A DNA stretch of 48,621 bases. It comes from a virus. Of the stretch, positions 1 through 48,621 are shown piece after piece (within the stretch, counting starts at the first letter, position 1; every line of letters begins with the position of its first letter). The translations under genes were made by a program, and so were the position numbers. Under the pieces are notes generated by a model that saw nothing but the letters and a program-made list of their open reading frames with translations, was not told where the DNA came from and ran no database searches. Where the stretch lies: positions 1 to 48,621 of IMG/VR virus record IMGVR_UViG_3300021405_000020, one strand, 5' to 3'.

Positions 1-56
1 CCCTGCAAGCCGAGCATGTTCTGATAGTCGGCAAGCGGATCATCGCCACTAGCCAT
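1..56 (-). CDS. Internal-virion-like protein, 5' fragment (same gene as 46801-47604)
   Basis: The first 18 codons of the gene found complete at 46801-47604, starting MASGDDPLADYQNMLG from the ATG at 54-56. The gene is cut only by the window edge, and the sequence is identical to the other copy. It overlaps the stop of the lysozyme gene at 49-51. Confidence 0.85.
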   Translation of the reverse strand, partial: MASGDDPLADYQNMLGLQ

Positions 57-930
57 ATAACGCTCCTGTGGAATTCAACGTGGTGCCCGGCGTTGGCGCT
101 GCTGTCGCCATCGGCATCGCCTGGCCGCCCTGATAGCTCATGGTCGAGCCCAAGCTCGGCGCGCCTCGAGCGCCCTGCAGCCCGCCCATCTGCCGCGTCG
201 CCATCATCAGTTGCGGGGCGAGCGCGGCGATCTGCGCCTGGCGCGCGTTGCCCATCGAGGCCGCGGCCTGTTGACCCTCGAGGTTCATCGGCGGCGGCGC
301 GGAATCGCCGCCCCCTCCAGCGAAAGTCGACTGTAGATTATCCATCGTGGATTTGGTTCCAGGCCCGCCGGTCGGCGCGCTGAGCGCCGCGAGCGCCATG
401 CCGACGTTCGCGGGCTGAGCAGATGGCGCTGCAGCAGGAGCTCCAGCCGCGACCGCCGGCCCGCCCATCTTCGCCGTGGCGTTAGCGACATATTTGGCGA
501 CGCTCTCGTTGACGTCGCTAACATTGCGGATCCATGGCGTCGGCGAGCCCGGCGGGGCGACATTGCCCGGACCGGAGAAATAGGCGACCGCGACCCGCGC
601 CGGATCATTCGGCCAACGCGCATTATAGTCGGCGATGATCCGATTATGGACCGCGAGATTGTCAGCCGGATTGTCAATGCTTTCGCCTGGCCGCGCATAT
701 TGCCGGAAAGTCGCCGGCATAATCTGGCCAGGCCCACGCGCCCCCTGTGGGCTGACCACATTACGGCCGCCGCTCTCGTTGGAGATGATTCCTTTAGAGA
801 TCTGCGCCGGCGTGATGGTGACGCCAGGCGGGATCGTCGGCCCCATGGGGGTCGGCATCCGCGACGGCGCATAGGTAGTTGCATCCGCGGGCGCGGTTAG
901 CGGCGACGGCGCGTAGGGGTTGTCAACCAC
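49..930 (-). CDS. Lytic transglycosylase-like virion lysozyme, allele A
   Basis: 293 aa from a GTG start with AGGGG upstream. Residues about 45-125 look like an SLT/lysozyme-type fold: catalytic Glu52 in NESGG, then GARGPGQIMPAT, PADNLAVHNRI and VAYFSGPGN. Such proteins in podoviruses (compare T7 gp16) open peptidoglycan locally during genome entry. The C-terminal half from about residue 170 is Ala/Gln/Gly-rich, like the internal proteins encoded next to it. The start overlaps the end of the S74-domain gene by 8 bases. The N-terminal half differs clearly from the allele at 47597-48511, while the C-terminal half is almost identical. The fold is assigned from motifs only. Confidence 0.8.
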   Translation of the reverse strand: MVDNPYAPSPLTAPADATTYAPSRMPTPMGPTIPPGVTITPAQISKGIISNESGGRNVVSPQGARGPGQIMPATFRQYARPGESIDNPADNLAVHNRIIADYNARWPNDPARVAVAYFSGPGNVAPPGSPTPWIRNVSDVNESVAKYVANATAKMGGPAVAAGAPAAAPSAQPANVGMALAALSAPTGGPGTKSTMDNLQSTFAGGGGDSAPPPMNLEGQQAAASMGNARQAQIAALAPQLMMATRQMGGLQGARGAPSLGSTMSYQGGQAMPMATAAPTPGTTLNSTGALYG

Positions 931-2263
931 CGAGGGCCCCTATGATTGGAGCTCCCGGCGCACGCAGTTTCGCGTTTGAAGCCAAGATCCCGCGCGAGGG
1001 CGGGGTGGCGTTAGGCGACAGGGCTCCTCCGGGCTGGGGGCTCTGTTTGAGTATCCCGATCGCCTTCGCCACCCCTGGCGATGAGGACAGCGCGTTCAGC
1101 ATGTCCATATGCACCGCCATGTGCCCGGCGGTGGTCATCTTTCGCACCGCGTGGGGAGCGATCTTCTTCACGTCCTCGGCCATCGGACCGACCACCTTCG
1201 GGTAATGCTTGGGGTCGCCCTTGTACCGATAGGCGTACATATCGATGCCGGTCGGGTGCTTGCCGATCTTAACGATGTCGGTCTTCAACCGGCGATCGGA
1301 GCCGCCGAACATGTTCATCAGGCCACTCATCGCGCTGGTGCCGCCGGCGGGCGCCGAGAACAACCCGCCGAGCGTCTGCAGGCCGCCGAGCGCCGCGGCC
1401 ATCGGATTCGACTGCGTCTGGGTGGTGGTCGAGGCCGAAGTGCCCGACGTCCCGGTGTCGTAGGGCGTCATCCCGAGCGCGCTCTCCATCATTCCGAGCT
1501 GCTGCTGCGGGTATTGGAAAGCCTGCTGGAACTTCGCCATCTGGGCGTTGATGTCGTTCTGGCCCTGTTGCTGCTCGAAGCCGCCGGCGGACGTCAGCAT
1601 CCCATAATTGGCGATGTTGTTTTGCATCTGCTGAGTGCCGAGCGTGCCTAACCCCGAGGCCGCTTGGTTGGTCAATTGCTCCTGAGAAAGGCCAGCCGCC
1701 TGATTGGCGAGGTTCGCCTGTTGCGCCGCGGTCGAGGCCTGGCCGAAATTGGCCTGGTTCAGCTGCGCCGCCATCTGACCTTCGTTCAAGGCCCCCTGAG
1801 CCTGCGCGACGCCTTGCTGGATGCCCTGCCTGGACCCGCCATAGGCGTTGGCCGAGGCCGCCTGATCCTGCACCTGGTTCTGCTGCAGCGCGTTGGCCTG
1901 CTGCATCAAAGGAAGGGTCTGGTTGATCACTGAGCTCGTGTACGGATTCATATAGCCGGAGAGCTGTCCTGAGCTCGGCGCGTTGATCTGGGCCGGCGTC
2001 TGCCCCATGGTGTTGAGATAGCCCGACTGCGCCGCGTTTTGCGCGTCCTGGCCGACATTGCCGGAATTGGCCGCCAGGTTCCACGCCTGTTGGGTCTGCG
2101 GGCTGGTGTCGGCGACCATCTGCCCCTGATATTGCTGCAAGGGCTGCGAGGCGACCTGTTGCGCCAGGCCGTAATTCTGCTGCCCAGCGTTCTGGACCCA
2201 TTGCGGGATCTCGTTAGTGCTCTGGGAGCTGCCCTGTTGAACGGTGGTGCTTGAGCCGCTCAT
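923..2263 (-). CDS. Gln/Ala-rich virion protein with C-terminal S74 chaperone-like domain
   Basis: 446 aa from the ATG at 2263, which has a GAGGG ribosome site; an upstream start would add 23 unlikely residues. Residues 1 to about 320 are very rich in Gln, Ala and Asn (many QQ, NQ and QA steps), probably long helices, as in internal or fibre-stem proteins. Near residue 325 comes SDRRLKTDI, then YAYRYKGD and GPMAEDV, the signature of Peptidase_S74 intramolecular chaperones, with the Ser and Lys thought to be catalytic in place. S74 domains usually help trimeric fibres fold and then cut themselves off. About 90 residues follow the motif. It may be a fibre or an internal protein. Confidence 0.7.
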   Translation of the reverse strand: MSGSSTTVQQGSSQSTNEIPQWVQNAGQQNYGLAQQVASQPLQQYQGQMVADTSPQTQQAWNLAANSGNVGQDAQNAAQSGYLNTMGQTPAQINAPSSGQLSGYMNPYTSSVINQTLPLMQQANALQQNQVQDQAASANAYGGSRQGIQQGVAQAQGALNEGQMAAQLNQANFGQASTAAQQANLANQAAGLSQEQLTNQAASGLGTLGTQQMQNNIANYGMLTSAGGFEQQQGQNDINAQMAKFQQAFQYPQQQLGMMESALGMTPYDTGTSGTSASTTTQTQSNPMAAALGGLQTLGGLFSAPAGGTSAMSGLMNMFGGSDRRLKTDIVKIGKHPTGIDMYAYRYKGDPKHYPKVVGPMAEDVKKIAPHAVRKMTTAGHMAVHMDMLNALSSSPGVAKAIGILKQSPQPGGALSPNATPPSRGILASNAKLRAPGAPIIGALGG

Positions 2264-2613
2264 AATTCCCTCTGATACAAGTAAGAGGTCGTCCGCACCT
2301 TCCAGCCGTGGCTTCTCGCTTCCCCCATCCAACCGCGACGACCGTAAGCTTGAACGATCGCGATGTCATGATCGCGGGCGTATTGTAGAATTCGATTGTG
2401 CAATCGCCGACAGGCCTCAAGATCCCCGAGCGCCACCAGGACGTCCATCATCCGAGCTCGAGGGTAATCGACGATCTGCGTGATCACCCACGAATCCCCA
2501 TCGGCGAAACTCTGCATCTTGCCGGCGGCGAGCGCGTCGAGAATGTCGGAGACGGTGTAAACCCCGCCCATCCGATCGAGCGCCCGTGCGAGCTTCGCAT
2601 GATAGGGATGCAT
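2260..2613 (-). CDS. T7 gp13-like internal virion/assembly protein (GNAT-like)
   Basis: 117 aa from the ATG at 2613, which overlaps the previous stop (ATGA). The stretch FADGDSWVITQIVDYPRARMM followed by LHNRILQYARDHD and AYGRRGWMG resembles small GNAT-fold-like proteins at the gp13 position of podovirus late operons, where they help assemble the internal core or tail. No acetyltransferase activity is implied. Neighbours are the stabilisation protein and the S74 protein, which fits a virion-assembly role. The family call rests on pattern and position. Confidence 0.6.
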   Translation of the reverse strand: MHPYHAKLARALDRMGGVYTVSDILDALAAGKMQSFADGDSWVITQIVDYPRARMMDVLVALGDLEACRRLHNRILQYARDHDIAIVQAYGRRGWMGEARSHGWKVRTTSYLYQREL

Positions 2614-2900
2614 CACGGCTGGCCGCCTCCGAGCGGCACCGGGGTGGCGACGAACGTCCCGTTGGTTTGCACTTGCAGCAACCACACCGCAGGCGCGGTT
2701 CCCGGCGGCGCATCGATCGCCTGCAGCATGATGCCGCTATGCGCGACGTTGGTCTTCATCTTGTCGGCGAATCCGTTGCGGCACCACAGCGAGAATTGCT
2801 GCAGGTAATTGCTGAGCACGCTGCTGATCGTCGGATCGTTGGGCAGCGGCGGCGGCGGATGACTCGGCTGAGGCGTAGGCGAACCAGGCGACGTGACCAT
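2613..2900 (-). CDS. Small virion-associated protein with Pro-rich N-terminus
   Basis: 95 aa from the ATG at 2900, with ATGA overlaps at both ends (stop of 2900-4708 upstream, start of 2260-2613 downstream), so it is translationally coupled. The first 25 residues are Pro/Ser-rich. The middle, about 30-55, reads VLSNYLQQFSLWCRNGFADK, and the end is a short beta-like segment. The position between stabilisation protein and gp13-like protein suggests a structural or tail-assembly role. The family is not recognised. Confidence 0.65.
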   Translation of the reverse strand: MVTSPGSPTPQPSHPPPPLPNDPTISSVLSNYLQQFSLWCRNGFADKMKTNVAHSGIMLQAIDAPPGTAPAVWLLQVQTNGTFVATPVPLGGGQP

Positions 2901-4708
2901 CAACGATCTCCTCGAGCAACGCTGTCGACCAGGTGCTGGCCGACCGTCACGGGATTGACTTGCGGGCCGGCGATCTGGATCCGGAGCCGGATGTCGCGGC
3001 CGGTTGTGCGCAGATCGAGAAAGCCATTCGAATTGACCGCTTTCGGAATCGTCTGCTTCTCCGCGACCGCGATCGACGCGCCTGTGGAACTCGGCATGAC
3101 AGACCGGCTATTCTTGTAAAACAGTGAGTAGAGCAGGTTGGTGACGTCGCCCTCGATGTCGGGGATCATCTGCTTGACCGTGGTCAGTCTCGCGCCGGAA
3201 TTGAGGTTGAGGTCGAAAGTGTCGGCCCACGGCAAAGGCACGTCGGCGGGATAGGTGGTGCCGCTTTCATGCTGATAAGGAATCAGACCATCGGCCATGA
3301 TCGTCGGCACGGTGAAGGACGAAGCGATGCCGGCCGAGCGCGACATCTGGCCTTGCGACCACCACCCTTCCTTGTAGTTTAGGATCGCGACGCGGGTGTT
3401 GTAGCCCGAGGGGTTATTGACTGGGCCCTGCGGGAAGAACCACCAGAACTCATTGAACGCTTCGACGTGAACCGCGCAGGCCTGCCAGCGCACGTTAAGG
3501 ATGTCGATATCGTCGTCGATCCAGGGGCGAATCTTGCACGGCATGGGCACGACCCAAGCGCCGTTGTACGAAAACATGCCCTGATCGCTGAACCACAGCG
3601 TCATCATCGTCGTCGCGACGACGCTGCACGAACTCCAAGGCGTCGCATTCTTGTAGATCTCGGTGTAATTGTAGATGTACGGCAGGCCAAGAAAAGCCGA
3701 GACATAAGTCCGGGTCGCCGTCCAAAACAGGATCCCGAGCGGACCCGCTTTGGCGCAGATGATCGGCGACGCCGGCTCAATGTCGAGGAAGCCTGCCTGG
3801 CTGGTGATGTTGGCATAATCCCAGGCGTAGAAGTTCTCCTGATCGCACCAGGCGAAGCGCCGAAACGAACCGCCATTGGTCGAATCTTGAGCTCCGAAAA
3901 CCATCACGAACCTTTCGTTCGTGACCACGAAACAATGCCCAGTCGGGACGATGCCGCGCTCGGCGACGACCGCTTGCGCTGGATTGCCAAAGATTAGGAT
4001 GTCGCCCGCGGCGCCAGCGTTGAGCGCATTGGCGGTCAAAGTCAGCGTGCCGGTGCCGACCGGATAGGTCAGCACCGTGCCGACCGGCAACTTGCTGGTC
4101 GCGTTAAAGACGCTCATTCCCGGCGCGACGCTGCCATCGTTAGCGTCGGTCATCATGATGGCGTCCATAGCCGTAGACCAAGGCTGGTAGGACGGGTCTT
4201 GGAACACCACGCCAGGGCCGCCGCCGGTCGGATCCCATTGCAGCAAGCGCCCATCGGGCGAGGTCATCACCAGGAGAATCTGACCGAAATTGTCCATGCT
4301 CCAGGCGTCGGGCACGACCTCCATTGGCTGAATGCTGGAAATCGTCGGCTCGCCATAAAGCCCGGCCGAATAGAGCCCATCGCCATAACCGCCTACGCTC
4401 GGCGGCTGCGGCGCGATCATGCCCTCGAAGGGCGTGATGTCGAACAGCGCCCCGCCGACATCGACATAGAGGTTCTCTTCGCACAAATACGCGATGTAAT
4501 GAACTTCCTCGAGGTCATACCAGGAATGGATCAGCTTGCAGCGGCTGGCGAACGAATAGGTGAGCTGAGCTTGTGGGCCAACCGGGGTGAGGCGGCCCTC
4601 GACCCAGCGCATCAAGTTCACTTCCGACCAATTGGACGAGCGTTGTTGCTTGGTCGGAAAAGCGACCACGCCAGGTGGAATTTCCAATGGGCGAAACTGG
4701 GTCGACAT
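2900..4708 (-). CDS. Packaged-DNA stabilisation/tail hub protein (P22 gp10-like)
   Basis: 602 aa from the ATG at 4708, overlapping the TAA of the upstream fibre gene. It starts with FRPLEIPPGVV and contains WSEVNLMRWVEGRLTPVGP, a recurrent opening in phage stabilisation and tail-hub proteins, followed by a long Trp- and aromatic-rich beta stretch that suggests a propeller-like fold. In P22 the equivalent closes the portal after packaging and carries the tail machinery. Gene order (fibres, hub, gp13-like protein) agrees. The residues near 195-240 look like an inserted beta domain. The family call is moderately sure. Confidence 0.7.
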   Translation of the reverse strand: MSTQFRPLEIPPGVVAFPTKQQRSSNWSEVNLMRWVEGRLTPVGPQAQLTYSFASRCKLIHSWYDLEEVHYIAYLCEENLYVDVGGALFDITPFEGMIAPQPPSVGGYGDGLYSAGLYGEPTISSIQPMEVVPDAWSMDNFGQILLVMTSPDGRLLQWDPTGGGPGVVFQDPSYQPWSTAMDAIMMTDANDGSVAPGMSVFNATSKLPVGTVLTYPVGTGTLTLTANALNAGAAGDILIFGNPAQAVVAERGIVPTGHCFVVTNERFVMVFGAQDSTNGGSFRRFAWCDQENFYAWDYANITSQAGFLDIEPASPIICAKAGPLGILFWTATRTYVSAFLGLPYIYNYTEIYKNATPWSSCSVVATTMMTLWFSDQGMFSYNGAWVVPMPCKIRPWIDDDIDILNVRWQACAVHVEAFNEFWWFFPQGPVNNPSGYNTRVAILNYKEGWWSQGQMSRSAGIASSFTVPTIMADGLIPYQHESGTTYPADVPLPWADTFDLNLNSGARLTTVKQMIPDIEGDVTNLLYSLFYKNSRSVMPSSTGASIAVAEKQTIPKAVNSNGFLDLRTTGRDIRLRIQIAGPQVNPVTVGQHLVDSVARGDR

Positions 4709-5856
4709 TATCGCGCCTTGAGCTCCTCAATCTCCTGTTTCAAATCTTTGACCGCGTTGACCAGAGCGAAGATCAAGGGGTTGATGTCGAGCGTTCGTAA
4801 ATCCTTCACCGACTTGCCGTCGATGAAGCCATCGATCTTGTTCACCATGTCGGGGATGACCATTTCGGTTTCCTGCGCCACCAGCCCGATGAATTGCTGA
4901 CCACTCACCCGCGCGTGCAATGAAACTCCGTCCTTGGTCAGACTATCGTTGCCCTTGTAGTGGTAGCGAACCGGCCGCAGGGCGAGCACCTCGGCCAGGC
5001 CCGGCTCATACTCGCGATCGACTGTCTTGATGCGCGCGTCGGAGAAGGCCTCCCACTGAATAGTGCCGGTCTTGTAAGTGTGCGACGCGCTGGTCAGGAA
5101 ATTGTCGCCCTGATCCATGGCGAACCAACCACTGCCGATGGAATTGCTGACGATGGCGTAGCCGGTCGAAGCTTGCCAACCGTAGAAACAGCGCAGCGTC
5201 CCGCCACTATCGTAAATGCTGTACTGAGCGTCGCTGCCGGTGCTGGTCAGGCCAAACGCGCCATGCGCGCCGATCGACGCGCCCGAAGTGATGCCAGCAG
5301 CGGCGTTGATTCCTCCGTTGACCTGTGCGCTGGCGCAGTTGAGCGGCCCGGTCGTATAAAAGCCATTTGCCCCACCAGTGACGCCGCCGTTCCCGTCGAT
5401 AGAGCCGGCCGCATACATATTGCCGTTGGAGTTGACCGCGCCGCCGGTGATTGTCGCGCCGGTGCTGATGTTGCCGGCCACATTGAGCGTCTGGCTGAAA
5501 GTCGCGGTGCTCGACGCCCGGTTGATCGAGAGCGGCGCGTCGAGGTAAGCCCCAGCGTCGTTGAAGCTCTGTAGAATGAAGTTCGAACCAGCATTGCTGC
5601 CGCTCTCGGCCGAGCCGTCACCCAGAAACATAATCCAGCGCATCGAGCCGGCCGCTTGGCCTGAAATCGAATTGGCCGCCGGCGCAGTAGGAGTGTTGAG
5701 GACAATCTTCTGCGAAGAAGTGACGACCTGATTGGCGTCGTGAACCTGAGCGTCAATGGCGTCGAGGTTGGCGTTCCACTTCGTGCCCCAAGTGGTCGCC
5801 GAAGCGCCGACTTCAGGCTTAACCCATTGGTAGTTTGCAGTTAAGGTATCGGCCAC
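4708..5856 (-). CDS. Tail fibre/spike with C-terminal S74 auto-chaperone
   Basis: 382 aa from a GTG start with GGGGAG upstream. Residues 1-60 read [35 protein letters not shown], a common fibre N-terminus that binds the virion. A Gly/Ser/Asn-rich beta-helix-like stalk follows (about 100-240). The end carries [23 protein letters not shown] and FIGLVAQET, then [18 protein letters not shown], the Peptidase_S74 domain with its terminal coiled coil. It probably trimerises, matures by self-cleavage before the Ser of SDARIK, and binds a host surface glycan. Confidence 0.85.
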
Positions 5857-5860
5857 GCGC

Positions 5861-6139
5861 CTATCTCCCCAGGCTTGTTTCGAGGTCCGTCAACCGCGCC
5901 TCGATGTCCTGCACCTGAGCATGAACTTCGTTGATGTCGGGCGCCGGCGGCTCTTCGATCGGCGGCGTCGGATTGGCAGGCGGCTCCTTCGGCGCGTTGC
6001 CCTCGTCGAGCCACGCCAGATAGTCCTGATAGTCGACGTTGTCGGGATCGAACGGGATGAACGCGCCATCCTCGTCGCGCTGGATCATGCTGTCGTGAGG
6101 TTGGTTGTTCATGTGATCCCAGACTTGCGTGTAGGTCAT
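5861..6139 (-). CDS. Small fibre-associated protein with C-terminal coiled coil
   Basis: 92 aa. I chose the ATG at 6139, which has GGAG eight bases upstream, over the TTG at 6145. [36 protein letters not shown] matches the short proteins with a D-x-D-YL-W-EGN core that often accompany fibre genes. The last 30 residues form a short coiled coil ([22 protein letters not shown]). It sits between two fibre genes, so a fibre-assembly or linker role is likely; this is inferred. Confidence 0.7.
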
Positions 6140-6141
6140 GG

Positions 6142-7233
6142 TCAAAGCTCCGCGCTCGCAGTGTAATTGTTATCGAACGCCATGGTGCCAGCCGCCGCAG
6201 ACTGAGCGTAAGTGCGAAATCCTGCGGTGGTTATGGCGTCTATTGTCGCAGCCCCGACGTTTGACGGCGCTTGTATTTGCGACTGGAATGCAACCGTAGG
6301 AGTGGCGCGCATCTGAACAGGGAAGCATCCACCTGCGCCAAGATAATTGCTTGCTCCAGCGGCGGTCGCAACTGCGTGCACAGGAATATTGGCGCAATAG
6401 TACCTCTGGCAATCGGCCATGGTCTTAGCCAGCGACTGCCGGTTGAACGGCGTTGCTACGGAGCCGATTTCGAGCTTCACGCCGGTCACTTGGAAAGTTG
6501 CGCCATTCGTAGCAACGACGCTGACTGCGCCATTTGCGCCAGAAAAATTACCATTCGCCCACGCGCCCGCTGGAGCGCGATAAGTCGCGCCGCCGCCCAG
6601 TTCAAAAAAGACCATGGCCGCCCCGCCATTTCCCCTCATTACCCATGTTCCAGTAGTATCCCCCGGAATAGTGACAGCAATCTTCGTCCAGGTGTTTGCA
6701 GTGGAAACCGAATAAGTAAAAGGATAAGATCGGGTATTGGCGTAATTGCCTATTGCACCACTAAATGTTCCAGTCAGGCTTGAAGCAACCAAAAATGATA
6801 AGGTAACCGGCTGCGCGTTAGCCGTTCCCCAAGCGAAGTCGCTGATCATGTCAGCTTCGATAGCCTGTAGAAAAGAAAACGTGTCTCCTGCGAGCGGCGT
6901 ATAAGCTGAAGATGATGTGAAAAAAAGGTAATAGGAAATGGGAGGAACGTTCGACGTTGCACACGTCCATGTTCCTTTGGCGGCCTGTGTCCCATTATAA
7001 AACCAACGATCAAGAGTATAACCAAACGCCGTCCCAGAAGAAACGCCACGCTGATTGACGCGCATGTCGCCGTTGATGAGCCTGTTGTCGTTCATCGCCG
7101 GGACGAAACCCGCCAACGGCACGTAAGCAATGGAGAGGCCGCTCGCGGCCCACTTCACCCCGTCGAACGTCCACGTAACGCCCGCAGCGGTGAACTGCTG
7201 GCCGACCGTAGGATTGGCGGGGAAGTCGATCAT
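6142..7233 (-). CDS. Receptor-binding fibre protein, short copy of a duplicated module
   Basis: 363 aa from the ATG at 7233. Residues 1-45 are a small fibre-type domain (FPANPTVGQQFTAAGVTWTFDG). From NDNRLINGDMRVNQRG onward the protein is homologous to the C-terminal 310 residues of the neighbour at 7230-9548, sharing ADMISDFAWGTANAQPVTLSF, VKLEIGSVATPFNRQSLAK and the final TASAEL. The last 80 residues between those anchors differ. The jelly-roll-like beta pattern suggests carbohydrate binding at the host surface. Base composition is more AT-rich than in neighbouring virion genes, consistent with later acquisition. Confidence 0.8.
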   Translation of the reverse strand: MIDFPANPTVGQQFTAAGVTWTFDGVKWAASGLSIAYVPLAGFVPAMNDNRLINGDMRVNQRGVSSGTAFGYTLDRWFYNGTQAAKGTWTCATSNVPPISYYLFFTSSSAYTPLAGDTFSFLQAIEADMISDFAWGTANAQPVTLSFLVASSLTGTFSGAIGNYANTRSYPFTYSVSTANTWTKIAVTIPGDTTGTWVMRGNGGAAMVFFELGGGATYRAPAGAWANGNFSGANGAVSVVATNGATFQVTGVKLEIGSVATPFNRQSLAKTMADCQRYYCANIPVHAVATAAGASNYLGAGGCFPVQMRATPTVAFQSQIQAPSNVGAATIDAITTAGFRTYAQSAAAGTMAFDNNYTASAEL

Positions 7234-9548
7234 AGCTCCGCGCTCGCGGTCCAGTTAGCGCTACCAGTGTCCGCGCCTGATCCTGTAGCCGTTACTGAGA
7301 ACGATAAATTATAACCAGAGAGGTTCACAGGAGTGCAGGTTGTCCCAGTTGTATTTGATGGTGAACTCACAGCGGTCGTCATTGTTGGCGTAGCTCGCAT
7401 CGCAACAGGAAACGTATAACCAAGTAAATTGCCCCATGCTGTCTGCCATGCACTACAGCCAAGGCTCATACGTGCAGTTCCAATCTGATAATACCTCTGG
7501 CAATCCGCCAAGCTCTTGGCCAACGACTGCCGGTTGAACGGCGTTGCTACCGAGCCAATCTCCAACTTGACGCCTGTAATTTGAAGCACCGCGCCATTAG
7601 TCGCCACGATGTTAACAGCACCAGTCACGCCGACATAGTTGCCCGTCGCCCAAGTCCCAGCTGGAGCACGCCAAGTCGCGCCAGACCCAAGATCAAATCG
7701 AAGAAACGCTCCAACTCCATTGCCGCTCATCAGCCACCCAGTACCGACTGTATCGCCTGGGATAAGGACAACAATCTTCGTCCAAACACCGCTTGTAGGG
7801 ATAGAAAATGTAAAAGGATATGACCTTGTCGAAGTACCACCGCTGCCATAATTCGCAATTGCTCCACTATATGTGCCAGCATAAGCTGACGCTGCCCAAA
7901 ACGATAATGTAACCGGCTGAGCGTTAGCCGTTCCCCAAGCGAAATCGCTAATCATGTCAGCTTCAATATTTTGATTAAAGAGGAAAGTATCCCCAGCTAA
8001 TACTGCATAAGCAGACGTTGATGTGAACGAAAGAAAATATGGAAACCCAATCGGCCCTGGACTTTGCCTACCCCACGTACCTTTAAACGTTTGAGTTCCT
8101 GTATACATCCATCGGTCGACGGTATAAACGCTCGTTCCAGTCCCACTCGCGCCGTTGTTTCTTTGATCTATCCGCATGTCGCCGTTGATGAGCCTATTAT
8201 CGCCCATCGGCACGAGCACGGTCGAAATGGTGCCGTCCGCCGCCGCCTTGATCGACGTCCCATCGACCTTGACCGAGCCCAAGACCGTCGTCGAAGCAGG
8301 CGGCGGAAGGCTCGCGGAATTGCTCGCCGGAACCCATTGCGAGGTGTTGGGATCCGCGTACCAGACGTACAATTGCCCGCCGACGCTGTCCCACCACAGA
8401 GCCCCTACGGAGGGCGCTGAAGGGGGTGTGTCGCTGACCGTGATGGAAGCCCCGCCAGTAGCCGCGCTGGCCCAGGAGAGGATCCCTGCGCCATTGGTCG
8501 ACAGAAATTGACCAGGCGTCCCGCCATAGATCGCGAGATTATTCGGGCTAGCGAGAGCAAGAAGCCCGTTGACCGCCAGGCCGCCCTGAATCGTGACGCC
8601 GGAGCCGTTAAAGATCGTCGAGCCGTCCGCCCGCGCAATGGAAAGCCAAGCGCCAAGAGATGCGCCGGTCGTACTGTAAGCGGTCAGGCTGAAATTCGAC
8701 CCAGTGTTGTTTAGCCCTTCCGTCCCATCGCTCAAATTCAGCTGCCAACGAACAACATTGGCGGCTGTGCTCAAAATAGCGCGCTGATTGTTGCCCGTCG
8801 CCGGCGAGTTGAGCACCAGCGAATTCGAGCCCTGAACGGTCAGAACCTGGTTGACCGTCAGGCTTCCGGTGACGGTGCCGCCCGCAATCGGCAAGTAAGG
8901 CCCGCCGGTGACCGGAGTCGTCCAAGTCAGATTGCCGCTGCCATCCGCTGTCGGCACCTGACCCGCGGGACCATCGCCAATCTGCAGCTGCGCCAGCGTA
9001 GGCAGATAAGCCGCCGCCGAGCCATAAAATGTCAGCGCGCCTGAAGTCACCGCACCGCCCGCGCCCAGCGTGACCGCGCCGGTGTAACCGCCGCCGCCGG
9101 CCGGAACCACGAGGTTCCAGGCTCCTAACGTGCGCCCATAGGTCTGATTGTCGGGCGGCTCCTCGACCCCCGCCCCATGCGCCTCGAGGTACTCGAGGGT
9201 CACCGCCTCCATCGGCTCGACCGGATCGCGCGCCAGGTAGACCGGACCCGCGAAGGTGGCTGAGAGATCGACGCCCGAAATCTGCAGCGCAGCGTCGAGC
9301 ACGGCGCCCGCGCCATCGAGATGGTTGATGACGAAATTCGGCGGCGAGCTCCCATCGTTGAGCGAGACTTGCCAGTAGAGCGAGCTCACCGTCGCCGGCA
9401 CGCCGGTGATGACAATGCCGTCGACGATCGAGGGCCCGCCGGTCGTAGAGCAACCTTCAGTCTGATCCCAGTCGTTCGACGGCGGCAGCGGGTTGGGCGC
9501 CCACGTCGGCGGCTTAGCAGGAGGTCCGGGGATCCATTGATCGTTCAA
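7230..9548 (-). CDS. Large tail fibre with C-terminal receptor-binding module
   Basis: 772 aa from a TTG start (TTGA overlap with the adaptor stop) supported by GAGGAG upstream. The N-terminus is Pro-rich with a domain around MEAVTLEYLEAHGAG. Repeated beta-stalk segments follow, such as ADGSGNLTWTTPVTGGPYLPIAGGTVTG and GSTIFNGSGVTIQGGL. From about residue 450 (MGDNRLINGDMRIDQR) it carries the module shared with the gene at 6142-7233. The middle also holds a small insert near SITVSDTPPSAPSVGALWWDS, typical of phage fibres. It is likely the main adsorption fibre. Confidence 0.8.
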   Translation of the reverse strand: MNDQWIPGPPAKPPTWAPNPLPPSNDWDQTEGCSTTGGPSIVDGIVITGVPATVSSLYWQVSLNDGSSPPNFVINHLDGAGAVLDAALQISGVDLSATFAGPVYLARDPVEPMEAVTLEYLEAHGAGVEEPPDNQTYGRTLGAWNLVVPAGGGGYTGAVTLGAGGAVTSGALTFYGSAAAYLPTLAQLQIGDGPAGQVPTADGSGNLTWTTPVTGGPYLPIAGGTVTGSLTVNQVLTVQGSNSLVLNSPATGNNQRAILSTAANVVRWQLNLSDGTEGLNNTGSNFSLTAYSTTGASLGAWLSIARADGSTIFNGSGVTIQGGLAVNGLLALASPNNLAIYGGTPGQFLSTNGAGILSWASAATGGASITVSDTPPSAPSVGALWWDSVGGQLYVWYADPNTSQWVPASNSASLPPPASTTVLGSVKVDGTSIKAAADGTISTVLVPMGDNRLINGDMRIDQRNNGASGTGTSVYTVDRWMYTGTQTFKGTWGRQSPGPIGFPYFLSFTSTSAYAVLAGDTFLFNQNIEADMISDFAWGTANAQPVTLSFWAASAYAGTYSGAIANYGSGGTSTRSYPFTFSIPTSGVWTKIVVLIPGDTVGTGWLMSGNGVGAFLRFDLGSGATWRAPAGTWATGNYVGVTGAVNIVATNGAVLQITGVKLEIGSVATPFNRQSLAKSLADCQRYYQIGTARMSLGCSAWQTAWGNLLGYTFPVAMRATPTMTTAVSSPSNTTGTTCTPVNLSGYNLSFSVTATGSGADTGSANWTASAEL

Positions 9549-10204
9549 CCAAAGCTCCTCACTCGAGTTCGCTTCAGTCGTGAACCGCTCGCCTTCGAGC
9601 GCAGCCAGGCGGCGTTGAGGTCGTCAATCCGCTTGTCGACCTGCGCCCCCATCAAGAGCGCCTGCTGCTCTTCGCCAACCGCATGCAGATCGGCGTGCAT
9701 CAACGCAGCGAAGAGGTACAATGACGGATAGTTGGTGTAGACCCAGCTCGAGCCCGTGGTCGCGAACACCGGCACCTGCTGGAAATAATTCATCTGGAAC
9801 AGCGTGCCCTCGATCGGGTCGGGCGCGCCGCCGAAATAGATCGTCAACCCCTCGATCGTGTAGGTTAGCCAGGTCGAATTGAAATTCTGCACATAAGTAC
9901 CGGAATAAGGCGTCGCCGGGATGCGAAAGAACTCGTCCCGCGGCTTGTAAGTGATCGGAATCCAGCCGGTCGGCGTGGCGTCGTTCGCCATCAAGATGAG
10001 ATCCGTCTCGAGCCAATCGCTCGGCAACGGCGCGCAGCCGCAGGTGACCGTGTTTTGCGTGGTTGCGATCATTTGCCCGATGCGCAAACGTGAATTGAGC
10101 TTCTCTTCAGCCATCGAAACGAAGCTGGCGACCAACGCCTGCGACCAATCCTGGCGATTGGCCCAATCGGCGATCTGCGTGCAAAAAGTATCGTAATCGC
10201 TCAT
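9545..10204 (-). CDS. Head-tail adaptor protein (SU10 type)
   Basis: 219 aa from the ATG at 10204 with GGGAGGGG upstream. It is mostly helical at the N-terminus (DTFCTQIADWANRQDW, FVSMAEEKLNSRLRIGQM), followed by LPSDWLETDLILM, a beta insert and a C-terminal helix bundle with YLFAALMHADLHAVGEEQQA. This is the pattern of the SU10/T7 gp11-like adaptor ring that docks under the portal. Its place between the lysis cassette and the fibres fits connector-to-tail order. Confidence 0.75.
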   Translation of the reverse strand: MSDYDTFCTQIADWANRQDWSQALVASFVSMAEEKLNSRLRIGQMIATTQNTVTCGCAPLPSDWLETDLILMANDATPTGWIPITYKPRDEFFRIPATPYSGTYVQNFNSTWLTYTIEGLTIYFGGAPDPIEGTLFQMNYFQQVPVFATTGSSWVYTNYPSLYLFAALMHADLHAVGEEQQALLMGAQVDKRIDDLNAAWLRSKASGSRLKRTRVRSFG

Positions 10205-10758
10205 TGCGCCCCTCCCTGCCAATATTGAAGAGCGCCCTGCATTTGATCAGGCGTAATCCCTCCTTGCTGCCGATTTTGAGTGGCGGCGTACATTTGCGCC
10301 GGCGTGAACGGCGTTCCGATAGACGGGCTGTCATTGTGCGGACTCCAGCCGGCTGGGCCAGGGGCGATCGGCTGGTGGGGATCGATGTACGGCAGAGTGA
10401 GTGAAGGCGGCGAACCAGGCCTGGCCGGCGTCTGCCGCCACCCCTGCTGGGGCGGTGGGGCGAAGTAACGATTAAACGATGCAGAATAAGCCCCGGTGTC
10501 GGCGCCAACTGGATCAACAATATCGCCAATGTTCAGCATGGGATCGAGCTGTATCTGAGGATATTGAAAGGGGTCTCGCTGCGCCTGCGCCTGCGCATCA
10601 GCGAAACTCTGGCCGACAGCGCCCGTTCGCCGATCCTCGATATTCCGCGATGTCGGCAGCGGCTGGTAATTCATCCCAAACGCCGACCCATGCGAAGCTG
10701 GATGCTGCACTGGCTGCGGCGGTAGATTGCCGAAGATCCAATCCTGCCAGCCTGCCAT
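10201..10758 (-). CDS. Pro/Gln-rich virion-associated protein of unknown function
   Basis: 185 aa from the ATG at 10758 with GGGGAGGA five bases upstream. An upstream extension is open but reads like out-of-frame sequence. The start MAGWQDWIFGNLPPQP is followed by low-complexity Pro/Gln/Ala sequence, then TPFTPAQMYAATQNRQQGGITPDQMQ near the end. The stop overlaps the adaptor start. It resembles the small proteins encoded before tail adaptors in podoviruses; no function is recognised. Confidence 0.65.
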   Translation of the reverse strand: MAGWQDWIFGNLPPQPVQHPASHGSAFGMNYQPLPTSRNIEDRRTGAVGQSFADAQAQAQRDPFQYPQIQLDPMLNIGDIVDPVGADTGAYSASFNRYFAPPPQQGWRQTPARPGSPPSLTLPYIDPHQPIAPGPAGWSPHNDSPSIGTPFTPAQMYAATQNRQQGGITPDQMQGALQYWQGGAQ

Positions 10759-10940
10759 CACATCCTCCCCATCGCCCAGAGGATCAGAACGACGATGAGG
10801 ATGAGGACAATCAGCCCATTGACGCTGTGGCCAAGCCCATAGCCAGGCCGCCACGGCGCGCCCTGATAGAACATCGGGCCGACCCCACCGAGCAGCACGA
10901 TGATCAGAACAATGACGAGGACAAGAGCGAGCGGGCTCAT
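10758..10940 (-). CDS. DUF3309-like small membrane protein
   Basis: 60 aa with two hydrophobic helices, about residues 3-23 (LALVLVIVLIIVLLGGVG) and 42-57 (GLIVLILIVVLILW), joined by a short polar loop containing YGLGHSVNG. This two-helix, Gly-loop layout matches DUF3309, common in Proteobacteria and their phages. It sits directly after the holin candidate and near the endolysin, so it may be a second holin or an antiholin. Both ends overlap neighbours by a few bases. Confidence 0.7.
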   Translation of the reverse strand: MSPLALVLVIVLIIVLLGGVGPMFYQGAPWRPGYGLGHSVNGLIVLILIVVLILWAMGRM

Positions 10941-11245
10941 TCAGGCGGCCTCCCTCGACTGAGCCAATAGGCGACCACGGCGCCAAAGGCGGCGACCAGG
11001 CCGCCGATCGCGCCCGAAGTGATCTCGTCGGTCGGAATGGTGAACAAGGCGCAGAAGGTGACGAGCCCCAAGAAGGCTAGGATCACCAACAGCGAAACGG
11101 TCAGCGTGCCGCCGGTCTTGTCGAACTTGCTGGCGGCGATGACCAAAACCACCGTCAAAACAACAGCAATCACTAGCCCTATAGACGCCGGATAATCCAT
11201 GATCCGCGGCGTTGGCGGCGGAATGACCAGATCGGACGCAGCCAT
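10937..11245 (-). CDS. Putative holin with three membrane helices
   Basis: 102 aa. Three hydrophobic segments are visible at about 20-40 (IGLVIAVVLTVVLVIAAS), 48-68 (LTVSLLVILAFLGLVTFCALF) and 77-95 (GAIGGLVAAFGAVVAYWL), with a basic tail SRGRPPE. Size, topology and position three bases after the endolysin gene fit a class I holin that permeabilises the inner membrane at lysis. It overlaps the DUF3309-like gene. Confidence 0.7.
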   Translation of the reverse strand: MAASDLVIPPPTPRIMDYPASIGLVIAVVLTVVLVIAASKFDKTGGTLTVSLLVILAFLGLVTFCALFTIPTDEITSGAIGGLVAAFGAVVAYWLSRGRPPE

Positions 11246-11248
11246 TCA

Positions 11249-11914
11249 TCAGCTCGGCTCCGGCATAGGAGCCCCAGCAGGCAGGCCGGGAAGCTCGGCC
11301 TCCACCATCGGAGCGGCGGCCGGAATCTGTTTGAGGGCTTTCTTAAATTTCCAATAATATCCCGCTATTAAATCGGCCTTATCGGTGCCGTTGACGATTC
11401 GGCGCGCGTTGACGGGATCCTCGATCCCCTTCGCCTTGGAGAAATATTTCGGCAGGCCGACGCCGGTGAACCAGCCGTGAATCATGCCGTCGTAGCTGAC
11501 CAGCGCCGAGGTCTGGGGGTGCAGCATTTTGTGCGCCTCGGGATGGATATTGGCGTCGACGCCGTAACGTTCTTTGAGGAATTTCTGACCGTTTTTGTAG
11601 TTCTCCTCCCAAGTCAGCTGAACATGCCCGCGACCGTAGTAGCACTGGCCATGTGGGCCGGCGGGCTTGCCGTAAGACTTGCCCGCGCCCTTGCCGTATT
11701 CCTCGATCGGCTGCATCGTCTCGGCCGTTTCGTGGAAAAAGGTCGCCAGCGCGTAGGCGAGCCACATCGTCCCATCATTCGGATTGTTCTGCTCGAAATG
11801 CTGCTCCCACGTTTCGAGCAGATAATTTTGGCCATCGACCTGGGATTGCGTGAGGTTGCCTCGAAAGAGATCTTTCCTCACCGTATCAAAGTAAAATTTC
11901 CGGTCGTACGGCAT
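11249..11914 (-). CDS. Endolysin, glycoside hydrolase 19 type
   Basis: 221 aa. FFHETAETMQPIEEYGKG (catalytic Glu62 in HE) and CYYGRGHVQLTWEENY are hallmark segments of GH19 chitinase-like lysozymes, which cut the glycan backbone of peptidoglycan. The region near NARRIVNGTDKADLIAGYYWKFK closes the domain. A Pro/Ala-rich tail of about 25 residues follows. No signal peptide is seen, so export should depend on the holin downstream. The start overlaps the upstream gene (ATGA). Confidence 0.9.
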   Translation of the reverse strand: MPYDRKFYFDTVRKDLFRGNLTQSQVDGQNYLLETWEQHFEQNNPNDGTMWLAYALATFFHETAETMQPIEEYGKGAGKSYGKPAGPHGQCYYGRGHVQLTWEENYKNGQKFLKERYGVDANIHPEAHKMLHPQTSALVSYDGMIHGWFTGVGLPKYFSKAKGIEDPVNARRIVNGTDKADLIAGYYWKFKKALKQIPAAAPMVEAELPGLPAGAPMPEPS

Positions 11915-12231
11915 CAGACCCTCCCCTGCCAGATCCGCCAGGGCGTCGCCTCTGGGCCGTTGAGCCAGATCTTGAAGGCGTCTTCGTCGTGATAGACGCC
12001 GCGATGGATGAGATCCTCGACAACGAATTTCGGCAGGCGCGCCACGAGCTTGTTGACGCCGTGACGCATCGTTTCTCGGTCGCGCGCGATGCCGTCCAGG
12101 ATCGGCTCGATGTCCGTAGCTGTTTTCACGTGAAACACATCGGGCTGATCTGTGTCGTAGATCAGCGTTCTCGTGACCCCGTCGCGGGCTTCGTATTTTC
12201 TGCGTTGCTCTCCCAATTTTACCTCACCCAT
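11914..12231 (-). CDS. Conserved phage protein next to endolysin, unknown function
   Basis: 105 aa from the ATG at 12231. The order is short: EARDGVTRTLIYDTDQPDVFHVKTATDIEPILDGIARDRE, then a C-terminal block DEDAFKIWLNGPEATPWRIWQGRV. The TDIEPILDRN...R layout with a terminal LN-P...R-W-GR block recurs in small late proteins of unrelated phages; the function is unknown. The stop overlaps the endolysin start. No clear ribosome site precedes the ATG. Confidence 0.65.
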   Translation of the reverse strand: MGEVKLGEQRRKYEARDGVTRTLIYDTDQPDVFHVKTATDIEPILDGIARDRETMRHGVNKLVARLPKFVVEDLIHRGVYHDEDAFKIWLNGPEATPWRIWQGRV

Positions 12232-12257
12232 GTTAGAGTGAGCGAGGAGAAGCAATT

Positions 12258-12761
12258 ATGCGTTTCGTCGACAAAACAGGCCGCCGATATGGTCATCTGA
12301 TTGTTCTTCGCCTTTCCCACATGCACGAAGGTAGATCGTATTGGCTCGTCCGCTGTGACTGCGGAGACGAACGTTCTATCAAGGGAGGAGAACTGACTGC
12401 GGGGCAACAAACCAGTTGCGGTAAATGCTCTCGCCGCGACCCTAACCGGCCACGAAAACGAAAACACGGACATCGCCTGAAAAAAGCGACGCCGACCTAC
12501 TATAGCTGGCAAGCCATGCGACAACGCTGTCTTAACCCAAAAGCCCACGCAGCTGAGCGTTACCACGGTCGAGGAATTACGGTTTGCGACCGCTGGCATA
12601 GCTTCACCAACTTCCTTGCCGATATGGGTGAAAGACCACCCAGACGAACACTCGACCGTATCAATAACGAAGGTAATTATGAGCCCGGAAATTGTCGCTG
12701 GGCGACAAGATCCGAGCAAAGCTTAAATAGACGCCCCACAATAAAAAGTAGTGGGGATTAG
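12258..12761 (+). CDS. HNH/AP2-type homing endonuclease-like protein
   Basis: 167 aa on the strand opposite to the capsid operon, with GGAG before the ATG. An N-terminal zinc-ribbon-like part has CDCGDE and SCGKC. The C-terminal part, YSWQAMRQRC, YHGRGITVCDRW, MGERPPRRTLDRI and GNYEPGNCRWATRSEQ, is the standard core of phage HNH/AP2-like mobile endonucleases. It is a paralogue of 31698-32132. It is inserted between the capsid gene and its downstream neighbour and is AT-richer than either. A CCCCAC/GTGGGG hairpin lies over its 3' end (12734-12756). Confidence 0.85.
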   Translation: MRFVDKTGRRYGHLIVLRLSHMHEGRSYWLVRCDCGDERSIKGGELTAGQQTSCGKCSRRDPNRPRKRKHGHRLKKATPTYYSWQAMRQRCLNPKAHAAERYHGRGITVCDRWHSFTNFLADMGERPPRRTLDRINNEGNYEPGNCRWATRSEQSLNRRPTIKSSGD

Positions 12762-12771
12762 AAAGAAGAAA

Positions 12772-13764
12772 CTACGGAGCGGGAGGCGCTTGCGCAATGC
12801 CATTGAACAAAATGTGGGCGAGTCCATTGCGTGTTTCCACGCCCCATTCGACTACAATCATCCTCGTTTCTGCGTCGCCTGTTCTTGCCATTAAGTATTG
12901 TCTGAACGCTCTGAAGTACCCAAGAGCTGCATAGTCTGGATCTAAAAGCAAACCAACGTCAGGAGGAACCCAACGACTTGGGATACACTTGACGCGCCCG
13001 AAGTCAGTAGCAATTACGTCTACAGTAGAAACGACTTCAGTTTTCCCGACTAGAACTTGAGTAGTCGATCTACCAACAAAGGTGCTGACGGTTCTCTTCG
13101 GCCCGGGCGGCACCACCCATAGCGACGGCGACGCGCCGTTGGTGTAGGCAAGCTGCATCGCATTACCCAACATGTCCTCGGTCAATGCAACCGGAGTGCC
13201 GGGCGCAGGGAAGTTGGCGTATTGGGTCGCCGGCAGCGTGCCAGGAGTGTCGGGCGACACAGCGCCGCCAGGGCCCGTGCCGCCCTTACCGACCGCAGTG
13301 GCGATGGCGTGCGTCAGCGATTCGGTGACCCGCGCCGTGGTGCCGTCGACGCCATCATTGCGCGCCTGGCGCGAGCACAACGCCGTCTCCATGTCGCTTT
13401 TGAGCACCTTGCTGGCCATGGCCATCTGGTGCGCCATTTCCGACGACTTGCCCGCAGCGTCGGATTCCTCTTGCGACCCTGACACGGTCGCATCGCGCTC
13501 GGAGATCTGAGTCGCGTTCTGCATCCGAATCGTCGGCTGAGCCGGCGAATTGGCGAGAACGAAACCTTCGACTTGGGCGTTGGTCGGGTTAACAACAGGT
13601 AAGAATTCGGTCTGCCAGTCGAAAAACCTGTTCTTGACGTTGCGCCTACGAATAGCTGACATCACCGGCGTATCGAAGGGATCAATATTGTAGATCGCGT
13701 TCGACAAGTCTTCTCTATTGCCCACCGCCATATAGGTGGTGAAGGCATTCGTAACCTTTGCCAT
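12772..13764 (-). CDS. Major capsid protein, SU10 family (DUF5309-like)
   Basis: 330 aa with GGGAG seven bases before the ATG. The start MAKVTNAFTTYMAVGNREDLSNAIYNIDPFDTPVMSAI and FDWQTEFLP are characteristic of the SU10/DUF5309 major capsid family. Further matches are VEGFVLANSP, QISERDATVSGSQEESDAAG and a C-terminal WGVETRNGLAHI. These proteins form the HK97-fold icosahedral shell. It lies directly after the scaffold gene, as expected. Confidence 0.9.
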   Translation of the reverse strand: MAKVTNAFTTYMAVGNREDLSNAIYNIDPFDTPVMSAIRRRNVKNRFFDWQTEFLPVVNPTNAQVEGFVLANSPAQPTIRMQNATQISERDATVSGSQEESDAAGKSSEMAHQMAMASKVLKSDMETALCSRQARNDGVDGTTARVTESLTHAIATAVGKGGTGPGGAVSPDTPGTLPATQYANFPAPGTPVALTEDMLGNAMQLAYTNGASPSLWVVPPGPKRTVSTFVGRSTTQVLVGKTEVVSTVDVIATDFGRVKCIPSRWVPPDVGLLLDPDYAALGYFRAFRQYLMARTGDAETRMIVVEWGVETRNGLAHILFNGIAQAPPAP

Positions 13765-13776
13765 GGGAAACTCCCG

Positions 13777-15015
13777 TTAGAGTAGCCTACGAAACACTTC
13801 GGCGGTCGCGTCTAGCGATCCGCTGCTCGCCTGTCGGCGTAATGCTTCGTCGAGCCCTCTCCGTTGCCCATTCCCATTGAGGGGTGTAGCGGCGCCGGGA
13901 GTTAACGTTCGACCTTTGCCTGGAATGACAGCCCTTGGTCTGGCCGCCATCATCCGATCATACCTGCTCGCCTTTAGTAATACGGTCAACATACGTGGAT
14001 CGTATACTGTGGCGACTTCATACTCGCTGAAACCAGCATTCGCCGCGGTGCGCCGCATCGATTGCAGGTGCTTCTTCAGCGTCGGTTCGTCAGGAATCTT
14101 GTTGTCCATGACGAATTTCGAGAAGCCTTTTACTGCGTAATCCTGAACCTGTCGATCACGCTCCTGTTGCGCCTGGATCTCCCTCTCGGCCCGTGCTTGG
14201 CGAGAGGCCGCAAGCTTGCTGTAAATTGTCTGAAAGATCTTTTGCTGAGCATGCGCGCCGGCCGGGTCCACTGCGAACAACTGATCCCAATTGGGCTCGG
14301 CCGGGAGCATGTTGGCGACGTCCTCCTCATAATCGCGCCGCGCTTTGTCCCACTGACCCCAGCTTTGTTGCAGATAACCCTGGTTTTGTTGCAACTCCTG
14401 GCTGACCTGGTTGAGGTGAGCCAGGCGCTTGTGGAAAGTCGCCTCGCGACTGTAACCCCGCAAAGCCTCCTCGACGGTGACGTGGAACGTCTCGCCATCC
14501 GCGGTTACCTCGAATCTTTCGGCCTGGGCGTCGCGCTCGGATTCCCCTTCGGGCACTCGCTCGTCGCCCTGGGCCTGGGTGAGCTCGTCTGACCGCGGAA
14601 GGTCGTCGGTTTCGGCGGCGATGGCCCAGAAGTCTTCCGGCTCATCCTCGGCTCCTGGGTGTCTGTCGTCGGCGGCGGCATCATTGCGCTCCGCTTCATT
14701 GGCGCGACGTCGTTCGCCACTCGACCGCCCATCTTCGGCGGACGCGCGGCGGGATCGTGATGAACCTTCGCCGTCTTCCCTCTCCCGTACTCGGCCATCT
14801 GCGATATCCCTTTCCAGCGCGCGCAGCCTCGGATTGTCGCCACCGTCGCGCGTGTCTCCGGTGAGCGGATCCCCCTCGAGGGGCCGAGGGGTGAACATCG
14901 GTTCCGGCTTAGAAGTCTCGTTAACAGGCTTGCCGCGCCGATCGACCGGCGTGGATTGCGGCGCAACCTCGTTCGAAAACGCGGCTACCGCTTCGTCGTA
15001 TCCCTCAGGAGGCAT
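13777..15015 (-). CDS. Scaffolding protein
   Basis: 412 aa from the ATG at 15015, with GAGGA at good spacing; an ATG six bases earlier sits too close to it. The first 190 residues are acidic and disordered, rich in Glu, Asp, Ser and Arg. A small domain FEVTADGETFHVTVEEALRGYSREATFHKRLAHLNQ follows, then a long helix (QELQQNQGYLQQSW, ARAEREIQAQQERDRQVQD). This layout, placed just before the capsid gene, marks a capsid assembly scaffold. Confidence 0.8.
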   Translation of the reverse strand: MPPEGYDEAVAAFSNEVAPQSTPVDRRGKPVNETSKPEPMFTPRPLEGDPLTGDTRDGGDNPRLRALERDIADGRVREREDGEGSSRSRRASAEDGRSSGERRRANEAERNDAAADDRHPGAEDEPEDFWAIAAETDDLPRSDELTQAQGDERVPEGESERDAQAERFEVTADGETFHVTVEEALRGYSREATFHKRLAHLNQVSQELQQNQGYLQQSWGQWDKARRDYEEDVANMLPAEPNWDQLFAVDPAGAHAQQKIFQTIYSKLAASRQARAEREIQAQQERDRQVQDYAVKGFSKFVMDNKIPDEPTLKKHLQSMRRTAANAGFSEYEVATVYDPRMLTVLLKASRYDRMMAARPRAVIPGKGRTLTPGAATPLNGNGQRRGLDEALRRQASSGSLDATAEVFRRLL

Positions 15016-15271
15016 GTGCATTCCTCTTCGCCGCCATCGTTTGGGTGGCGATCAAACTGTCGAGCATGCGGGGAAGCGCCTCGAGCACGATCAATTGGGC
15101 GCGCAATCTTTTCGTCCCATCATCGTCGGTCTTGGGATCTAAAAGTTCGCCGTACCACTGCGCCTTCAGCGTCGCGCAGGCGACGGCGAATGCCCGATTG
15201 TCCTTCAATCCCTGCGCCTCTCGGGCGAGTTCCTTGATGACCTGAGCGTCCTGAGCCTTGATGTCGTTCAT
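15005..15271 (-). CDS. Small helical protein between portal and scaffold
   Basis: 88 aa, helical and charged (KELAREAQGLKDNRAFAVACATLKAQWYGELL, LIVLEALPRMLDSLI). The ATG overlaps the portal stop (ATGA) and its 3' end overlaps the scaffold start by 11 bases, so it is cotranslated with head genes. Small proteins of this kind between portal and scaffold occur in many podoviruses; the function is not known. Confidence 0.7.
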   Translation of the reverse strand: MNDIKAQDAQVIKELAREAQGLKDNRAFAVACATLKAQWYGELLDPKTDDDGTKRLRAQLIVLEALPRMLDSLIATQTMAAKRNAHAS

Positions 15272-17961
15272 GGCCGCGGCCTCGGTTTCATCTTGGCCAA
15301 CTGCTGCTGATTAGCCAGCGTCGCACCAGTGATCGCCGCCTCATGGCCGCGATCGAGCGCGTTCTCCTGACTGTCGTGCTCGTGATCAGCGTCGGCAGTC
15401 AGCGCGCCGGCGACAATCTGCGCCCCCTTGACCGCGTGCCCGGTCATCGCCTGGTGATGGCGCGCCGCCATGTCGGTCATCGCCTGAACGTGCTGCGAAC
15501 CGATCTGGTGCATCTTCTGCATGTGCTGGGTGGCGATCTGGGCCGCGTGCAACTGCGCCTGGTTTACAGCCTGCTGATGCTGCCGGGCGCTATCGTCGGC
15601 GGTCTGCTGTTGATCCCCGATGGCGAGCTGATTCTCGGTGTCAGCCTGGTCACTGTCGGATTGGCTCTTCATCAGCGTGGCGCCGAGCTGCCCAAGCTTG
15701 GCGATGTGGTCGACATGCGCCTTGTGAGCGTCGACTTGCAGTTTGCCCATTTCGTAGTCGGTCTTGGCGACGAGCTCCTGGTGCCGGAGCGTCTGCTCGG
15801 AGAGCAGTTTCTTGGTGTCGAAGTTCTGCTGGCCGGCGGCCTTGGCGGCCTCCATCCGGACCTTCTCCATCTGCGCCTGCGCAGCGATGAGATTGGGGTC
15901 CGGCGGCTTCGGCGCATTGGTGATCGCCATTATCTGCTGCGGCGTCGGGGTCTTGAAGTAGCGGCCGACGTTTTTGACATTGGCCAGCGCCAGCATATCG
16001 GTAATGGTGTTCAAGAGCTCCGGAATGCCGCACACCGGATTGGAAAGGCCATAAGTTTGGACGATCAGCTGCTGATCCTGCTTGATCTGATTGAGCGCGA
16101 GCATGCGCGTCAAATCGCTGCCCTTGCCCAAGTTCGCATTGACCTCGACCGCCATCGAAGCGTCGAAGGTGCCAGTGTCATAAGGGATGTATTTGCCGCG
16201 GATCTTGAGCGTACGCTGCTGATTGGGGTTCTCGCAGATCTCGTTGTACAATCCGCTGAACAAGTCCTTGAAGCCGGTTTCGCAGAGGACGCGCGCCACC
16301 AATTCAATCCGTTCTTGCGCGCCGTTGATGACCGCCTCCACCCCGATCATAGTGCTCGACTGCAACGCCTTTGGGTCCAAGCCCTTAGCGGCATCGCTCA
16401 AGCCCGTGCGCCGCTGCAGAGTCTCGTTGAGCATCTGCAAAACGGGCAGCGCCTGCTGACCGAGGAATGGGGTGTTGGTGAACAGAACCGTCTCGGACGG
16501 ATTGCCGCGGCTCCGGATGAGCGCGCCTAGATCGTCGTTAAGCGCGTCATCGACGGTCACCATGAGCTCGTTGATGACCGTCTTCGGATTGATCGCTTCC
16601 GCCGCGCTGTCGAGAATGGCGCGGGTCATATTGGTTTTTATTCTCTGGATGTCTTCCGTATAATCAGCCAGAGAGTCGCCAACAATCGTGTGACTCACCG
16701 GATCGCAGGAGAAGAGCGCAAACTTGATCCGGTTAGCTTCCTCGTCAGCGACGATCTGCTGATCGGCGCCCATGGTGCAGATGTAGCGGAGCTCGGGCGT
16801 CCCATCGCCGTCCTTGTCGATCTTGATGTACCATTCGCCATACATCACACCGTCGCCAATCCGGGTGCCCATGAAGCGGGCCGGATTGCGCAGTTGCGGC
16901 TCGACGGTGAACGAGCTCTCCGAGGTCTGAATATGCTCGAGGCAGAGATCGCGGTCGTAGCCCATCGAAATCAGCTGATCGACCGGGACGATGCGTTCGT
17001 GGCCAACGATGCGAGAGTCCCTGAAGGTTCTCGCATAGCGATCGAGCCGCATTTCCTCTGGCGGCACCCCGGCGACTTTTATGATTGGTTTCGAGACTTC
17101 GAACTCGATCACGCAATGATCGAACACCGGCGGGGGAGGCTGGGTTAACGATGGGGGCAGCGGAGGCGGCGGCGCACCCGCCATCGGGCCAGGCGGCGGC
17201 TGCGGCCCAGTCGCTTGGCCAGCGGCCCCTGGAACCGGCCCCGGAGGAGGAGCCCCTGCTCGAGGGGGCGCTGGCCCAGTTGGCGCGGGAGACGGCATCC
17301 CGGCTGTGGGCGCGGGCCCCTGCGCCGCTCCGGTGGGAGGAACGGGTGGCGGCGCAGGGGGCGCTGCCCCTGGCGGGGGAGCAGTCGGAATCTGAGGCGG
17401 GGGCTGTTTAATCGGCTTACCGATAGAAACCAACTTGGCGTTTGGCTCCTCGGACAGCATCAACTGGATCTGATCGGCGGTGACGTTAAGAAACGTCTTG
17501 CGTCTCATTTCACGATGGTCGTCAGTCCACCATTTCACAAAGCCGGTTTTTACTGTGAGAGCGTCTTTGATCGCGCCGTATAGGATCAAAAAACCAGGAT
17601 TGTCGTTCCAGAATGTGTAATTGACGTAATCGGTGCCTTGCTCGGCAGTGTCGACCTCTTCCTGGGTCCGCGGCACAAGAAAGACCGGGCTCTCCGAAGC
17701 GCCGAAAAGTCTGATCAAGCTTGGCACCATCATCATCACCGCATCGCGCACGTCGGTAGAGACGTAAGTCGAGCGATTCGGTGAGTTGGTGGTGTCCTTG
17801 TTTAAAATTTCGCCCAGTGTGGCGTTAGGATCCTCGCCGATATAGGGCTGGCCGGGATTATAAGGGCCGATCCAGGGCTCATAGCCGTAGTAATACAGCT
17901 GAGCGTTCTGGCGATCGATGGCGAGGAAAGAGTTTTCATAATCCTTGGAGTCGCTCATCAT
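15268..17961 (-). CDS. Portal protein (P22-like, with long C-terminal helices)
   Basis: 897 aa from the ATG at 17961; the true N-terminus is probably further upstream (see 17978-18061). Early motifs include YYYGYEPW, DVRDAVMMMVPSLIRLF, VDYVNYTFW-type sequence and KTGFVKWWTD, as in P22-type portals. A Pro/Gly-rich insert at about 190-290 is unusual. The core resumes with FEVSKPIIKVAGVPPEEMRLDR, and the last 220 residues are Gln/His/Ala-rich helices, matching a portal barrel. It forms the dodecameric ring for DNA packaging and binds the terminase and adaptor. Confidence 0.85.
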   Translation of the reverse strand: MMSDSKDYENSFLAIDRQNAQLYYYGYEPWIGPYNPGQPYIGEDPNATLGEILNKDTTNSPNRSTYVSTDVRDAVMMMVPSLIRLFGASESPVFLVPRTQEEVDTAEQGTDYVNYTFWNDNPGFLILYGAIKDALTVKTGFVKWWTDDHREMRRKTFLNVTADQIQLMLSEEPNAKLVSIGKPIKQPPPQIPTAPPPGAAPPAPPPVPPTGAAQGPAPTAGMPSPAPTGPAPPRAGAPPPGPVPGAAGQATGPQPPPGPMAGAPPPPLPPSLTQPPPPVFDHCVIEFEVSKPIIKVAGVPPEEMRLDRYARTFRDSRIVGHERIVPVDQLISMGYDRDLCLEHIQTSESSFTVEPQLRNPARFMGTRIGDGVMYGEWYIKIDKDGDGTPELRYICTMGADQQIVADEEANRIKFALFSCDPVSHTIVGDSLADYTEDIQRIKTNMTRAILDSAAEAINPKTVINELMVTVDDALNDDLGALIRSRGNPSETVLFTNTPFLGQQALPVLQMLNETLQRRTGLSDAAKGLDPKALQSSTMIGVEAVINGAQERIELVARVLCETGFKDLFSGLYNEICENPNQQRTLKIRGKYIPYDTGTFDASMAVEVNANLGKGSDLTRMLALNQIKQDQQLIVQTYGLSNPVCGIPELLNTITDMLALANVKNVGRYFKTPTPQQIMAITNAPKPPDPNLIAAQAQMEKVRMEAAKAAGQQNFDTKKLLSEQTLRHQELVAKTDYEMGKLQVDAHKAHVDHIAKLGQLGATLMKSQSDSDQADTENQLAIGDQQQTADDSARQHQQAVNQAQLHAAQIATQHMQKMHQIGSQHVQAMTDMAARHHQAMTGHAVKGAQIVAGALTADADHEHDSQENALDRGHEAAITGATLANQQQLAKMKPRPRP

Positions 17962-17977
17962 CGAGCGAACGTATTGC

Positions 17978-18061
17978 TTATAGCTCTCCGGATCCTTCGG
18001 ATCGTAGGCGCTGGTCGACGGCGCCGTCTGGTCTTTGAAAGTGATAGAACAGCCGTTCCAC
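17978..18061 (-). other. Short ORF with strong ribosome site, probable out-of-frame start of portal
   Basis: A GTG at 18061 sits six bases after AGGGAGG, the best ribosome site before the portal, and opens a 27-aa frame starting MERLFYHF. The portal frame is also open upstream of its first ATG and reads KDQTAPSTSAYDPKDPESYKQYVRS, a plausible portal N-terminus without a start codon. A +1 shift at TTT-C (about 18038) would join MERLFYHF to KDQTAPS. This is either programmed frameshifting or an indel in the assembly. Confidence 0.55.
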
Positions 18062-18075
18062 TGTTCGCCTCCCTT

Positions 18076-18474
18076 CTACTTCTTCGACCAGCGAACCGCA
18101 TTGGCGGCTCGCGAGCGCGAACGCTTCACTTCGAGAGGAATATTTTCCGCACCGCGCCGGATCCTGTCCGAGCGCACATCAGCGGGGATGTCAGCCGCAT
18201 TTTCGCGCGCCGTTGCCCAGCGCAAATGCTCGCCGTTCACGCAGAGGCCGCCAATGCAGCCGTTGGGCGTGTCATGGGCGGCGTGATGTTTCGGAGTAAG
18301 AGGCGGCCCATGCGCCTCTTCGCAAACGACGCGCGGAACCCGCACGACTTTGCCGTTCCAGCCTACAGTTCCCTGCAAAGATTTGGGATTGCCAGCGAGC
18401 GCCGCGATCCAGCGATAGCACTCGCCATCCTCGACCCACTTGTCTCGGTGCCGTTCAAGTAGGTTGAAAATCAC
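18076..18474 (-). CDS. HNH homing endonuclease
   Basis: 132 aa from a GTG start. CYRWIAALAGNPKSL, VVCEEAHGPPLTPKHHAAHDTPNGC and CVNGEHLRWATARENAADI give the Cys/His-rich HNH fold found in free-standing phage endonucleases, followed by a basic tail. It is a close relative of 19269-19706. It lies directly upstream of the portal gene, a typical site for genes that home into conserved head loci. Confidence 0.85.
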   Translation of the reverse strand: MIFNLLERHRDKWVEDGECYRWIAALAGNPKSLQGTVGWNGKVVRVPRVVCEEAHGPPLTPKHHAAHDTPNGCIGGLCVNGEHLRWATARENAADIPADVRSDRIRRGAENIPLEVKRSRSRAANAVRWSKK

Positions 18475-18501
18475 TTAGTCGATCCACCCTCAGATCGACC
18501 C

Positions 18502-18535
18502 CCGCGCGCTGGGTCTAGCAGCGCGCGGTTCTTTT
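18502..18535 (+). terminator. Terminator-like hairpin facing the plus strand
   Basis: A perfect 10-bp stem CCGCGCGCTG/CAGCGCGCGG with a 7-base loop is followed on the plus strand by TTCTTTT. The neighbouring genes run on the minus strand, where no U-run follows the stem. It could stop antisense transcription or protect the 3' end of the Gly/Pro-rich gene's message. Confidence 0.6.
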
Positions 18536-18542
18536 GTGAAGA

Positions 18543-19214
18543 TTACCGCTGCGGCGTCGGACGCGGCGGCGGTCGACCACCAACCCCTCCAGCTGGCGGC
18601 TGGCCCGGCGGACGCGGCAACGGCTGACCAGGCTGCGGCGGACGACCTTGAACCGGCGGCCGAGGCAAGCCCTGTCCCGGCTGCGGTGGACGCTGACCTG
18701 GCCGCGGCGGTTGGACTTCGGGATGCTCAGGGCTTTCCTCGCCCTCGCCCGGCAAGCCTTGATCGGGATAACCGCCCGAACCCTCAGGCACGTCGACCAC
18801 GATATAGCGCATGACGTGATGGCCGGTCGAAGAGATGAGCGCCGCTAGCACCAGCGCCTTGCCTTCGGGAATACCAGCATCCGGGGGCAACGGCGGCCAG
18901 ATAGTGCCTGGAGGCGGGTCGGTCGGCGGCAGCGGCTGACCCGCGACCGGCGGCAAGCCGACATCCGGATGTTCAGGATCGAGCGGCCAAACCGGCAGCT
19001 GACCGGCCTCCTCGTCGCCACCATCGGGCCCCTCGACGCCATAGCCGGGATCGACCGGACGGCCAGGACGAGAAGGCAGGTGCCCCGGATGGCCGGGGGC
19101 GCCCGGATGGCCAGGCAAGCCTTGACCAGGGCGAGGCGGCCGGCCAGGCAGTCCTTGGTCAGGGTGCGACCCCTGATCGATCGGCGTGATGTAGGCTAGA
19201 AATCCTTGCGCCAT
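18543..19214 (-). CDS. Gly/Pro-rich collagen-like phage protein
   Basis: 223 aa from an ATG with GGAGGAACGC upstream. It starts MAQGFLAYITPIDQGSHPDQGLPG and is built of HPDQGLPG- and PGQGLPRPP-like repeats. A conserved ordered patch near 110-140, IPEGKALVLAALISSTGHHV, is followed by RYIVVDV. Proteins with this layout sit between terminase and portal in many proteobacterial podoviruses; the function is unknown, possibly a head decoration or assembly factor. Confidence 0.8.
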   Translation of the reverse strand: MAQGFLAYITPIDQGSHPDQGLPGRPPRPGQGLPGHPGAPGHPGHLPSRPGRPVDPGYGVEGPDGGDEEAGQLPVWPLDPEHPDVGLPPVAGQPLPPTDPPPGTIWPPLPPDAGIPEGKALVLAALISSTGHHVMRYIVVDVPEGSGGYPDQGLPGEGEESPEHPEVQPPRPGQRPPQPGQGLPRPPVQGRPPQPGQPLPRPPGQPPAGGVGGRPPPRPTPQR

Positions 19215-19268
19215 GCGTTCCTCCAGAGTGAGTGACGACTTCGTGGTTACGCCACATTTGTGACAGGC

Positions 19269-19706
19269 TCAACGGCGCGCGCGACGTGTCTCCCAAGCTT
19301 TGCGCCGATCTTCACTCCGCTGCTCCAGGGTTCGCGAAGCTGCAGCCTTGCGCCCACGCGCCTTGTGCTGCTCCAAAGTCTGAGCCGCAGCGGCCTTCAA
19401 CTGACGCTCACGGCGCTTGTTTGGCGGGGTGTCGAGTTGATTCTCACTCTGAGACGCCCAACGCAAGTGACCGTCGTTGACGCAAATCCTGCCTACGCAC
19501 CCATTCGGCGTATTGTGCGCGGCTTGATGTTTGGAAGTCGGAGGAGGCCCGTTCGCCTCCTCGCAAACGATGCGGCTGGCGCTTTTCATCGAGCCCTTAT
19601 GCTTGACTTGGGCATAACCGTTGCGGGTCGCCGCCGCGATCCAGATGTAGCAACCCGTGTTGGGCTCCGGAAACCACTTATCTTCGTGATTGGCGAGGAA
19701 GCTCAT
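19269..19706 (-). CDS. HNH homing endonuclease
   Basis: 145 aa from the ATG at 19706. CYIWIAAATRNGYAQVKH, IVCEEANGPPPTSKHQAAHNTPNGC and ICVNDGHLRWASQSEN form the HNH core. The C-terminus has repeated basic units (AAAAQTLEQHKARGRKA, AAASRTLEQRSEDRRK) that probably bind DNA. It is paralogous to 18076-18474; the pair brackets the Gly/Pro-rich gene, so one likely arose from the other. Confidence 0.85.
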   Translation of the reverse strand: MSFLANHEDKWFPEPNTGCYIWIAAATRNGYAQVKHKGSMKSASRIVCEEANGPPPTSKHQAAHNTPNGCVGRICVNDGHLRWASQSENQLDTPPNKRRERQLKAAAAQTLEQHKARGRKAAASRTLEQRSEDRRKAWETRRARR

Positions 19707-19845
19707 TGAGTTTTTCCAATTCCTCGTCACAAGCCCGCGCGTGACGGGCGACTACCGCCCATTCCTCGCGGCCACGCGAATGTTCTTCGGCAATCGTAGC
19801 CAACAAACGCACCAAGAGCCACGGCTCGTCCATGCCGGCGTGCAT
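19678..19845 (-). CDS. Small helical protein, unknown
   Basis: 55 aa from the ATG at 19845 (a second ATG is four codons in). MDEPWLLVRLLATIAEEHSRGREEW and a charged helical end look like a real small protein, but no ribosome site is seen. The same frame stays open upstream to 20205, where another natural-looking start (MALSNVERQRRWR) overlaps the terminase stop, while the part between is a shadow of 19857-20084. An old frame disruption is possible. Confidence 0.45.
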   Translation of the reverse strand: MHAGMDEPWLLVRLLATIAEEHSRGREEWAVVARHARACDEELEKLNELPRQSRR

Positions 19846-19856
19846 GTCGAGCGATT

Positions 19857-20084
19857 CTAGATCGCTGGCGGGGTGAGGTTTGCCTCGAAGTGCTTGCACG
19901 CTTGAGCCTGGTGCGGGACTTCTGGCAGTTTGCCTGTGCTCATAAGCAGCGCCTTCCGGCACAGGGCTGGTTTCAGCAGGCCCGCGTTCGTCCGTTCGCC
20001 CTTCGGGTTCAGCCAATAGACGCACTCCCGACATGTGTTGCTGGTGTCGACGCGGGCAAAATGGGCTTGCCCCGGTTTGGTCAT
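19857..20084 (-). CDS. Small Cys-rich zinc-binding phage protein
   Basis: 75 aa if started at the ATG 20084; an ATG 15 codons earlier (20129) is possible. TCRECVYWLNPKGE, ALCRKALLM and QACKHFE place four to five Cys and a His as in short zinc-ribbon proteins encoded after phage terminases. GAGGAG upstream lies partly in a small GGAGA-ACG-TCTCC hairpin. The role is unknown. Confidence 0.7.
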   Translation of the reverse strand: MTKPGQAHFARVDTSNTCRECVYWLNPKGERTNAGLLKPALCRKALLMSTGKLPEVPHQAQACKHFEANLTPPAI

Positions 20085-20191
20085 GATGTAGGAGACGTTC
20101 TCCTCGGTCAAATGTTCCGAGCCGACCATGATCCGCGACCGCCAATAACCGCTTGCGCCATCCTACCCGCCAGCGACGCTGGCGTTCAACA

Positions 20192-21475
20192 TTAGACAAG
20201 GCCACGAATTCGCCTCCGGAGGCGCTGACCAGAATGCCGCATCGAAGAGACGAGGGCTATCCCCACACAGCCTGTCCGGAAAGCGTCCGCCGCGTCTTCG
20301 GCTTCGTCGGCGACGGCGACGCCGGATTTGCCGCGCCGGTAGGAACGGAGGCGAGCGAGACCGCGGCGCGTCGCCGTCTCGTCGAACCAGGAGACCCCGA
20401 GCACGCCGCGGGTGGCGGTGATGCCGTCCTCGGTGTTGTGGTTGGGAACGGTGAGGACCGGCTCGGCGAGGAGGCCGAACAATTCATGCTTGCGGCTATG
20501 TCCCGTCGTGAGCTCGCGCACCTCTACGTCATGGGGCAGAAGATGTGCGCGGAAGCGATAGCCGCCGGCGCGGGCCTTGAGGTGGAGCAAGTCGGTATAG
20601 TGGCTGAGCTTCTTGCCCACGCCTTCGATATAATCGATCCAGTGGACCTCGCGGCCGGCGAGTTGGAACAGCCAAACGCATTGCAGATGCCGGATGCCTA
20701 AATCCCAGGCGGTGATGACGTCGGTGTTGAGGTCGGGGCTGACTTTGCAGATGCGGCCGGCGAGCTGCAGATCGTTGAGGCTTTCGGCGTAATAGGCGCC
20801 CTCGACCGGAGCGTCGAACGAATTCAGCATTTCGCGCGCGAACTCATCGACGCTCATGTCCTTGCGCATCTCCTCGACCTCTTCGAGCGAGAGGGCGTCG
20901 GTTCCGGTGTCGGTGATCTTGATGTCGAAAATGTCCCAATCAGGATCGTCTTCCGCCTTGAGCTTGAGCTTGTGGAAGTGATCGTCGCCCGCACTCGTGC
21001 CGCTGACAATGGCAAAACCTCGATAGTCAGCCAGGCATGGTCGGACGACCGAGGTGAAAGCTTGCTGAGCAAGCAGAGGATATTCATCGAGGACTGCGCC
21101 ATCGAGGTAAATTCCGCGCATACGCTCGTAAGCCAGGGCCCCGCCGTAAAGTCGGATTGTAGCTCCTCCAGGAAAAATGACGGTGAGTTCGCCTTCGAGA
21201 TGGCGGACGCCGGGAATATTGGCGGTGTATGTTTTAAGGTATTGCCAGACGAGGTCTTTGGTTTGGTCAAAGCTTGGTCCAATATAAGCGTAGCGTGGTG
21301 GTGGGGTTAATCTTTTATTTTCAAGCGCAGCAGCGATTAGAGCGTTAGCTAACGCCACAGTTTTCCCTGCTCTTCGATGACAGACTGCAAATTTCCAACG
21401 CTTATGACTTTGGTGCAACGGAACAAAGTGCCTGCGAGGCTTGTAGGGGAGGACAATTTCTTCCGCATCGTCCAT
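20192..21475 (-). CDS. terL: Terminase large subunit
   Basis: 427 aa from the ATG at 21475, which overlaps the stop of the HNH gene (ATGA) and has GGAAG upstream. The ATPase has Walker A VCHRRAGKT (31-39) and Walker B GAVLDE (126-131), then the SGTSAG coupling motif near 158. The nuclease half begins around TAWDLGI (Asp258), with a late acidic pair in DEAEDAADAF. It cuts concatemers and pumps DNA through the portal. Family type alone does not settle cos or headful packaging; the circular assembly favours headful or cos-circularised DNA. Confidence 0.92.
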   Translation of the reverse strand: MDDAEEIVLPYKPRRHFVPLHQSHKRWKFAVCHRRAGKTVALANALIAAALENKRLTPPPRYAYIGPSFDQTKDLVWQYLKTYTANIPGVRHLEGELTVIFPGGATIRLYGGALAYERMRGIYLDGAVLDEYPLLAQQAFTSVVRPCLADYRGFAIVSGTSAGDDHFHKLKLKAEDDPDWDIFDIKITDTGTDALSLEEVEEMRKDMSVDEFAREMLNSFDAPVEGAYYAESLNDLQLAGRICKVSPDLNTDVITAWDLGIRHLQCVWLFQLAGREVHWIDYIEGVGKKLSHYTDLLHLKARAGGYRFRAHLLPHDVEVRELTTGHSRKHELFGLLAEPVLTVPNHNTEDGITATRGVLGVSWFDETATRRGLARLRSYRRGKSGVAVADEAEDAADAFRTGCVGIALVSSMRHSGQRLRRRIRGLV

Positions 21476-21927
21476 CAAAATTTCTTCCAACTCGACCGGG
21501 CGCGCACCTGTTTGATGCAGGAGATTGTGACGCCGAGCCGCGCGGCGAAAGCGGCGGCGTTGAAGCGGGCGTATCGCGGCGCGGCGCGGATTTCAGCGAC
21601 ATCGGCCGCCGAGAGGATCTGTTTATGATGGCGGCCCTTACCCTGTTTGTCGTGCATATTGTCGCCATCGGTCCCGAGGAACAGATGATCGGGGTTCACG
21701 CAGCCTGGATTATCGCAACGGTGTAGAACCTGCAGGCCTTCGGGGATCGGGCCGCGAAACTTGGTCCAGGCGACCCGATGCGCCCGCTCCGGAACGCCAT
21801 CGCCGCGATTGATCTGCCCATAGCCCTTCGGTTGGGTCGAGCCGGTCCACAGCCAACAGCCGGGCCCACGCTCGAAATAACGCTCAAATCGCTCCTCAAC
21901 CGGCGTTGTCCGACGTTTCTTCCTCAT
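21475..21927 (-). CDS. HNH_3 homing endonuclease between the terminase genes
   Basis: 150 aa. CWLWTGSTQPKGYGQI, ERAHRVAW, LHRCDNPGCVNPDHLFLGT and NMHDKQGKGRHHKQ are the classic HNH_3 signature. A C-terminal helix-turn-helix (LSAADVAEIRA, AAAFAARLGVTISCIKQV) should give DNA specificity. Its start overlaps the small-subunit gene by 32 bases and its stop overlaps the large-subunit start, so terminase translation is coupled through it. Confidence 0.9.
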   Translation of the reverse strand: MRKKRRTTPVEERFERYFERGPGCWLWTGSTQPKGYGQINRGDGVPERAHRVAWTKFRGPIPEGLQVLHRCDNPGCVNPDHLFLGTDGDNMHDKQGKGRHHKQILSAADVAEIRAAPRYARFNAAAFAARLGVTISCIKQVRARSSWKKF

Positions 21928-22429
21928 GGGTGTTATTTATAACATCGTCGGCGTCCGTGCGCCATCGGAAAACGATCGTCCGCTGGGTCGCGGACTGCGT
22001 GAGCGTGGCGCTGGACTGCGTATTAGCCGGCGGGGCGGGACTAAAAATATGCCCCATCGCAGCCCTGGATTGCATGATCTTGGTCGCCCCCCACTCCTGC
22101 CGCCGGGCGTCCTCGGCGTCGAGCGCCTCAATGTATTTCGAAAACGCCTTGACGACGACGAGATCGGCGCTCTCCTTAAAAACCCGCTGCAGCCGCGGCG
22201 AATGCGCGAGCATCCGATTGAGCCGAAACAACGGAACCTTCAAAAGCTCGGCCGCCCGCGGCAAATGCCCCTGAGCCAAATGAATGGCCGTCGCACACTC
22301 GTCCTGGTCAAGCAAAAGCGTGGGTGGCCGCTCGTCCCAGGGAAAATAGGGAAGCGGAGCAAATTCCTGATCATGCTCACGAACAAAATCAGGGTCGACC
22401 AGGGTCAAATGTGGTTTATCATCAGACAT
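21896..22429 (-). CDS. terS: Terminase small subunit-like DNA-binding protein
   Basis: 177 aa from the ATG at 22429; a GTG at 22447 is an alternative start. The central helical part (AIHLAQGHLPRAAELLKVPLFRLNRMLAHSPRL) looks like the helix-turn-helix of small terminases that recognise the packaging site, followed by a long helix and a polar tail. It is first in the late operon, before the large subunit. The family is inferred from position and fold pattern. Confidence 0.7.
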   Translation of the reverse strand: MSDDKPHLTLVDPDFVREHDQEFAPLPYFPWDERPPTLLLDQDECATAIHLAQGHLPRAAELLKVPLFRLNRMLAHSPRLQRVFKESADLVVVKAFSKYIEALDAEDARRQEWGATKIMQSRAAMGHIFSPAPPANTQSSATLTQSATQRTIVFRWRTDADDVINNTHEEETSDNAG

Positions 22430-22460
22430 TTGTGAATAGTTTAGCACATCTCAAGTATTC

Positions 22461-22489
22461 ATTTTATTTTTGTAATATACTTTATCTAA
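22461..22489 (-). promoter_or_regulatory. Candidate late-operon promoter
   Basis: On the minus strand, TTAGAT and TAAAAT are separated by 17 bases in an AT-rich patch just before the terminase small-subunit start. The -10 is good (5 of 6) but the -35 is poor, so it may need an activator. The predicted transcript starts near 22455. Confidence 0.35.
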
Positions 22490-22532
22490 CAGATCGGTTG
22501 GCCGGAGTCCCGGTCCCGATGCCTAAAGAGGG

Positions 22533-22638
22533 CCCCCATGGGGGAGGGTCCAGCGCGGCGTCAATAGGCGCCTGGCGTCGACCCTCCTATTGACGCCGGC
22601 TCGAGCTCGTTCTGGGTCGACTAGGTTATTTGCAATAA
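22533..22638. repeat. Nest of inverted repeats between divergent operons
   Basis: CCCCCATGGGGG (22533-22544) is a palindrome. GGAGGGTC (22543) pairs with GACCCTCC (22580-22587). GGCGTCAATAGG (22557) pairs perfectly with CCTATTGACGCC (22586-22597). TTATT-TGC-AATAA follows at 22626. The second and third repeats interlock. No gene is seen in 22448-22811. Likely roles are operator cluster, replication origin or packaging site. Confidence 0.75.
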
Positions 22639-22746
22639 TCTGGTCGATCATTCTAAGTCATTGATATTGCTGCACATATACGCAAAGTCCGGAATATGCG
22701 GACCTACAACGGACCCTACAGGCGCAATTTGTTTAGGACTACGAAG

Positions 22747-22775
22747 TTGACAATTGCTCGAGCTGCGCCTATGTT
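22747..22775 (+). promoter_or_regulatory. Strong sigma70-type early promoter
   Basis: A consensus TTGACA is followed after exactly 17 bases by TATGTT. The predicted start is near 22782, giving a leader of about 30 bases to the ATG at 22812. The element TAGGACTACGAAG just upstream recurs before the promoter at 24223. It probably drives the first early genes. Confidence 0.8.
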
Positions 22776-22811
22776 GATCGTGCGCGATGGTCGCGCTCGG
22801 AGAATGCCCAC

Positions 22812-23012
22812 ATGTCCCACAATCAAGCTGCAATGATCGAAGCCCACAAAGCCGGCCGCACGCTGGCCCGCAACGGCGAAAGCCGTGCCTACGTCAATGA
22901 CGTGGCGCGTACGTTGCCAGTCGACGAAGCCGATGCGCTCTTGGCTGGCTATTATCGCGGCCTACGCGAGAAGGCCTATGCGCAAGCGACAAACTGCCTC
23001 CACAAGGCCTAA
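22812..23012 (+). CDS. Small early protein, paralogue of 26188-26358
   Basis: 66 aa behind the strongest promoter in the window and followed by a terminator, so it forms its own transcription unit. GGAGA lies eight bases before the ATG. The core LPVDEADALLAGYYRGLRE is shared with LPVREGDAFLAGYYAELRR in the gene at 26188. It is short, helical and has no known domain. An early single-gene unit suggests a host-takeover peptide, which is an inference. Confidence 0.8.
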   Translation: MSHNQAAMIEAHKAGRTLARNGESRAYVNDVARTLPVDEADALLAGYYRGLREKAYAQATNCLHKA

Positions 23013-23038
23013 AACATCCTTGCGATAAACCAAAATAG

Positions 23039-23065
23039 CCCCGCCTTCGTGCGGGGTTTATTTTT
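23039..23065 (+). terminator. Intrinsic terminator
   Basis: CCCCGC-CTTCGT-GCGGGG followed by TTTATTTTT, 26 bases after the stop of the 66-aa early gene. Confidence 0.9.
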
Positions 23066-23125
23066 GCCTCGATCGAGCTCGGCGCGGCGCTCAATGCAAG
23101 GTTTGCCTCCGAGCGGAAGCGAGGA

Positions 23126-23154
23126 TTGTTACAGCTGTTAAGCCACGTTTATAC
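23126..23154 (+). promoter_or_regulatory. Sigma70-type promoter
   Basis: TTGTTA, 17 bases, TTATAC. It would start transcription near 23161, about 190 bases before the next gene. The stretch 23161-23353 holds no ORF that I trust. It contains a perfect palindrome AAATTATAATTT (23170-23181) and two direct repeats TGTTTCRAC 32 bases apart (23252 and 23284), about three helical turns, suggesting operator sites. Confidence 0.6.
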
Positions 23155-23353
23155 CAAAAACGAGTTTTCAAATTATAATTTTCGAGCTGGTACAAACCCC
23201 CTCCTGGCGCTATAGCTCTTCAACTCTACATCTCCAATCCGTTGTGAACAGTGTTTCAACATCAAATCGAGTCCCGTGCGTAATGTTTCGACGTTTATGC
23301 AGAATTAATAGTTGTTATGTATCTAAACATGGGTTAACGGACATAGACGTCCT

Positions 23354-24022
23354 ATGAACCAATGGACATACAACATGTCAGACGCTGCAAATCCCTTCGA
23401 TTGGCGCGCCGCGGCCCTCGAATTAGCCACTAGCCAGCCCGAAACCGGAGGCCAAAAGTTAAGCTTTTTCGAACAATGCCAAGCCTTCGCAGCCTTAAAG
23501 AACAACATCGCGCCGCGTTATGTGGCGATCGCTTTCGGCATTAGCCGCATCGCCGTGTCGCAGCTGCATAACTGCCTTCACCCCGATAGCCGGCGCTATA
23601 ACCGCGTCCGCGAGGAATTCGATCGCTGCAATTCGGAAGACGCCTTCCTGGCCAAATATTACGACCAAAACCTACATACCCGCATCGCACAAGCAAAATA
23701 CGACGTCGACCAGGCGCGCCTCAAACGAATCCGCGGCGGTCCTAACCCAAACGCCGACTCGAAAGCCTTCAAAATGATCGGCGCCTTCGAAATCGTGGAA
23801 GGCGAATTCTGGCGCGTCGACTTCCTTCACCAAACCCCAATCAAAGGCTGGTACTTCGCCAATTGCCAAGCGGACGGCAAAAAACCAGAGATCGGCGGTT
23901 GGAACTGGCACGGTTTCGAAACCATCGCCTACGACGACGACTTTCGGCCCTTTCGCAAATCCGTCGACGCTTGGCGCGCGGCCTACAAATATTGCAACCA
24001 CGAACCTCCGGCCGCCCGATGA
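23354..24022 (+). CDS. Helix-turn-helix protein, putative regulator
   Basis: 222 aa. Residues about 45-75, FAALKNNIAPRYVAIAFGISRIAVSQLHNCL, form a clear helix-turn-helix. The C-terminal part (FEIVEGEFWRVDFLHQTPIKGWYFANCQ, GGWNWHGFETI) is Trp-rich and unrecognised. It starts the second early group behind a long leader with repeats, so it may regulate early or middle transcription and bind its own leader. The stop overlaps the next start (ATGA). Confidence 0.7.
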   Translation: MNQWTYNMSDAANPFDWRAAALELATSQPETGGQKLSFFEQCQAFAALKNNIAPRYVAIAFGISRIAVSQLHNCLHPDSRRYNRVREEFDRCNSEDAFLAKYYDQNLHTRIAQAKYDVDQARLKRIRGGPNPNADSKAFKMIGAFEIVEGEFWRVDFLHQTPIKGWYFANCQADGKKPEIGGWNWHGFETIAYDDDFRPFRKSVDAWRAAYKYCNHEPPAAR

Positions 24023-24219
24023 CATCCTACATTCCGCAAACCAAATTCGCCGGCCTGCCGAATCGATGGTTTGGCGCTTATCGCTACGAAACGCGCAAAG
24101 AAGCAGAAGACAACTTGGCCCACATCCGCGCTTATCGCGAAGACTTGATTGACACTCGCATCCTCGAAAGCCCCTATGGACCCTCGCGGAAAACGAGACG
24201 AAATAATTTATCTAACTAG
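24019..24219 (+). CDS. Small basic protein, unknown
   Basis: 66 aa, MTSYIPQTKFAGLPNRWFGAYRYETRKEAEDN then a basic end RKTRRNNLSN. The ATG at 24019 overlaps the previous stop, so it is translationally coupled to the helix-turn-helix gene. An in-frame extension upstream exists but lies wholly inside that gene. GAYRYETRKEAEDNL looks like the small domains that accept a modified or repeated strand, but no family is recognised. Confidence 0.65.
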   Translation: MTSYIPQTKFAGLPNRWFGAYRYETRKEAEDNLAHIRAYREDLIDTRILESPYGPSRKTRRNNLSN

Positions 24220-24222
24220 TCC

Positions 24223-24251
24223 TTGTAGGACTACAAAGCTCATGCTATATA
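24223..24251 (+). promoter_or_regulatory. Sigma70-type promoter with AGTCC/GGACT dyad
   Basis: TTGTAG, 17 bases, TATATA. AGTCC-TTGTA-GGACT (24218-24232) overlaps the -35 box. The ribosome site of the next gene sits in the loop of a small AAAAAG/CTTTTT hairpin (24279-24295). Confidence 0.75.
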
Positions 24252-24297
24252 CACCTCTATCGCGTCGCCACGGCGCGCAAAAAGAGGTGCTTTTTCA

Positions 24298-25011
24298 ATG
24301 TCCAAACTGCAATTTCGGCGCTTTTTCAGCGTCGACAACCCAAAGGCCGTCAAGGCGCAAAAGCTCGGATGGCTCAACGCCATCAACTATATGGCCCCGC
24401 ATCGTAGCGCTGGTGTTGGCGACTTGTGCGGCAACGCTTCGCCTGGCTGCATCGCCCTTTGCCTAGGGGAACATAGCGGTAATGCCGCGCTCTATCCCGC
24501 AGTGATGAATTCGCGCATCGCCAAGGCGCGCTACTTCATGCGCGATCGCCAAGCCTTCCTGGCGGAAATGGCGATTCATATCGCCAGCGCCCGGCGCCAA
24601 GCGCGCAAGGCCAAACTCAAGCTTTGCGTGCGTTTGAACGGCGCTACCGATATCGCGTGGGAAGGCCTTTCGCCCTCCACTTTCGCCGACAATCCGGACA
24701 TTCAGTTCGTCGACTACACCAAAAGCCCGAAGCGCGCGCTAGCGCACGCCGCGGGCAAAATGCCGCGCAATTATCACCTCACTTTCTCCCACAGCGAAAT
24801 CAACCAAGCCGATTGCTTGCGTGTGCTGGCCGCGGGCGGAACCGTCGCTGTCGTTTCATCGCTGGCCCGGCCGCAAACCTATCTTGGCGCGCCAGTCATT
24901 GATGGCGACGCATCCGATTTGCGCCACTTAGATCCGCCCGGCGTTGTCGTCTGGCTATCGCCTAAAGGCCTGAAGGCCAAGCGCGACACCTCCGGTTTCG
25001 TGGTTAGGTAA
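24298..25011 (+). CDS. GP88-family phage protein
   Basis: 237 aa. A CX6CX3C cluster (Cys44, Cys51, Cys55 in DLCGNASPGCIALC) is followed by VMNSRIAKARYFMRDRQAFL, VRLNGATDIAWE, FVDYTKSPKRA, NYHLTFSHSE and VIDGDASDLRHLDPPGVVVWL. This matches the widespread 'gene product 88' family of phages and plasmids, whose function is not established. The Cys cluster could hold an Fe-S centre or zinc. It has its own promoter and dyad, so it is probably expressed early. Confidence 0.85.
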   Translation: MSKLQFRRFFSVDNPKAVKAQKLGWLNAINYMAPHRSAGVGDLCGNASPGCIALCLGEHSGNAALYPAVMNSRIAKARYFMRDRQAFLAEMAIHIASARRQARKAKLKLCVRLNGATDIAWEGLSPSTFADNPDIQFVDYTKSPKRALAHAAGKMPRNYHLTFSHSEINQADCLRVLAAGGTVAVVSSLARPQTYLGAPVIDGDASDLRHLDPPGVVVWLSPKGLKAKRDTSGFVVR

Positions 25012-25041
25012 AACTACTCACAAAAATTAACATCACAGTCC

Positions 25042-25070
25042 TTGACTCCGGTCAAGGACAGTCCTATATC
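25042..25070 (+). promoter_or_regulatory. Sigma70-type promoter inside a perfect dyad
   Basis: TTGACT, 17 bases, TATATC. The -35 box lies in GTCCTTGAC-TCCG-GTCAAGGAC (25038-25059), a perfect 9-bp inverted repeat that looks like a repressor operator. The predicted start near 25077 leaves about 22 bases to the next ATG. Confidence 0.85.
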
Positions 25071-25098
25071 GTCAATCGCCACAACGAAAGGCGCCAAT

Positions 25099-25395
25099 AT
25101 GCTATCCGAAACAGCTAAAACCGCTCTGGCCCAATGCTACGCCGCGCGCGGCCCGCACAAAGGCCAGTTGCTCGCCCGTTGCCCCAATAGCCGCACGCTG
25201 GCCGCGGCGGCCTGGCAAGGCGCGATGATGGTCTGCAATCCTTATCGCGTTTCCATCGGCGCAATGCTGTTCATGACCGATGAACAACGCGCGGTGCGGG
25301 AAGAAATCACCGCACATTTTGAACGGTTGCCCAAGGATCATTTGATCCTTGCCGAGCGCAATCGCGAAGCTCTCGAAAACTTAGGGGTGTGGTGA
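25099..25395 (+). CDS. Small phage protein, unknown
   Basis: 98 aa from the ATG at 25099, chosen because AAAGG lies nine bases upstream and the promoter at 25042 would start transcription after any earlier codon. The sequence is helical (TAKTALAQCYAARGPHKGQLLARCP, DEQRAVREEITAHFERLPKDHL). CYAARGPHKGQLLARCPNSRTLAAAAWQ is a compact conserved-looking block. No function is recognised. Confidence 0.7.
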   Translation: MLSETAKTALAQCYAARGPHKGQLLARCPNSRTLAAAAWQGAMMVCNPYRVSIGAMLFMTDEQRAVREEITAHFERLPKDHLILAERNREALENLGVW

Positions 25396-25396
25396 A

Positions 25397-25531
25397 ATGA
25401 TGAAAATTCGAATCGTTTACAATCGCTTGCTTGGCGGATGGTTCATTGTCCGCGGCCCGCATCAAACGCCGCTTGGCGGCCGCTTCGCCACTAAGGCCAA
25501 AGCGCAAGCCCATCTGGAGGCGCGCCGATGA
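25397..25531 (+). CDS. 44-aa conserved-looking small protein
   Basis: MMKIRIVYNRLLGGWFIV, RGPHQTPLGGRF then ATKAKAQAHLEARR. It begins two bases after the previous stop and overlaps the next start (ATGA), so it fits the tight gene string. WFIVRGPHQTPLGGRF followed by a KA-A-HL helix resembles many tiny alphaproteobacterial phage proteins; the function is unknown. Confidence 0.7.
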   Translation: MMKIRIVYNRLLGGWFIVRGPHQTPLGGRFATKAKAQAHLEARR

Positions 25532-26100
25532 AAGACCATCGCGTCAAAGGCGTTGAAGCCGCAAGCCTCCACGATTCGTACACCTATTATTTTGGACCTA
25601 GAAAAATGTGGAAACCAATTGCGGGGTTTGAAGGCCTTTATGAAGTCTCAGATCAGGGCGAAGTACGTAACAAACGATTTAACCGCCCTGTGGTCACCTT
25701 TGTTGATCAGCGCGGTTATCAATGCGTCACGCTTTCCTCTGGAAAACTCAGAGCGCGGCGCAAGGTTCATCGTCTCGTTCTAGAGGCTTTTGTCGGTCCA
25801 TGCCCCGAAGGAATGGTGACGCGCCACTATCCTGATCGGGATCAAACAAACAATCGTCTCGCCAACCTATCGTGGGCCACTGAAACCGTGAATCAGCAAG
25901 ATCGCGTAGAGCACGGAACGCACATGCGAGGCGAGCGCAACAATAAAACCATTCTCACGGAAGAACAAGCGCGCGAAATTCTTGCAATCAAAAACTGGCC
26001 GCGCGGTTCGATTGTCGCAAAAGCTCAAGAATACAGAATCTCGCCCAGCGCAATTAGCAACCTTATCAGAGGCAAAAGCTGGGCGTGGTTACGCAACTAG
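25528..26100 (+). CDS. NUMOD4-HNH homing endonuclease
   Basis: 190 aa. Residues 27-70 are a NUMOD4 unit (MWKPIAGFEGLYEVSDQGEVRN), 80-125 an HNH core (KVHRLVLEAFVGPCPEG, HYPDRDQTNNRLANLSWAT), and 150-190 a helix-turn-helix (REILAIKNWPRGSI, ISPSAISNLIRGKSWAWL). The first 26 residues, before the natural NUMOD4 start, may be the 5' remnant of a small gene it invaded. Lower GC than its neighbours supports recent arrival. Confidence 0.9.
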   Translation: MKDHRVKGVEAASLHDSYTYYFGPRKMWKPIAGFEGLYEVSDQGEVRNKRFNRPVVTFVDQRGYQCVTLSSGKLRARRKVHRLVLEAFVGPCPEGMVTRHYPDRDQTNNRLANLSWATETVNQQDRVEHGTHMRGERNNKTILTEEQAREILAIKNWPRGSIVAKAQEYRISPSAISNLIRGKSWAWLRN

Positions 26101-26170
26101 AAAGGAGGTGATGCAGCCTCTGCCGGCGATGGCGCACCCTCGCAGCGCCGGCAGCGACGGTATCATCACC
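26099..26170 (+). promoter_or_regulatory. Leader with 16S rRNA 3'-end complement and stem-loops
   Basis: AGAAAGGAGGTGATGCAGCC (26099-26118) is complementary to the last 20 nt of 16S rRNA with one mismatch. GGTGATG (26107-26113) can pair with CATCACC (26164-26170), enclosing TGCCGGCG/CGCCGGCA (26121-26128 and 26146-26153). The fold would mask part of the ribosome-binding stretch. It precedes the gene at 26188. A 45-codon frame also starts at 26111, only two bases after GGAGG, and is probably not a main product. Confidence 0.7.
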
Positions 26171-26187
26171 GAAAAAGAGAAAACAAA

Positions 26188-26358
26188 ATGCCACACAAAA
26201 ACCAGGCCTACACCGAAGCTTTTCGCGACGGTATGCGAGCCGCGCTAACCCTCACACGGGAGCACGTCAACGCCTATGCGCGCAAATTGCCCGTGCGCGA
26301 GGGCGATGCTTTCCTTGCCGGCTATTATGCCGAATTGCGCCGTTTGAGGGCGGCATGA
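26188..26358 (+). CDS. 56-aa protein, paralogue of 22812-23012
   Basis: The core LPVREGDAFLAGYYAELRR matches LPVDEADALLAGYYRGLRE of the first early gene, so this is a real gene despite its size. The N-terminus MPHKNQAYTEAFRDGMRAAL also aligns loosely with MSHNQAAMIEAHKAGRTLA. It has only a weak AAGAGA site of its own, so the structured leader upstream may control it. The stop overlaps the next ATG. Confidence 0.75.
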   Translation: MPHKNQAYTEAFRDGMRAALTLTREHVNAYARKLPVREGDAFLAGYYAELRRLRAA

Positions 26359-26552
26359 AAGTCACATCCGCCGACATCGCGGCCTCGATTCGCGCCACTT
26401 GCGCTCAGATCGCCAGCGCCATGCTCACTTACGAGAAATGCCCCGTGGGCGGCCGAGTCCGCAACGACTTGGTTGCATCCGTCGACCAGCTGCACGAACG
26501 CCTGGGCCATCTCCTGGCCTGCCTGGTGCGCAAGCACGCGGAGGAGCAATGA
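26355..26552 (+). CDS. Small helical protein, unknown
   Basis: 65 aa, linked by ATGA overlaps on both sides. It is Ala-rich and helical (ADIAASIRATCAQIASAML, VDQLHERLGHLLACLVRKHAEEQ). No family is recognised. Confidence 0.65.
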   Translation: MKVTSADIAASIRATCAQIASAMLTYEKCPVGGRVRNDLVASVDQLHERLGHLLACLVRKHAEEQ

Positions 26553-26764
26553 ACCACTGGCAAAAACAATTCGGCGCCCGCCGGCGCGAGATAGATCGCA
26601 AGATCCTGGCCGAGGCAGAGGCGGCTATAGGCCTCGAAGAAAAATCCGGGCCTCAGACAGCCAAAAACGAAACACCCCCCTCAGCGGCCTCCGTAGAGGC
26701 TCCTGAGCTTATTAACGAGGAAGCTCTGCGGATCGCACGCGCTTTCGGCCGGCCGATCATATGA
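26549..26764 (+). CDS. Small polar protein, unknown
   Basis: 71 aa with ATGA overlaps at both ends. A basic N-terminus (WQKQFGARRREIDRKILAEAEAAIG), a polar linker with KNETPPSAASVEAP and a short helix EEALRIARAFGRP. No family is recognised. Confidence 0.6.
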   Translation: MNHWQKQFGARRREIDRKILAEAEAAIGLEEKSGPQTAKNETPPSAASVEAPELINEEALRIARAFGRPII

Positions 26765-26892
26765 ATCTGAATCAGCTCTTGGCGCAGATCGTGCGCGCCG
26801 CGGAATGGCAACTCATGCGCCGCTCGCCGACCTGGGCCCTCGTCGCCCTCGTGCTCGGCGCGTTCGCCCTGGCGATCTTAAGAAGCCACTGA
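26761..26892 (+). CDS. 43-aa single-span membrane protein
   Basis: MNLNQLLAQIVRAAEWQLMRR then a hydrophobic helix SPTWALVALVLGAFALAIL. The amphipathic N-terminus and single span should place it in the inner membrane. It is coupled to the upstream gene by ATGA. A role in early membrane takeover or exclusion is possible but unsupported. Confidence 0.6.
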   Translation: MNLNQLLAQIVRAAEWQLMRRSPTWALVALVLGAFALAILRSH

Positions 26893-26927
26893 CTTGCAAA
26901 AAGGACCGTAAAGGTAATATAACGCCG

Positions 26928-27284
26928 ATGACTATGAACCAGGACTACCAGACTTTGATTTACAGAACCCGACGCCGCTCTCGCGATGACGGTCTGACCC
27001 CCGAAGAGCGAATCGCGATCAACGTTTTTTGGCGCGATGGCGTGAGGATTCCGATCCTCGCCAAAGTCTTCAAAGTGTCGAAAAACACCATCTATTACAA
27101 AGCCCTTACGGGCGATGCGGACAGCTATCCGAATTCCAATCGCACCAATCTGGCCAAGGAGACCAACGCCTTGATCGAGCGACTGGGAATCGAAGAGGCG
27201 CGCGCACAGTTTGTGACTGAAAGGATGCAGCGCGCGGTCGAAGACGAGATGGCCCGCGAGGCGAAACGAAGAGTGAGAAAATAA
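26928..27284 (+). CDS. Small helix-turn-helix protein
   Basis: 118 aa from the ATG at 26928 (a second ATG follows two codons later); AAAGG lies upstream, and longer starts run through the previous gene. Residues about 25-60, LTPEERIAINVFWRDGVRIPILAKVFKVSKNTIYYKAL, form a helix-turn-helix like those of transposase or sigma-region 4 folds. The C-terminus is a charged helix. It may bind phage DNA as a regulator. Confidence 0.7.
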   Translation: MTMNQDYQTLIYRTRRRSRDDGLTPEERIAINVFWRDGVRIPILAKVFKVSKNTIYYKALTGDADSYPNSNRTNLAKETNALIERLGIEEARAQFVTERMQRAVEDEMAREAKRRVRK

Positions 27285-27760
27285 TGCCACTGACCATTAA
27301 CGAACTACTCGACAAGGCGATCGAACACGCACGCCGGGTGCTGATTGGCGAGGAAGGGGCTTCGATGATCCCGACTTGGCATATTCAGACCCCGGAGAGC
27401 GAACCCGACATCATCGCCGGCACGCCATGGGGCGGCGACGATGAAAAAGAATTTGTCATCCTCGCCATGCGGCGTTTGCTCCGCGACAAGAAGGCCGAGA
27501 GCTACAGTTTCATGTCGGAGGCCTGGGTTGCGACTGAGGACGCTAACCACCCAATCGGGCTCATGCCGCGCGATCGCGAGGACCGGCGCGAGGTGGTGAT
27601 GGTCAACGCCTACGATCGGCTCGGATTCGGCGCCATGCGCACCTACGAAATGAAGCGCAACGACAAGGGCATGGTCACCGATCTGGTCATGGACGAGCCG
27701 ATGGAGGGCTTTTCCGGCCGCCTCGCCAACCTGTTCAAAGAGGATTCACACGCGGACTGA
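27284..27760 (+). CDS. Conserved-looking phage protein, unknown
   Basis: 158 aa, starting at TAATG overlap with the previous gene. It is a globular mixed alpha/beta sequence: LLDKAIEHARRVL, TWHIQTPESEPDIIAGTPWG, EKEFVILAMRRLLRDKKAESYSFMSEAWV and GAMRTYEMKR. The block SYSFMSEAWVA then REVVMVNAYD resembles small phage proteins of unknown role. No catalytic motif is visible. Confidence 0.7.
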   Translation: MPLTINELLDKAIEHARRVLIGEEGASMIPTWHIQTPESEPDIIAGTPWGGDDEKEFVILAMRRLLRDKKAESYSFMSEAWVATEDANHPIGLMPRDREDRREVVMVNAYDRLGFGAMRTYEMKRNDKGMVTDLVMDEPMEGFSGRLANLFKEDSHAD

Positions 27761-27779
27761 TTTGTGATTCAAGCTTTGG

Positions 27780-28043
27780 ATGACCTCAGAGCAGATCCGC
27801 AGTCGCAACGAAGCCATTAGGCGCGCTTGGGACGATCCTCTCAGGCGCGCGCTGATGCGAAAGCTCATGGGAGCGAAAGCCTATGCCAGACACGCGCAGC
27901 GCGGTCCAGACGGCCGTTTCCGAGCAAGTGATCAATGTCCTCCGAATGCAGGACAACGCCGCCCGGCGGGGCGCGCTGACGCTCTGGACGATCTACGACC
28001 ATCCGAAGGATTATCCGCACGGGATTTGCGCCCGCCGGCATGA
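27780..28043 (+). CDS. Doubtful small protein overlapping the next gene
   Basis: 87 aa. The first 47 residues (MTSEQIRSRNEAIRRAWDD, PLRRALMRKLMGAKAYARH) look natural and basic, but the last 40 overlap 27883-28179 in another frame and read like shadow sequence. No good ribosome site precedes it. It may be a true overlapping gene or the remnant of a longer one. Confidence 0.4.
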   Translation: MTSEQIRSRNEAIRRAWDDPLRRALMRKLMGAKAYARHAQRGPDGRFRASDQCPPNAGQRRPAGRADALDDLRPSEGLSARDLRPPA

Positions 28044-28179
28044 ATCGCCCGGCGGCCCGACCGAGCACATGTTGGTGGGCGAGCTCGAGCAGCTGCGCGA
28101 CACCTTTCGCGAGGCCGGCCTGGTCTGCGTCTGCCGATCGCCCAATGACGACGTCAAAATAGTCGAAACCTGGATTTAG
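27883..28179 (+). CDS. Conserved-looking small phage protein, unknown
   Basis: 98 aa with GGGAG nine bases before the ATG. ALTLWTIYDHPKDYPHGICARRHE followed by GELEQLRDTFREAGLVCVCRSPND resembles a common short phage protein with a 'W-I-Y-DHP-D-P' core. No function is known. Codon use is like neighbouring genes. Confidence 0.75.
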   Translation: MPDTRSAVQTAVSEQVINVLRMQDNAARRGALTLWTIYDHPKDYPHGICARRHESPGGPTEHMLVGELEQLRDTFREAGLVCVCRSPNDDVKIVETWI

Positions 28180-28188
28180 GAGAGCGCC

Positions 28189-28470
28189 ATGAAAACAGTT
28201 CTCGAGCTCAACAAGCCGGTCAAGACCCGCCAGCCGCGCGAGGTGACAATCACTCAGCTCAGGGCGGAAATCAAAGAACTGAAGGCCTGTAATCGCATCG
28301 TTCGCAAGGCGAACCTCAAGCTCATGGCCGAGCTCAGCGACGAGCGGGCGCACACGCGCGAGATGCTGAGGATAGCACGCGTAAGGTTGTTTCGCGCCTT
28401 TGAGCAGCACATGTGCACCTGCACGCCGACGCGCGCGGATTATTTGCGGCGTGAAGATCCTGGTTATTGA
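28189..28470 (+). CDS. Small coiled-coil protein
   Basis: 93 aa. Residues 20-65 (ITQLRAEIKELKACNRIVRKANLKLM, AELSDERAHTREMLRIARVRL) form a coiled coil, ending with CTCTPTRADYL. It is preceded by GGAGA and overlaps the next gene by one base. Probably oligomeric; no family is recognised. Confidence 0.65.
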   Translation: MKTVLELNKPVKTRQPREVTITQLRAEIKELKACNRIVRKANLKLMAELSDERAHTREMLRIARVRLFRAFEQHMCTCTPTRADYLRREDPGY

Positions 28471-28952
28471 TGACCCCGCGTGAAGCCGGCGCGATTGAGC
28501 TCGAAGAGCCAGATTGGCGAATCCGCTTCGAGGAGCACGTTCTTCGCTGGCCAAAATTGCCCGATTACCTGGCGCGAGACTCGGCCTTCGAGGCCACGAT
28601 GTCCGACTGGCGGCGCTTTCATTTCACCCCGGTCGAAGTCGACGGCAAGCTCAAAAAACGGCCCGCGGGCGCGACTGAGGCGATTATCGCTTTGGCCAAG
28701 CTCGGGATCTTCCCGCCGCGCAGCTTACGCGAAGATATCCCGCGCGATGGCAAATGCCTCAAGCCGGATCTCGGCGACGATCATTGCTGGCTGCAGATCG
28801 CCGGCCGCGCCTGGCGCATCATCGCCATCGAGGACCGGATGCTGATCCTCGACTCTTTCGGCGAGGACAAGCAGATCAATCTGACCAGCGCGCGCTGGGA
28901 GAAATATGTGGAGGCCGCAACTACAGTCCTTGACGCCGCGCGAGGACCGTGA
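28470..28952 (+). CDS. Phage protein of unknown function
   Basis: 160 aa from the ATG at 28470 (TGATG overlap); a TTG one codon earlier is the alternative. Mixed fold: LEEPDWRIRFEEHVLRWPKLPDYL, then GKCLKPDLGDDHCWLQIAGRAWRIIAIEDRMLILDSFG, a beta-rich end. The promoter of the small RNA downstream lies inside its last 25 bases. No family is recognised. Confidence 0.65.
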   Translation: MTPREAGAIELEEPDWRIRFEEHVLRWPKLPDYLARDSAFEATMSDWRRFHFTPVEVDGKLKKRPAGATEAIIALAKLGIFPPRSLREDIPRDGKCLKPDLGDDHCWLQIAGRAWRIIAIEDRMLILDSFGEDKQINLTSARWEKYVEAATTVLDAARGP

Positions 28953-28958
28953 TGTTTA
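28930..28958 (+). promoter_or_regulatory. Promoter for the candidate small RNA
   Basis: TTGACG preceded by the same ACAGTCC as at 25035. After 17 bases comes TGTTTA, or GTTTAA after 18; the -10 is weak. GTCCTTG/CGAGGAC (28926-28947) forms the dyad also seen at other early promoters. The predicted start is near 28965. Confidence 0.55.
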
Positions 28959-28964
28959 AATAAG

Positions 28965-29046
28965 GTCGCTTGGCGGGATTCTATTTCGAATCCCCCACCG
29001 CTAGGCGACGTCGCGAGACTTGGGGAGGCTTCGGCCTCCCCTTTTT
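28965..29046 (+). ncRNA. Candidate structured small RNA of about 82 nt
   Basis: A 12-bp stem GTCGCTTGGCGG/CCGCTAGGCGAC (28965-28976 and 28998-29009, with two G-U pairs) continues into GATTC/GAATC around a TATTTC loop, leaving a 5-base bulge CCCCA. A strong intrinsic terminator follows at 29022. The predicted transcription start falls on the first base of the stem. No ORF is present. The 3' arm looks somewhat like a tRNA T-arm end, but the rest of a tRNA is missing. Confidence 0.6.
29022..29046 (+). terminator. Intrinsic terminator with UUCG tetraloop
   Basis: GGGGAGGC, loop TTCG, GCCTCCCC, then TTTTT. A textbook hairpin. The stretch 29047-29164 beyond it has no gene; it holds a GGGGCCC/GGGCCCC repeat (29055-29082) and a DnaA-box-like TTGTCCACA at 29149. 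Confidence 0.95.
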
Positions 29047-29164
29047 CGCCAAATGGGGCCCCCGATGCCACGCGAGGGCCCCGCGATGGTCCGCAAGGCT
29101 GAAGGTGCCAAAACAGCCTCGCAATTGATGTAATAGCGATATCCAGTTTTGTCCACAATGCGGT

Positions 29165-31705
29165 TTGACAGCGCGTTCGAAGGGGTCGAAACCTGTTCCT
29201 CTTTGGGTGCGCCGAATGCCTTGGGAAACAACCCAGCTCCAAAGATCCTTGACCATTGATTTCATAACCAAAAGACGGCTCAGAGCGCCGGTCATTTGGC
29301 TTCAGCCAGAGTCCCTTTCCCCGAAGCCGGATGATGCCCTCGCGACCCCCCAACTCGACACCAATTTAGAAGAATGGCGCTTGCAGAGCGACGAGCGCAA
29401 TTTGGCCGTTCGACTGGCCGATGGATTCATCGAATTGCAACTCCAGGCGCCCGACGAGGTCTGGTTTATGCTGTTTGCGAGCCAACTCGACGCTCGAGCG
29501 TCGTTTGGGCCTCTAAACAAGCCGATCTCCTCGATCATCCTCAAGGTCGAGGATCCGACTACGATCGAGCGTTGGACCGATCGCTGGCCCCGCGGCTTTA
29601 AGGACAAAGCCGGCGCTTGGGTCGAAACCAAATTCACCTATTCGTCGCCGCCAACCAAGACCGCCAAGGCGATCTGGCGCGATTCGAAGCCTCTGCCCGG
29701 CTCGCGCTTCGGCGGCGATCTGATTGTCTGGCGACCGCACGGCAAACCGCCGGCGACCGATCTCGAGCTCGGCCTCGAGGATCTCGAGCCAAGACCTGTG
29801 CCTGCGACAAATATGGAATCCATTTGTCGTGCGATCGCTTTCGCCACGCTCGGCTATTGGGTTCAGACCTACCTCGACGGGCTCGAGGATTGGGATGTAA
29901 GCCTCACCCGCACGCTCGGCGGCTGGATTGCTCGCATCGTCCGTGAAGGCCAGGATATCAACGCGCGCGGCAAGAGCCTCGAGGGTTTGTGCTGGGCGCC
30001 GGTTGATTCTTCCGCTACCGTCAGCGAATTACTGACCTTTCTAGAGAGACTCGGCGCCAAGAAAGACCTTGGCGTCGCTTTTCTTCACGCCGAGGCCGCG
30101 CTCGAGCGCAATCCGACCGCGCCGGTGCCAGGCTGGGGCGCGCTCGAAACTCTGTTCAGCCCGCAAGCTAAGGTGGGGATTCGGCGGGCGTTTCGCGCCG
30201 GGCTCGACATCGACGCGATCGAGCAGATGTCGGATCAGTATATTTTCGACCGCACCGCGCACGAATATCTCGATCGCGATGAATTGCTCAAAGGGCTGAC
30301 TTACGCTCACAAATTTGACGACCTGGTCGGGCGCCACCAGAACGAATCGATCGTCGTCGGCAAGAAGGCGCACAACCCTTTCCGCCTTTACGCCCAATCC
30401 TCGCTGCGCTCGGACGTCCAGCACCGCGAATTCCGCCCTGGCCATAGACCTGGATCCATCCTGCGCTACAGCCCGGTCCACGGGCTCCTCAATGGCGAGG
30501 ACCAGCATCCAGACGAATACCGGCTCCTCAACGTCTTCCCAGGCTTCACCATTAAGCCGATCGCCACCGTCGACCCTACGATCATGGCGCGCGCGATCAG
30601 CATGCTCGACCGCATGCTCAGTTATCTGACGCAGGACAACGACGCGCAGATCAAATGGCTGAAACAGTTCAAGGCTCAGATCGCCCAGCACCCGGAGGTT
30701 AAACCCCAGGTTTGCCCGATCATCGTTGGCGGCCAGGGCATTGGCAAAAGCCAATATGGCGATAGCTTCATGCGCGCCATGTACGGCTCGATGGCCGGCA
30801 GCGCCGCGGCTGATCTGCTCTCCGACAACAAATTCGTCATCACCCCCTTCGTCGGCAAGTTGATCACTTTTATCGACGAAGTTCGACTCGAGTCGGCCGG
30901 CTCGATCAACACGATCAAGAAGATCGTCCGCGCTGAATATGTCTCGGGCCAATTCAAGCGCCAGGACCAGCGTGACTATTACATCCCATCACGGTTGATG
31001 ATCGCCTCCAACTCGCCTGACATCGGCCTAACGCCCGCCGACGCCGCCGACCGGGCGTTTTTCTTTGTCATGAGCTGGACCGCCGAAAATAAGCGGATGA
31101 CGGACACCGAGTTCCAGACCTGGGCCCTCACTCTCAAGCCTTTCTATAACGATCTGGTCGTGGCGCTCGAGAGCGTCGTTTTTCGCCAGCACTTGATGCG
31201 TTACTTCATGGATTTCGAGGTCACCCGCGCCGAGCTCGAGGATCTGCAACATTCCTCGCGCAACGACGTCAATGTGGTGCGCTCGACGATGTCCAAGGCG
31301 CGACAGGTAGCGCGCGACATTGTCGCCGACGCGCGCGTACTGCAGGGCAAGGACATCACCGCCTGGTTCTCCACCGCGATGCTGCGCGAAGCGATCTTTC
31401 GCGTCGATGGCCGGCGCACCAAGGTCGAAGTTTCTCAAGTGATTATGGAGTTTGAGCGCGCCGGCGTGGTCGAGACGGTGCGTGGCGATTTGCGCAAATT
31501 CAAGTTCAAATACGGCACCCTGCTCGAGAAAATGGGACAGGCTCACAACTTGCCAATCACCAACAATTGGGACTACTTTCCTGACGACTGGGGCGACAAC
31601 GACGTGATGTCGTTAGAAGGCGGCGGGGAATGGCGGGGCAACAAGCAGCGAAAGCAGGGTCAGCGGCGTGGGCCCTACGATCCTGACGCCATGCCAGATG
31701 AGTAA
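29165..31705 (+). CDS. Superfamily 3 helicase / primase-helicase-like replication protein
   Basis: 846 aa from a TTG; an ATG at 29216 is an equally possible start. The C-terminal half is a D5/DUF5906-type SF3 helicase: Walker A VGGQGIGKS near 520, Walker B ITFIDEV near 570, sensor RLMIASNSPDI near 620, and ADRAFFFVMSW. The N-terminal 450 residues are unrecognised; a primase could be hidden there but I see no clear catalytic triad. It probably unwinds the phage origin. With no phage DNA polymerase seen, host polymerase is presumably recruited. Confidence 0.85.
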   Translation: MTARSKGSKPVPLWVRRMPWETTQLQRSLTIDFITKRRLRAPVIWLQPESLSPKPDDALATPQLDTNLEEWRLQSDERNLAVRLADGFIELQLQAPDEVWFMLFASQLDARASFGPLNKPISSIILKVEDPTTIERWTDRWPRGFKDKAGAWVETKFTYSSPPTKTAKAIWRDSKPLPGSRFGGDLIVWRPHGKPPATDLELGLEDLEPRPVPATNMESICRAIAFATLGYWVQTYLDGLEDWDVSLTRTLGGWIARIVREGQDINARGKSLEGLCWAPVDSSATVSELLTFLERLGAKKDLGVAFLHAEAALERNPTAPVPGWGALETLFSPQAKVGIRRAFRAGLDIDAIEQMSDQYIFDRTAHEYLDRDELLKGLTYAHKFDDLVGRHQNESIVVGKKAHNPFRLYAQSSLRSDVQHREFRPGHRPGSILRYSPVHGLLNGEDQHPDEYRLLNVFPGFTIKPIATVDPTIMARAISMLDRMLSYLTQDNDAQIKWLKQFKAQIAQHPEVKPQVCPIIVGGQGIGKSQYGDSFMRAMYGSMAGSAAADLLSDNKFVITPFVGKLITFIDEVRLESAGSINTIKKIVRAEYVSGQFKRQDQRDYYIPSRLMIASNSPDIGLTPADAADRAFFFVMSWTAENKRMTDTEFQTWALTLKPFYNDLVVALESVVFRQHLMRYFMDFEVTRAELEDLQHSSRNDVNVVRSTMSKARQVARDIVADARVLQGKDITAWFSTAMLREAIFRVDGRRTKVEVSQVIMEFERAGVVETVRGDLRKFKFKYGTLLEKMGQAHNLPITNNWDYFPDDWGDNDVMSLEGGGEWRGNKQRKQGQRRGPYDPDAMPDE

Positions 31706-32132
31706 ATATGCCAAGCACGCCAGATTTAAGACGCCTGAGTATCGGGCTTGGGAGCAAATGAAAAGGCGCTGCAAACGCAATCCTAGATACATCGCCAAAG
31801 GTATTTCGCCGTGTGAACGCTGGCGTGATTCATTCCAAAACTTTTTCGCTGATATAGGACTGCGTCCTTCGCCAAAGCATACCCTTGAGCGTATCAAAAA
31901 TGATCTTGGTTACTCTCCAGACAATTGTTGCTGGGCCACGCGCCTTGAGCAGTCGCGCAATAGAGAAAACACTTTATGGGTCATTTTTCGAGGCGTGAGG
32001 ATGAGCGTTGTTGAGGTGGCGAAAATAACCGGCCTATCGAAAGGTACAATTTACGACCGACTTGAACGGGGGTTCTCGGATGAAGAAGCTTGCTCTTCTA
32101 TTAACTATCGTGTTCGTCGTCGCGCCAAGTGA
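31698..32132 (+). CDS. HNH/AP2-type homing endonuclease-like protein
   Basis: 144 aa from the ATG at 31698, overlapping the helicase gene by 8 bases. YRAWEQMKRRCKRN, AKGISPCERWRDSFQNFFADIG, HTLERIKNDLGYSPDNCCWATRLEQS match the paralogue at 12258-12761. The C-terminus adds a helix-turn-helix (VVEVAKITGLSKGTIYDRLERG). It lacks the zinc part of its paralogue. AT-richer than its neighbours. Confidence 0.85.
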   Translation: MSKYAKHARFKTPEYRAWEQMKRRCKRNPRYIAKGISPCERWRDSFQNFFADIGLRPSPKHTLERIKNDLGYSPDNCCWATRLEQSRNRENTLWVIFRGVRMSVVEVAKITGLSKGTIYDRLERGFSDEEACSSINYRVRRRAK

Positions 32133-32346
32133 GGCCGACGCCTGTCATCGATTCTCGAAGTGGTCGTACCCCTGGCCACAGCGATGCTCAGTGGAGTCGT
32201 TTCGACTCCGGGTTCTTCCTTTACCCCCAGAACGAATCGAGATTGCGCTTCCGGCGCTCGAATGGGTCGAATGTCCACCGGGCGACGAGCGAATAGTGGG
32301 GATTGCGAAATTGCGCGCTTTGGAGGATGTTTCGCGCGAGCGATAG
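32080..32346 (+). CDS. Small secreted protein
   Basis: 88 aa from the ATG at 32080, overlapping the HNH gene by 53 bases, with GGGGG nearby. MKKLALLLTIVFVVAPSEADA is a signal peptide with a likely cut after ADA. The mature part starts CHRFSKWSYPWPQRCSVE, with two Cys that could form a disulphide. It should act in the periplasm. Small secreted phage proteins of this kind are unassigned; lysozyme inhibition or exclusion are guesses. Confidence 0.7.
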   Translation: MKKLALLLTIVFVVAPSEADACHRFSKWSYPWPQRCSVESFRLRVLPLPPERIEIALPALEWVECPPGDERIVGIAKLRALEDVSRER

Positions 32347-32355
32347 GAGGCCTTC

Positions 32356-32688
32356 ATGGCAACCATCAAGCGCACGACCACCACGACTTACCGAGCTCCG
32401 CAGCGACCCGCGCCGCAGCCCGAGCAACCAATCTACGGACAAGACAGCCGGTTGCCTGACGAGCCGAGCACTTTGCCGGAGTATGCGCCCGACAACCAGT
32501 GGCCTGACAATCCGCCCGAAGCCGAGCAGATGCCGGTCAGCGACGTCGTGACAGTCGGCGAAGAGCAACTGCAACGCTCGCGCGAAATGCAGGAGATGGG
32601 CATCGCCAATTGGGTCGCGGCGCATGACGAGCGCGATCCCGATCAGCAACCCCAACAGGTCGCCGGGGTTACGCCCCTGGAACGCTGA
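32356..32688 (+). CDS. Pro/Gln-rich small protein, unknown
   Basis: 110 aa with AGGAGG before the ATG. A Thr/Pro/Gln-rich, probably disordered half (TIKRTTTTTYRAPQRPAPQPEQP) is followed by a short helix VTVGEEQLQRSREMQEMGIANWVAAHDERD. It overlaps the start of the next gene. No family is recognised; association with the Pro/Gly-rich neighbour is possible. Confidence 0.65.
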   Translation: MATIKRTTTTTYRAPQRPAPQPEQPIYGQDSRLPDEPSTLPEYAPDNQWPDNPPEAEQMPVSDVVTVGEEQLQRSREMQEMGIANWVAAHDERDPDQQPQQVAGVTPLER

Positions 32689-33776
32689 TGGCGGACGACG
32701 GTAGTTACTTCGACGAATTTGGGCAGGAAATCTTTCCGCCAGGGATGCGCATCAACGGCGTACCGCCGACCGCTACGGCGGCGCCGACGCCAGGAAGCGG
32801 GGATTGGACAACCATATCGCGCGGCGGGCCGATTGCGATCCGTACGCCAAACTCCTCTACTGGTGCGCCAGCCGTTCAAGCGCCGAGTGCTTCGCAGTAC
32901 CAGCCGCCAGTGACCCAAACTCGCCCTGGCCTGCTGACTCCAAAATCAACAACCGGAGCGCCTGGGTATCAGGTTCCGACCGTCAACCCCATGACTTTGC
33001 CGGGCGTCGGCGGCGGCCTTATGACCGGGGTCGGCGCGCTAAACGCCCTTCCGACGCCGACGCCAGAGCAGATGAACAAGACCCTCAACAATCCGCCATT
33101 GGCGGATGATCCTTGGCTTGTGCATACCCTTTTTCCAAGCATTTTTGGTCCCGCCGGGCAGCCCACCCCACAGGCTCAGCCGCAAACCGCTCCTGCGCCG
33201 GTTACCCAACAAGGACCGAAGGCCGTTCCACCGGGCGGTGGTGGTGGCGGTTATGGCGGCGTTCCGCCGGGCGGGTTTGGCCCTCCACCGCTGCCGCCGT
33301 TCGTCCGTGGTCCGATTCCAGCCGCCATGCCGCAAGGGGCCGCGCCTCGCGCGCCACGAAGCTATAATCTCGGTTATGGGGGCGCCGGAACGCCAGCTGC
33401 AGGCGCAGCGCCGGCCGCGCCAAGTCCGATGTTCACCACCATCGATCGGCCGAACGCGGACATCGTCGGCGGGCCGACCCGGCCCGGCTATCTCTCCGCG
33501 GATCCGCATGAGCCTGGCGGTCCGGCGCGCATGGGCGCGCTCGACCTTTCCGGTCTTTTCAGCCGGGGCGCCGCGCCTCCTCCAGCTGGCGCGCTCGCGG
33601 CGCCAGGGGGCGCAGCGGCCGGAACTCCGAACATGAACAACGCCATGCTCGGAATGCAGCTGCAGAACGCCGGCATCCGCGGCGCGCGAGCGCCGATGGT
33701 TCAGCCCGCAGGCTTTTCGAACAAGAAGTTCTTCGGCAACCCGGCCAACTGGCAATATCCAAACATGCCGTTCTGA
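32688..33776 (+). CDS. Pro/Gly/Ala-rich protein, possibly virion-associated
   Basis: 362 aa with overlapping start. FDEFGQEIFPPGMRINGVPPTA begins the chain; most of the rest is Pro, Gly and Ala with a GGGGGGYGGVPPGGFG patch near 190. The end reads NNAMLGMQLQNAGIRGARAPM, then SNKKFFGNPANWQYPNMPF. Composition resembles the internal virion proteins on the other strand, yet the gene lies in the early block. The function is unknown. Confidence 0.65.
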   Translation: MADDGSYFDEFGQEIFPPGMRINGVPPTATAAPTPGSGDWTTISRGGPIAIRTPNSSTGAPAVQAPSASQYQPPVTQTRPGLLTPKSTTGAPGYQVPTVNPMTLPGVGGGLMTGVGALNALPTPTPEQMNKTLNNPPLADDPWLVHTLFPSIFGPAGQPTPQAQPQTAPAPVTQQGPKAVPPGGGGGGYGGVPPGGFGPPPLPPFVRGPIPAAMPQGAAPRAPRSYNLGYGGAGTPAAGAAPAAPSPMFTTIDRPNADIVGGPTRPGYLSADPHEPGGPARMGALDLSGLFSRGAAPPPAGALAAPGGAAAGTPNMNNAMLGMQLQNAGIRGARAPMVQPAGFSNKKFFGNPANWQYPNMPF

Positions 33777-33785
33777 GGCAGTCCC

Positions 33786-34349
33786 ATGAGCATGGATCGC
33801 GTCACTTTCGCCCATAAGCTCGACTTGCTTGTCGATCAAAATCCCTTCAGCCCATCGACCGTCACCGCCGCCCTGAATGCCGCCGTCACTGCGCTCGGCG
33901 GCGATACGACCACTTACGACACGACGCTGCAGCGCGCGCCGGCGGGGCTGATTCCAGGTCAGCGAACGAACAGCAAATTCACCAACGAGCTCGCGCTGCT
34001 CATCAATCGCGGCAAGGCCGGCAATCTAACCGTCGCGACGATGGCGAGTCTTCTCACTGCTGCGCGGCCAACGCCGCCGCCGACCAACACCGCGGCGCCG
34101 GTTGTGTCGATCACTGCCGGCACAGGCGTCGCGGGCGCGACGACGCTCGGTTGTTCGACCGGAACATGGACGGGTTCGCCGACCCTTACGCGTCAATGGT
34201 TGCGCGGGGCTGCGACAATCGCGGGCGCGACCGGGGCGACCTATGTCACTGTCGCGGGCGATGCGGCGACCAACATCTCTTGCCGGGTGGCTGGCACCAA
34301 TGCCGGCGGCACGGTGGAGGTGACCTCTAACGCGATTGCGATCACCTGA
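33786..34349 (+). CDS. Protein with C-terminal Ig-like beta domain
   Basis: 187 aa. The N-terminal 95 residues are helical (VDQNPFSPSTVTAALNAAVTALGG, NELALLINRGKAGNLTVATMASLL). After a PTPPPTNT linker, residues 105-187 form an Ig-like repeat: GVAGATTLGCSTGTWTGSP, RQWLRGAATIAGATGATYVT, ISCRVAGTNAGGTVEVTSN. Such domains occur on phage surface and tail proteins and in bacterial adhesins, and bind carbohydrate weakly. Its place in the early block is unusual; it could decorate the capsid. Confidence 0.7.
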   Translation: MSMDRVTFAHKLDLLVDQNPFSPSTVTAALNAAVTALGGDTTTYDTTLQRAPAGLIPGQRTNSKFTNELALLINRGKAGNLTVATMASLLTAARPTPPPTNTAAPVVSITAGTGVAGATTLGCSTGTWTGSPTLTRQWLRGAATIAGATGATYVTVAGDAATNISCRVAGTNAGGTVEVTSNAIAIT

Positions 34350-34540
34350 TGCCCCATATCCTCGATGAAGCTGTTAAACAGCTGAAAAAGAAAGGCTGGG
34401 GCACGAGTTCCGCCTATGCGATCGGCACCTCGACGCTGCAGAAGAGCGGCAGCTTGAAAAAGGGCACGAACAAGCCGACAGCGAAAGGGATCAAGCGCGG
34501 CGCCATGACGCGCGCTGAGCGACACAGGACCGCGCCATGA
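34349..34540 (+). CDS. Small basic phage protein, unknown
   Basis: 63 aa (KKKGWGTSSAYAIGTSTLQKSG, then a basic TAKGIKRGAMTRAERHR). The 'KKGW-TSSAYAI-T-LQKSG-LKKGT' pattern recurs in short phage proteins next to structural genes, of unknown role. It overlaps its neighbours (TGATG and ATGA) and precedes the Acb2-like gene. Confidence 0.7.
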   Translation: MPHILDEAVKQLKKKGWGTSSAYAIGTSTLQKSGSLKKGTNKPTAKGIKRGAMTRAERHRTAP

Positions 34541-34755
34541 GCTTTGGTGAAAGCGCCGTTGGGATTTCCTTCAACCCGAGCGGCAGCAGCGAAGTCGACG
34601 AGTTTAAGCAGGTCGCGGCCAACTTCATCAACCTCTGCAATGATGCGCGCGAAGAGGCGACCAACCCCGAGGTCAAGCGCATGTACTCGCTCGCCATCAC
34701 CGACATGCAAGTTGCGCAGATGTGGGCGGTGAAGGCTGCGACCTGGCGGGGTTAG
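34537..34755 (+). CDS. acb2-like: Acb2-like cyclic-nucleotide sponge (anti-CBASS)
   Basis: 72 aa. The opening GESAVGISFNPSGSSEVDEFK, the middle NPEVKRMYSLAIT and the end AQMWAVKAATW match the Acb2/Tad1 hairpin family pattern (AVG..FNPSG..V..IK, EVKR..S.AIT, QMWAVKA.T). Acb2 proteins form hexamers that bind and hide cyclic di- and trinucleotides made by CBASS, and in some cases Thoeris signals, without cutting them. Size and motif order agree. It lies in a string of small overlapping genes that may hold further counter-defence functions. Confidence 0.85.
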   Translation: MSFGESAVGISFNPSGSSEVDEFKQVAANFINLCNDAREEATNPEVKRMYSLAITDMQVAQMWAVKAATWRG

Positions 34756-34946
34756 TGCTAAACGCGCACGAAAAAGACGCGCTCAGATTTCAAATTGTCG
34801 AATTGGTCGAAGCCGACGAGCCGGAAGCGGTGATCGCGACACTCAAGCGCATCGCCGAGCAGATGACGATGCGGGCGATGCGCCAGGGCGATCGCGACGA
34901 AGCGAAGCGATGGGACGCGCTCGCCGAGCGGCTTAGCCGCGTCTAA
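34755..34946 (+). CDS. Small helical protein, unknown
   Basis: 63 aa from a GTG overlapping the previous stop (TAGTG). Charged and helical: FQIVELVEADEPEAVIATLKRIAEQ, DRDEAKRWDALAERLSRV. It is coupled to the Acb2-like gene and converges with the opposing gene at 34933. No family is recognised. Confidence 0.6.
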   Translation: MLNAHEKDALRFQIVELVEADEPEAVIATLKRIAEQMTMRAMRQGDRDEAKRWDALAERLSRV

Positions 34947-35412
34947 GGAACATATCGTGGCGCGCCGGCACGCAATTGCAGAAGCCCTCATGCGCGCCCG
35001 CCAACTGCGAGCCAAGCTGATTGTGCTGCAGGCCAAGCATCTGCTGGATTCCTTGGCCATAGAAGTTTTGCTGCGCCAGCTGCGCCTGGTTGCATTGCGC
35101 CTGCGCCATCGCCATCAATTGCTGCGCCTGCAGATGCGCCTGCAAGCGCAAGCGCGTTTCCTCCGTAATCTGATGAACGCTAAAATCCGGTCCCGCCGGC
35201 CGCTGCTGATCCTCTCGCCCCTGGTATCGCTCGACCAACACGCGCAACTGATCGCGTTCTCGCCCCAAAACTACCGCGACCGTCTTCGCCTCTGTGAGTT
35301 GGCCTTCGAGATCATCGATCTTCGCCTGGAGACGGGTCATTTCGACGTCGGGGTTGACCAGCTTCGCGACGACGGCGCTGGTCATCAGAGCGAGAGTGGT
35401 CAAAATAGACAT
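34933..35412 (-). CDS. Counter-oriented coiled-coil protein with N-terminal hydrophobic helix
   Basis: 159 aa on the minus strand inside the plus-strand block, with AAAGGG before the ATG. Residues 1-17 (SILTTLALMTSAVVAKL) are a membrane anchor or signal. Residues 22-65 form a coiled coil (MTRLQAKIDDLEGQLTEAKTV, VLGRERDQLRVLVERY). A Gln/Ala-rich helix follows, and the end CNCVPARHDMFL has two Cys. The topology recalls inner-membrane spanins, but no matching outer-membrane lipoprotein is seen. Confidence 0.65.
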   Translation of the reverse strand: MSILTTLALMTSAVVAKLVNPDVEMTRLQAKIDDLEGQLTEAKTVAVVLGRERDQLRVLVERYQGREDQQRPAGPDFSVHQITEETRLRLQAHLQAQQLMAMAQAQCNQAQLAQQNFYGQGIQQMLGLQHNQLGSQLAGAHEGFCNCVPARHDMFLRRG

Positions 35413-35432
35413 CGGGACAATCCCTTTCTCAC

Positions 35433-35460
35433 TTGACTTCGTCTTTTATTGTCACATATT
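35433..35460 (+). promoter_or_regulatory. Candidate promoter for the second middle block
   Basis: TTGACT, 16 bases, CATATT; the -10 overlaps ATTGTCACATATTC (35448-35461), an element repeated at 43114. A weaker minus-strand pair (TTCGAG, 17 bases, TAAAAG) could serve the opposing gene. Confidence 0.5.
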
Positions 35461-35461
35461 C

Positions 35462-35500
35462 AGTCCTCGAACCTCCATAGCAGGTTCCACTCAGAGGACT
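35462..35500 (+). promoter_or_regulatory. Hairpin that would mask the next ribosome site
   Basis: AGTCCTC (35462-35468) pairs with GAGGACT (35494-35500) and GAACCT (35469) with AGGTTC (35482-35487), with a 6-base bulge. The AGAGGA ribosome site of the gene at 35506 lies in the outer 3' arm. Confidence 0.6.
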
Positions 35501-35505
35501 AAACG

Positions 35506-35997
35506 ATGCTACGATTCAAAACCCAAATTGCCGCCGACTACGCCGGCCAGAAGCTCGACAGCCTGTTGGAACGGGCGACGCAAGACACCAACGAAGTGGT
35601 CGAGCACAACGATATTCCCACTGCTGTCGCCTATTTTGCCGAGTTGCGCGACACCGTCAAGGCGCTATCCGAAAAGATGGCGGCGCTGCAAAAGCATGTG
35701 GAGGGGCTTTCGTATGAGCTCCTGCCCACGATGTTTCAGAACCAGAACGTCAAGACAATCAAGATCAAGGATGTCGGCCGAGTGTCGATCAACGATCGCT
35801 GGTCAGCTTCGATCCTCAACAAGGAAGCCGGGCTCGGCTGGCTGCGTGGATCCGGCAACGAAGGCCTGATCATCGAGACAGTCAACGCCCAGACGCTGGG
35901 CGCGTTCGCCAAGGACGAAGTCAAGGCCGGCCGATCGCTGCCGGATGACATTTTTAAGGTCAGCGCCACGCCTTATGTGTCGATCACGAAGGCGTGA
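35506..35997 (+). CDS. Conserved-looking phage protein, possibly DNA metabolism
   Basis: 163 aa. N-terminal helices (YFAELRDTVKALSEKMAALQKHV) are followed by YELLPTMFQNQNVKTIKIKDVGRVSINDRW and GWLRGSGNEGLIIETVNAQTLGAFAKDEVKAG. This 'LP..F....KT.......R' layout with ETVNA.TL recurs in phage proteins encoded next to recombination or ssDNA-binding genes. The function is unknown. It leads the operon with the SSB-like protein and sits behind a regulatory hairpin. Confidence 0.7.
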   Translation: MLRFKTQIAADYAGQKLDSLLERATQDTNEVVEHNDIPTAVAYFAELRDTVKALSEKMAALQKHVEGLSYELLPTMFQNQNVKTIKIKDVGRVSINDRWSASILNKEAGLGWLRGSGNEGLIIETVNAQTLGAFAKDEVKAGRSLPDDIFKVSATPYVSITKA

Positions 35998-35998
35998 A

Positions 35999-36934
35999 AT
36001 GAATTTCGAGAAGCCCCGCTATCGCCTCAAGGAAGGGATGTATCGCATCATGACCACCGATATCACCAAGCCTGAATCCTCCTCGGTCCCGGACTGGATG
36101 CGCAAGGCCTCGACCGGGGCTTCCTTCGGCAACATCGACGCCTCCGATCTCAAACCGCCGCGGCTCATGGTCCTCGCCGGCCAAAGCCCGGCGGTGATGA
36201 ACGGCACGCCAGGCGCGAATCCAGGGAATTTCTGGATCTCGATCCTCAACCTCAACCTCGGCCAGTCGGTCACCGGGACGCCGATTCTGCTGCGCAAGAC
36301 CTATCAGCTCTGGGCCCCCAAAGTTGCTGGTTCAGAGCAGAAGGGACCGCTCGCGTCGGCCTCGGACGGGATCCATTGGGATCAGCCGAACCAAACCTTC
36401 AAGGTCAAATTCCCGCCTTCAATGGGCGGCGGTGAATATCAATGGAAGATCTTGAAGACCGTCTTCGAAAACAGGATGCATAAATTCGGTTCATCGCAGC
36501 CCGACGATCCAGGAAGCAAGCCAGCGGCCACGCTGACCTACGACGTGCTGTGGCTGATCGATCTGCCGAATGGTCAGAAGCAACTCTGCGTCTTCACCAA
36601 CGCGCGCACCGGCGTGACGCCGACTCAAAACTTCATCTCGACTACGCGCGCGATCGGCGTCGATCAGTATTTCCAACGGTACAGGATCGTCGTGCAGCGC
36701 AAGACCGGGCCAACCGGCGATCCCTATTTCACCTATGAATATCAGTATGTTGGCAATCTGCAGACCGAAGAGGAGGGCAAGTTCACCCGCTCGCTCTACG
36801 ACCAATATTCGAAGTCCGGATTTGTCACCGATTTCGAAGGCGAGGCCGACGACATCAATACCGAGCGGCGCACTGAAGGAACGGCGCGCGACTTCACCGA
36901 CAAAATGGAGGACGGCGAAGAGATTCCATTTTGA
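35999..36934 (+). CDS. Putative ssDNA-binding protein with SSB-like acidic tail
   Basis: 311 aa from the ATG at 35999 (GAAGG six bases upstream); an ATG at 36050 is possible. The body has an SLNLNLGQSVTG-like beta core (FWISILNLNLGQ), LLRKTYQLWAP and DVLWLIDLPNGQKQLCVF. It ends RDFTDKMEDGEEIPF, an acidic tail with terminal IPF like the DDDIPF tail by which SSB proteins recruit partners. Together with the helicase this suggests a replication or recombination role. The fold itself is not recognised. Confidence 0.6.
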   Translation: MNFEKPRYRLKEGMYRIMTTDITKPESSSVPDWMRKASTGASFGNIDASDLKPPRLMVLAGQSPAVMNGTPGANPGNFWISILNLNLGQSVTGTPILLRKTYQLWAPKVAGSEQKGPLASASDGIHWDQPNQTFKVKFPPSMGGGEYQWKILKTVFENRMHKFGSSQPDDPGSKPAATLTYDVLWLIDLPNGQKQLCVFTNARTGVTPTQNFISTTRAIGVDQYFQRYRIVVQRKTGPTGDPYFTYEYQYVGNLQTEEEGKFTRSLYDQYSKSGFVTDFEGEADDINTERRTEGTARDFTDKMEDGEEIPF

Positions 36935-36951
36935 CGCCAAAGGGTGCCCCA

Positions 36952-37155
36952 ATGCCACAAATGAGTCCAGAGAACTACGTCAAGGTTACGGCGATCGTTA
37001 ACCATGGGGTGATCAAGCTCGCCCTGCTCGACGCTTTCCCAGAGCTTTCGCGAAAAAAGCAGGAAGAGATGATGGTCGAGATCATCGGTCTGATGGCGCG
37101 CCGATGCGGTTGCGAGATCCGGTGGCTCAAGTTCGAAGAGGCGGATGGTGAGTAG
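36952..37155 (+). CDS. Small helical protein, unknown
   Basis: 67 aa from the ATG at 36952 with AAAGGG upstream. Helical: VKVTAIVNHGVIKLALLDAFPELSRKKQEEMM, then IGLMARRCGCEIRWLKFEE. It overlaps the HNH gene start by 11 bases. No family is recognised. Confidence 0.65.
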   Translation: MPQMSPENYVKVTAIVNHGVIKLALLDAFPELSRKKQEEMMVEIIGLMARRCGCEIRWLKFEEADGE

Positions 37156-37561
37156 AGGATTGAAGATTTGTAGAGGCTGTAAACAAAAACAGCCTGTCGA
37201 AAATTTCTATGTCAACACGAGAATGCGGGATGGGCATCTCTCATATTGCAAAAACTGCGTCAGGATAAAAGCGCGCGAATGGCGAGACGCTCACCCAGAC
37301 ATCGTAAAAGCCAAACGTAAAGCTTACGCAGAAGCGCATCCAGGCTTGATGAAGGAAGTAAAAAAAACTTGGAACAGGCGCAATCCAGAGAAGGTCAGGG
37401 CTAAAAGTTTAGCTCAACATATTCCATGTCCAAACGTCTGTGAGCGTTGCGGTGAAACACGTTCATTGCATCGACATCACCCAGATTACGATAAGCCCCG
37501 TGAAGTTATATTCGTTTGTCAACCGTGCCATGTTTCAATTCACAAGGAGGCGCGGTTTTGA
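37145..37561 (+). CDS. Zinc-ribbon HNH endonuclease
   Basis: 138 aa. An N-terminal treble-clef-like ribbon (CRGCKQKQPVENFYVN, YCKNC) is followed by a basic helix and an HNH core: CERCGETRSLHRHHPDYDKP and VCQPCHVSIHKEA, with two CXXC pairs and the HH of the catalytic site. It is a typical phage HNH nuclease. The AT-rich composition differs from neighbours, which suggests transfer. Its end overlaps the start of the next gene (TTGA). Confidence 0.85.
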   Translation: MVSRGLKICRGCKQKQPVENFYVNTRMRDGHLSYCKNCVRIKAREWRDAHPDIVKAKRKAYAEAHPGLMKEVKKTWNRRNPEKVRAKSLAQHIPCPNVCERCGETRSLHRHHPDYDKPREVIFVCQPCHVSIHKEARF

Positions 37562-37812
37562 AGTTCGTCACACTGGGTCGCAACAAGCAAGAGATCGAAA
37601 TCCCGGAAACTTGGGCTGAGAGCGAGAAGATGATCGTCGAGGCGCTTGGTCCTTATTACGATGAGCGCGGTCGCAATGTCCTGCGTTTATCGATCGCCGC
37701 GCGCGTCGCTTACGGCATGCTTGGCGAGAAGACGATGGCTCCCGATCCGACTACCGCGCTCCTGTACCTCTTGCAAAGGATCTGCATTCGCAAGGGCGCC
37801 GGGCTTGTCTGA
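37558..37812 (+). CDS. Conserved-looking small phage protein
   Basis: 84 aa from a TTG start, chosen because AAGGAGG lies seven bases upstream and the codon overlaps the HNH stop. EIPETWAESEKMIVEALGPYYDERGRNVLRLSIAARVAYGML is globular and helical. The strong ribosome site inside the HNH gene suggests that the HNH gene was inserted upstream without breaking this one. The function is unknown. Confidence 0.7.
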   Translation: MKFVTLGRNKQEIEIPETWAESEKMIVEALGPYYDERGRNVLRLSIAARVAYGMLGEKTMAPDPTTALLYLLQRICIRKGAGLV

Positions 37813-38234
37813 TGACGCCGCAACGTCTCGCCAAGATCCGTGCGCTGGCTACGGATATGCGCGGCGACCCGGCGACGCGCATGGTCGCGCTCGAGATCCT
37901 GCGCCGTTACGAGAAGGTCGAAGAGCCAGCGTTTTACGACGTCAAGGACGAGCCGCAAAACCCGGCCAATCCGCGGATGCGGAATTCGGACGAGTACGAA
38001 CGCTATCGATTCATGAGCCTCCGGGATTGGAGGCGCAGCGCCGCTGGCAATCCCGTTCATGTTTTCACTCTCAAGGGGCGTCCTTATCGAGTGACCCTGT
38101 TCAAACACAAGAAGACGCCAACCTGGGGCTGGCTGCGGGTCGACTTGAGGACCGACGAGGAGATCTGGTCTGGCCGATTCTCAACCATAGAAGAGGCGCA
38201 CAAAGCGGCATGGACGAGTCTGATGACGGCCTGA
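37812..38234 (+). CDS. Phage protein of unknown function
   Basis: 140 aa, starting at the last base of the previous stop. An N-terminal helical part (QRLAKIRALATDMRGDPATRMVALEILRRYEK) resembles the small domain of DUF2786-type proteins. The C-terminal beta part HVFTLKGRPYRVTLFKHKK, WGWLRVDLRTDEEIWSGRFSTIEEAHKAAW is a small separate domain. No enzymatic motif is seen. Confidence 0.65.
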   Translation: MTPQRLAKIRALATDMRGDPATRMVALEILRRYEKVEEPAFYDVKDEPQNPANPRMRNSDEYERYRFMSLRDWRRSAAGNPVHVFTLKGRPYRVTLFKHKKTPTWGWLRVDLRTDEEIWSGRFSTIEEAHKAAWTSLMTA

Positions 38235-38425
38235 CCTACCCTTACGCGATCACCATGAACGAGGTCTTAGAGATCGTGGTCGAACACATCGACAAGGTGC
38301 TCAACACCGACGATATGGTAAAACAAGGGGTTCATCTGAAGATGGCGTCGCGGGCTATGCGCTGCGCCCTCGAGATCTACGGCGACTGGTCCGCCAACAG
38401 GGCGCCTAAAGAGGAAGCGAAATGA
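38210..38425 (+). CDS. Small helical protein, unknown
   Basis: 71 aa from the ATG at 38210, overlapping the previous gene by 25 bases; an ATG at 38255 is possible. Helical: MNEVLEIVVEHIDKVLNTDDM, VHLKMASRAMRCALEIYGDW. The stop overlaps the next start (ATGA). No family is recognised. Confidence 0.6.
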   Translation: MDESDDGLTYPYAITMNEVLEIVVEHIDKVLNTDDMVKQGVHLKMASRAMRCALEIYGDWSANRAPKEEAK

Positions 38426-38775
38426 AGAACACCTATAGCGCAACTATCAAGATGCAGAATGCCGAGCAGCTGGCTCGGTTCATCGAGGAAATCGGGCCTC
38501 TGGTCGAGAGCGTTCTCATCACCACCACGCCGGTCGAGGGGACCGCCGCTCCGGGACGCCCGGCGCGCGGCTCAAAGGTCAACGATACGATCGTCGCCGC
38601 GTTGCAGCTCGGTCCCTTGGGCGTCAAGGAACTGAAGGAAGCCCTTGAGCATAACGATCTGGCGGCAGGCTCGCTCTCGACCGGCCTCGCCATGCTGCAG
38701 AAGAGCCGGGTCGTCGAACGCGTCGGCGACGGCCTCTATGGACTCGTGGGCGGCATTCAGCGAGCGGCGGAATAA
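38422..38775 (+). CDS. Winged-helix protein
   Basis: 117 aa. An N-terminal alpha/beta unit (SATIKMQNAEQLARFIEEIG) is joined by a Gly/Pro linker to a winged helix: NDTIVAALQLGPLGVKELKEAL, LSTGLAMLQKSRVVERVGDGLYGL. The gene at 40471-40857 has the same two-part design. Probably a small DNA-binding regulator; target unknown. Confidence 0.7.
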   Translation: MKNTYSATIKMQNAEQLARFIEEIGPLVESVLITTTPVEGTAAPGRPARGSKVNDTIVAALQLGPLGVKELKEALEHNDLAAGSLSTGLAMLQKSRVVERVGDGLYGLVGGIQRAAE

Positions 38776-38958
38776 ATGCTCGACCAGACCAAGCAATTCA
38801 CCAGGACTCTGCCTGCGCTGATCCGGCCTCATGGCGAAAAGCACGGTCTGATCGTCGCGCCCAACGATTTCCTGGTCGCCTACGATCCGGTGACCGGGCG
38901 CATCGTCGTCACCTTTCTCGTCGAGCCGATGATGCCGATTAAGCAGGCGGCCGAGTAG
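38776..38958 (+). CDS. Small beta-rich protein, unknown
   Basis: 60 aa, adjacent to the previous stop. Beta strands EKHGLIVAPNDFLVAYDPVTGRIVVTFLVEP dominate. It overlaps the next start (TAGTG). No family is recognised. Confidence 0.6.
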   Translation: MLDQTKQFTRTLPALIRPHGEKHGLIVAPNDFLVAYDPVTGRIVVTFLVEPMMPIKQAAE

Positions 38959-39323
38959 TGGATGAAGCGACCAGAAAACGCGAGCTCGTCAGGGAGATCA
39001 ACGCCCTCTCTGGCGGGTACGCGCGGCGGTGGGAGGACCGCTGGGCGACCGGGTTGCTTGATCTGGTGATGAAGCTACCCGGTCATCCCATCGTCTGGGG
39101 TGAAGGCAAGATAGTTGACGGCAACCTTTTCGCTCCGACCGAGCGTCAATGGCACGAAGGCAACCGCATCCGGGCCGCCGGCATGACCGCGGTCCTGATC
39201 GGCTGGAAGGCGCGCAACATGTTTGTAAGTCCATGGGTCAAGCAGGCTGACGTCCGCACCTGCTTCTACGGCAATGGGCAGTGGGTCGGCGTGCTGCTCG
39301 AATATCTAAAGGGAACAAAATGA
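38958..39323 (+). CDS. VRR-NUC-like PD-(D/E)XK nuclease
   Basis: 121 aa from a GTG overlapping the previous stop. GLLDL (Asp35), WGEGK (Glu49, Lys51) and TERQWHEGNRIRAAG (Gln64) reproduce the catalytic D, ExK and following Q of VRR-NUC nucleases, then VLIGWKARNMFVSPW. These small nucleases cut branched or mismatched DNA and are often next to SNF2-type helicases in phages; such a helicase lies at 41544. Likely roles are recombination or genome maturation. Confidence 0.8.
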   Translation: MDEATRKRELVREINALSGGYARRWEDRWATGLLDLVMKLPGHPIVWGEGKIVDGNLFAPTERQWHEGNRIRAAGMTAVLIGWKARNMFVSPWVKQADVRTCFYGNGQWVGVLLEYLKGTK

Positions 39324-39646
39324 ACTTCGACGACGGCCTTTTCGAAGACATGAGCGCACTCGCTCAGGGACTCAAATTCGCATTCCGGCGCGGGAAAAAC
39401 TGGGAGACGTTGCCGCCAGAAAGCAAGGAGGCGCTGGAGCTGATCGCATCGAGCCTCGCTCAGATCCTGGCCGGCAATCCGAGCGACGCCAGACGCTGGG
39501 TCGACATCGCTACGCTGGCCAATCTTCGCAGCAAGGCGTTGGAGAGTTCGCTGGAGAAGAGCGTTGCTCAGACGGCCCAGGCGCGGGTCGATCTTTTTAA
39601 GGCTACGCCGCGCGTCCGCGCCGTCGACGAGCTCGGTGACGCATGA
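39320..39646 (+). CDS. Small helical protein, unknown
   Basis: 108 aa from the ATG at 39320 overlapping the nuclease stop, with AAAGGG upstream. Helical: MSALAQGLKFAFRRGKNWETLPPESKEALELIASSLAQIL, ARRWVDIATLANLRSKALESSL. No family is recognised; its coupling to the nuclease suggests a shared process. Confidence 0.65.
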   Translation: MNFDDGLFEDMSALAQGLKFAFRRGKNWETLPPESKEALELIASSLAQILAGNPSDARRWVDIATLANLRSKALESSLEKSVAQTAQARVDLFKATPRVRAVDELGDA

Positions 39647-39837
39647 AGCTGCCTGAGATCCTAGCGCGCTGTGAAGCCGCTTTCGCGCAGTTGGCCCCAA
39701 TGCGCGGTCAGCTCGAGGACTGCCCTGACGAAACCGCCTTGGAGCTTGGCCGCGCACTCGGCGCCGTGCATCGAGCGAAGGCGCTGGTCGAGCGCGATCT
39801 CAAATGGCAGCGAGAGCAGGAGGCGGCCGATGAGTAA
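39643..39837 (+). CDS. Small helical protein, unknown
   Basis: 64 aa. Helical, with two Cys (LARCEAAFAQLAPMRGQLEDC), ending KALVERDLKWQREQEAADE. ATGA overlaps at both ends. No family is recognised. Confidence 0.6.
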   Translation: MKLPEILARCEAAFAQLAPMRGQLEDCPDETALELGRALGAVHRAKALVERDLKWQREQEAADE

Positions 39838-40144
39838 AGGCTTCACGTACAAAAGCTACTCGTTCGTCGACAAGGATCCGATCATCGACGAGGTGAGGAC
39901 GGTCGTCGGGCAAACGACCTATAAGCAGATCGAAGAGGATTCCGGCGTTACTTCTTCGACGTTGCGCGCTTGGTTCTCAGGCACGACGCGCCGGCCCCAA
40001 GCGGCCACAATCAACGCCGTCTTGCGCTGCCTTGGTTACAAGCTTGCTCCCGTTCCTTTCGAAAGCGCCACGATCGTTCAGCCCACACCAGCGCGTTCTA
40101 TGGGCCACGTCGTCCGCATGGCGAAGATCCGAAGGGCGAAATGA
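39830..40144 (+). CDS. Cro/C1-like helix-turn-helix protein
   Basis: 104 aa from the ATG at 39830. Residues about 28-70 (TYKQIEEDSGVTSSTLRAWFSGTTRRPQAATINAVLRCLGY) form an XRE/Cro-like helix-turn-helix. The rest is basic (MGHVVRMAKIRRAK). It could repress or switch phage promoters; the dyad family at the early promoters is a candidate target, which is speculative. Confidence 0.75.
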   Translation: MSKGFTYKSYSFVDKDPIIDEVRTVVGQTTYKQIEEDSGVTSSTLRAWFSGTTRRPQAATINAVLRCLGYKLAPVPFESATIVQPTPARSMGHVVRMAKIRRAK

Positions 40145-40368
40145 TCTGGGACATCATAAACATCGTCTCGATTTGGGCCTGCGCCCTCAGCGCGGGCGCC
40201 TGCGCAATCGCGATCAACCGGGTCATTCTCGTGATGCGGCGAACCACCGTCGAAACGAAACTGGCGTTGGACGCTCTCAACGAGGCCTACAGAGAGAGCT
40301 GGGAGATCGTCCACGCTGACCTCGATCTCTTCAATCGCCGGATCACTGAACTGGAGAGCCGCCTATGA
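40141..40368 (+). CDS. Single-span membrane protein with coiled coil
   Basis: 75 aa from the ATG at 40141. An N-terminal span (INIVSIWACALSAGACAIAINRVILVM) is followed by a charged coiled coil (KLALDALNEAYRESWEIVHADLDLFNRR). This is the i-spanin-like topology, but it is short. The next gene is also a tiny membrane protein, so the two may act as a pair; this is an inference. Confidence 0.65.
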   Translation: MIWDIINIVSIWACALSAGACAIAINRVILVMRRTTVETKLALDALNEAYRESWEIVHADLDLFNRRITELESRL

Positions 40369-40481
40369 ATTGGTTCCCCATCCTGCTCGGCCTCATCGCC
40401 TTCGTCTGCGTGTGCTTGCCCTGCCCTCCGATCCGGGAGTGGCTCGACGACATGGACAGGGAACCCAGCGATGACTGTTAA
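40365..40481 (+). CDS. 38-aa membrane protein
   Basis: MNWFPILLGLIAFVCVCLPCPP then a polar tail IREWLDDMDREPSDDC. One membrane span rich in Cys. ATGA overlap with the previous gene and an 11-base overlap with the next one. The role is unknown. Confidence 0.55.
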   Translation: MNWFPILLGLIAFVCVCLPCPPIREWLDDMDREPSDDC

Positions 40482-40857
40482 ATTTAAAATCGGTTTCACC
40501 ATCGGCGCTGACACGCTCTTCGGTCTGATGTCGAAGATGCTGCCGATCGAGAATCTCGAGGTCGAAGAGATCAGGCCTAAACCGACGTTGGCTGAGCGCG
40601 CGATCCACAAGATTACGCACAAACCCAAGCCTCAAATTCGTAAGCACGCCTCACCAGGCCCGAATCTGGAAAAGGGCATCAACGGCGTCATCATGGCGGC
40701 GCTTTCAGACGGACCCAAGCGCGCGGCCGAACTGCGACCCAAAGTCATAGCCGCCGGCTTCTCGGCGAATTCGGTCACTTCGCGGCTCGAGGAATTGCGC
40801 AAATACGGCGTGCTCGAGCGCAACAATGAAGGGCTGTGGCGCAAATGCCAGAAGTAA
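40471..40857 (+). CDS. Winged-helix protein, same design as 38422-38775
   Basis: 128 aa. An N-terminal alpha/beta part (KFKIGFTIGADTLFGLMSKMLP) is followed by a basic linker and a winged helix: NGVIMAALSDGPKRAAELRPKVI, FSANSVTSRLEELRKYGVLERNNEGLW. The winged-helix half resembles that of 38422-38775, so the two may be paralogues acting on phage or host promoters. Confidence 0.7.
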   Translation: MTVKFKIGFTIGADTLFGLMSKMLPIENLEVEEIRPKPTLAERAIHKITHKPKPQIRKHASPGPNLEKGINGVIMAALSDGPKRAAELRPKVIAAGFSANSVTSRLEELRKYGVLERNNEGLWRKCQK

Positions 40858-41327
40858 AGAAATACAAGAAAGATGGATCGTTCACGAAGATATGGCTTCG
40901 ATATAGTGAAGAAGCAAGATGGATTGAAGAACGGCGAAAAATAGATGAAGCCGAAGACAAGTGGTATTTTGATCATGATATACGTCAACCATTGGGGTGG
41001 AGAGATATGACATGGCCACAACGAGATCGGCATATAGAGGAGCAAAAACGTGAAAAACTTTCTTCTGAACTTACTAACTGTGTTTATTGCGACAGACCAG
41101 TTGGAGCTAAAAGACAAAACTACTTCAGGCGATGGAACCAATTTGTACACAGAAATCCAATAGGAACGCATCGTCTGGATCGTAAACTAGAAAAAGAAAC
41201 CATCTTCGAGTATCGCCGAATTTGTTTTGGCTGCGCCAACACCGAATACGCTATAGGCCAGGCGACCATTGCCTGCGAAGCCGCGCTAGTGGCGTTAAAG
41301 AGAGAAATTCGTGCCCAAGCTTACTGA
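40845..41327 (+). CDS. AT-rich acquired gene with two CXXC pairs
   Basis: 160 aa from the ATG at 40845. It is strongly AT-rich from 40856 to about 41220, unlike its neighbours. CVYCDRPVG and ICFGCANTEYAIG provide two CXXC pairs around a His/Arg-rich middle (FVHRNPIGTHRLDRK), resembling an HNH or zinc-hook scaffold, but no clear catalytic HH is seen. It could be a degenerate or divergent mobile nuclease. Confidence 0.65.
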   Translation: MPEVKKYKKDGSFTKIWLRYSEEARWIEERRKIDEAEDKWYFDHDIRQPLGWRDMTWPQRDRHIEEQKREKLSSELTNCVYCDRPVGAKRQNYFRRWNQFVHRNPIGTHRLDRKLEKETIFEYRRICFGCANTEYAIGQATIACEAALVALKREIRAQAY

Positions 41328-41547
41328 AACCCTCAAGGACACTCACGATCTGCGCCGGCTCCTGCTTGTCAGCCTGGATCAGCTCGTTAACAAAGAGATC
41401 ACGCCCAACGAGGCGCGGGCGCGCGCCTGGCTGGTGCGGGAGGTGCTCGACACTATGCGGCTCGAAATGATCGCCGCCAGGACTGGGCTTGGAGTTTACG
41501 CGCCAGTTGAGCTGTTGCCGAAGATCGTTTCAGGAACCAAGACATGA
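41311..41547 (+). CDS. Small protein before SNF2 helicase
   Basis: 78 aa from a GTG, overlapping the AT-rich gene by 17 bases. Helical: TETLKDTHDLRRLLLVSLDQLVNKEITPNEARARAWLVREVLDTM. Its GC-rich base composition returns to that of the phage average. ATGA overlap with the helicase gene suggests co-translation. The function is unknown. Confidence 0.65.
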   Translation: MPKLTETLKDTHDLRRLLLVSLDQLVNKEITPNEARARAWLVREVLDTMRLEMIAARTGLGVYAPVELLPKIVSGTKT

Positions 41548-42956
41548 GCAAGCTCGACCCGGTCCAGATCGCCGCGCTCGACTTCGCCCGCGACAAGCCG
41601 GGCGTCGGCTGGTTCCTACAGCAGGGGCTGGGCAAGACACTGTGCGCGCTGACCGAATACTCGTGGTATCAAGGCCTCGGTCAGGCTGACCAAATGATCG
41701 TCGTCACCCCTAATACTTTCAAGCAGGGCTGGATCGACGAGATCGAGAAGCATGGTTTCAGCTTCAACGCCCATGTCTTTCGCTCCTCAAAAAAAGAGGA
41801 GGCGCAATGGTTTCTTAGCCGCCAGGGCCATAATTCGCCGCCGATCCTGATCATCAACTACGAGGCGATCCGAATGCCGGCGGTCTTGACCCGGATCGTC
41901 AAGTGGGCGGCGATCGGCAAGACATATCTGGCGATCGACGAATCGATTCAGATCAAAGGGCACCGATCCCAGCAAACCAAAGCGATTCATCGCCTGGCGG
42001 CAGTCTGCCGCTGGAAGCGATTGCTGACCGGCCGCCCGCAAACCCAAGGCCCGCATGATCTTTGGGGGCAACTCAGAGCCATCGACCTGTTCACTGATCG
42101 CAACTTCTACGCCTTCCGCGGCGCCTTCTGCGTCATGGGCGGTTGGCAGAACAAGGAGGTGATCCGGGAGAAGAACGCCAACGTGCTCGCCCGCATCATG
42201 GCCCCGGCGGTGTTCCAGGCCAAGAAGGCGGATTGGCTTCCGGATTTGCCGCGCAAGGATCCAACCATCCGCGATTATCAGATGTCGACCGAACAGCTGC
42301 GCCAATACAATCAGATGGAGCACCAGTTCCTAGTCGAGATCGAACGCGGGGTCGTCACAGTCGACGTCGCGATCGCTAAATACGAAAAGCTGGCTCAGAT
42401 CCAAACAGGGTTCGTCTATGACGCATTCGGTGAGGTCCACGAGCTCGTACACCCGAGCGAGAATCCCCGGCTCAAACTGCTCCATCAACTCCTCGACGAG
42501 GAGGTCGAGGGCAAGGTCTGCGTCGTCTACCGTCATCGGCCGGTTTTCGATCTCCTGTTCAAGGCGCTGAAGGACTACAATCCAGCCTGGATCCGGGGCC
42601 GGATGAACCCGGAGGACGTCGAAGAGCAGAAGTTCAGATTCAACAACGACCCCCGCTGCCGGATCATCCTGCTGCAGGCCGAAGCCAGTAAGTATGGCCA
42701 CACCCTGCTTGGCGACGTCAATGTCGAGGAGGACAAGTGCCGCACCATGATCTTCTTCGAAAACAGCTACTCGGCCGACACTCGCGACCAGGTCGAAGAC
42801 CGGATTCACCGCCGCGGCCAGACGGGCGAGTACGTTTCGTACATTGACCTTTCTGGCTCGGCGCTCGACCGTCGCATCGTCAAGGCGCTGCAGCGCAAAG
42901 AGCGACTGTATCAGAGCGTATTCAAGAACCTCAAAGCCACGGCGCCGGCGGCATGA
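41544..42956 (+). CDS. SNF2-type superfamily 2 helicase/translocase
   Basis: 470 aa. Motif I QQGLGKT (26-32), Ia VTPNTFKQGW, motif II in AIDESIQIKG (DES instead of DEAH), motif III LTGRPQTQG, motif V region LLQAEASKYGHTL and motif VI RDQVEDRIHRRGQT are all present. Such phage proteins probably move on double-stranded DNA in recombination-driven replication or displace host proteins. The nuclease at 38958 is a likely partner. Confidence 0.9.
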   Translation: MSKLDPVQIAALDFARDKPGVGWFLQQGLGKTLCALTEYSWYQGLGQADQMIVVTPNTFKQGWIDEIEKHGFSFNAHVFRSSKKEEAQWFLSRQGHNSPPILIINYEAIRMPAVLTRIVKWAAIGKTYLAIDESIQIKGHRSQQTKAIHRLAAVCRWKRLLTGRPQTQGPHDLWGQLRAIDLFTDRNFYAFRGAFCVMGGWQNKEVIREKNANVLARIMAPAVFQAKKADWLPDLPRKDPTIRDYQMSTEQLRQYNQMEHQFLVEIERGVVTVDVAIAKYEKLAQIQTGFVYDAFGEVHELVHPSENPRLKLLHQLLDEEVEGKVCVVYRHRPVFDLLFKALKDYNPAWIRGRMNPEDVEEQKFRFNNDPRCRIILLQAEASKYGHTLLGDVNVEEDKCRTMIFFENSYSADTRDQVEDRIHRRGQTGEYVSYIDLSGSALDRRIVKALQRKERLYQSVFKNLKATAPAA

Positions 42957-43111
42957 ACTTCGGCCTCGCAGTGATCATCATCGTTGCGATGATCGGCTCG
43001 TATCTCTGGGGCTACCGGGACGGGGTCAAATATTGCGTGCGGCAAATGCGACCGCTGGGCGACATGGCCAAAGATCTGGCTGACCGCCTCAGAGAGCGAA
43101 AACGTGACTGA
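42953..43111 (+). CDS. 52-aa single-span membrane protein
   Basis: MNFGLAVIIIVAMIGSYLWGY is a hydrophobic span, followed by a charged tail (MAKDLADRLRERKRD). It is coupled to the helicase gene by ATGA. The topology fits a small inner-membrane protein; the role is unknown. Confidence 0.65.
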   Translation: MNFGLAVIIIVAMIGSYLWGYRDGVKYCVRQMRPLGDMAKDLADRLRERKRD

Positions 43112-43113
43112 CG

Positions 43114-43127
43114 ATTGTCGCATATTC
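43114..43127 (+). promoter_or_regulatory. Repeated ATTGTCRCATATTC element
   Basis: ATTGTCGCATATTC lies just before the PEP-CTERM gene inside a TCGCA/TGCGA dyad. The same 14-mer with one change lies at 35448-35461, and CCGCATATTC occurs on the minus strand within a GTCCG/CGGAC dyad at 22687-22703. I see no good -35, so an activator or repressor site is more likely than a lone promoter. Confidence 0.5.
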
Positions 43128-43164
43128 GTGCGATGAAGGGTTGGGCAATTGGAAAGGGACAAGA

Positions 43165-43803
43165 ATGCGTAAAATCCTACTAACCACTACCATGCTCGCG
43201 GCGCTTACGCTGCCAGCGCGGGCGACGCTGCAAATCGAAGTGTTCGATAACGGCGCGCTGATCGACAACGTCACCGGGATCACCACCGGCGCCGCGTCGC
43301 TCACCGCCAACGACGCCAACTTCGCCAACATCACCATCGCCGCGCAGGGTAGCCCGATCCTGCCCAACGCCGACCTCTCGAGCGTCACGCTCGACGCCAG
43401 CGCAGCGGCGGGCTTTACCGGCTCGCACATTCTGACGGTCGATGTCCTGCAAAGCGCGATCAGCGGGCGCGGCGGCACGCTCTCGACCTTCACTGTCAAC
43501 GGGCTCACCAACGATCCCGGTCCAACCACCGAGTCGACCTTCGCCGATGGCGGGTTGCTGGCTTCGCACACCTTCCCGGTGACGCTGCTCGACGGCTCCT
43601 TCGGCCCGGTGGCGGCGGCGGCCGGAACGTTCAGTTCGGACGAGACGCAATTCGCCGTCGACTTCACCGCGCCGCGTCAGTCATTTGGCGGCTCGATCCA
43701 ATTGACGACCGGCGTGCCCGAGCCTTCCACTTGGGCGATGTTGGCGCTAGGCTTCGGGCTCATGGGGTTATTGGGCTTCCGAAGAAGGAACGCGCTGGTC
43801 TGA
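43165..43803 (+). CDS. PEP-CTERM surface-sorted protein
   Basis: 212 aa from the ATG at 43165 with GGAAAGGGA upstream. MRKILLTTTMLAALTLPARA is a signal peptide with cleavage after ARA. Residues 21-183 are a beta-rich extracellular part of no known family. The end VPEPSTWAMLALGFGLMG, then LLGFRRRNALV, is a complete PEP-CTERM signal: PEP motif, membrane helix and basic tail, recognised by bacterial exosortase. The host must supply the exosortase; none is seen here. Its place at the end of the plus-strand block suggests a moron-like cargo gene altering the infected cell surface. PEP-CTERM proteins are usually bacterial. Confidence 0.85.
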   Translation: MRKILLTTTMLAALTLPARATLQIEVFDNGALIDNVTGITTGAASLTANDANFANITIAAQGSPILPNADLSSVTLDASAAAGFTGSHILTVDVLQSAISGRGGTLSTFTVNGLTNDPGPTTESTFADGGLLASHTFPVTLLDGSFGPVAAAAGTFSSDETQFAVDFTAPRQSFGGSIQLTTGVPEPSTWAMLALGFGLMGLLGFRRRNALV

Positions 43804-43831
43804 GGCAGGCGCATACCCCCTACCTGCCAGA

Positions 43832-43913
43832 GGTTCCCTGTTTTTTGGCCCCCGCCACTTCAGGGACCGTGTCAGGCCGACGCCAGGGAGAGCGGGGATT
43901 ACCTCGCTCTCCC
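43832..43913. other. Hairpins between convergent gene blocks
   Basis: GGTTCCCTG (43832-43840) pairs with CAGGGACC (43861-43868), and GGGAGAGCG (43886-43894) with CGCTCTCCC (43905-43913). Neither has a proper U-run on either strand. They may act as barriers, as Rho-dependent end points, or protect mRNA ends. The rest of 43804-43938 holds nothing else I can name. Confidence 0.55.
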
Positions 43914-43938
43914 GCAGTTCACAAAAAGGAATGCCACA

Positions 43939-44013
43939 ATGACAATGATACCCTTCGCCGCGATGATCTTTTTTGGCTGTCTTGCCGCGTATTACTGGCT
44001 CACCGATCAATAG
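43939..44013 (+). CDS. 24-aa membrane micropeptide
   Basis: MTMIPFAAMIFFGCLAAYYW plus LTDQ. AAAAAGGA lies nine bases before the ATG, and the peptide is a single hydrophobic span. It runs into the opposing gene's stop. Real translation is plausible but unproven. Confidence 0.45.
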   Translation: MTMIPFAAMIFFGCLAAYYWLTDQ

Positions 44014-45371
44014 GCGCTGCCCAGCATGATGTTTTTGATCGCGTCGCCCACCTCGGGGCCGGGCTGCGCGCCTGAGAGTTGCTGTCCGGTCAATTGTGGA
44101 TAGGCCTGTTGGTAGGCCTTAAGCAATTGAGTCTTGTCATAGCCTTTTAGCGCCTTGTTGATCGCTGGCTTGGCGAACAAATAACCGAGTCCTTCACCGA
44201 TAAACTCGCCGGGCCAGCCCGCCATCATGCCGCCAGCCGCGCCGATCGCATGCGCGCCCATGTGACCCAACGCCCAGCTGAGTTTGCTGGTCGAATCCTG
44301 GCTCTTTTGGTACAAATCAGTCAGGGTCTTATAGTTTTGAAGAGCGTCCGGACCCTGATAGTATTTTTCGGCTTCGGTCAGCGGCGCCTGGCCCACCGAC
44401 GCGCCCACACTCTCTCTCCGCTGCCACTCGGCCAGGTTCTGCGCCATCATGTACTGCTGATGCGCAGTCTGCGCCTGCTGCAGCGTCTGCGCCGCCTCGC
44501 CCGGCGCATGATCGGTGATCGGGTTGGCGTTGGTGAGCAGATCGGAGAGATTGCTGGCGGTCTGCCCGGCGAGCAGTTTATCGCCATTGCTCGCGCTAGG
44601 AGAGCCGCTGACCGACTTCAGATTTGTCATGTAGTCGGCGATGTCGTTAGCGGTGTTGCCGCCGCTCTGGATCGCGTCGCGCTGCTTGGCGAGCATGCTC
44701 TCCATACCCGAAGTGACATCAGCCCCCATACCGGGCGTCAGCGTCGCGCTGGTGTGGGCGTTGAGCACGTCGTCGGGATTGAAGGCGATGTTCTTGAGCG
44801 GCGCATAGGCCTCGTCACGCAGCTGTTTGGTCTTAGCGATCGCCGCTACCGGGTCGATGCTGCCGGGTGTTGCGCCCAATTTCGCCACGCCCTTGCCAAT
44901 GCCGCCGGCCACGCCGCCCAACACCCCGCCAGTCGCCGCGCCGGTGACGGTCGAACTCGGGTCGAAATTGCTGCCAAAGCCGGAGCTCAGACCGCCCGCC
45001 ATGGCGCCCTCGGCCACGCCGGCGGCGATCGGGCCGCCGGTCACCGTCGCAGCCGCCGGGCCGAGAAGCTTGCCGGGGCCGACCGCATAGGCGCCGATCT
45101 CAGCCGGATAGCGAATGGCCGCGGGCACGCTCTGCCGCGCCGCTTCGGTCTGCGCTTGCTGGGTCTGCAGCGAAGGCATGCCGGGAACTTTGGAATAGAG
45201 CCAGTCAGCCCCGCCGAGCGTGAGCGCGTTCTCGAGCGTCCTGCCGATCCCGCTCATCTTGGACGAAGCGTCGGTCTGCGCGGGCGCCGCTTTGGCCCCG
45301 GTATCGAACTGGTCGAATGGGTTGCCGCCGCTTGCGTGGGCCGAATCGAACTGGTCGAATGGATTGGCCAT
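44007..45371 (-). CDS. Internal virion / ejection protein with glycine-zipper helices
   Basis: 454 aa from the ATG at 45371. NPFDQFD occurs twice within the first 23 residues. A Gly/Ala-rich region, 85-165 (GAYAVGPGKLLGPAAATVTGGPIAAG), looks membrane-inserting. Long Gln/Ala helices follow (TLQQAQTAHQQYMMAQNLAEW). It ends the late operon, where podoviruses encode proteins ejected to form a DNA channel through the envelope. Alternatively it is a minor capsid protein. No sequence family is recognised. Confidence 0.65.
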   Translation of the reverse strand: MANPFDQFDSAHASGGNPFDQFDTGAKAAPAQTDASSKMSGIGRTLENALTLGGADWLYSKVPGMPSLQTQQAQTEAARQSVPAAIRYPAEIGAYAVGPGKLLGPAAATVTGGPIAAGVAEGAMAGGLSSGFGSNFDPSSTVTGAATGGVLGGVAGGIGKGVAKLGATPGSIDPVAAIAKTKQLRDEAYAPLKNIAFNPDDVLNAHTSATLTPGMGADVTSGMESMLAKQRDAIQSGGNTANDIADYMTNLKSVSGSPSASNGDKLLAGQTASNLSDLLTNANPITDHAPGEAAQTLQQAQTAHQQYMMAQNLAEWQRRESVGASVGQAPLTEAEKYYQGPDALQNYKTLTDLYQKSQDSTSKLSWALGHMGAHAIGAAGGMMAGWPGEFIGEGLGYLFAKPAINKALKGYDKTQLLKAYQQAYPQLTGQQLSGAQPGPEVGDAIKNIMLGSAY

Positions 45372-46804
45372 TATTGCCCCAAGGCGGCCTTCGACGCGCC
45401 TGCTCCATATTTGGCGTCGAACTGCGCCGCCAGATTGGGATTAGCCTTCAGATAGGCGACCGCGGAGGACGGGGCGCCGCCGCCCTTCGGCGGGTTGCTC
45501 GCCCATTGCCCGCCATGGCCAGCGTAGAGGTCGCCGCCGGGCAGATAGGCCGAGTTCACCAAAGGCTTCGGATTGTTGGGGTCGCTCGTGTCCCATTTCA
45601 TGGCGTCGGGGATTTCGTCGATCCGGCCGGCCGCGCCGAGGGTGTTGACGTAGCTCTTGTTCAGCTGATTCTGGAACTGGCCGAATTGACTCATGTAGCC
45701 TTCTGGCGACTGGGTGAAATTGGTCAGCGGACTTAAAGCCTCGCGCAAGTTCTTCACCTCAGTCCCGGTGCGTCTTGATCCCGTGCTCTGGAAGGCTTCG
45801 CCATAAACCTGATTGTTGAGAGTCTTCATCTTCATCAGGGCGTCCTGCTCGGGCTGGGTCAGCGCCGCCGCGGTCATCAAATCCTTAGCCGTCGAGATCC
45901 AGCCAGGATCTTTTTCATCCATATTCATCAACTTGATCGCCGCGCCTTTCTTCCACTGGCTGGATAGAATGTTTTGCATTACCGGCGTCGTGCCGTCCGT
46001 ATCGACCGCGTTTTTGATCTGATCGGCGCTGGCCCGCATCACGTCGAGCTGAGACAGCATGTCGGGCGCTTTCTGCTGCGCCTCGAGCAGATCTTTCTGC
46101 TTGGTCTCCGCGCCCTGCTTAGCGATGTCGATGTTCGCCGCGCCTTGAGCCTGGATGTATTTCTCCTTCGCATCCGGCGGCAGCGCAGCCCAAGTGGCCG
46201 GATCGAGCCCCTGCGGCGCCGGGATGTTCTGCATCCGCTGCAGGTTCTGCAGCATGATCAGATTGCCGAGCTGCGCGCCGGGATCGGCGCCCTGGCGCTG
46301 CGAACCCATAATCGCGTTGGCCATCGAGGGGGTCGAGAAGGCCGCCGCCATTAAGTTGAGCCCGTGGTCGATCTCGTTCGCCGAACGGTTCCTCTGCTCC
46401 ATTTGCAGGTACAAGGACGCCAGATCCGGCGGCGATTGGGTAGCCGCGGTCGGCGGCAGGCCTTGCTGCCCTGGTGGAGGGGGTGGAGGCGTATTTGGAG
46501 GAGGCCCGCCAGGAGCCATCTGTGGGGCTCCTGGACTAACCTGCGCGCCCCTTTGCTCGGCTGGAGTAGCTGGAGTGATCTGTGGGCCGCTTGCGGGGGC
46601 GCCCAGAGGAAAACGCTGCCCCGGCGCGACTTCAGGAGTCCGAAGTGGAGGCGCTGGCCCCACCTGACCCGGCGATGGCTGCATATAGCCAGTTCGCTGC
46701 ACCGGCGGCGCATTGGGCGCCGGCTGCGGCGCTGGGTTCATCGCCGAGGCGAGCTGTGAATACGGATTCCCATACATCAGGTTGAGAAGCTCAGCGCCGA
46801 TCAT
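45371..46804 (-). CDS. Large Pro/Gln-rich internal virion-like protein
   Basis: 477 aa from the ATG at 46804 (ATGA overlap). Residues 25-125 are Pro-rich and disordered. Helices follow (IDHGLNLMAAAFSTPSMANAIMG, EAQQKAPDMLSQLDVMRASADQI). A more globular part around 300-420 contains YGEAFQSTGSRRTGTEVKNLREALS, a segment seen in phage ejection proteins. It is cotranslated with its neighbours and probably packaged with DNA and ejected. Confidence 0.65.
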   Translation of the reverse strand: MIGAELLNLMYGNPYSQLASAMNPAPQPAPNAPPVQRTGYMQPSPGQVGPAPPLRTPEVAPGQRFPLGAPASGPQITPATPAEQRGAQVSPGAPQMAPGGPPPNTPPPPPPGQQGLPPTAATQSPPDLASLYLQMEQRNRSANEIDHGLNLMAAAFSTPSMANAIMGSQRQGADPGAQLGNLIMLQNLQRMQNIPAPQGLDPATWAALPPDAKEKYIQAQGAANIDIAKQGAETKQKDLLEAQQKAPDMLSQLDVMRASADQIKNAVDTDGTTPVMQNILSSQWKKGAAIKLMNMDEKDPGWISTAKDLMTAAALTQPEQDALMKMKTLNNQVYGEAFQSTGSRRTGTEVKNLREALSPLTNFTQSPEGYMSQFGQFQNQLNKSYVNTLGAAGRIDEIPDAMKWDTSDPNNPKPLVNSAYLPGGDLYAGHGGQWASNPPKGGGAPSSAVAYLKANPNLAAQFDAKYGAGASKAALGQ

Positions 46805-47604
46805 GCCGAAGCTCCCTTCTGCGCCTGCAGTTGGTTCAAGGTATTGAAGAACCCGGTGTTGCTATAGCCGCCGGGGATCGATGTTCCGCCGCCCGGATGC
46901 GCGGCCAAGAAGGCCGATAGGACCGAGGGCTGCGGCGCGCCGGTCTGGGACGTCCCAGGCTGCATCACCGCGCCGGGCGTGGTCACCTTTCCAGGGTTCG
47001 AAAGCGCGTCGAGATAGGCCTGGCGCATGTTGTAGGGGTTGGTGGGCGCGGCTGGCGCTGCGGCCGAGGCCGAAGGTTGACTGGCCATCTGGTTGAAACC
47101 GGACCCGCCGACGTTCATCAGGGCGAGCGCCGTCGAAGCCTGTGGGTTGGCCCCGCTCGGATTGCTGCCGGAAGCGACGAAATTATTTCCGGACGGCATC
47201 ATCGCCAAGCCAGAGGCATATTGAGCCATAGGGCCACTGGCGGCGTTCCGCTGGGCTGGGGTCAGGGCTTGCCATTGTTGCGGGGTCATCCCGCCGCGCG
47301 GCTGCGCCACCGCCGTGTTCTGGCCTTGCGGAATATTGACGCCGGAGAATGGATTCGCCGTGCTAGCGACTGCGCCCGAAGTGTTCAAAGTCGTGCCCGG
47401 CGGGTTGGCGGCGCTCCAGGCGTTGGAAGCGTTCTGGGTGTCGGTGAAGCTCTGAATCGGCTGGCCCGAAGCGTTGGTCGGCGCGCCATAGAAGCCGGCC
47501 ATCGGGATCTGGCCAGTGTATTGGAGATAGGGATTCGGACCCGTGAGCCCCTGCAAGCCGAGCATGTTCTGATAGTCGGCAAGCGGATCATCGCCACTAG
47601 CCAT
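46801..47604 (-). CDS. Internal virion-like protein
   Basis: 267 aa from the ATG at 47604, overlapping the lysozyme gene by 8 bases. Pro, Gly, Asn and Gln dominate (PGTTLNTSGAVASTANPFSGVNIPQGQN), with MTPQQWQALTPAQRNAASGPM and NPYNMRQAYLDALSNPG as ordered spots. It belongs to the string of low-complexity virion proteins; a ruler or ejection role is possible. Its 5' end appears again at window positions 1-56. Confidence 0.7.
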   Translation of the reverse strand: MASGDDPLADYQNMLGLQGLTGPNPYLQYTGQIPMAGFYGAPTNASGQPIQSFTDTQNASNAWSAANPPGTTLNTSGAVASTANPFSGVNIPQGQNTAVAQPRGGMTPQQWQALTPAQRNAASGPMAQYASGLAMMPSGNNFVASGSNPSGANPQASTALALMNVGGSGFNQMASQPSASAAAPAAPTNPYNMRQAYLDALSNPGKVTTPGAVMQPGTSQTGAPQPSVLSAFLAAHPGGGTSIPGGYSNTGFFNTLNQLQAQKGASA

Positions 47605-48511
47605 ATAACGCTCCTGTGGAATTCAACGTGGTGCCCGGCGTTGGCGCCGCTGTCGCCATCGGCATCGTCTGGCCGCCCTGATAGCTCATGGTCGAGCCCA
47701 GGTTTGGCGCGCCTCGAGCGCCCTGCAGGCCGCCCATCTGCCGCGTCGCCATCATCAGTTGCGGGGCGAGCGCGGCGATCTGCGCCTGGCGCGCGTTGCC
47801 CATCGAGGCCGCGGCCTGCTGCCCCTCGAGGTTCATCGGCGGCGGCGCGGAATCGCCCCCGCCTCCAGCGAAAGTCGACTGTAGATTATCCATCGTGGAT
47901 TTGGTTCCAGGCCCGCCGGTCGGCGCGCTGAGCGCCGCGAGCGCCATGCCGACGTTCGCCGGCTGTGCGGCTGCGGGCGCGGTTGTCGCTGCGCCTGTGT
48001 TGGGAGTCGCTGCGCCAATCTTCCCGGCGGTGTTGGCCACATATTGCGCCACTGTATTGTGGCCGTCGCTCGAATTTCTGATCCAGGGCGTCGGCGAGCC
48101 CGGCGGGGCGACATTGCCGGGACCAGAAAAATAAGCGACCGCCCAGCGCGCCGGGTCATTCGGCCAGCGCGTAGCGTAATCCTGCATGATCCGATTATGG
48201 ATCGCGACATTGTCGGCGGGATTGCTGAGACTCTCGCCTGGCCGCATGTACGGCTTGGCGGTCGCTGGCATGATTTGTCCCGGCCCGACCGCGCCGGCAT
48301 AGCTGGTGGGGTTCTTCAGGTTGGTCGAAGTCGAGCCGCTCTCATGATGGAGAATGGCTCCCGAAGTCGCAGCGACAAGCGCCGGCGACGAAGGCATTGG
48401 CGACGGCGCATAGGTGGTCGAAGTCGCCGGCGCAGGGGGAGTCGGCGTGACCGGGCGAGCCGGCGGCGCAGATCCTCCAAGAGGCGAAGGTTGATAGGCG
48501 TCGTCAGCCAC
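47597..48511 (-). CDS. Lytic transglycosylase-like virion lysozyme, allele B
   Basis: 304 aa from a GTG. Catalytic Glu57 in HHESGS, then AVGPGQIMPAT, PADNVAIHNRI and AVAYFSGPGN. Compared with allele A (49-930) the first 170 residues differ by many substitutions and indels (longer Pro/Thr-rich N-terminus, extra loop after the catalytic Glu), while residues from AQPANVGMALAALSAPTGG on are nearly identical. The sharp boundary suggests recombinational replacement of the enzymatic part. The role is presumed local peptidoglycan cutting at entry. Confidence 0.8.
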   Translation of the reverse strand: MADDAYQPSPLGGSAPPARPVTPTPPAPATSTTYAPSPMPSSPALVAATSGAILHHESGSTSTNLKNPTSYAGAVGPGQIMPATAKPYMRPGESLSNPADNVAIHNRIMQDYATRWPNDPARWAVAYFSGPGNVAPPGSPTPWIRNSSDGHNTVAQYVANTAGKIGAATPNTGAATTAPAAAQPANVGMALAALSAPTGGPGTKSTMDNLQSTFAGGGGDSAPPPMNLEGQQAAASMGNARQAQIAALAPQLMMATRQMGGLQGARGAPNLGSTMSYQGGQTMPMATAAPTPGTTLNSTGALYG

Positions 48512-48621
48512 CGAGGGCCCCTATGATTGGAGCTCCCGGCGCACGCAGTTTCGCGTTTGAAGCCAAGATCCCGCGCGAGGGCGGGGTGGCGTTAGGCGAC
48601 AGGGCTCCTCCGGGCTGGGGG
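48504..48621 (-). CDS. 3' end of the S74-domain virion protein (same gene as 923-2263)
   Basis: The last 38 codons plus stop, identical to 923-1040; cut by the window edge. Confidence 0.85.
   Translation of the reverse strand, partial: PQPGGALSPNATPPSRGILASNAKLRAPGAPIIGALGG

Follow-up and report, generated by a model that had tools for sequence, protein, structure and literature searches.

The 20-nt complement of the 16S rRNA 3' end at 26099-26118 is the 5' edge of a structured RNA element of about 75 nt. The element covers 26096-26173 on the + strand (model positions 1-78) of the window, by which we mean the whole 48,621-nt stretch analysed, a linear IMG/VR virus record. Eight copies (the window, L086, L130, L088, L137, L087, L144 and L148) are all the copies known, and every one stems from metagenomes. 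The hairpin that has the 20-mer as its 5' arm was overlooked in the first-pass annotation. We tentatively suggest, at slightly less than even chances, that the element acts as an intercistronic, structured leader with dual Shine-Dalgarno (SD) sequences, which might load ribosomes for translation by standby or re-initiation.

Results

The match to the 16S rRNA 3' end

The sequence AGAAAGGAGGTGATGCAGCC at 26099-26118 on the + strand is complementary to the alphaproteobacterial 16S rRNA 3' end at 19 of 20 positions, a C-to-G change being the sole mismatch. A duplex-energy scan of both strands ranked this site as the best partner of the 16S tail in the window, with -36.4 kcal/mol compared to a window mean of -9.9 (sd 3.2) and a runner-up of -28.9 kcal/mol. 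The long complementarity reported previously is thus borne out as the strongest tail match present. The 20-mer is unique in the window with up to three mismatches allowed, had no counterpart in 100 dinucleotide shuffles and, as an exact sequence, did not recur among the viral contigs searched. The runner-up site (42150-42169; AAGGAGGTGATCC, 13 nt) lies inside the coding sequence of an SNF2-like helicase and is probably a chance match.

The alphaproteobacterial tail is a sensible reference because, among cultured phages, Ochrobactrum phage OH and Sinorhizobium phage phiM5 have the most similar portal proteins. The same protein similarity makes an alphaproteobacterial host of the window phage likely. 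The reference tail GGCTGGATCACCTCCTTTCT was confirmed by a 40-nt 16S terminus ending in GGCTGGATCACCTCCTTTCT, found in 217 plasmid records that are mostly from Alphaproteobacteria among those listed. As a further check on the 16S end, the 20-mer was present in 7 of 58 genomes of the searched class. The record of Ochrobactrum phage OH (L157, 16531-18696) includes a gene with the annotation 2-aminooxy adenylosuccinate synthetase and another with the annotation dATP triphosphohydrolase, a pair suggestive of 2-aminoadenine (Z) DNA in that phage.

Relatives retain an extended SD of 8-14 contiguous nt in seven of the eight copies. The stretch measures 12-14 nt in the window, L086, L088, L137 and L144, 10 nt in L130 and 8 nt in L148, where it is longer if G-U pairs are allowed. 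The core in L087 is interrupted by an inserted C (AAAGGcAGGUGAU), and a perfect SD is therefore not essential. The window core AAAGGAGGTGAT (26101-26112), which belongs to the best duplex with the 16S tail, is kept among relatives in alignment A5. The CAGCC extension completing the 20-nt match (26114-26118) is variable in the same alignment and probably arose by chance. Its counterparts read CGGUU, CCUUC, CCCUU, CCUUU, CAAUC, CAGCG and CAGUU, and past the first C only 9 of 28 positions match, which is about the chance level. Since these last letters vary in this way, the 20-nt length is best explained by a conserved pairing core with a lucky extension. Selection for ribosome pairing beyond an ordinary SD, in line with the first-pass annotation, is supported for the extended SD and unsupported for the full 20 nt. 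Relatives retain AAAGGAGGUGAU(G)C, which is less than the whole match but more than the bare GGAGG named there as the contrary outcome, and they retain the hairpin in addition. The element SD is the strongest partner of the 16S tail in seven of the eight fetched stretches.

Architecture and copies of the element

The 20-mer makes up one side, the 5' arm, of a pair of inverted repeats, and in the minimum free energy (MFE) fold the window forms a stable hairpin there, spanning 26107-26170 (z -3.7). The covariance model matches the window element with 85.6 bits, a score that holds by construction because the window sequence is a member of the model; the independent fold z was -3.7 and -3.3 in two runs. 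The sequence AAAGGA is unpaired and lies 5' of a basal helix. The 5' strand of this helix, GGUGAUG (26107-26113), includes the 3' half of the SD as well as an AUG, and pairs with CAUCACC (26164-26170), an anti-SD-like sequence within the same molecule. An internal loop separates the basal helix from an upper helix composed of CUGCCGGCG (26120-26128) and CGCCGGCAG (26146-26154), which is defined by the inverted repeat and by covariation. The apical loop AUGGCGCACCCUCGCAG (26129-26145) has a consensus of about UUGGNNCACCCGAA across copies in alignment A5. No intrinsic terminator (a GC-rich hairpin followed by a U run) was found, and no promoter-like site between 25900 and 26300.

Copies were retrieved with degenerate patterns and covariance models among uncultured phage contigs, and the searched records hold one element place per genome record. 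L086 was reached via a relative of the neighboring GP88 gene, and carries the element without the HNH gene and with another downstream gene. Scores under the first covariance model range from 39.8 to 85.6 bits (n=8); L087, L144 and L148 were left out when this model was built, and L148 was fetched by a pattern derived from the element. Folded singly, all eight copies produce a common architecture of single-stranded AAAGGA, basal helix with the SD 3' half, internal loop, upper helix and apical loop, with fold z from -2.6 to -5.0. The upper helix spans 9-11 bp. In L148, it is of wholly different sequence (GUUUCGAGCGC/GCGCUCGAAAC), and the apical loop is almost unchanged. In L144, both basal strands are replaced (GGUGC/GCGCC) and the AUG is lost.

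The upper helix contains 8 double-change cells compared to a shuffled mean of 1.8, and none of 500 shuffles matched the score. Pairing extends to 98.1% of helix cells and falls to about 20% if the partner is slid by one column, in an alignment that was fitted to the structure and hence leans towards it. Read on the + strand, the helix contains five G-U pairs and no A-C pairs, which favors this strand, the strand of the operon, on the basis of few cells. The same pairs, equally few, speak against a minus-strand mimic of the 16S 3' end (a hairpin followed by CACCUCCUUU). A folded DNA site resembling integron attC was considered and set aside without a formal test.

Searches beyond the eight copies were negative. 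The element was absent from 80 loci of HNH-gene relatives and from the L001-L005 and L089-L093 loci, which carry relatives of the GP88 or the 56-aa gene. The whole records of L001-L005, L090, L092 and L093 had no convincing match, and the whole record of L089 does contain a copy, the one listed as L144. Pattern matches in the genome contigs L151-L153 scored at chance level. No match was found in 289 genomes of the class of Sphingomonas G017 (taken as Alphaproteobacteria), under strict filters and with no positive control. Nor is the element present in three phages whose portal proteins are among the closest, two of them being Ochrobactrum phage OH and Sinorhizobium phage phiM5. BLAST searches, with one copy run against phages and one against plasmids, returned nothing convincing. 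Rfam provided no match at the gathering threshold, rRNA families included, and the weak matches were at chance level (e.g., preQ1-II with 19.1 vs 47 bits). As a family of structured RNA that Rfam lacks, the element offers a way into the post-transcriptional control of uncultured phages, the hosts of which are probably Alphaproteobacteria.

A fixed locus with exchanged neighbors

The upstream gene in the window (25528-26100, + strand) encodes a NUMOD4/HNH endonuclease-like protein (Pfam HNH_3 8e-11, NUMOD4 3e-10), and its TAG stop directly precedes AAAGGAGG. In six of the eight copies, 0-3 nt separate the upstream stop from the purine-rich SD that follows; in L086, the two overlap. L087 is the exception, with the element about 43 nt after the stop and an ATCGGCG/CGCCGAT inverted repeat in the gap (L087 7926-7975). 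Downstream, a weak SD-like AAAGAG (26174-26179, + strand) precedes a gene of 56 aa (MPHKNQAYTEAF...; 26188-26358, + strand), which has no Pfam match and has relatives on five viral contigs without the element. Most downstream genes in the other copies are preceded by an SD of their own, such as AGGAG in L088, L144 and L148. The downstream start falls at +90 to +102 from the element start, which is near-constant across copies.

The genes on both sides are exchanged around the fixed element, which indicates that the element belongs to the locus rather than to a gene. Immediate upstream genes are unrelated across copies, with the window and L086 sharing only the N-terminal 26 aa. Downstream genes are mostly unrelated, with one common to L130 and L087, and homologues of some flanking genes sit across the element, or further off, in other genomes.

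The 26-aa stretch (KGVEAASLH...YFG) is common to the NUMOD4/HNH gene and to the gene that occupies this position in L086 and lacks HNH. By this sequence comparison, it looks as if the endonuclease had taken the place of the remainder of that gene as far as the RNA element, with L086 resembling an empty site. A frame at 22737-23009 matches relatives (L001, L003) of the 56-aa gene, suggesting two paralogues in the window. The region 22510-23125 separates opposed gene blocks and contains short blocks 87-91% identical to L086 with unalignable stretches between them; it is possibly a promoter or a replication control region.

Discussion

A putative ribosome-loading leader

The AUG at 26111 lies only 2 nt after GGAGG and the next gene starts at 26188, which does not fit an ordinary ribosome binding site with a start about 5-9 nt after the SD. 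We infer that the element is transcribed, binds ribosomes, transfers them and affects translation. It would act in cis within the 5' leader of a gene in an early operon, with the 20-mer as the edge where ribosomes dock. A 30S subunit, either free or left from the gene ending upstream, would pair its anti-SD with AAAGGAGGUGAU. Such pairing would open the short basal helix hiding GGUGAU and leave the upper hairpin intact. The subunit might then be held at the SD, as standby or capture, because no well-spaced conserved start codon follows. It would finally move beyond the hairpin and reach the start of the downstream gene, about 75-80 nt further on, usually via a second SD.

As to an accessible single-stranded docking surface beside the structure, the first six SD bases have mean unpaired probabilities of 0.28-0.79 across copies and the next five of 0.00-0.36. 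Opening the SD costs about 3-11 kcal/mol, and its duplex with the 16S tail yields -23 to -36 kcal/mol; docking with an intact upper hairpin is therefore energetically feasible. Structured standby sites acting at a distance are established (PMC3936740, PMC7708055). Since the element persists while unrelated genes are swapped on both sides, it would serve as a loading or coupling site that is independent of the gene. The standby role proposed by the first-pass annotation for the gene at 26188 might thus survive in its general form, as the leading interpretation.

Several points count against the loading leader. Most downstream genes own an SD, which puts the need for a docking site in question, and compact phage genomes place stop codons near any next feature anyway. 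The conservation of the apical loop is also beyond what ribosome loading explains, and suggests a protein or RNA partner.

Such a partner is central to the strongest alternative, which we consider unlikely. The element could be an operator, in which a phage or host protein on the apical and internal loops locks the basal helix, hides the SD and lowers or times expression of the downstream operon. Retention of a loop of about UUGGNNCACCCGAA on top of a fully changed helix is typical where a protein binds or a tertiary contact forms, the MFE folds show GGUG(AU) as paired, and SD-sequestering hairpins are known together with repressors in T4 (PMC3014915). However, no regulator candidate was identified, and the mostly unrelated downstream genes do not fit ordinary autoregulation of a single gene.

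An mRNA stabilizer is a rather improbable explanation. A 30S subunit parked on the start-less extended SD, together with the hairpin, would shield downstream mRNA from 5'-end-dependent decay, as proposed for STAB-SD sequences. The element SD matches the STAB-SD consensus, which we take to be GAAAGGAGG. Known cases are near mRNA 5' ends in Firmicutes, whereas the element lies within an operon with no promoter-like site nearby, and a STAB-SD needs no conserved loop. A strong SD without an initiation codon does stabilize Bacillus mRNAs (PMC3997798), and a gene-independent element fixed to its locus would suit such a role.

The AUG at 26111 (GGUGAUG) might instead open a short leader ORF, the translation of which controls the next gene. 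We regard this as improbable, even though an AUG or GUG occurs at or beside the site in all eight copies and the frame enters the downstream gene in L088 and L087 or, in L148, ends overlapping the downstream start. The gap from GGAGG to the AUG is just 2 nt, and ORF lengths vary from 11 codons up with scattered ends. Across copies, no frame survives the helix-matched indels, whose lengths are not multiples of three, and L148 reads the apical loop in another frame than L088 and L144 do. A conserved peptide is therefore unsupported, and the same indels led us to reject a conserved protein encoded in the GGDA frame (KGGDAxPA...).

Exchange of the flanking genes could also reflect a DNA-level linker, i.e., a conserved boundary at which homologous recombination swaps accessory genes without any RNA function. 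The mostly unrelated flanking genes, the shuffling of small genes and the abutting HNH gene would be expected from such a linker. A linker would retain primary sequence, though, and the helix instead changes in sequence with pairing kept, while the purine-rich ribosome-pairing motif is retained. This explanation has little probability in our view. Despite the 19/20 complementarity, a captured antisense 16S rRNA fragment or a ribosome-titrating decoy, both raised by the first-pass annotation, is largely refuted and very improbable, as the 16S sequence stops at the 20-mer with a variable extension, the opposite strand departs from the 16S terminus beyond GGCTG, no Rfam rRNA family matches, and the element has a fold and loop of its own, with covariation, at one site per genome within an operon.

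A more far-reaching version of the loading leader is that it represents an undescribed class of phage cis-regulatory RNA, which we consider doubtful. The extended SD would take ribosomes finishing any upstream gene, and the conserved hairpin, perhaps bound by a factor, would deliver them to whichever gene has been swapped in, making the element a gene-independent module for ribosome capture and hand-over. If the loading leader as such is correct, phages would possess a natural module that lets them exchange operon genes while the incoming gene stays translated. The element would also provide a natural test case for the action of extended SDs without start codons.

Comparison with known systems

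The SAS and extended SAS (ESAS) of Cluster K mycobacteriophages likewise combine an extended SD with an adjacent inverted repeat and a variable spacer; they precede varied genes within the half of the genome that holds the non-structural genes, and upstream stops may fall inside the element (PMC3203893). Each genome contains 11-19 SAS, which directly adjoin start codons; their inverted repeat precedes the SD, and there is little evidence that it forms a hairpin in the mRNA (PMC3203893). In contrast, the present element occurs once per genome, and its SD lies upstream of a hairpin supported by covariation, about 80 nt from the start. The split ribosome binding sites of T4 genes 25 and 38 share the intercistronic order of SD, hairpin and start codon, with the hairpin shortening the SD-to-AUG spacing to 5-11 nt (PMC3014915). 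In the window, by comparison, about 17 nt are left between the basal helix and the start codon (26171-26187), and a second SD is present in most copies.

The standby sites of tisB and of synthetic 5' UTRs also place docking far upstream, beside a structure (PMC7708055, PMC3936740). The tisB standby site consists of a single-stranded region and a pseudoknot binding 30S and S1, and the real ribosome binding site is sequestered (PMC7708055). Docking at the present element would differ in proceeding via a very strong SD. STAB-SD sequences are located near the mRNA 5' ends of Firmicutes and are not known to include a conserved hairpin. As far as they are relayed by a later account, Bacillus STAB-SD leaders likewise have an extended SD and no usable start codon (Agaisse and Lereclus 1996, cited in PMC3997798). 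Standby sites and STAB-SD might serve as functional analogies. SAS/ESAS and the T4 split ribosome binding sites are the nearest described phage elements, and the element has the defining features of neither; we would class it as a structured leader that carries an extended SD.

Follow-up and report, generated by a model that had tools for sequence, protein, structure and literature searches.

Can a phage carry a protein addressed to the exosortase of its host, and what would such a protein do there? The question arises from an open reading frame late in IMG/VR record IMGVR_UViG_3300021405_000020, all 48,621 nucleotides of which were analyzed (hereafter, the window). A first-pass annotation, made from the letters alone, had proposed that the frame encodes a phage-borne PEP-CTERM protein with signal peptide, beta-rich body, and complete sorting tail, that it closes a block of plus-strand genes, and that the product could mask receptors, alter biofilm, or block superinfection through the host's own enzyme. 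To our knowledge, the PEP-CTERM/exosortase system has so far been treated as purely bacterial, and the role of PEP-CTERM cargo is still poorly understood. A search of the open-access literature turned up no report describing a class of phage-encoded PEP-CTERM proteins.

The window belongs to a soil phage: the contig carries an SU10-type portal, terminase, major head protein, scaffold, tail fibre, primase, and SNF2 helicase. The gene of interest lies between the helicase and a convergent gene of the structural block, an interval that we call the slot. Its features are as follows.

41544..42956, plus strand: SNF2-type helicase of the phage, bounding the slot on the left (phrog_62, E=2.8e-89; PF00176)
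43151..43159, plus strand: Shine-Dalgarno-like GGAAAGGGA, 5 nt upstream of the ATG at 43165, read from the sequence
43165..43803, plus strand: PEP-CTERM protein gene of family A, 212 aa (curated models and ~66 viral relatives)
43165..43224, plus strand: predicted signal peptide, residues 1-20, ending in ARA, without lipobox Cys (from the sequence)
43225..43713, plus strand: beta-sandwich-like body, residues 21-183, of no known family (AlphaFold2 model; no NCBIfam or PHROG match)
43714..43740, plus strand: PEP motif VPEPSTWAM, residues 184-192 (curated models; dN/dS of 0.069, below that of every other part)
43741..43800, plus strand: membrane-spanning stretch with a basic end, residues 193-212 (AlphaFold2 helix 187-211)
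44007..45371, minus strand: convergent gene of the structural block (putative ejection protein), which closes the slot on the right and keeps this position in relatives

A 212-residue frame spans 43165-43803 (plus strand) exactly as annotated at first pass, with a GC content of 0.82 at third codon positions. Residues 1-20 (MRKILLTTTMLAALTLPARA) look by eye like a signal of the signal-peptidase-I type, and an AxA-like cleavage site is found in 50 of 52 family-A proteins; no transmembrane segment is predicted between this N-terminal signal and the tail, which reads VPEPSTWAMLALGFGLMGLLGFRRRNALV. Residues 184-208 score 32.7 bits against PF07589 (cut-off 20.7), and the tail scores 24.3-28.3 bits against TIGR02595 of NCBIfam (cut-off 16); with a C-terminal motif above curated cut-offs, the protein has a PEP-CTERM sorting domain. 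Its score against NF035944 (PEPxxWA), 33.1, lies slightly below the cut-off of 35; the family-A relative L060 reaches 35.6, and two other phage bodies introduced below, B and F, reach 42.4 and 41.4. The protein also resembles the FxDxF PEP-CTERM family (NF038126) over residues 54-207, but this partial match gives 37 bits against a cut-off of 50, and membership was rejected; since nothing was matched when the body was searched by itself, the tail accounts for the score. Overall, the frame coordinates, the curated models, and the AlphaFold2 model agree on the three-part architecture first proposed, and the gene does end the plus-strand block, with the convergent structural block next to it.

A scan for terminators and promoters around the gene gave nothing convincing, and the convergent gene (44007..45371, minus strand) had no match in a PHROG search. 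Tiny open reading frames with one membrane span each lie on either side of the PEP-CTERM gene, at 42953-43111 (52 codons, recurring in close relatives) and at 43939-44013 (24 codons, reading MTMIPFAAMIFFGCLAAYYWLTDQ). Elsewhere in the window, similar transglycosylase-like genes occur at both contig ends (1-930 and 47597-48511, ~88% identical DNA over 700 bases), as would result either from a tandem duplication or from the assembly of a circular genome with strain variation. An HNH_3 homing-endonuclease-like gene (21475-21927) adjoins the terminase, and frames resembling it by eye (18076-18474, 19269-19730, 25528-26100, 31668-32132, and 37145-37561) suggest repeated insertion of a homing element. 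The product of 24298-25011 matches PHROG 1617 (186 bits), which is phage-conserved and has no assigned function.

The body itself is best described by its predicted structure. It matched no NCBIfam family when searched alone and no PHROG, and a PDB sequence search gave no relative (best E=0.88). The AlphaFold2 model, built with 48 relatives as input (mean pLDDT 82), has 12 beta strands in an all-beta body, followed by the C-terminal helix. Its best PDB fold matches are mostly carbohydrate-binding modules and tailspike domains, with query-normalised TM-scores of 0.21-0.38 and rmsd mostly >5 angstrom, as for a generic beta-sandwich only. These matches bear on the possibility that the body binds host sugars and modifies exopolysaccharide or biofilm, either loosening the matrix for progeny release or holding the infected cell in place. 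PEP-CTERM biology is tied to exopolysaccharide (PMC1569441), and the model of another body, C, weakly suggests the same sugar-binding folds, but that model is poor (pLDDT 61), and with TM-scores below 0.4 on the query length a carbohydrate-binding fold was demoted to a weak lead. We consider such a modifier unlikely, though deserving of some weight.

Is the gene the phage's own? An IMG/VR scan yielded 148 matches, with the same body in ~66 loci at 55-98% identity; family A comprises 63 complete genes and, with that of the window counted, 52 distinct proteins. The loci are spread over several backbones that have few other genes in common with the window. Clustering by shared open reading frames gave groups of 24, 17, and 7 loci and several small ones (a rough count, since there are partial loci), and terminase or other phage replication genes back the phage nature of several groups. 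Body A remains ~76-90% identical (the most divergent members aside) while backbone genes fall to 25-70% identity or vanish, which argues that the gene has moved between phages. Body A was not found in plasmids, in isolated phages, or in GTDB (84,980 species genomes of bacteria and archaea), the last by a pattern-based scan that needs conserved peptides and that distant bacterial homologues could escape; none of these searches gave a bacterial source of the body. A short-tail tblastn search against phages gave no match, and low-complexity masking may have hidden some. Only one of the 47 related records, many of which are fragments, was found to encode a tyrosine integrase (L076, which carries another body).

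Host DNA misbinned as virus, or a host gene carried passively, is the explanation that the PEP-CTERM domain, as a bacterial trait, brings to mind. Some tail-only matches on isolate-derived contigs may indeed be host flanks, and one contig (L098/L277) has four exact VPEPSTWAM sites. The body-A gene, however, sits between phage helicase and structural genes in many independent viral assemblies and on several backbones, its body has no relative in the GTDB genomes or plasmids searched, and it is under strong purifying selection (below). We regard contamination as exceedingly improbable and rejected it; the gene is phage-borne, as first claimed. PEP-CTERM genes also lie inside phage gene blocks in three virus contigs named like isolate-genome records, L278 (11097-11639), L310 (3112-3654), and L107 (5449-6096), those of L278 and L310 adjoining lysis-like genes. 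The trait may thus extend beyond uncultured virulent phages.

Tail-only matches and later scans yielded further phage PEP-CTERM bodies, namely B, C, the rarer D, E, and F, and others. Kinship of A, B, and C was rejected as an artifact of full-length profile comparison, in which a high score came only from the aligned signal and tail; without these parts, the three profiles show no detectable kinship.

If an enzyme reads the tag, the motif should be held more tightly than the rest of the protein. Pairwise Nei-Gojobori comparisons, with sequences resampled, gave dN/dS values in family A (52 distinct proteins) of 0.069 for the motif, 0.13 for the body, 0.27 for the signal, and 0.39 for the tail; in the same order, they are 0.042, 0.29, 0.40, and 0.54 in family B and 0.091, 0.28, 0.48, and 0.51 in family C, all approximate given a nine-codon motif, partly saturated synonymous sites, and shared ancestry, with the ranking the same in three unrelated families. 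Of the 9-column body windows, 0/174 reach the conservation of the motif in family B, most members of which were recruited by body patterns only, and 40/152 do so in family A, because body A is itself highly conserved. A hydrophobic helix after the motif and then basic residues, as in the window protein, recur in the tails of 51 of 52 family-A proteins and of 86/88 across A, B, and C. Within the family-A motif, P, E, S, T, and W are nearly invariant, and the third residue is P in 41/52 proteins and A, T, S, or L in 11/52. This is what one would see with an enzyme that reads the motif and a tail that needs only its chemistry. In one family-A protein (L058:1339-1995), the tail is swapped for VPGPVVGAGLPGVIVG...RRK, still hydrophobic and then basic, possibly a different sorting-like tail.

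How often the slot is occupied was surveyed from the neighboring helicase, so that contigs were not chosen by the tag. Units were clusters at 95% nucleotide identity, and those with at least 67% helicase identity were counted as close (n=24). A PEP-CTERM gene lies directly downstream of the helicase in 21 of the 24 close clusters, with body A in 10, B in 7, E/D in three, and another body in one (the B, D, and E labels rest on signature residues); five clusters have tandem pairs of PEP-CTERM genes in the slot. The other 3/24 have no PEP-CTERM gene, and in L228 and L237 the site is empty, the convergent structural gene following 159 and 62 bp after the helicase. None of six more distant helicase clusters has a slot gene, and in the isolated Ochrobactrum phage OH the helicase and convergent gene are adjacent, with nothing between. 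Tails of the form PExx(x)W end 30 of 107 slot frames versus 4/967 elsewhere, two of those four being slot genes with an early start. On this enrichment and the selection on the motif, a chance tail was rejected. A second recurring site, of varying exact order, lies near the terminase (terL) and portal genes and holds body A (L024, L034, L050), B (L068, L075, L115-L117, L120), or C (L133, L138, L142).

The first-pass interpretation therefore stands in part: the gene is phage-borne and its tag is under selection, and the case proves wider than a single protein, extending to a swappable class of genes with unrelated bodies. We put at about an even chance the broader proposition that phages of soil bacteria keep swappable surface-display genes, in which unrelated beta-rich bodies bear one host-exosortase tag and occupy fixed slots, placing phage-chosen proteins on the cell surface or polysaccharide coat.

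Which exosortase would act on the tag? None was found in the 48 phage records searched (the window and 47 related ones), so sorting would depend on a host enzyme. A search for the host by endolysin match in GTDB genomes gave nothing. By portal, helicase, and endolysin, the isolated phages closest to the window are those of Ochrobactrum and Sinorhizobium (38-44% identity), at most a hint of a host among the Hyphomicrobiales.

According to the model that Haft and colleagues put forward (PMC1569441), the signal takes the protein across the inner membrane, the tail anchors it, and exosortase processes it; published proof of motif cleavage by exosortase is incomplete (PMC9850573). By extension, we infer export, exosortase processing, and a surface location for the phage protein. 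Made in the infected cell, it would be exported by Sec and cut by signal peptidase I, and its C-terminal hydrophobic-basic tail would anchor it in the inner membrane, so placed that the PEP motif faces the periplasm. Host exosortase would then recognize the motif, and the beta-sandwich body would be released or transferred to the outer surface or exopolysaccharide layer, where, once displayed, it would most likely change the infected cell's encounters with other phages or with sugars. The variable third motif residue in 11/52 family-A proteins and the different tail of L058 are a counterpoint to recognition of a strict PEP, and a plain inner-membrane anchor would have the same topology.

The protein might instead be a competitive decoy, a tagged substrate that floods host exosortase so that display of host PEP-CTERM proteins and exopolysaccharide fails during infection, the body being mainly a carrier. 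What the swappable genes have in common is indeed the tag, not the body, and host PEP-CTERM proteins have been linked to floc formation and bound exopolysaccharide (PMC9850573). Yet the bodies are under purifying selection (dN/dS 0.13-0.29), and family A keeps >75% identity across unrelated backbones, which is why we think that the body matters and that a decoy is improbable.

The protein could also serve at lysis, helping, in the manner of a unimolecular spanin, to break the outer membrane or exopolysaccharide. An endolysin gene lies near the PEP-CTERM gene in some backbones (~150 bp downstream in L011; also L051, L053, and L057), and in L278, a prophage in an isolate genome, the neighbors are lysis-like. 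U-spanins require a lipobox Cys, however, and 0/52 family-A proteins have any Cys within residues 1-32, so u-spanin membership was rejected. Nor would a spanin role explain a PEPSTW motif tighter than the body or three unrelated bodies, and the endolysin-like genes of the window (11249-11914 and 47597-48511) sit away from the PEP-CTERM gene. Gp11 of phage T1 does have the same broad topology, with a signal, a beta-rich periplasmic domain, a C-terminal transmembrane domain, and no periplasmic Cys (PMC6139136). On balance, we judge a lysis helper rather unlikely.

Our preferred reading, which we would accept or reject with nearly equal readiness, is that of an accessory protein of the envelope, which Sec exports and host exosortase processes, and which most likely acts on adsorption or superinfection. 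Receptor masking, biofilm change, and a superinfection block, the roles first suggested, are all hypotheses of what it might do. An effect on adsorption is the hypothesis that we place first, in the form of an adsorption block (superinfection exclusion), because phages gain by closing the infected cell, as the Llp protein of T5 does, and because unrelated bodies in one slot fit diverse receptors.

If the broader proposition of swappable surface-display genes is right, exosortase sorting would give phages a third way to reach the host surface, besides lipoproteins and membrane proteins. Should many phages encode such cargo, sorting would join the phage-host contest, the tag would predict which bacteria can be infected (carriers of exosortase), and compact phage proteins would offer handles on how exosortase substrates are recognized and moved.

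Among known systems, the closest likeness is to bacterial substrates of PEP-CTERM/exosortase (EpsH), which share the signal, domain-less body, PEP motif, hydrophobic helix, and basic end (PMC1569441). Unlike these, the proteins described here come from phages that yielded no exosortase and hardly any integrase, they recur in phage gene slots, the body of family A was not found in the bacterial genomes and plasmids searched, and about one in five family-A proteins has a residue other than P at the third motif position. The T1 gp11 u-spanin shares the beta-rich periplasmic domain and C-terminal transmembrane domain (PMC6139136), whereas the window protein is without a lipobox and has a PEP motif under selection. 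T5 Llp, an envelope lipoprotein that blocks further T5 infection, and the T1-like Cor are likewise small phage proteins exported to the host envelope, as is predicted here (PMC9586334). Those two, however, are lipoproteins held by a lipid anchor, whereas the window protein appears to combine a signal-peptidase-I signal with a sorting tag.
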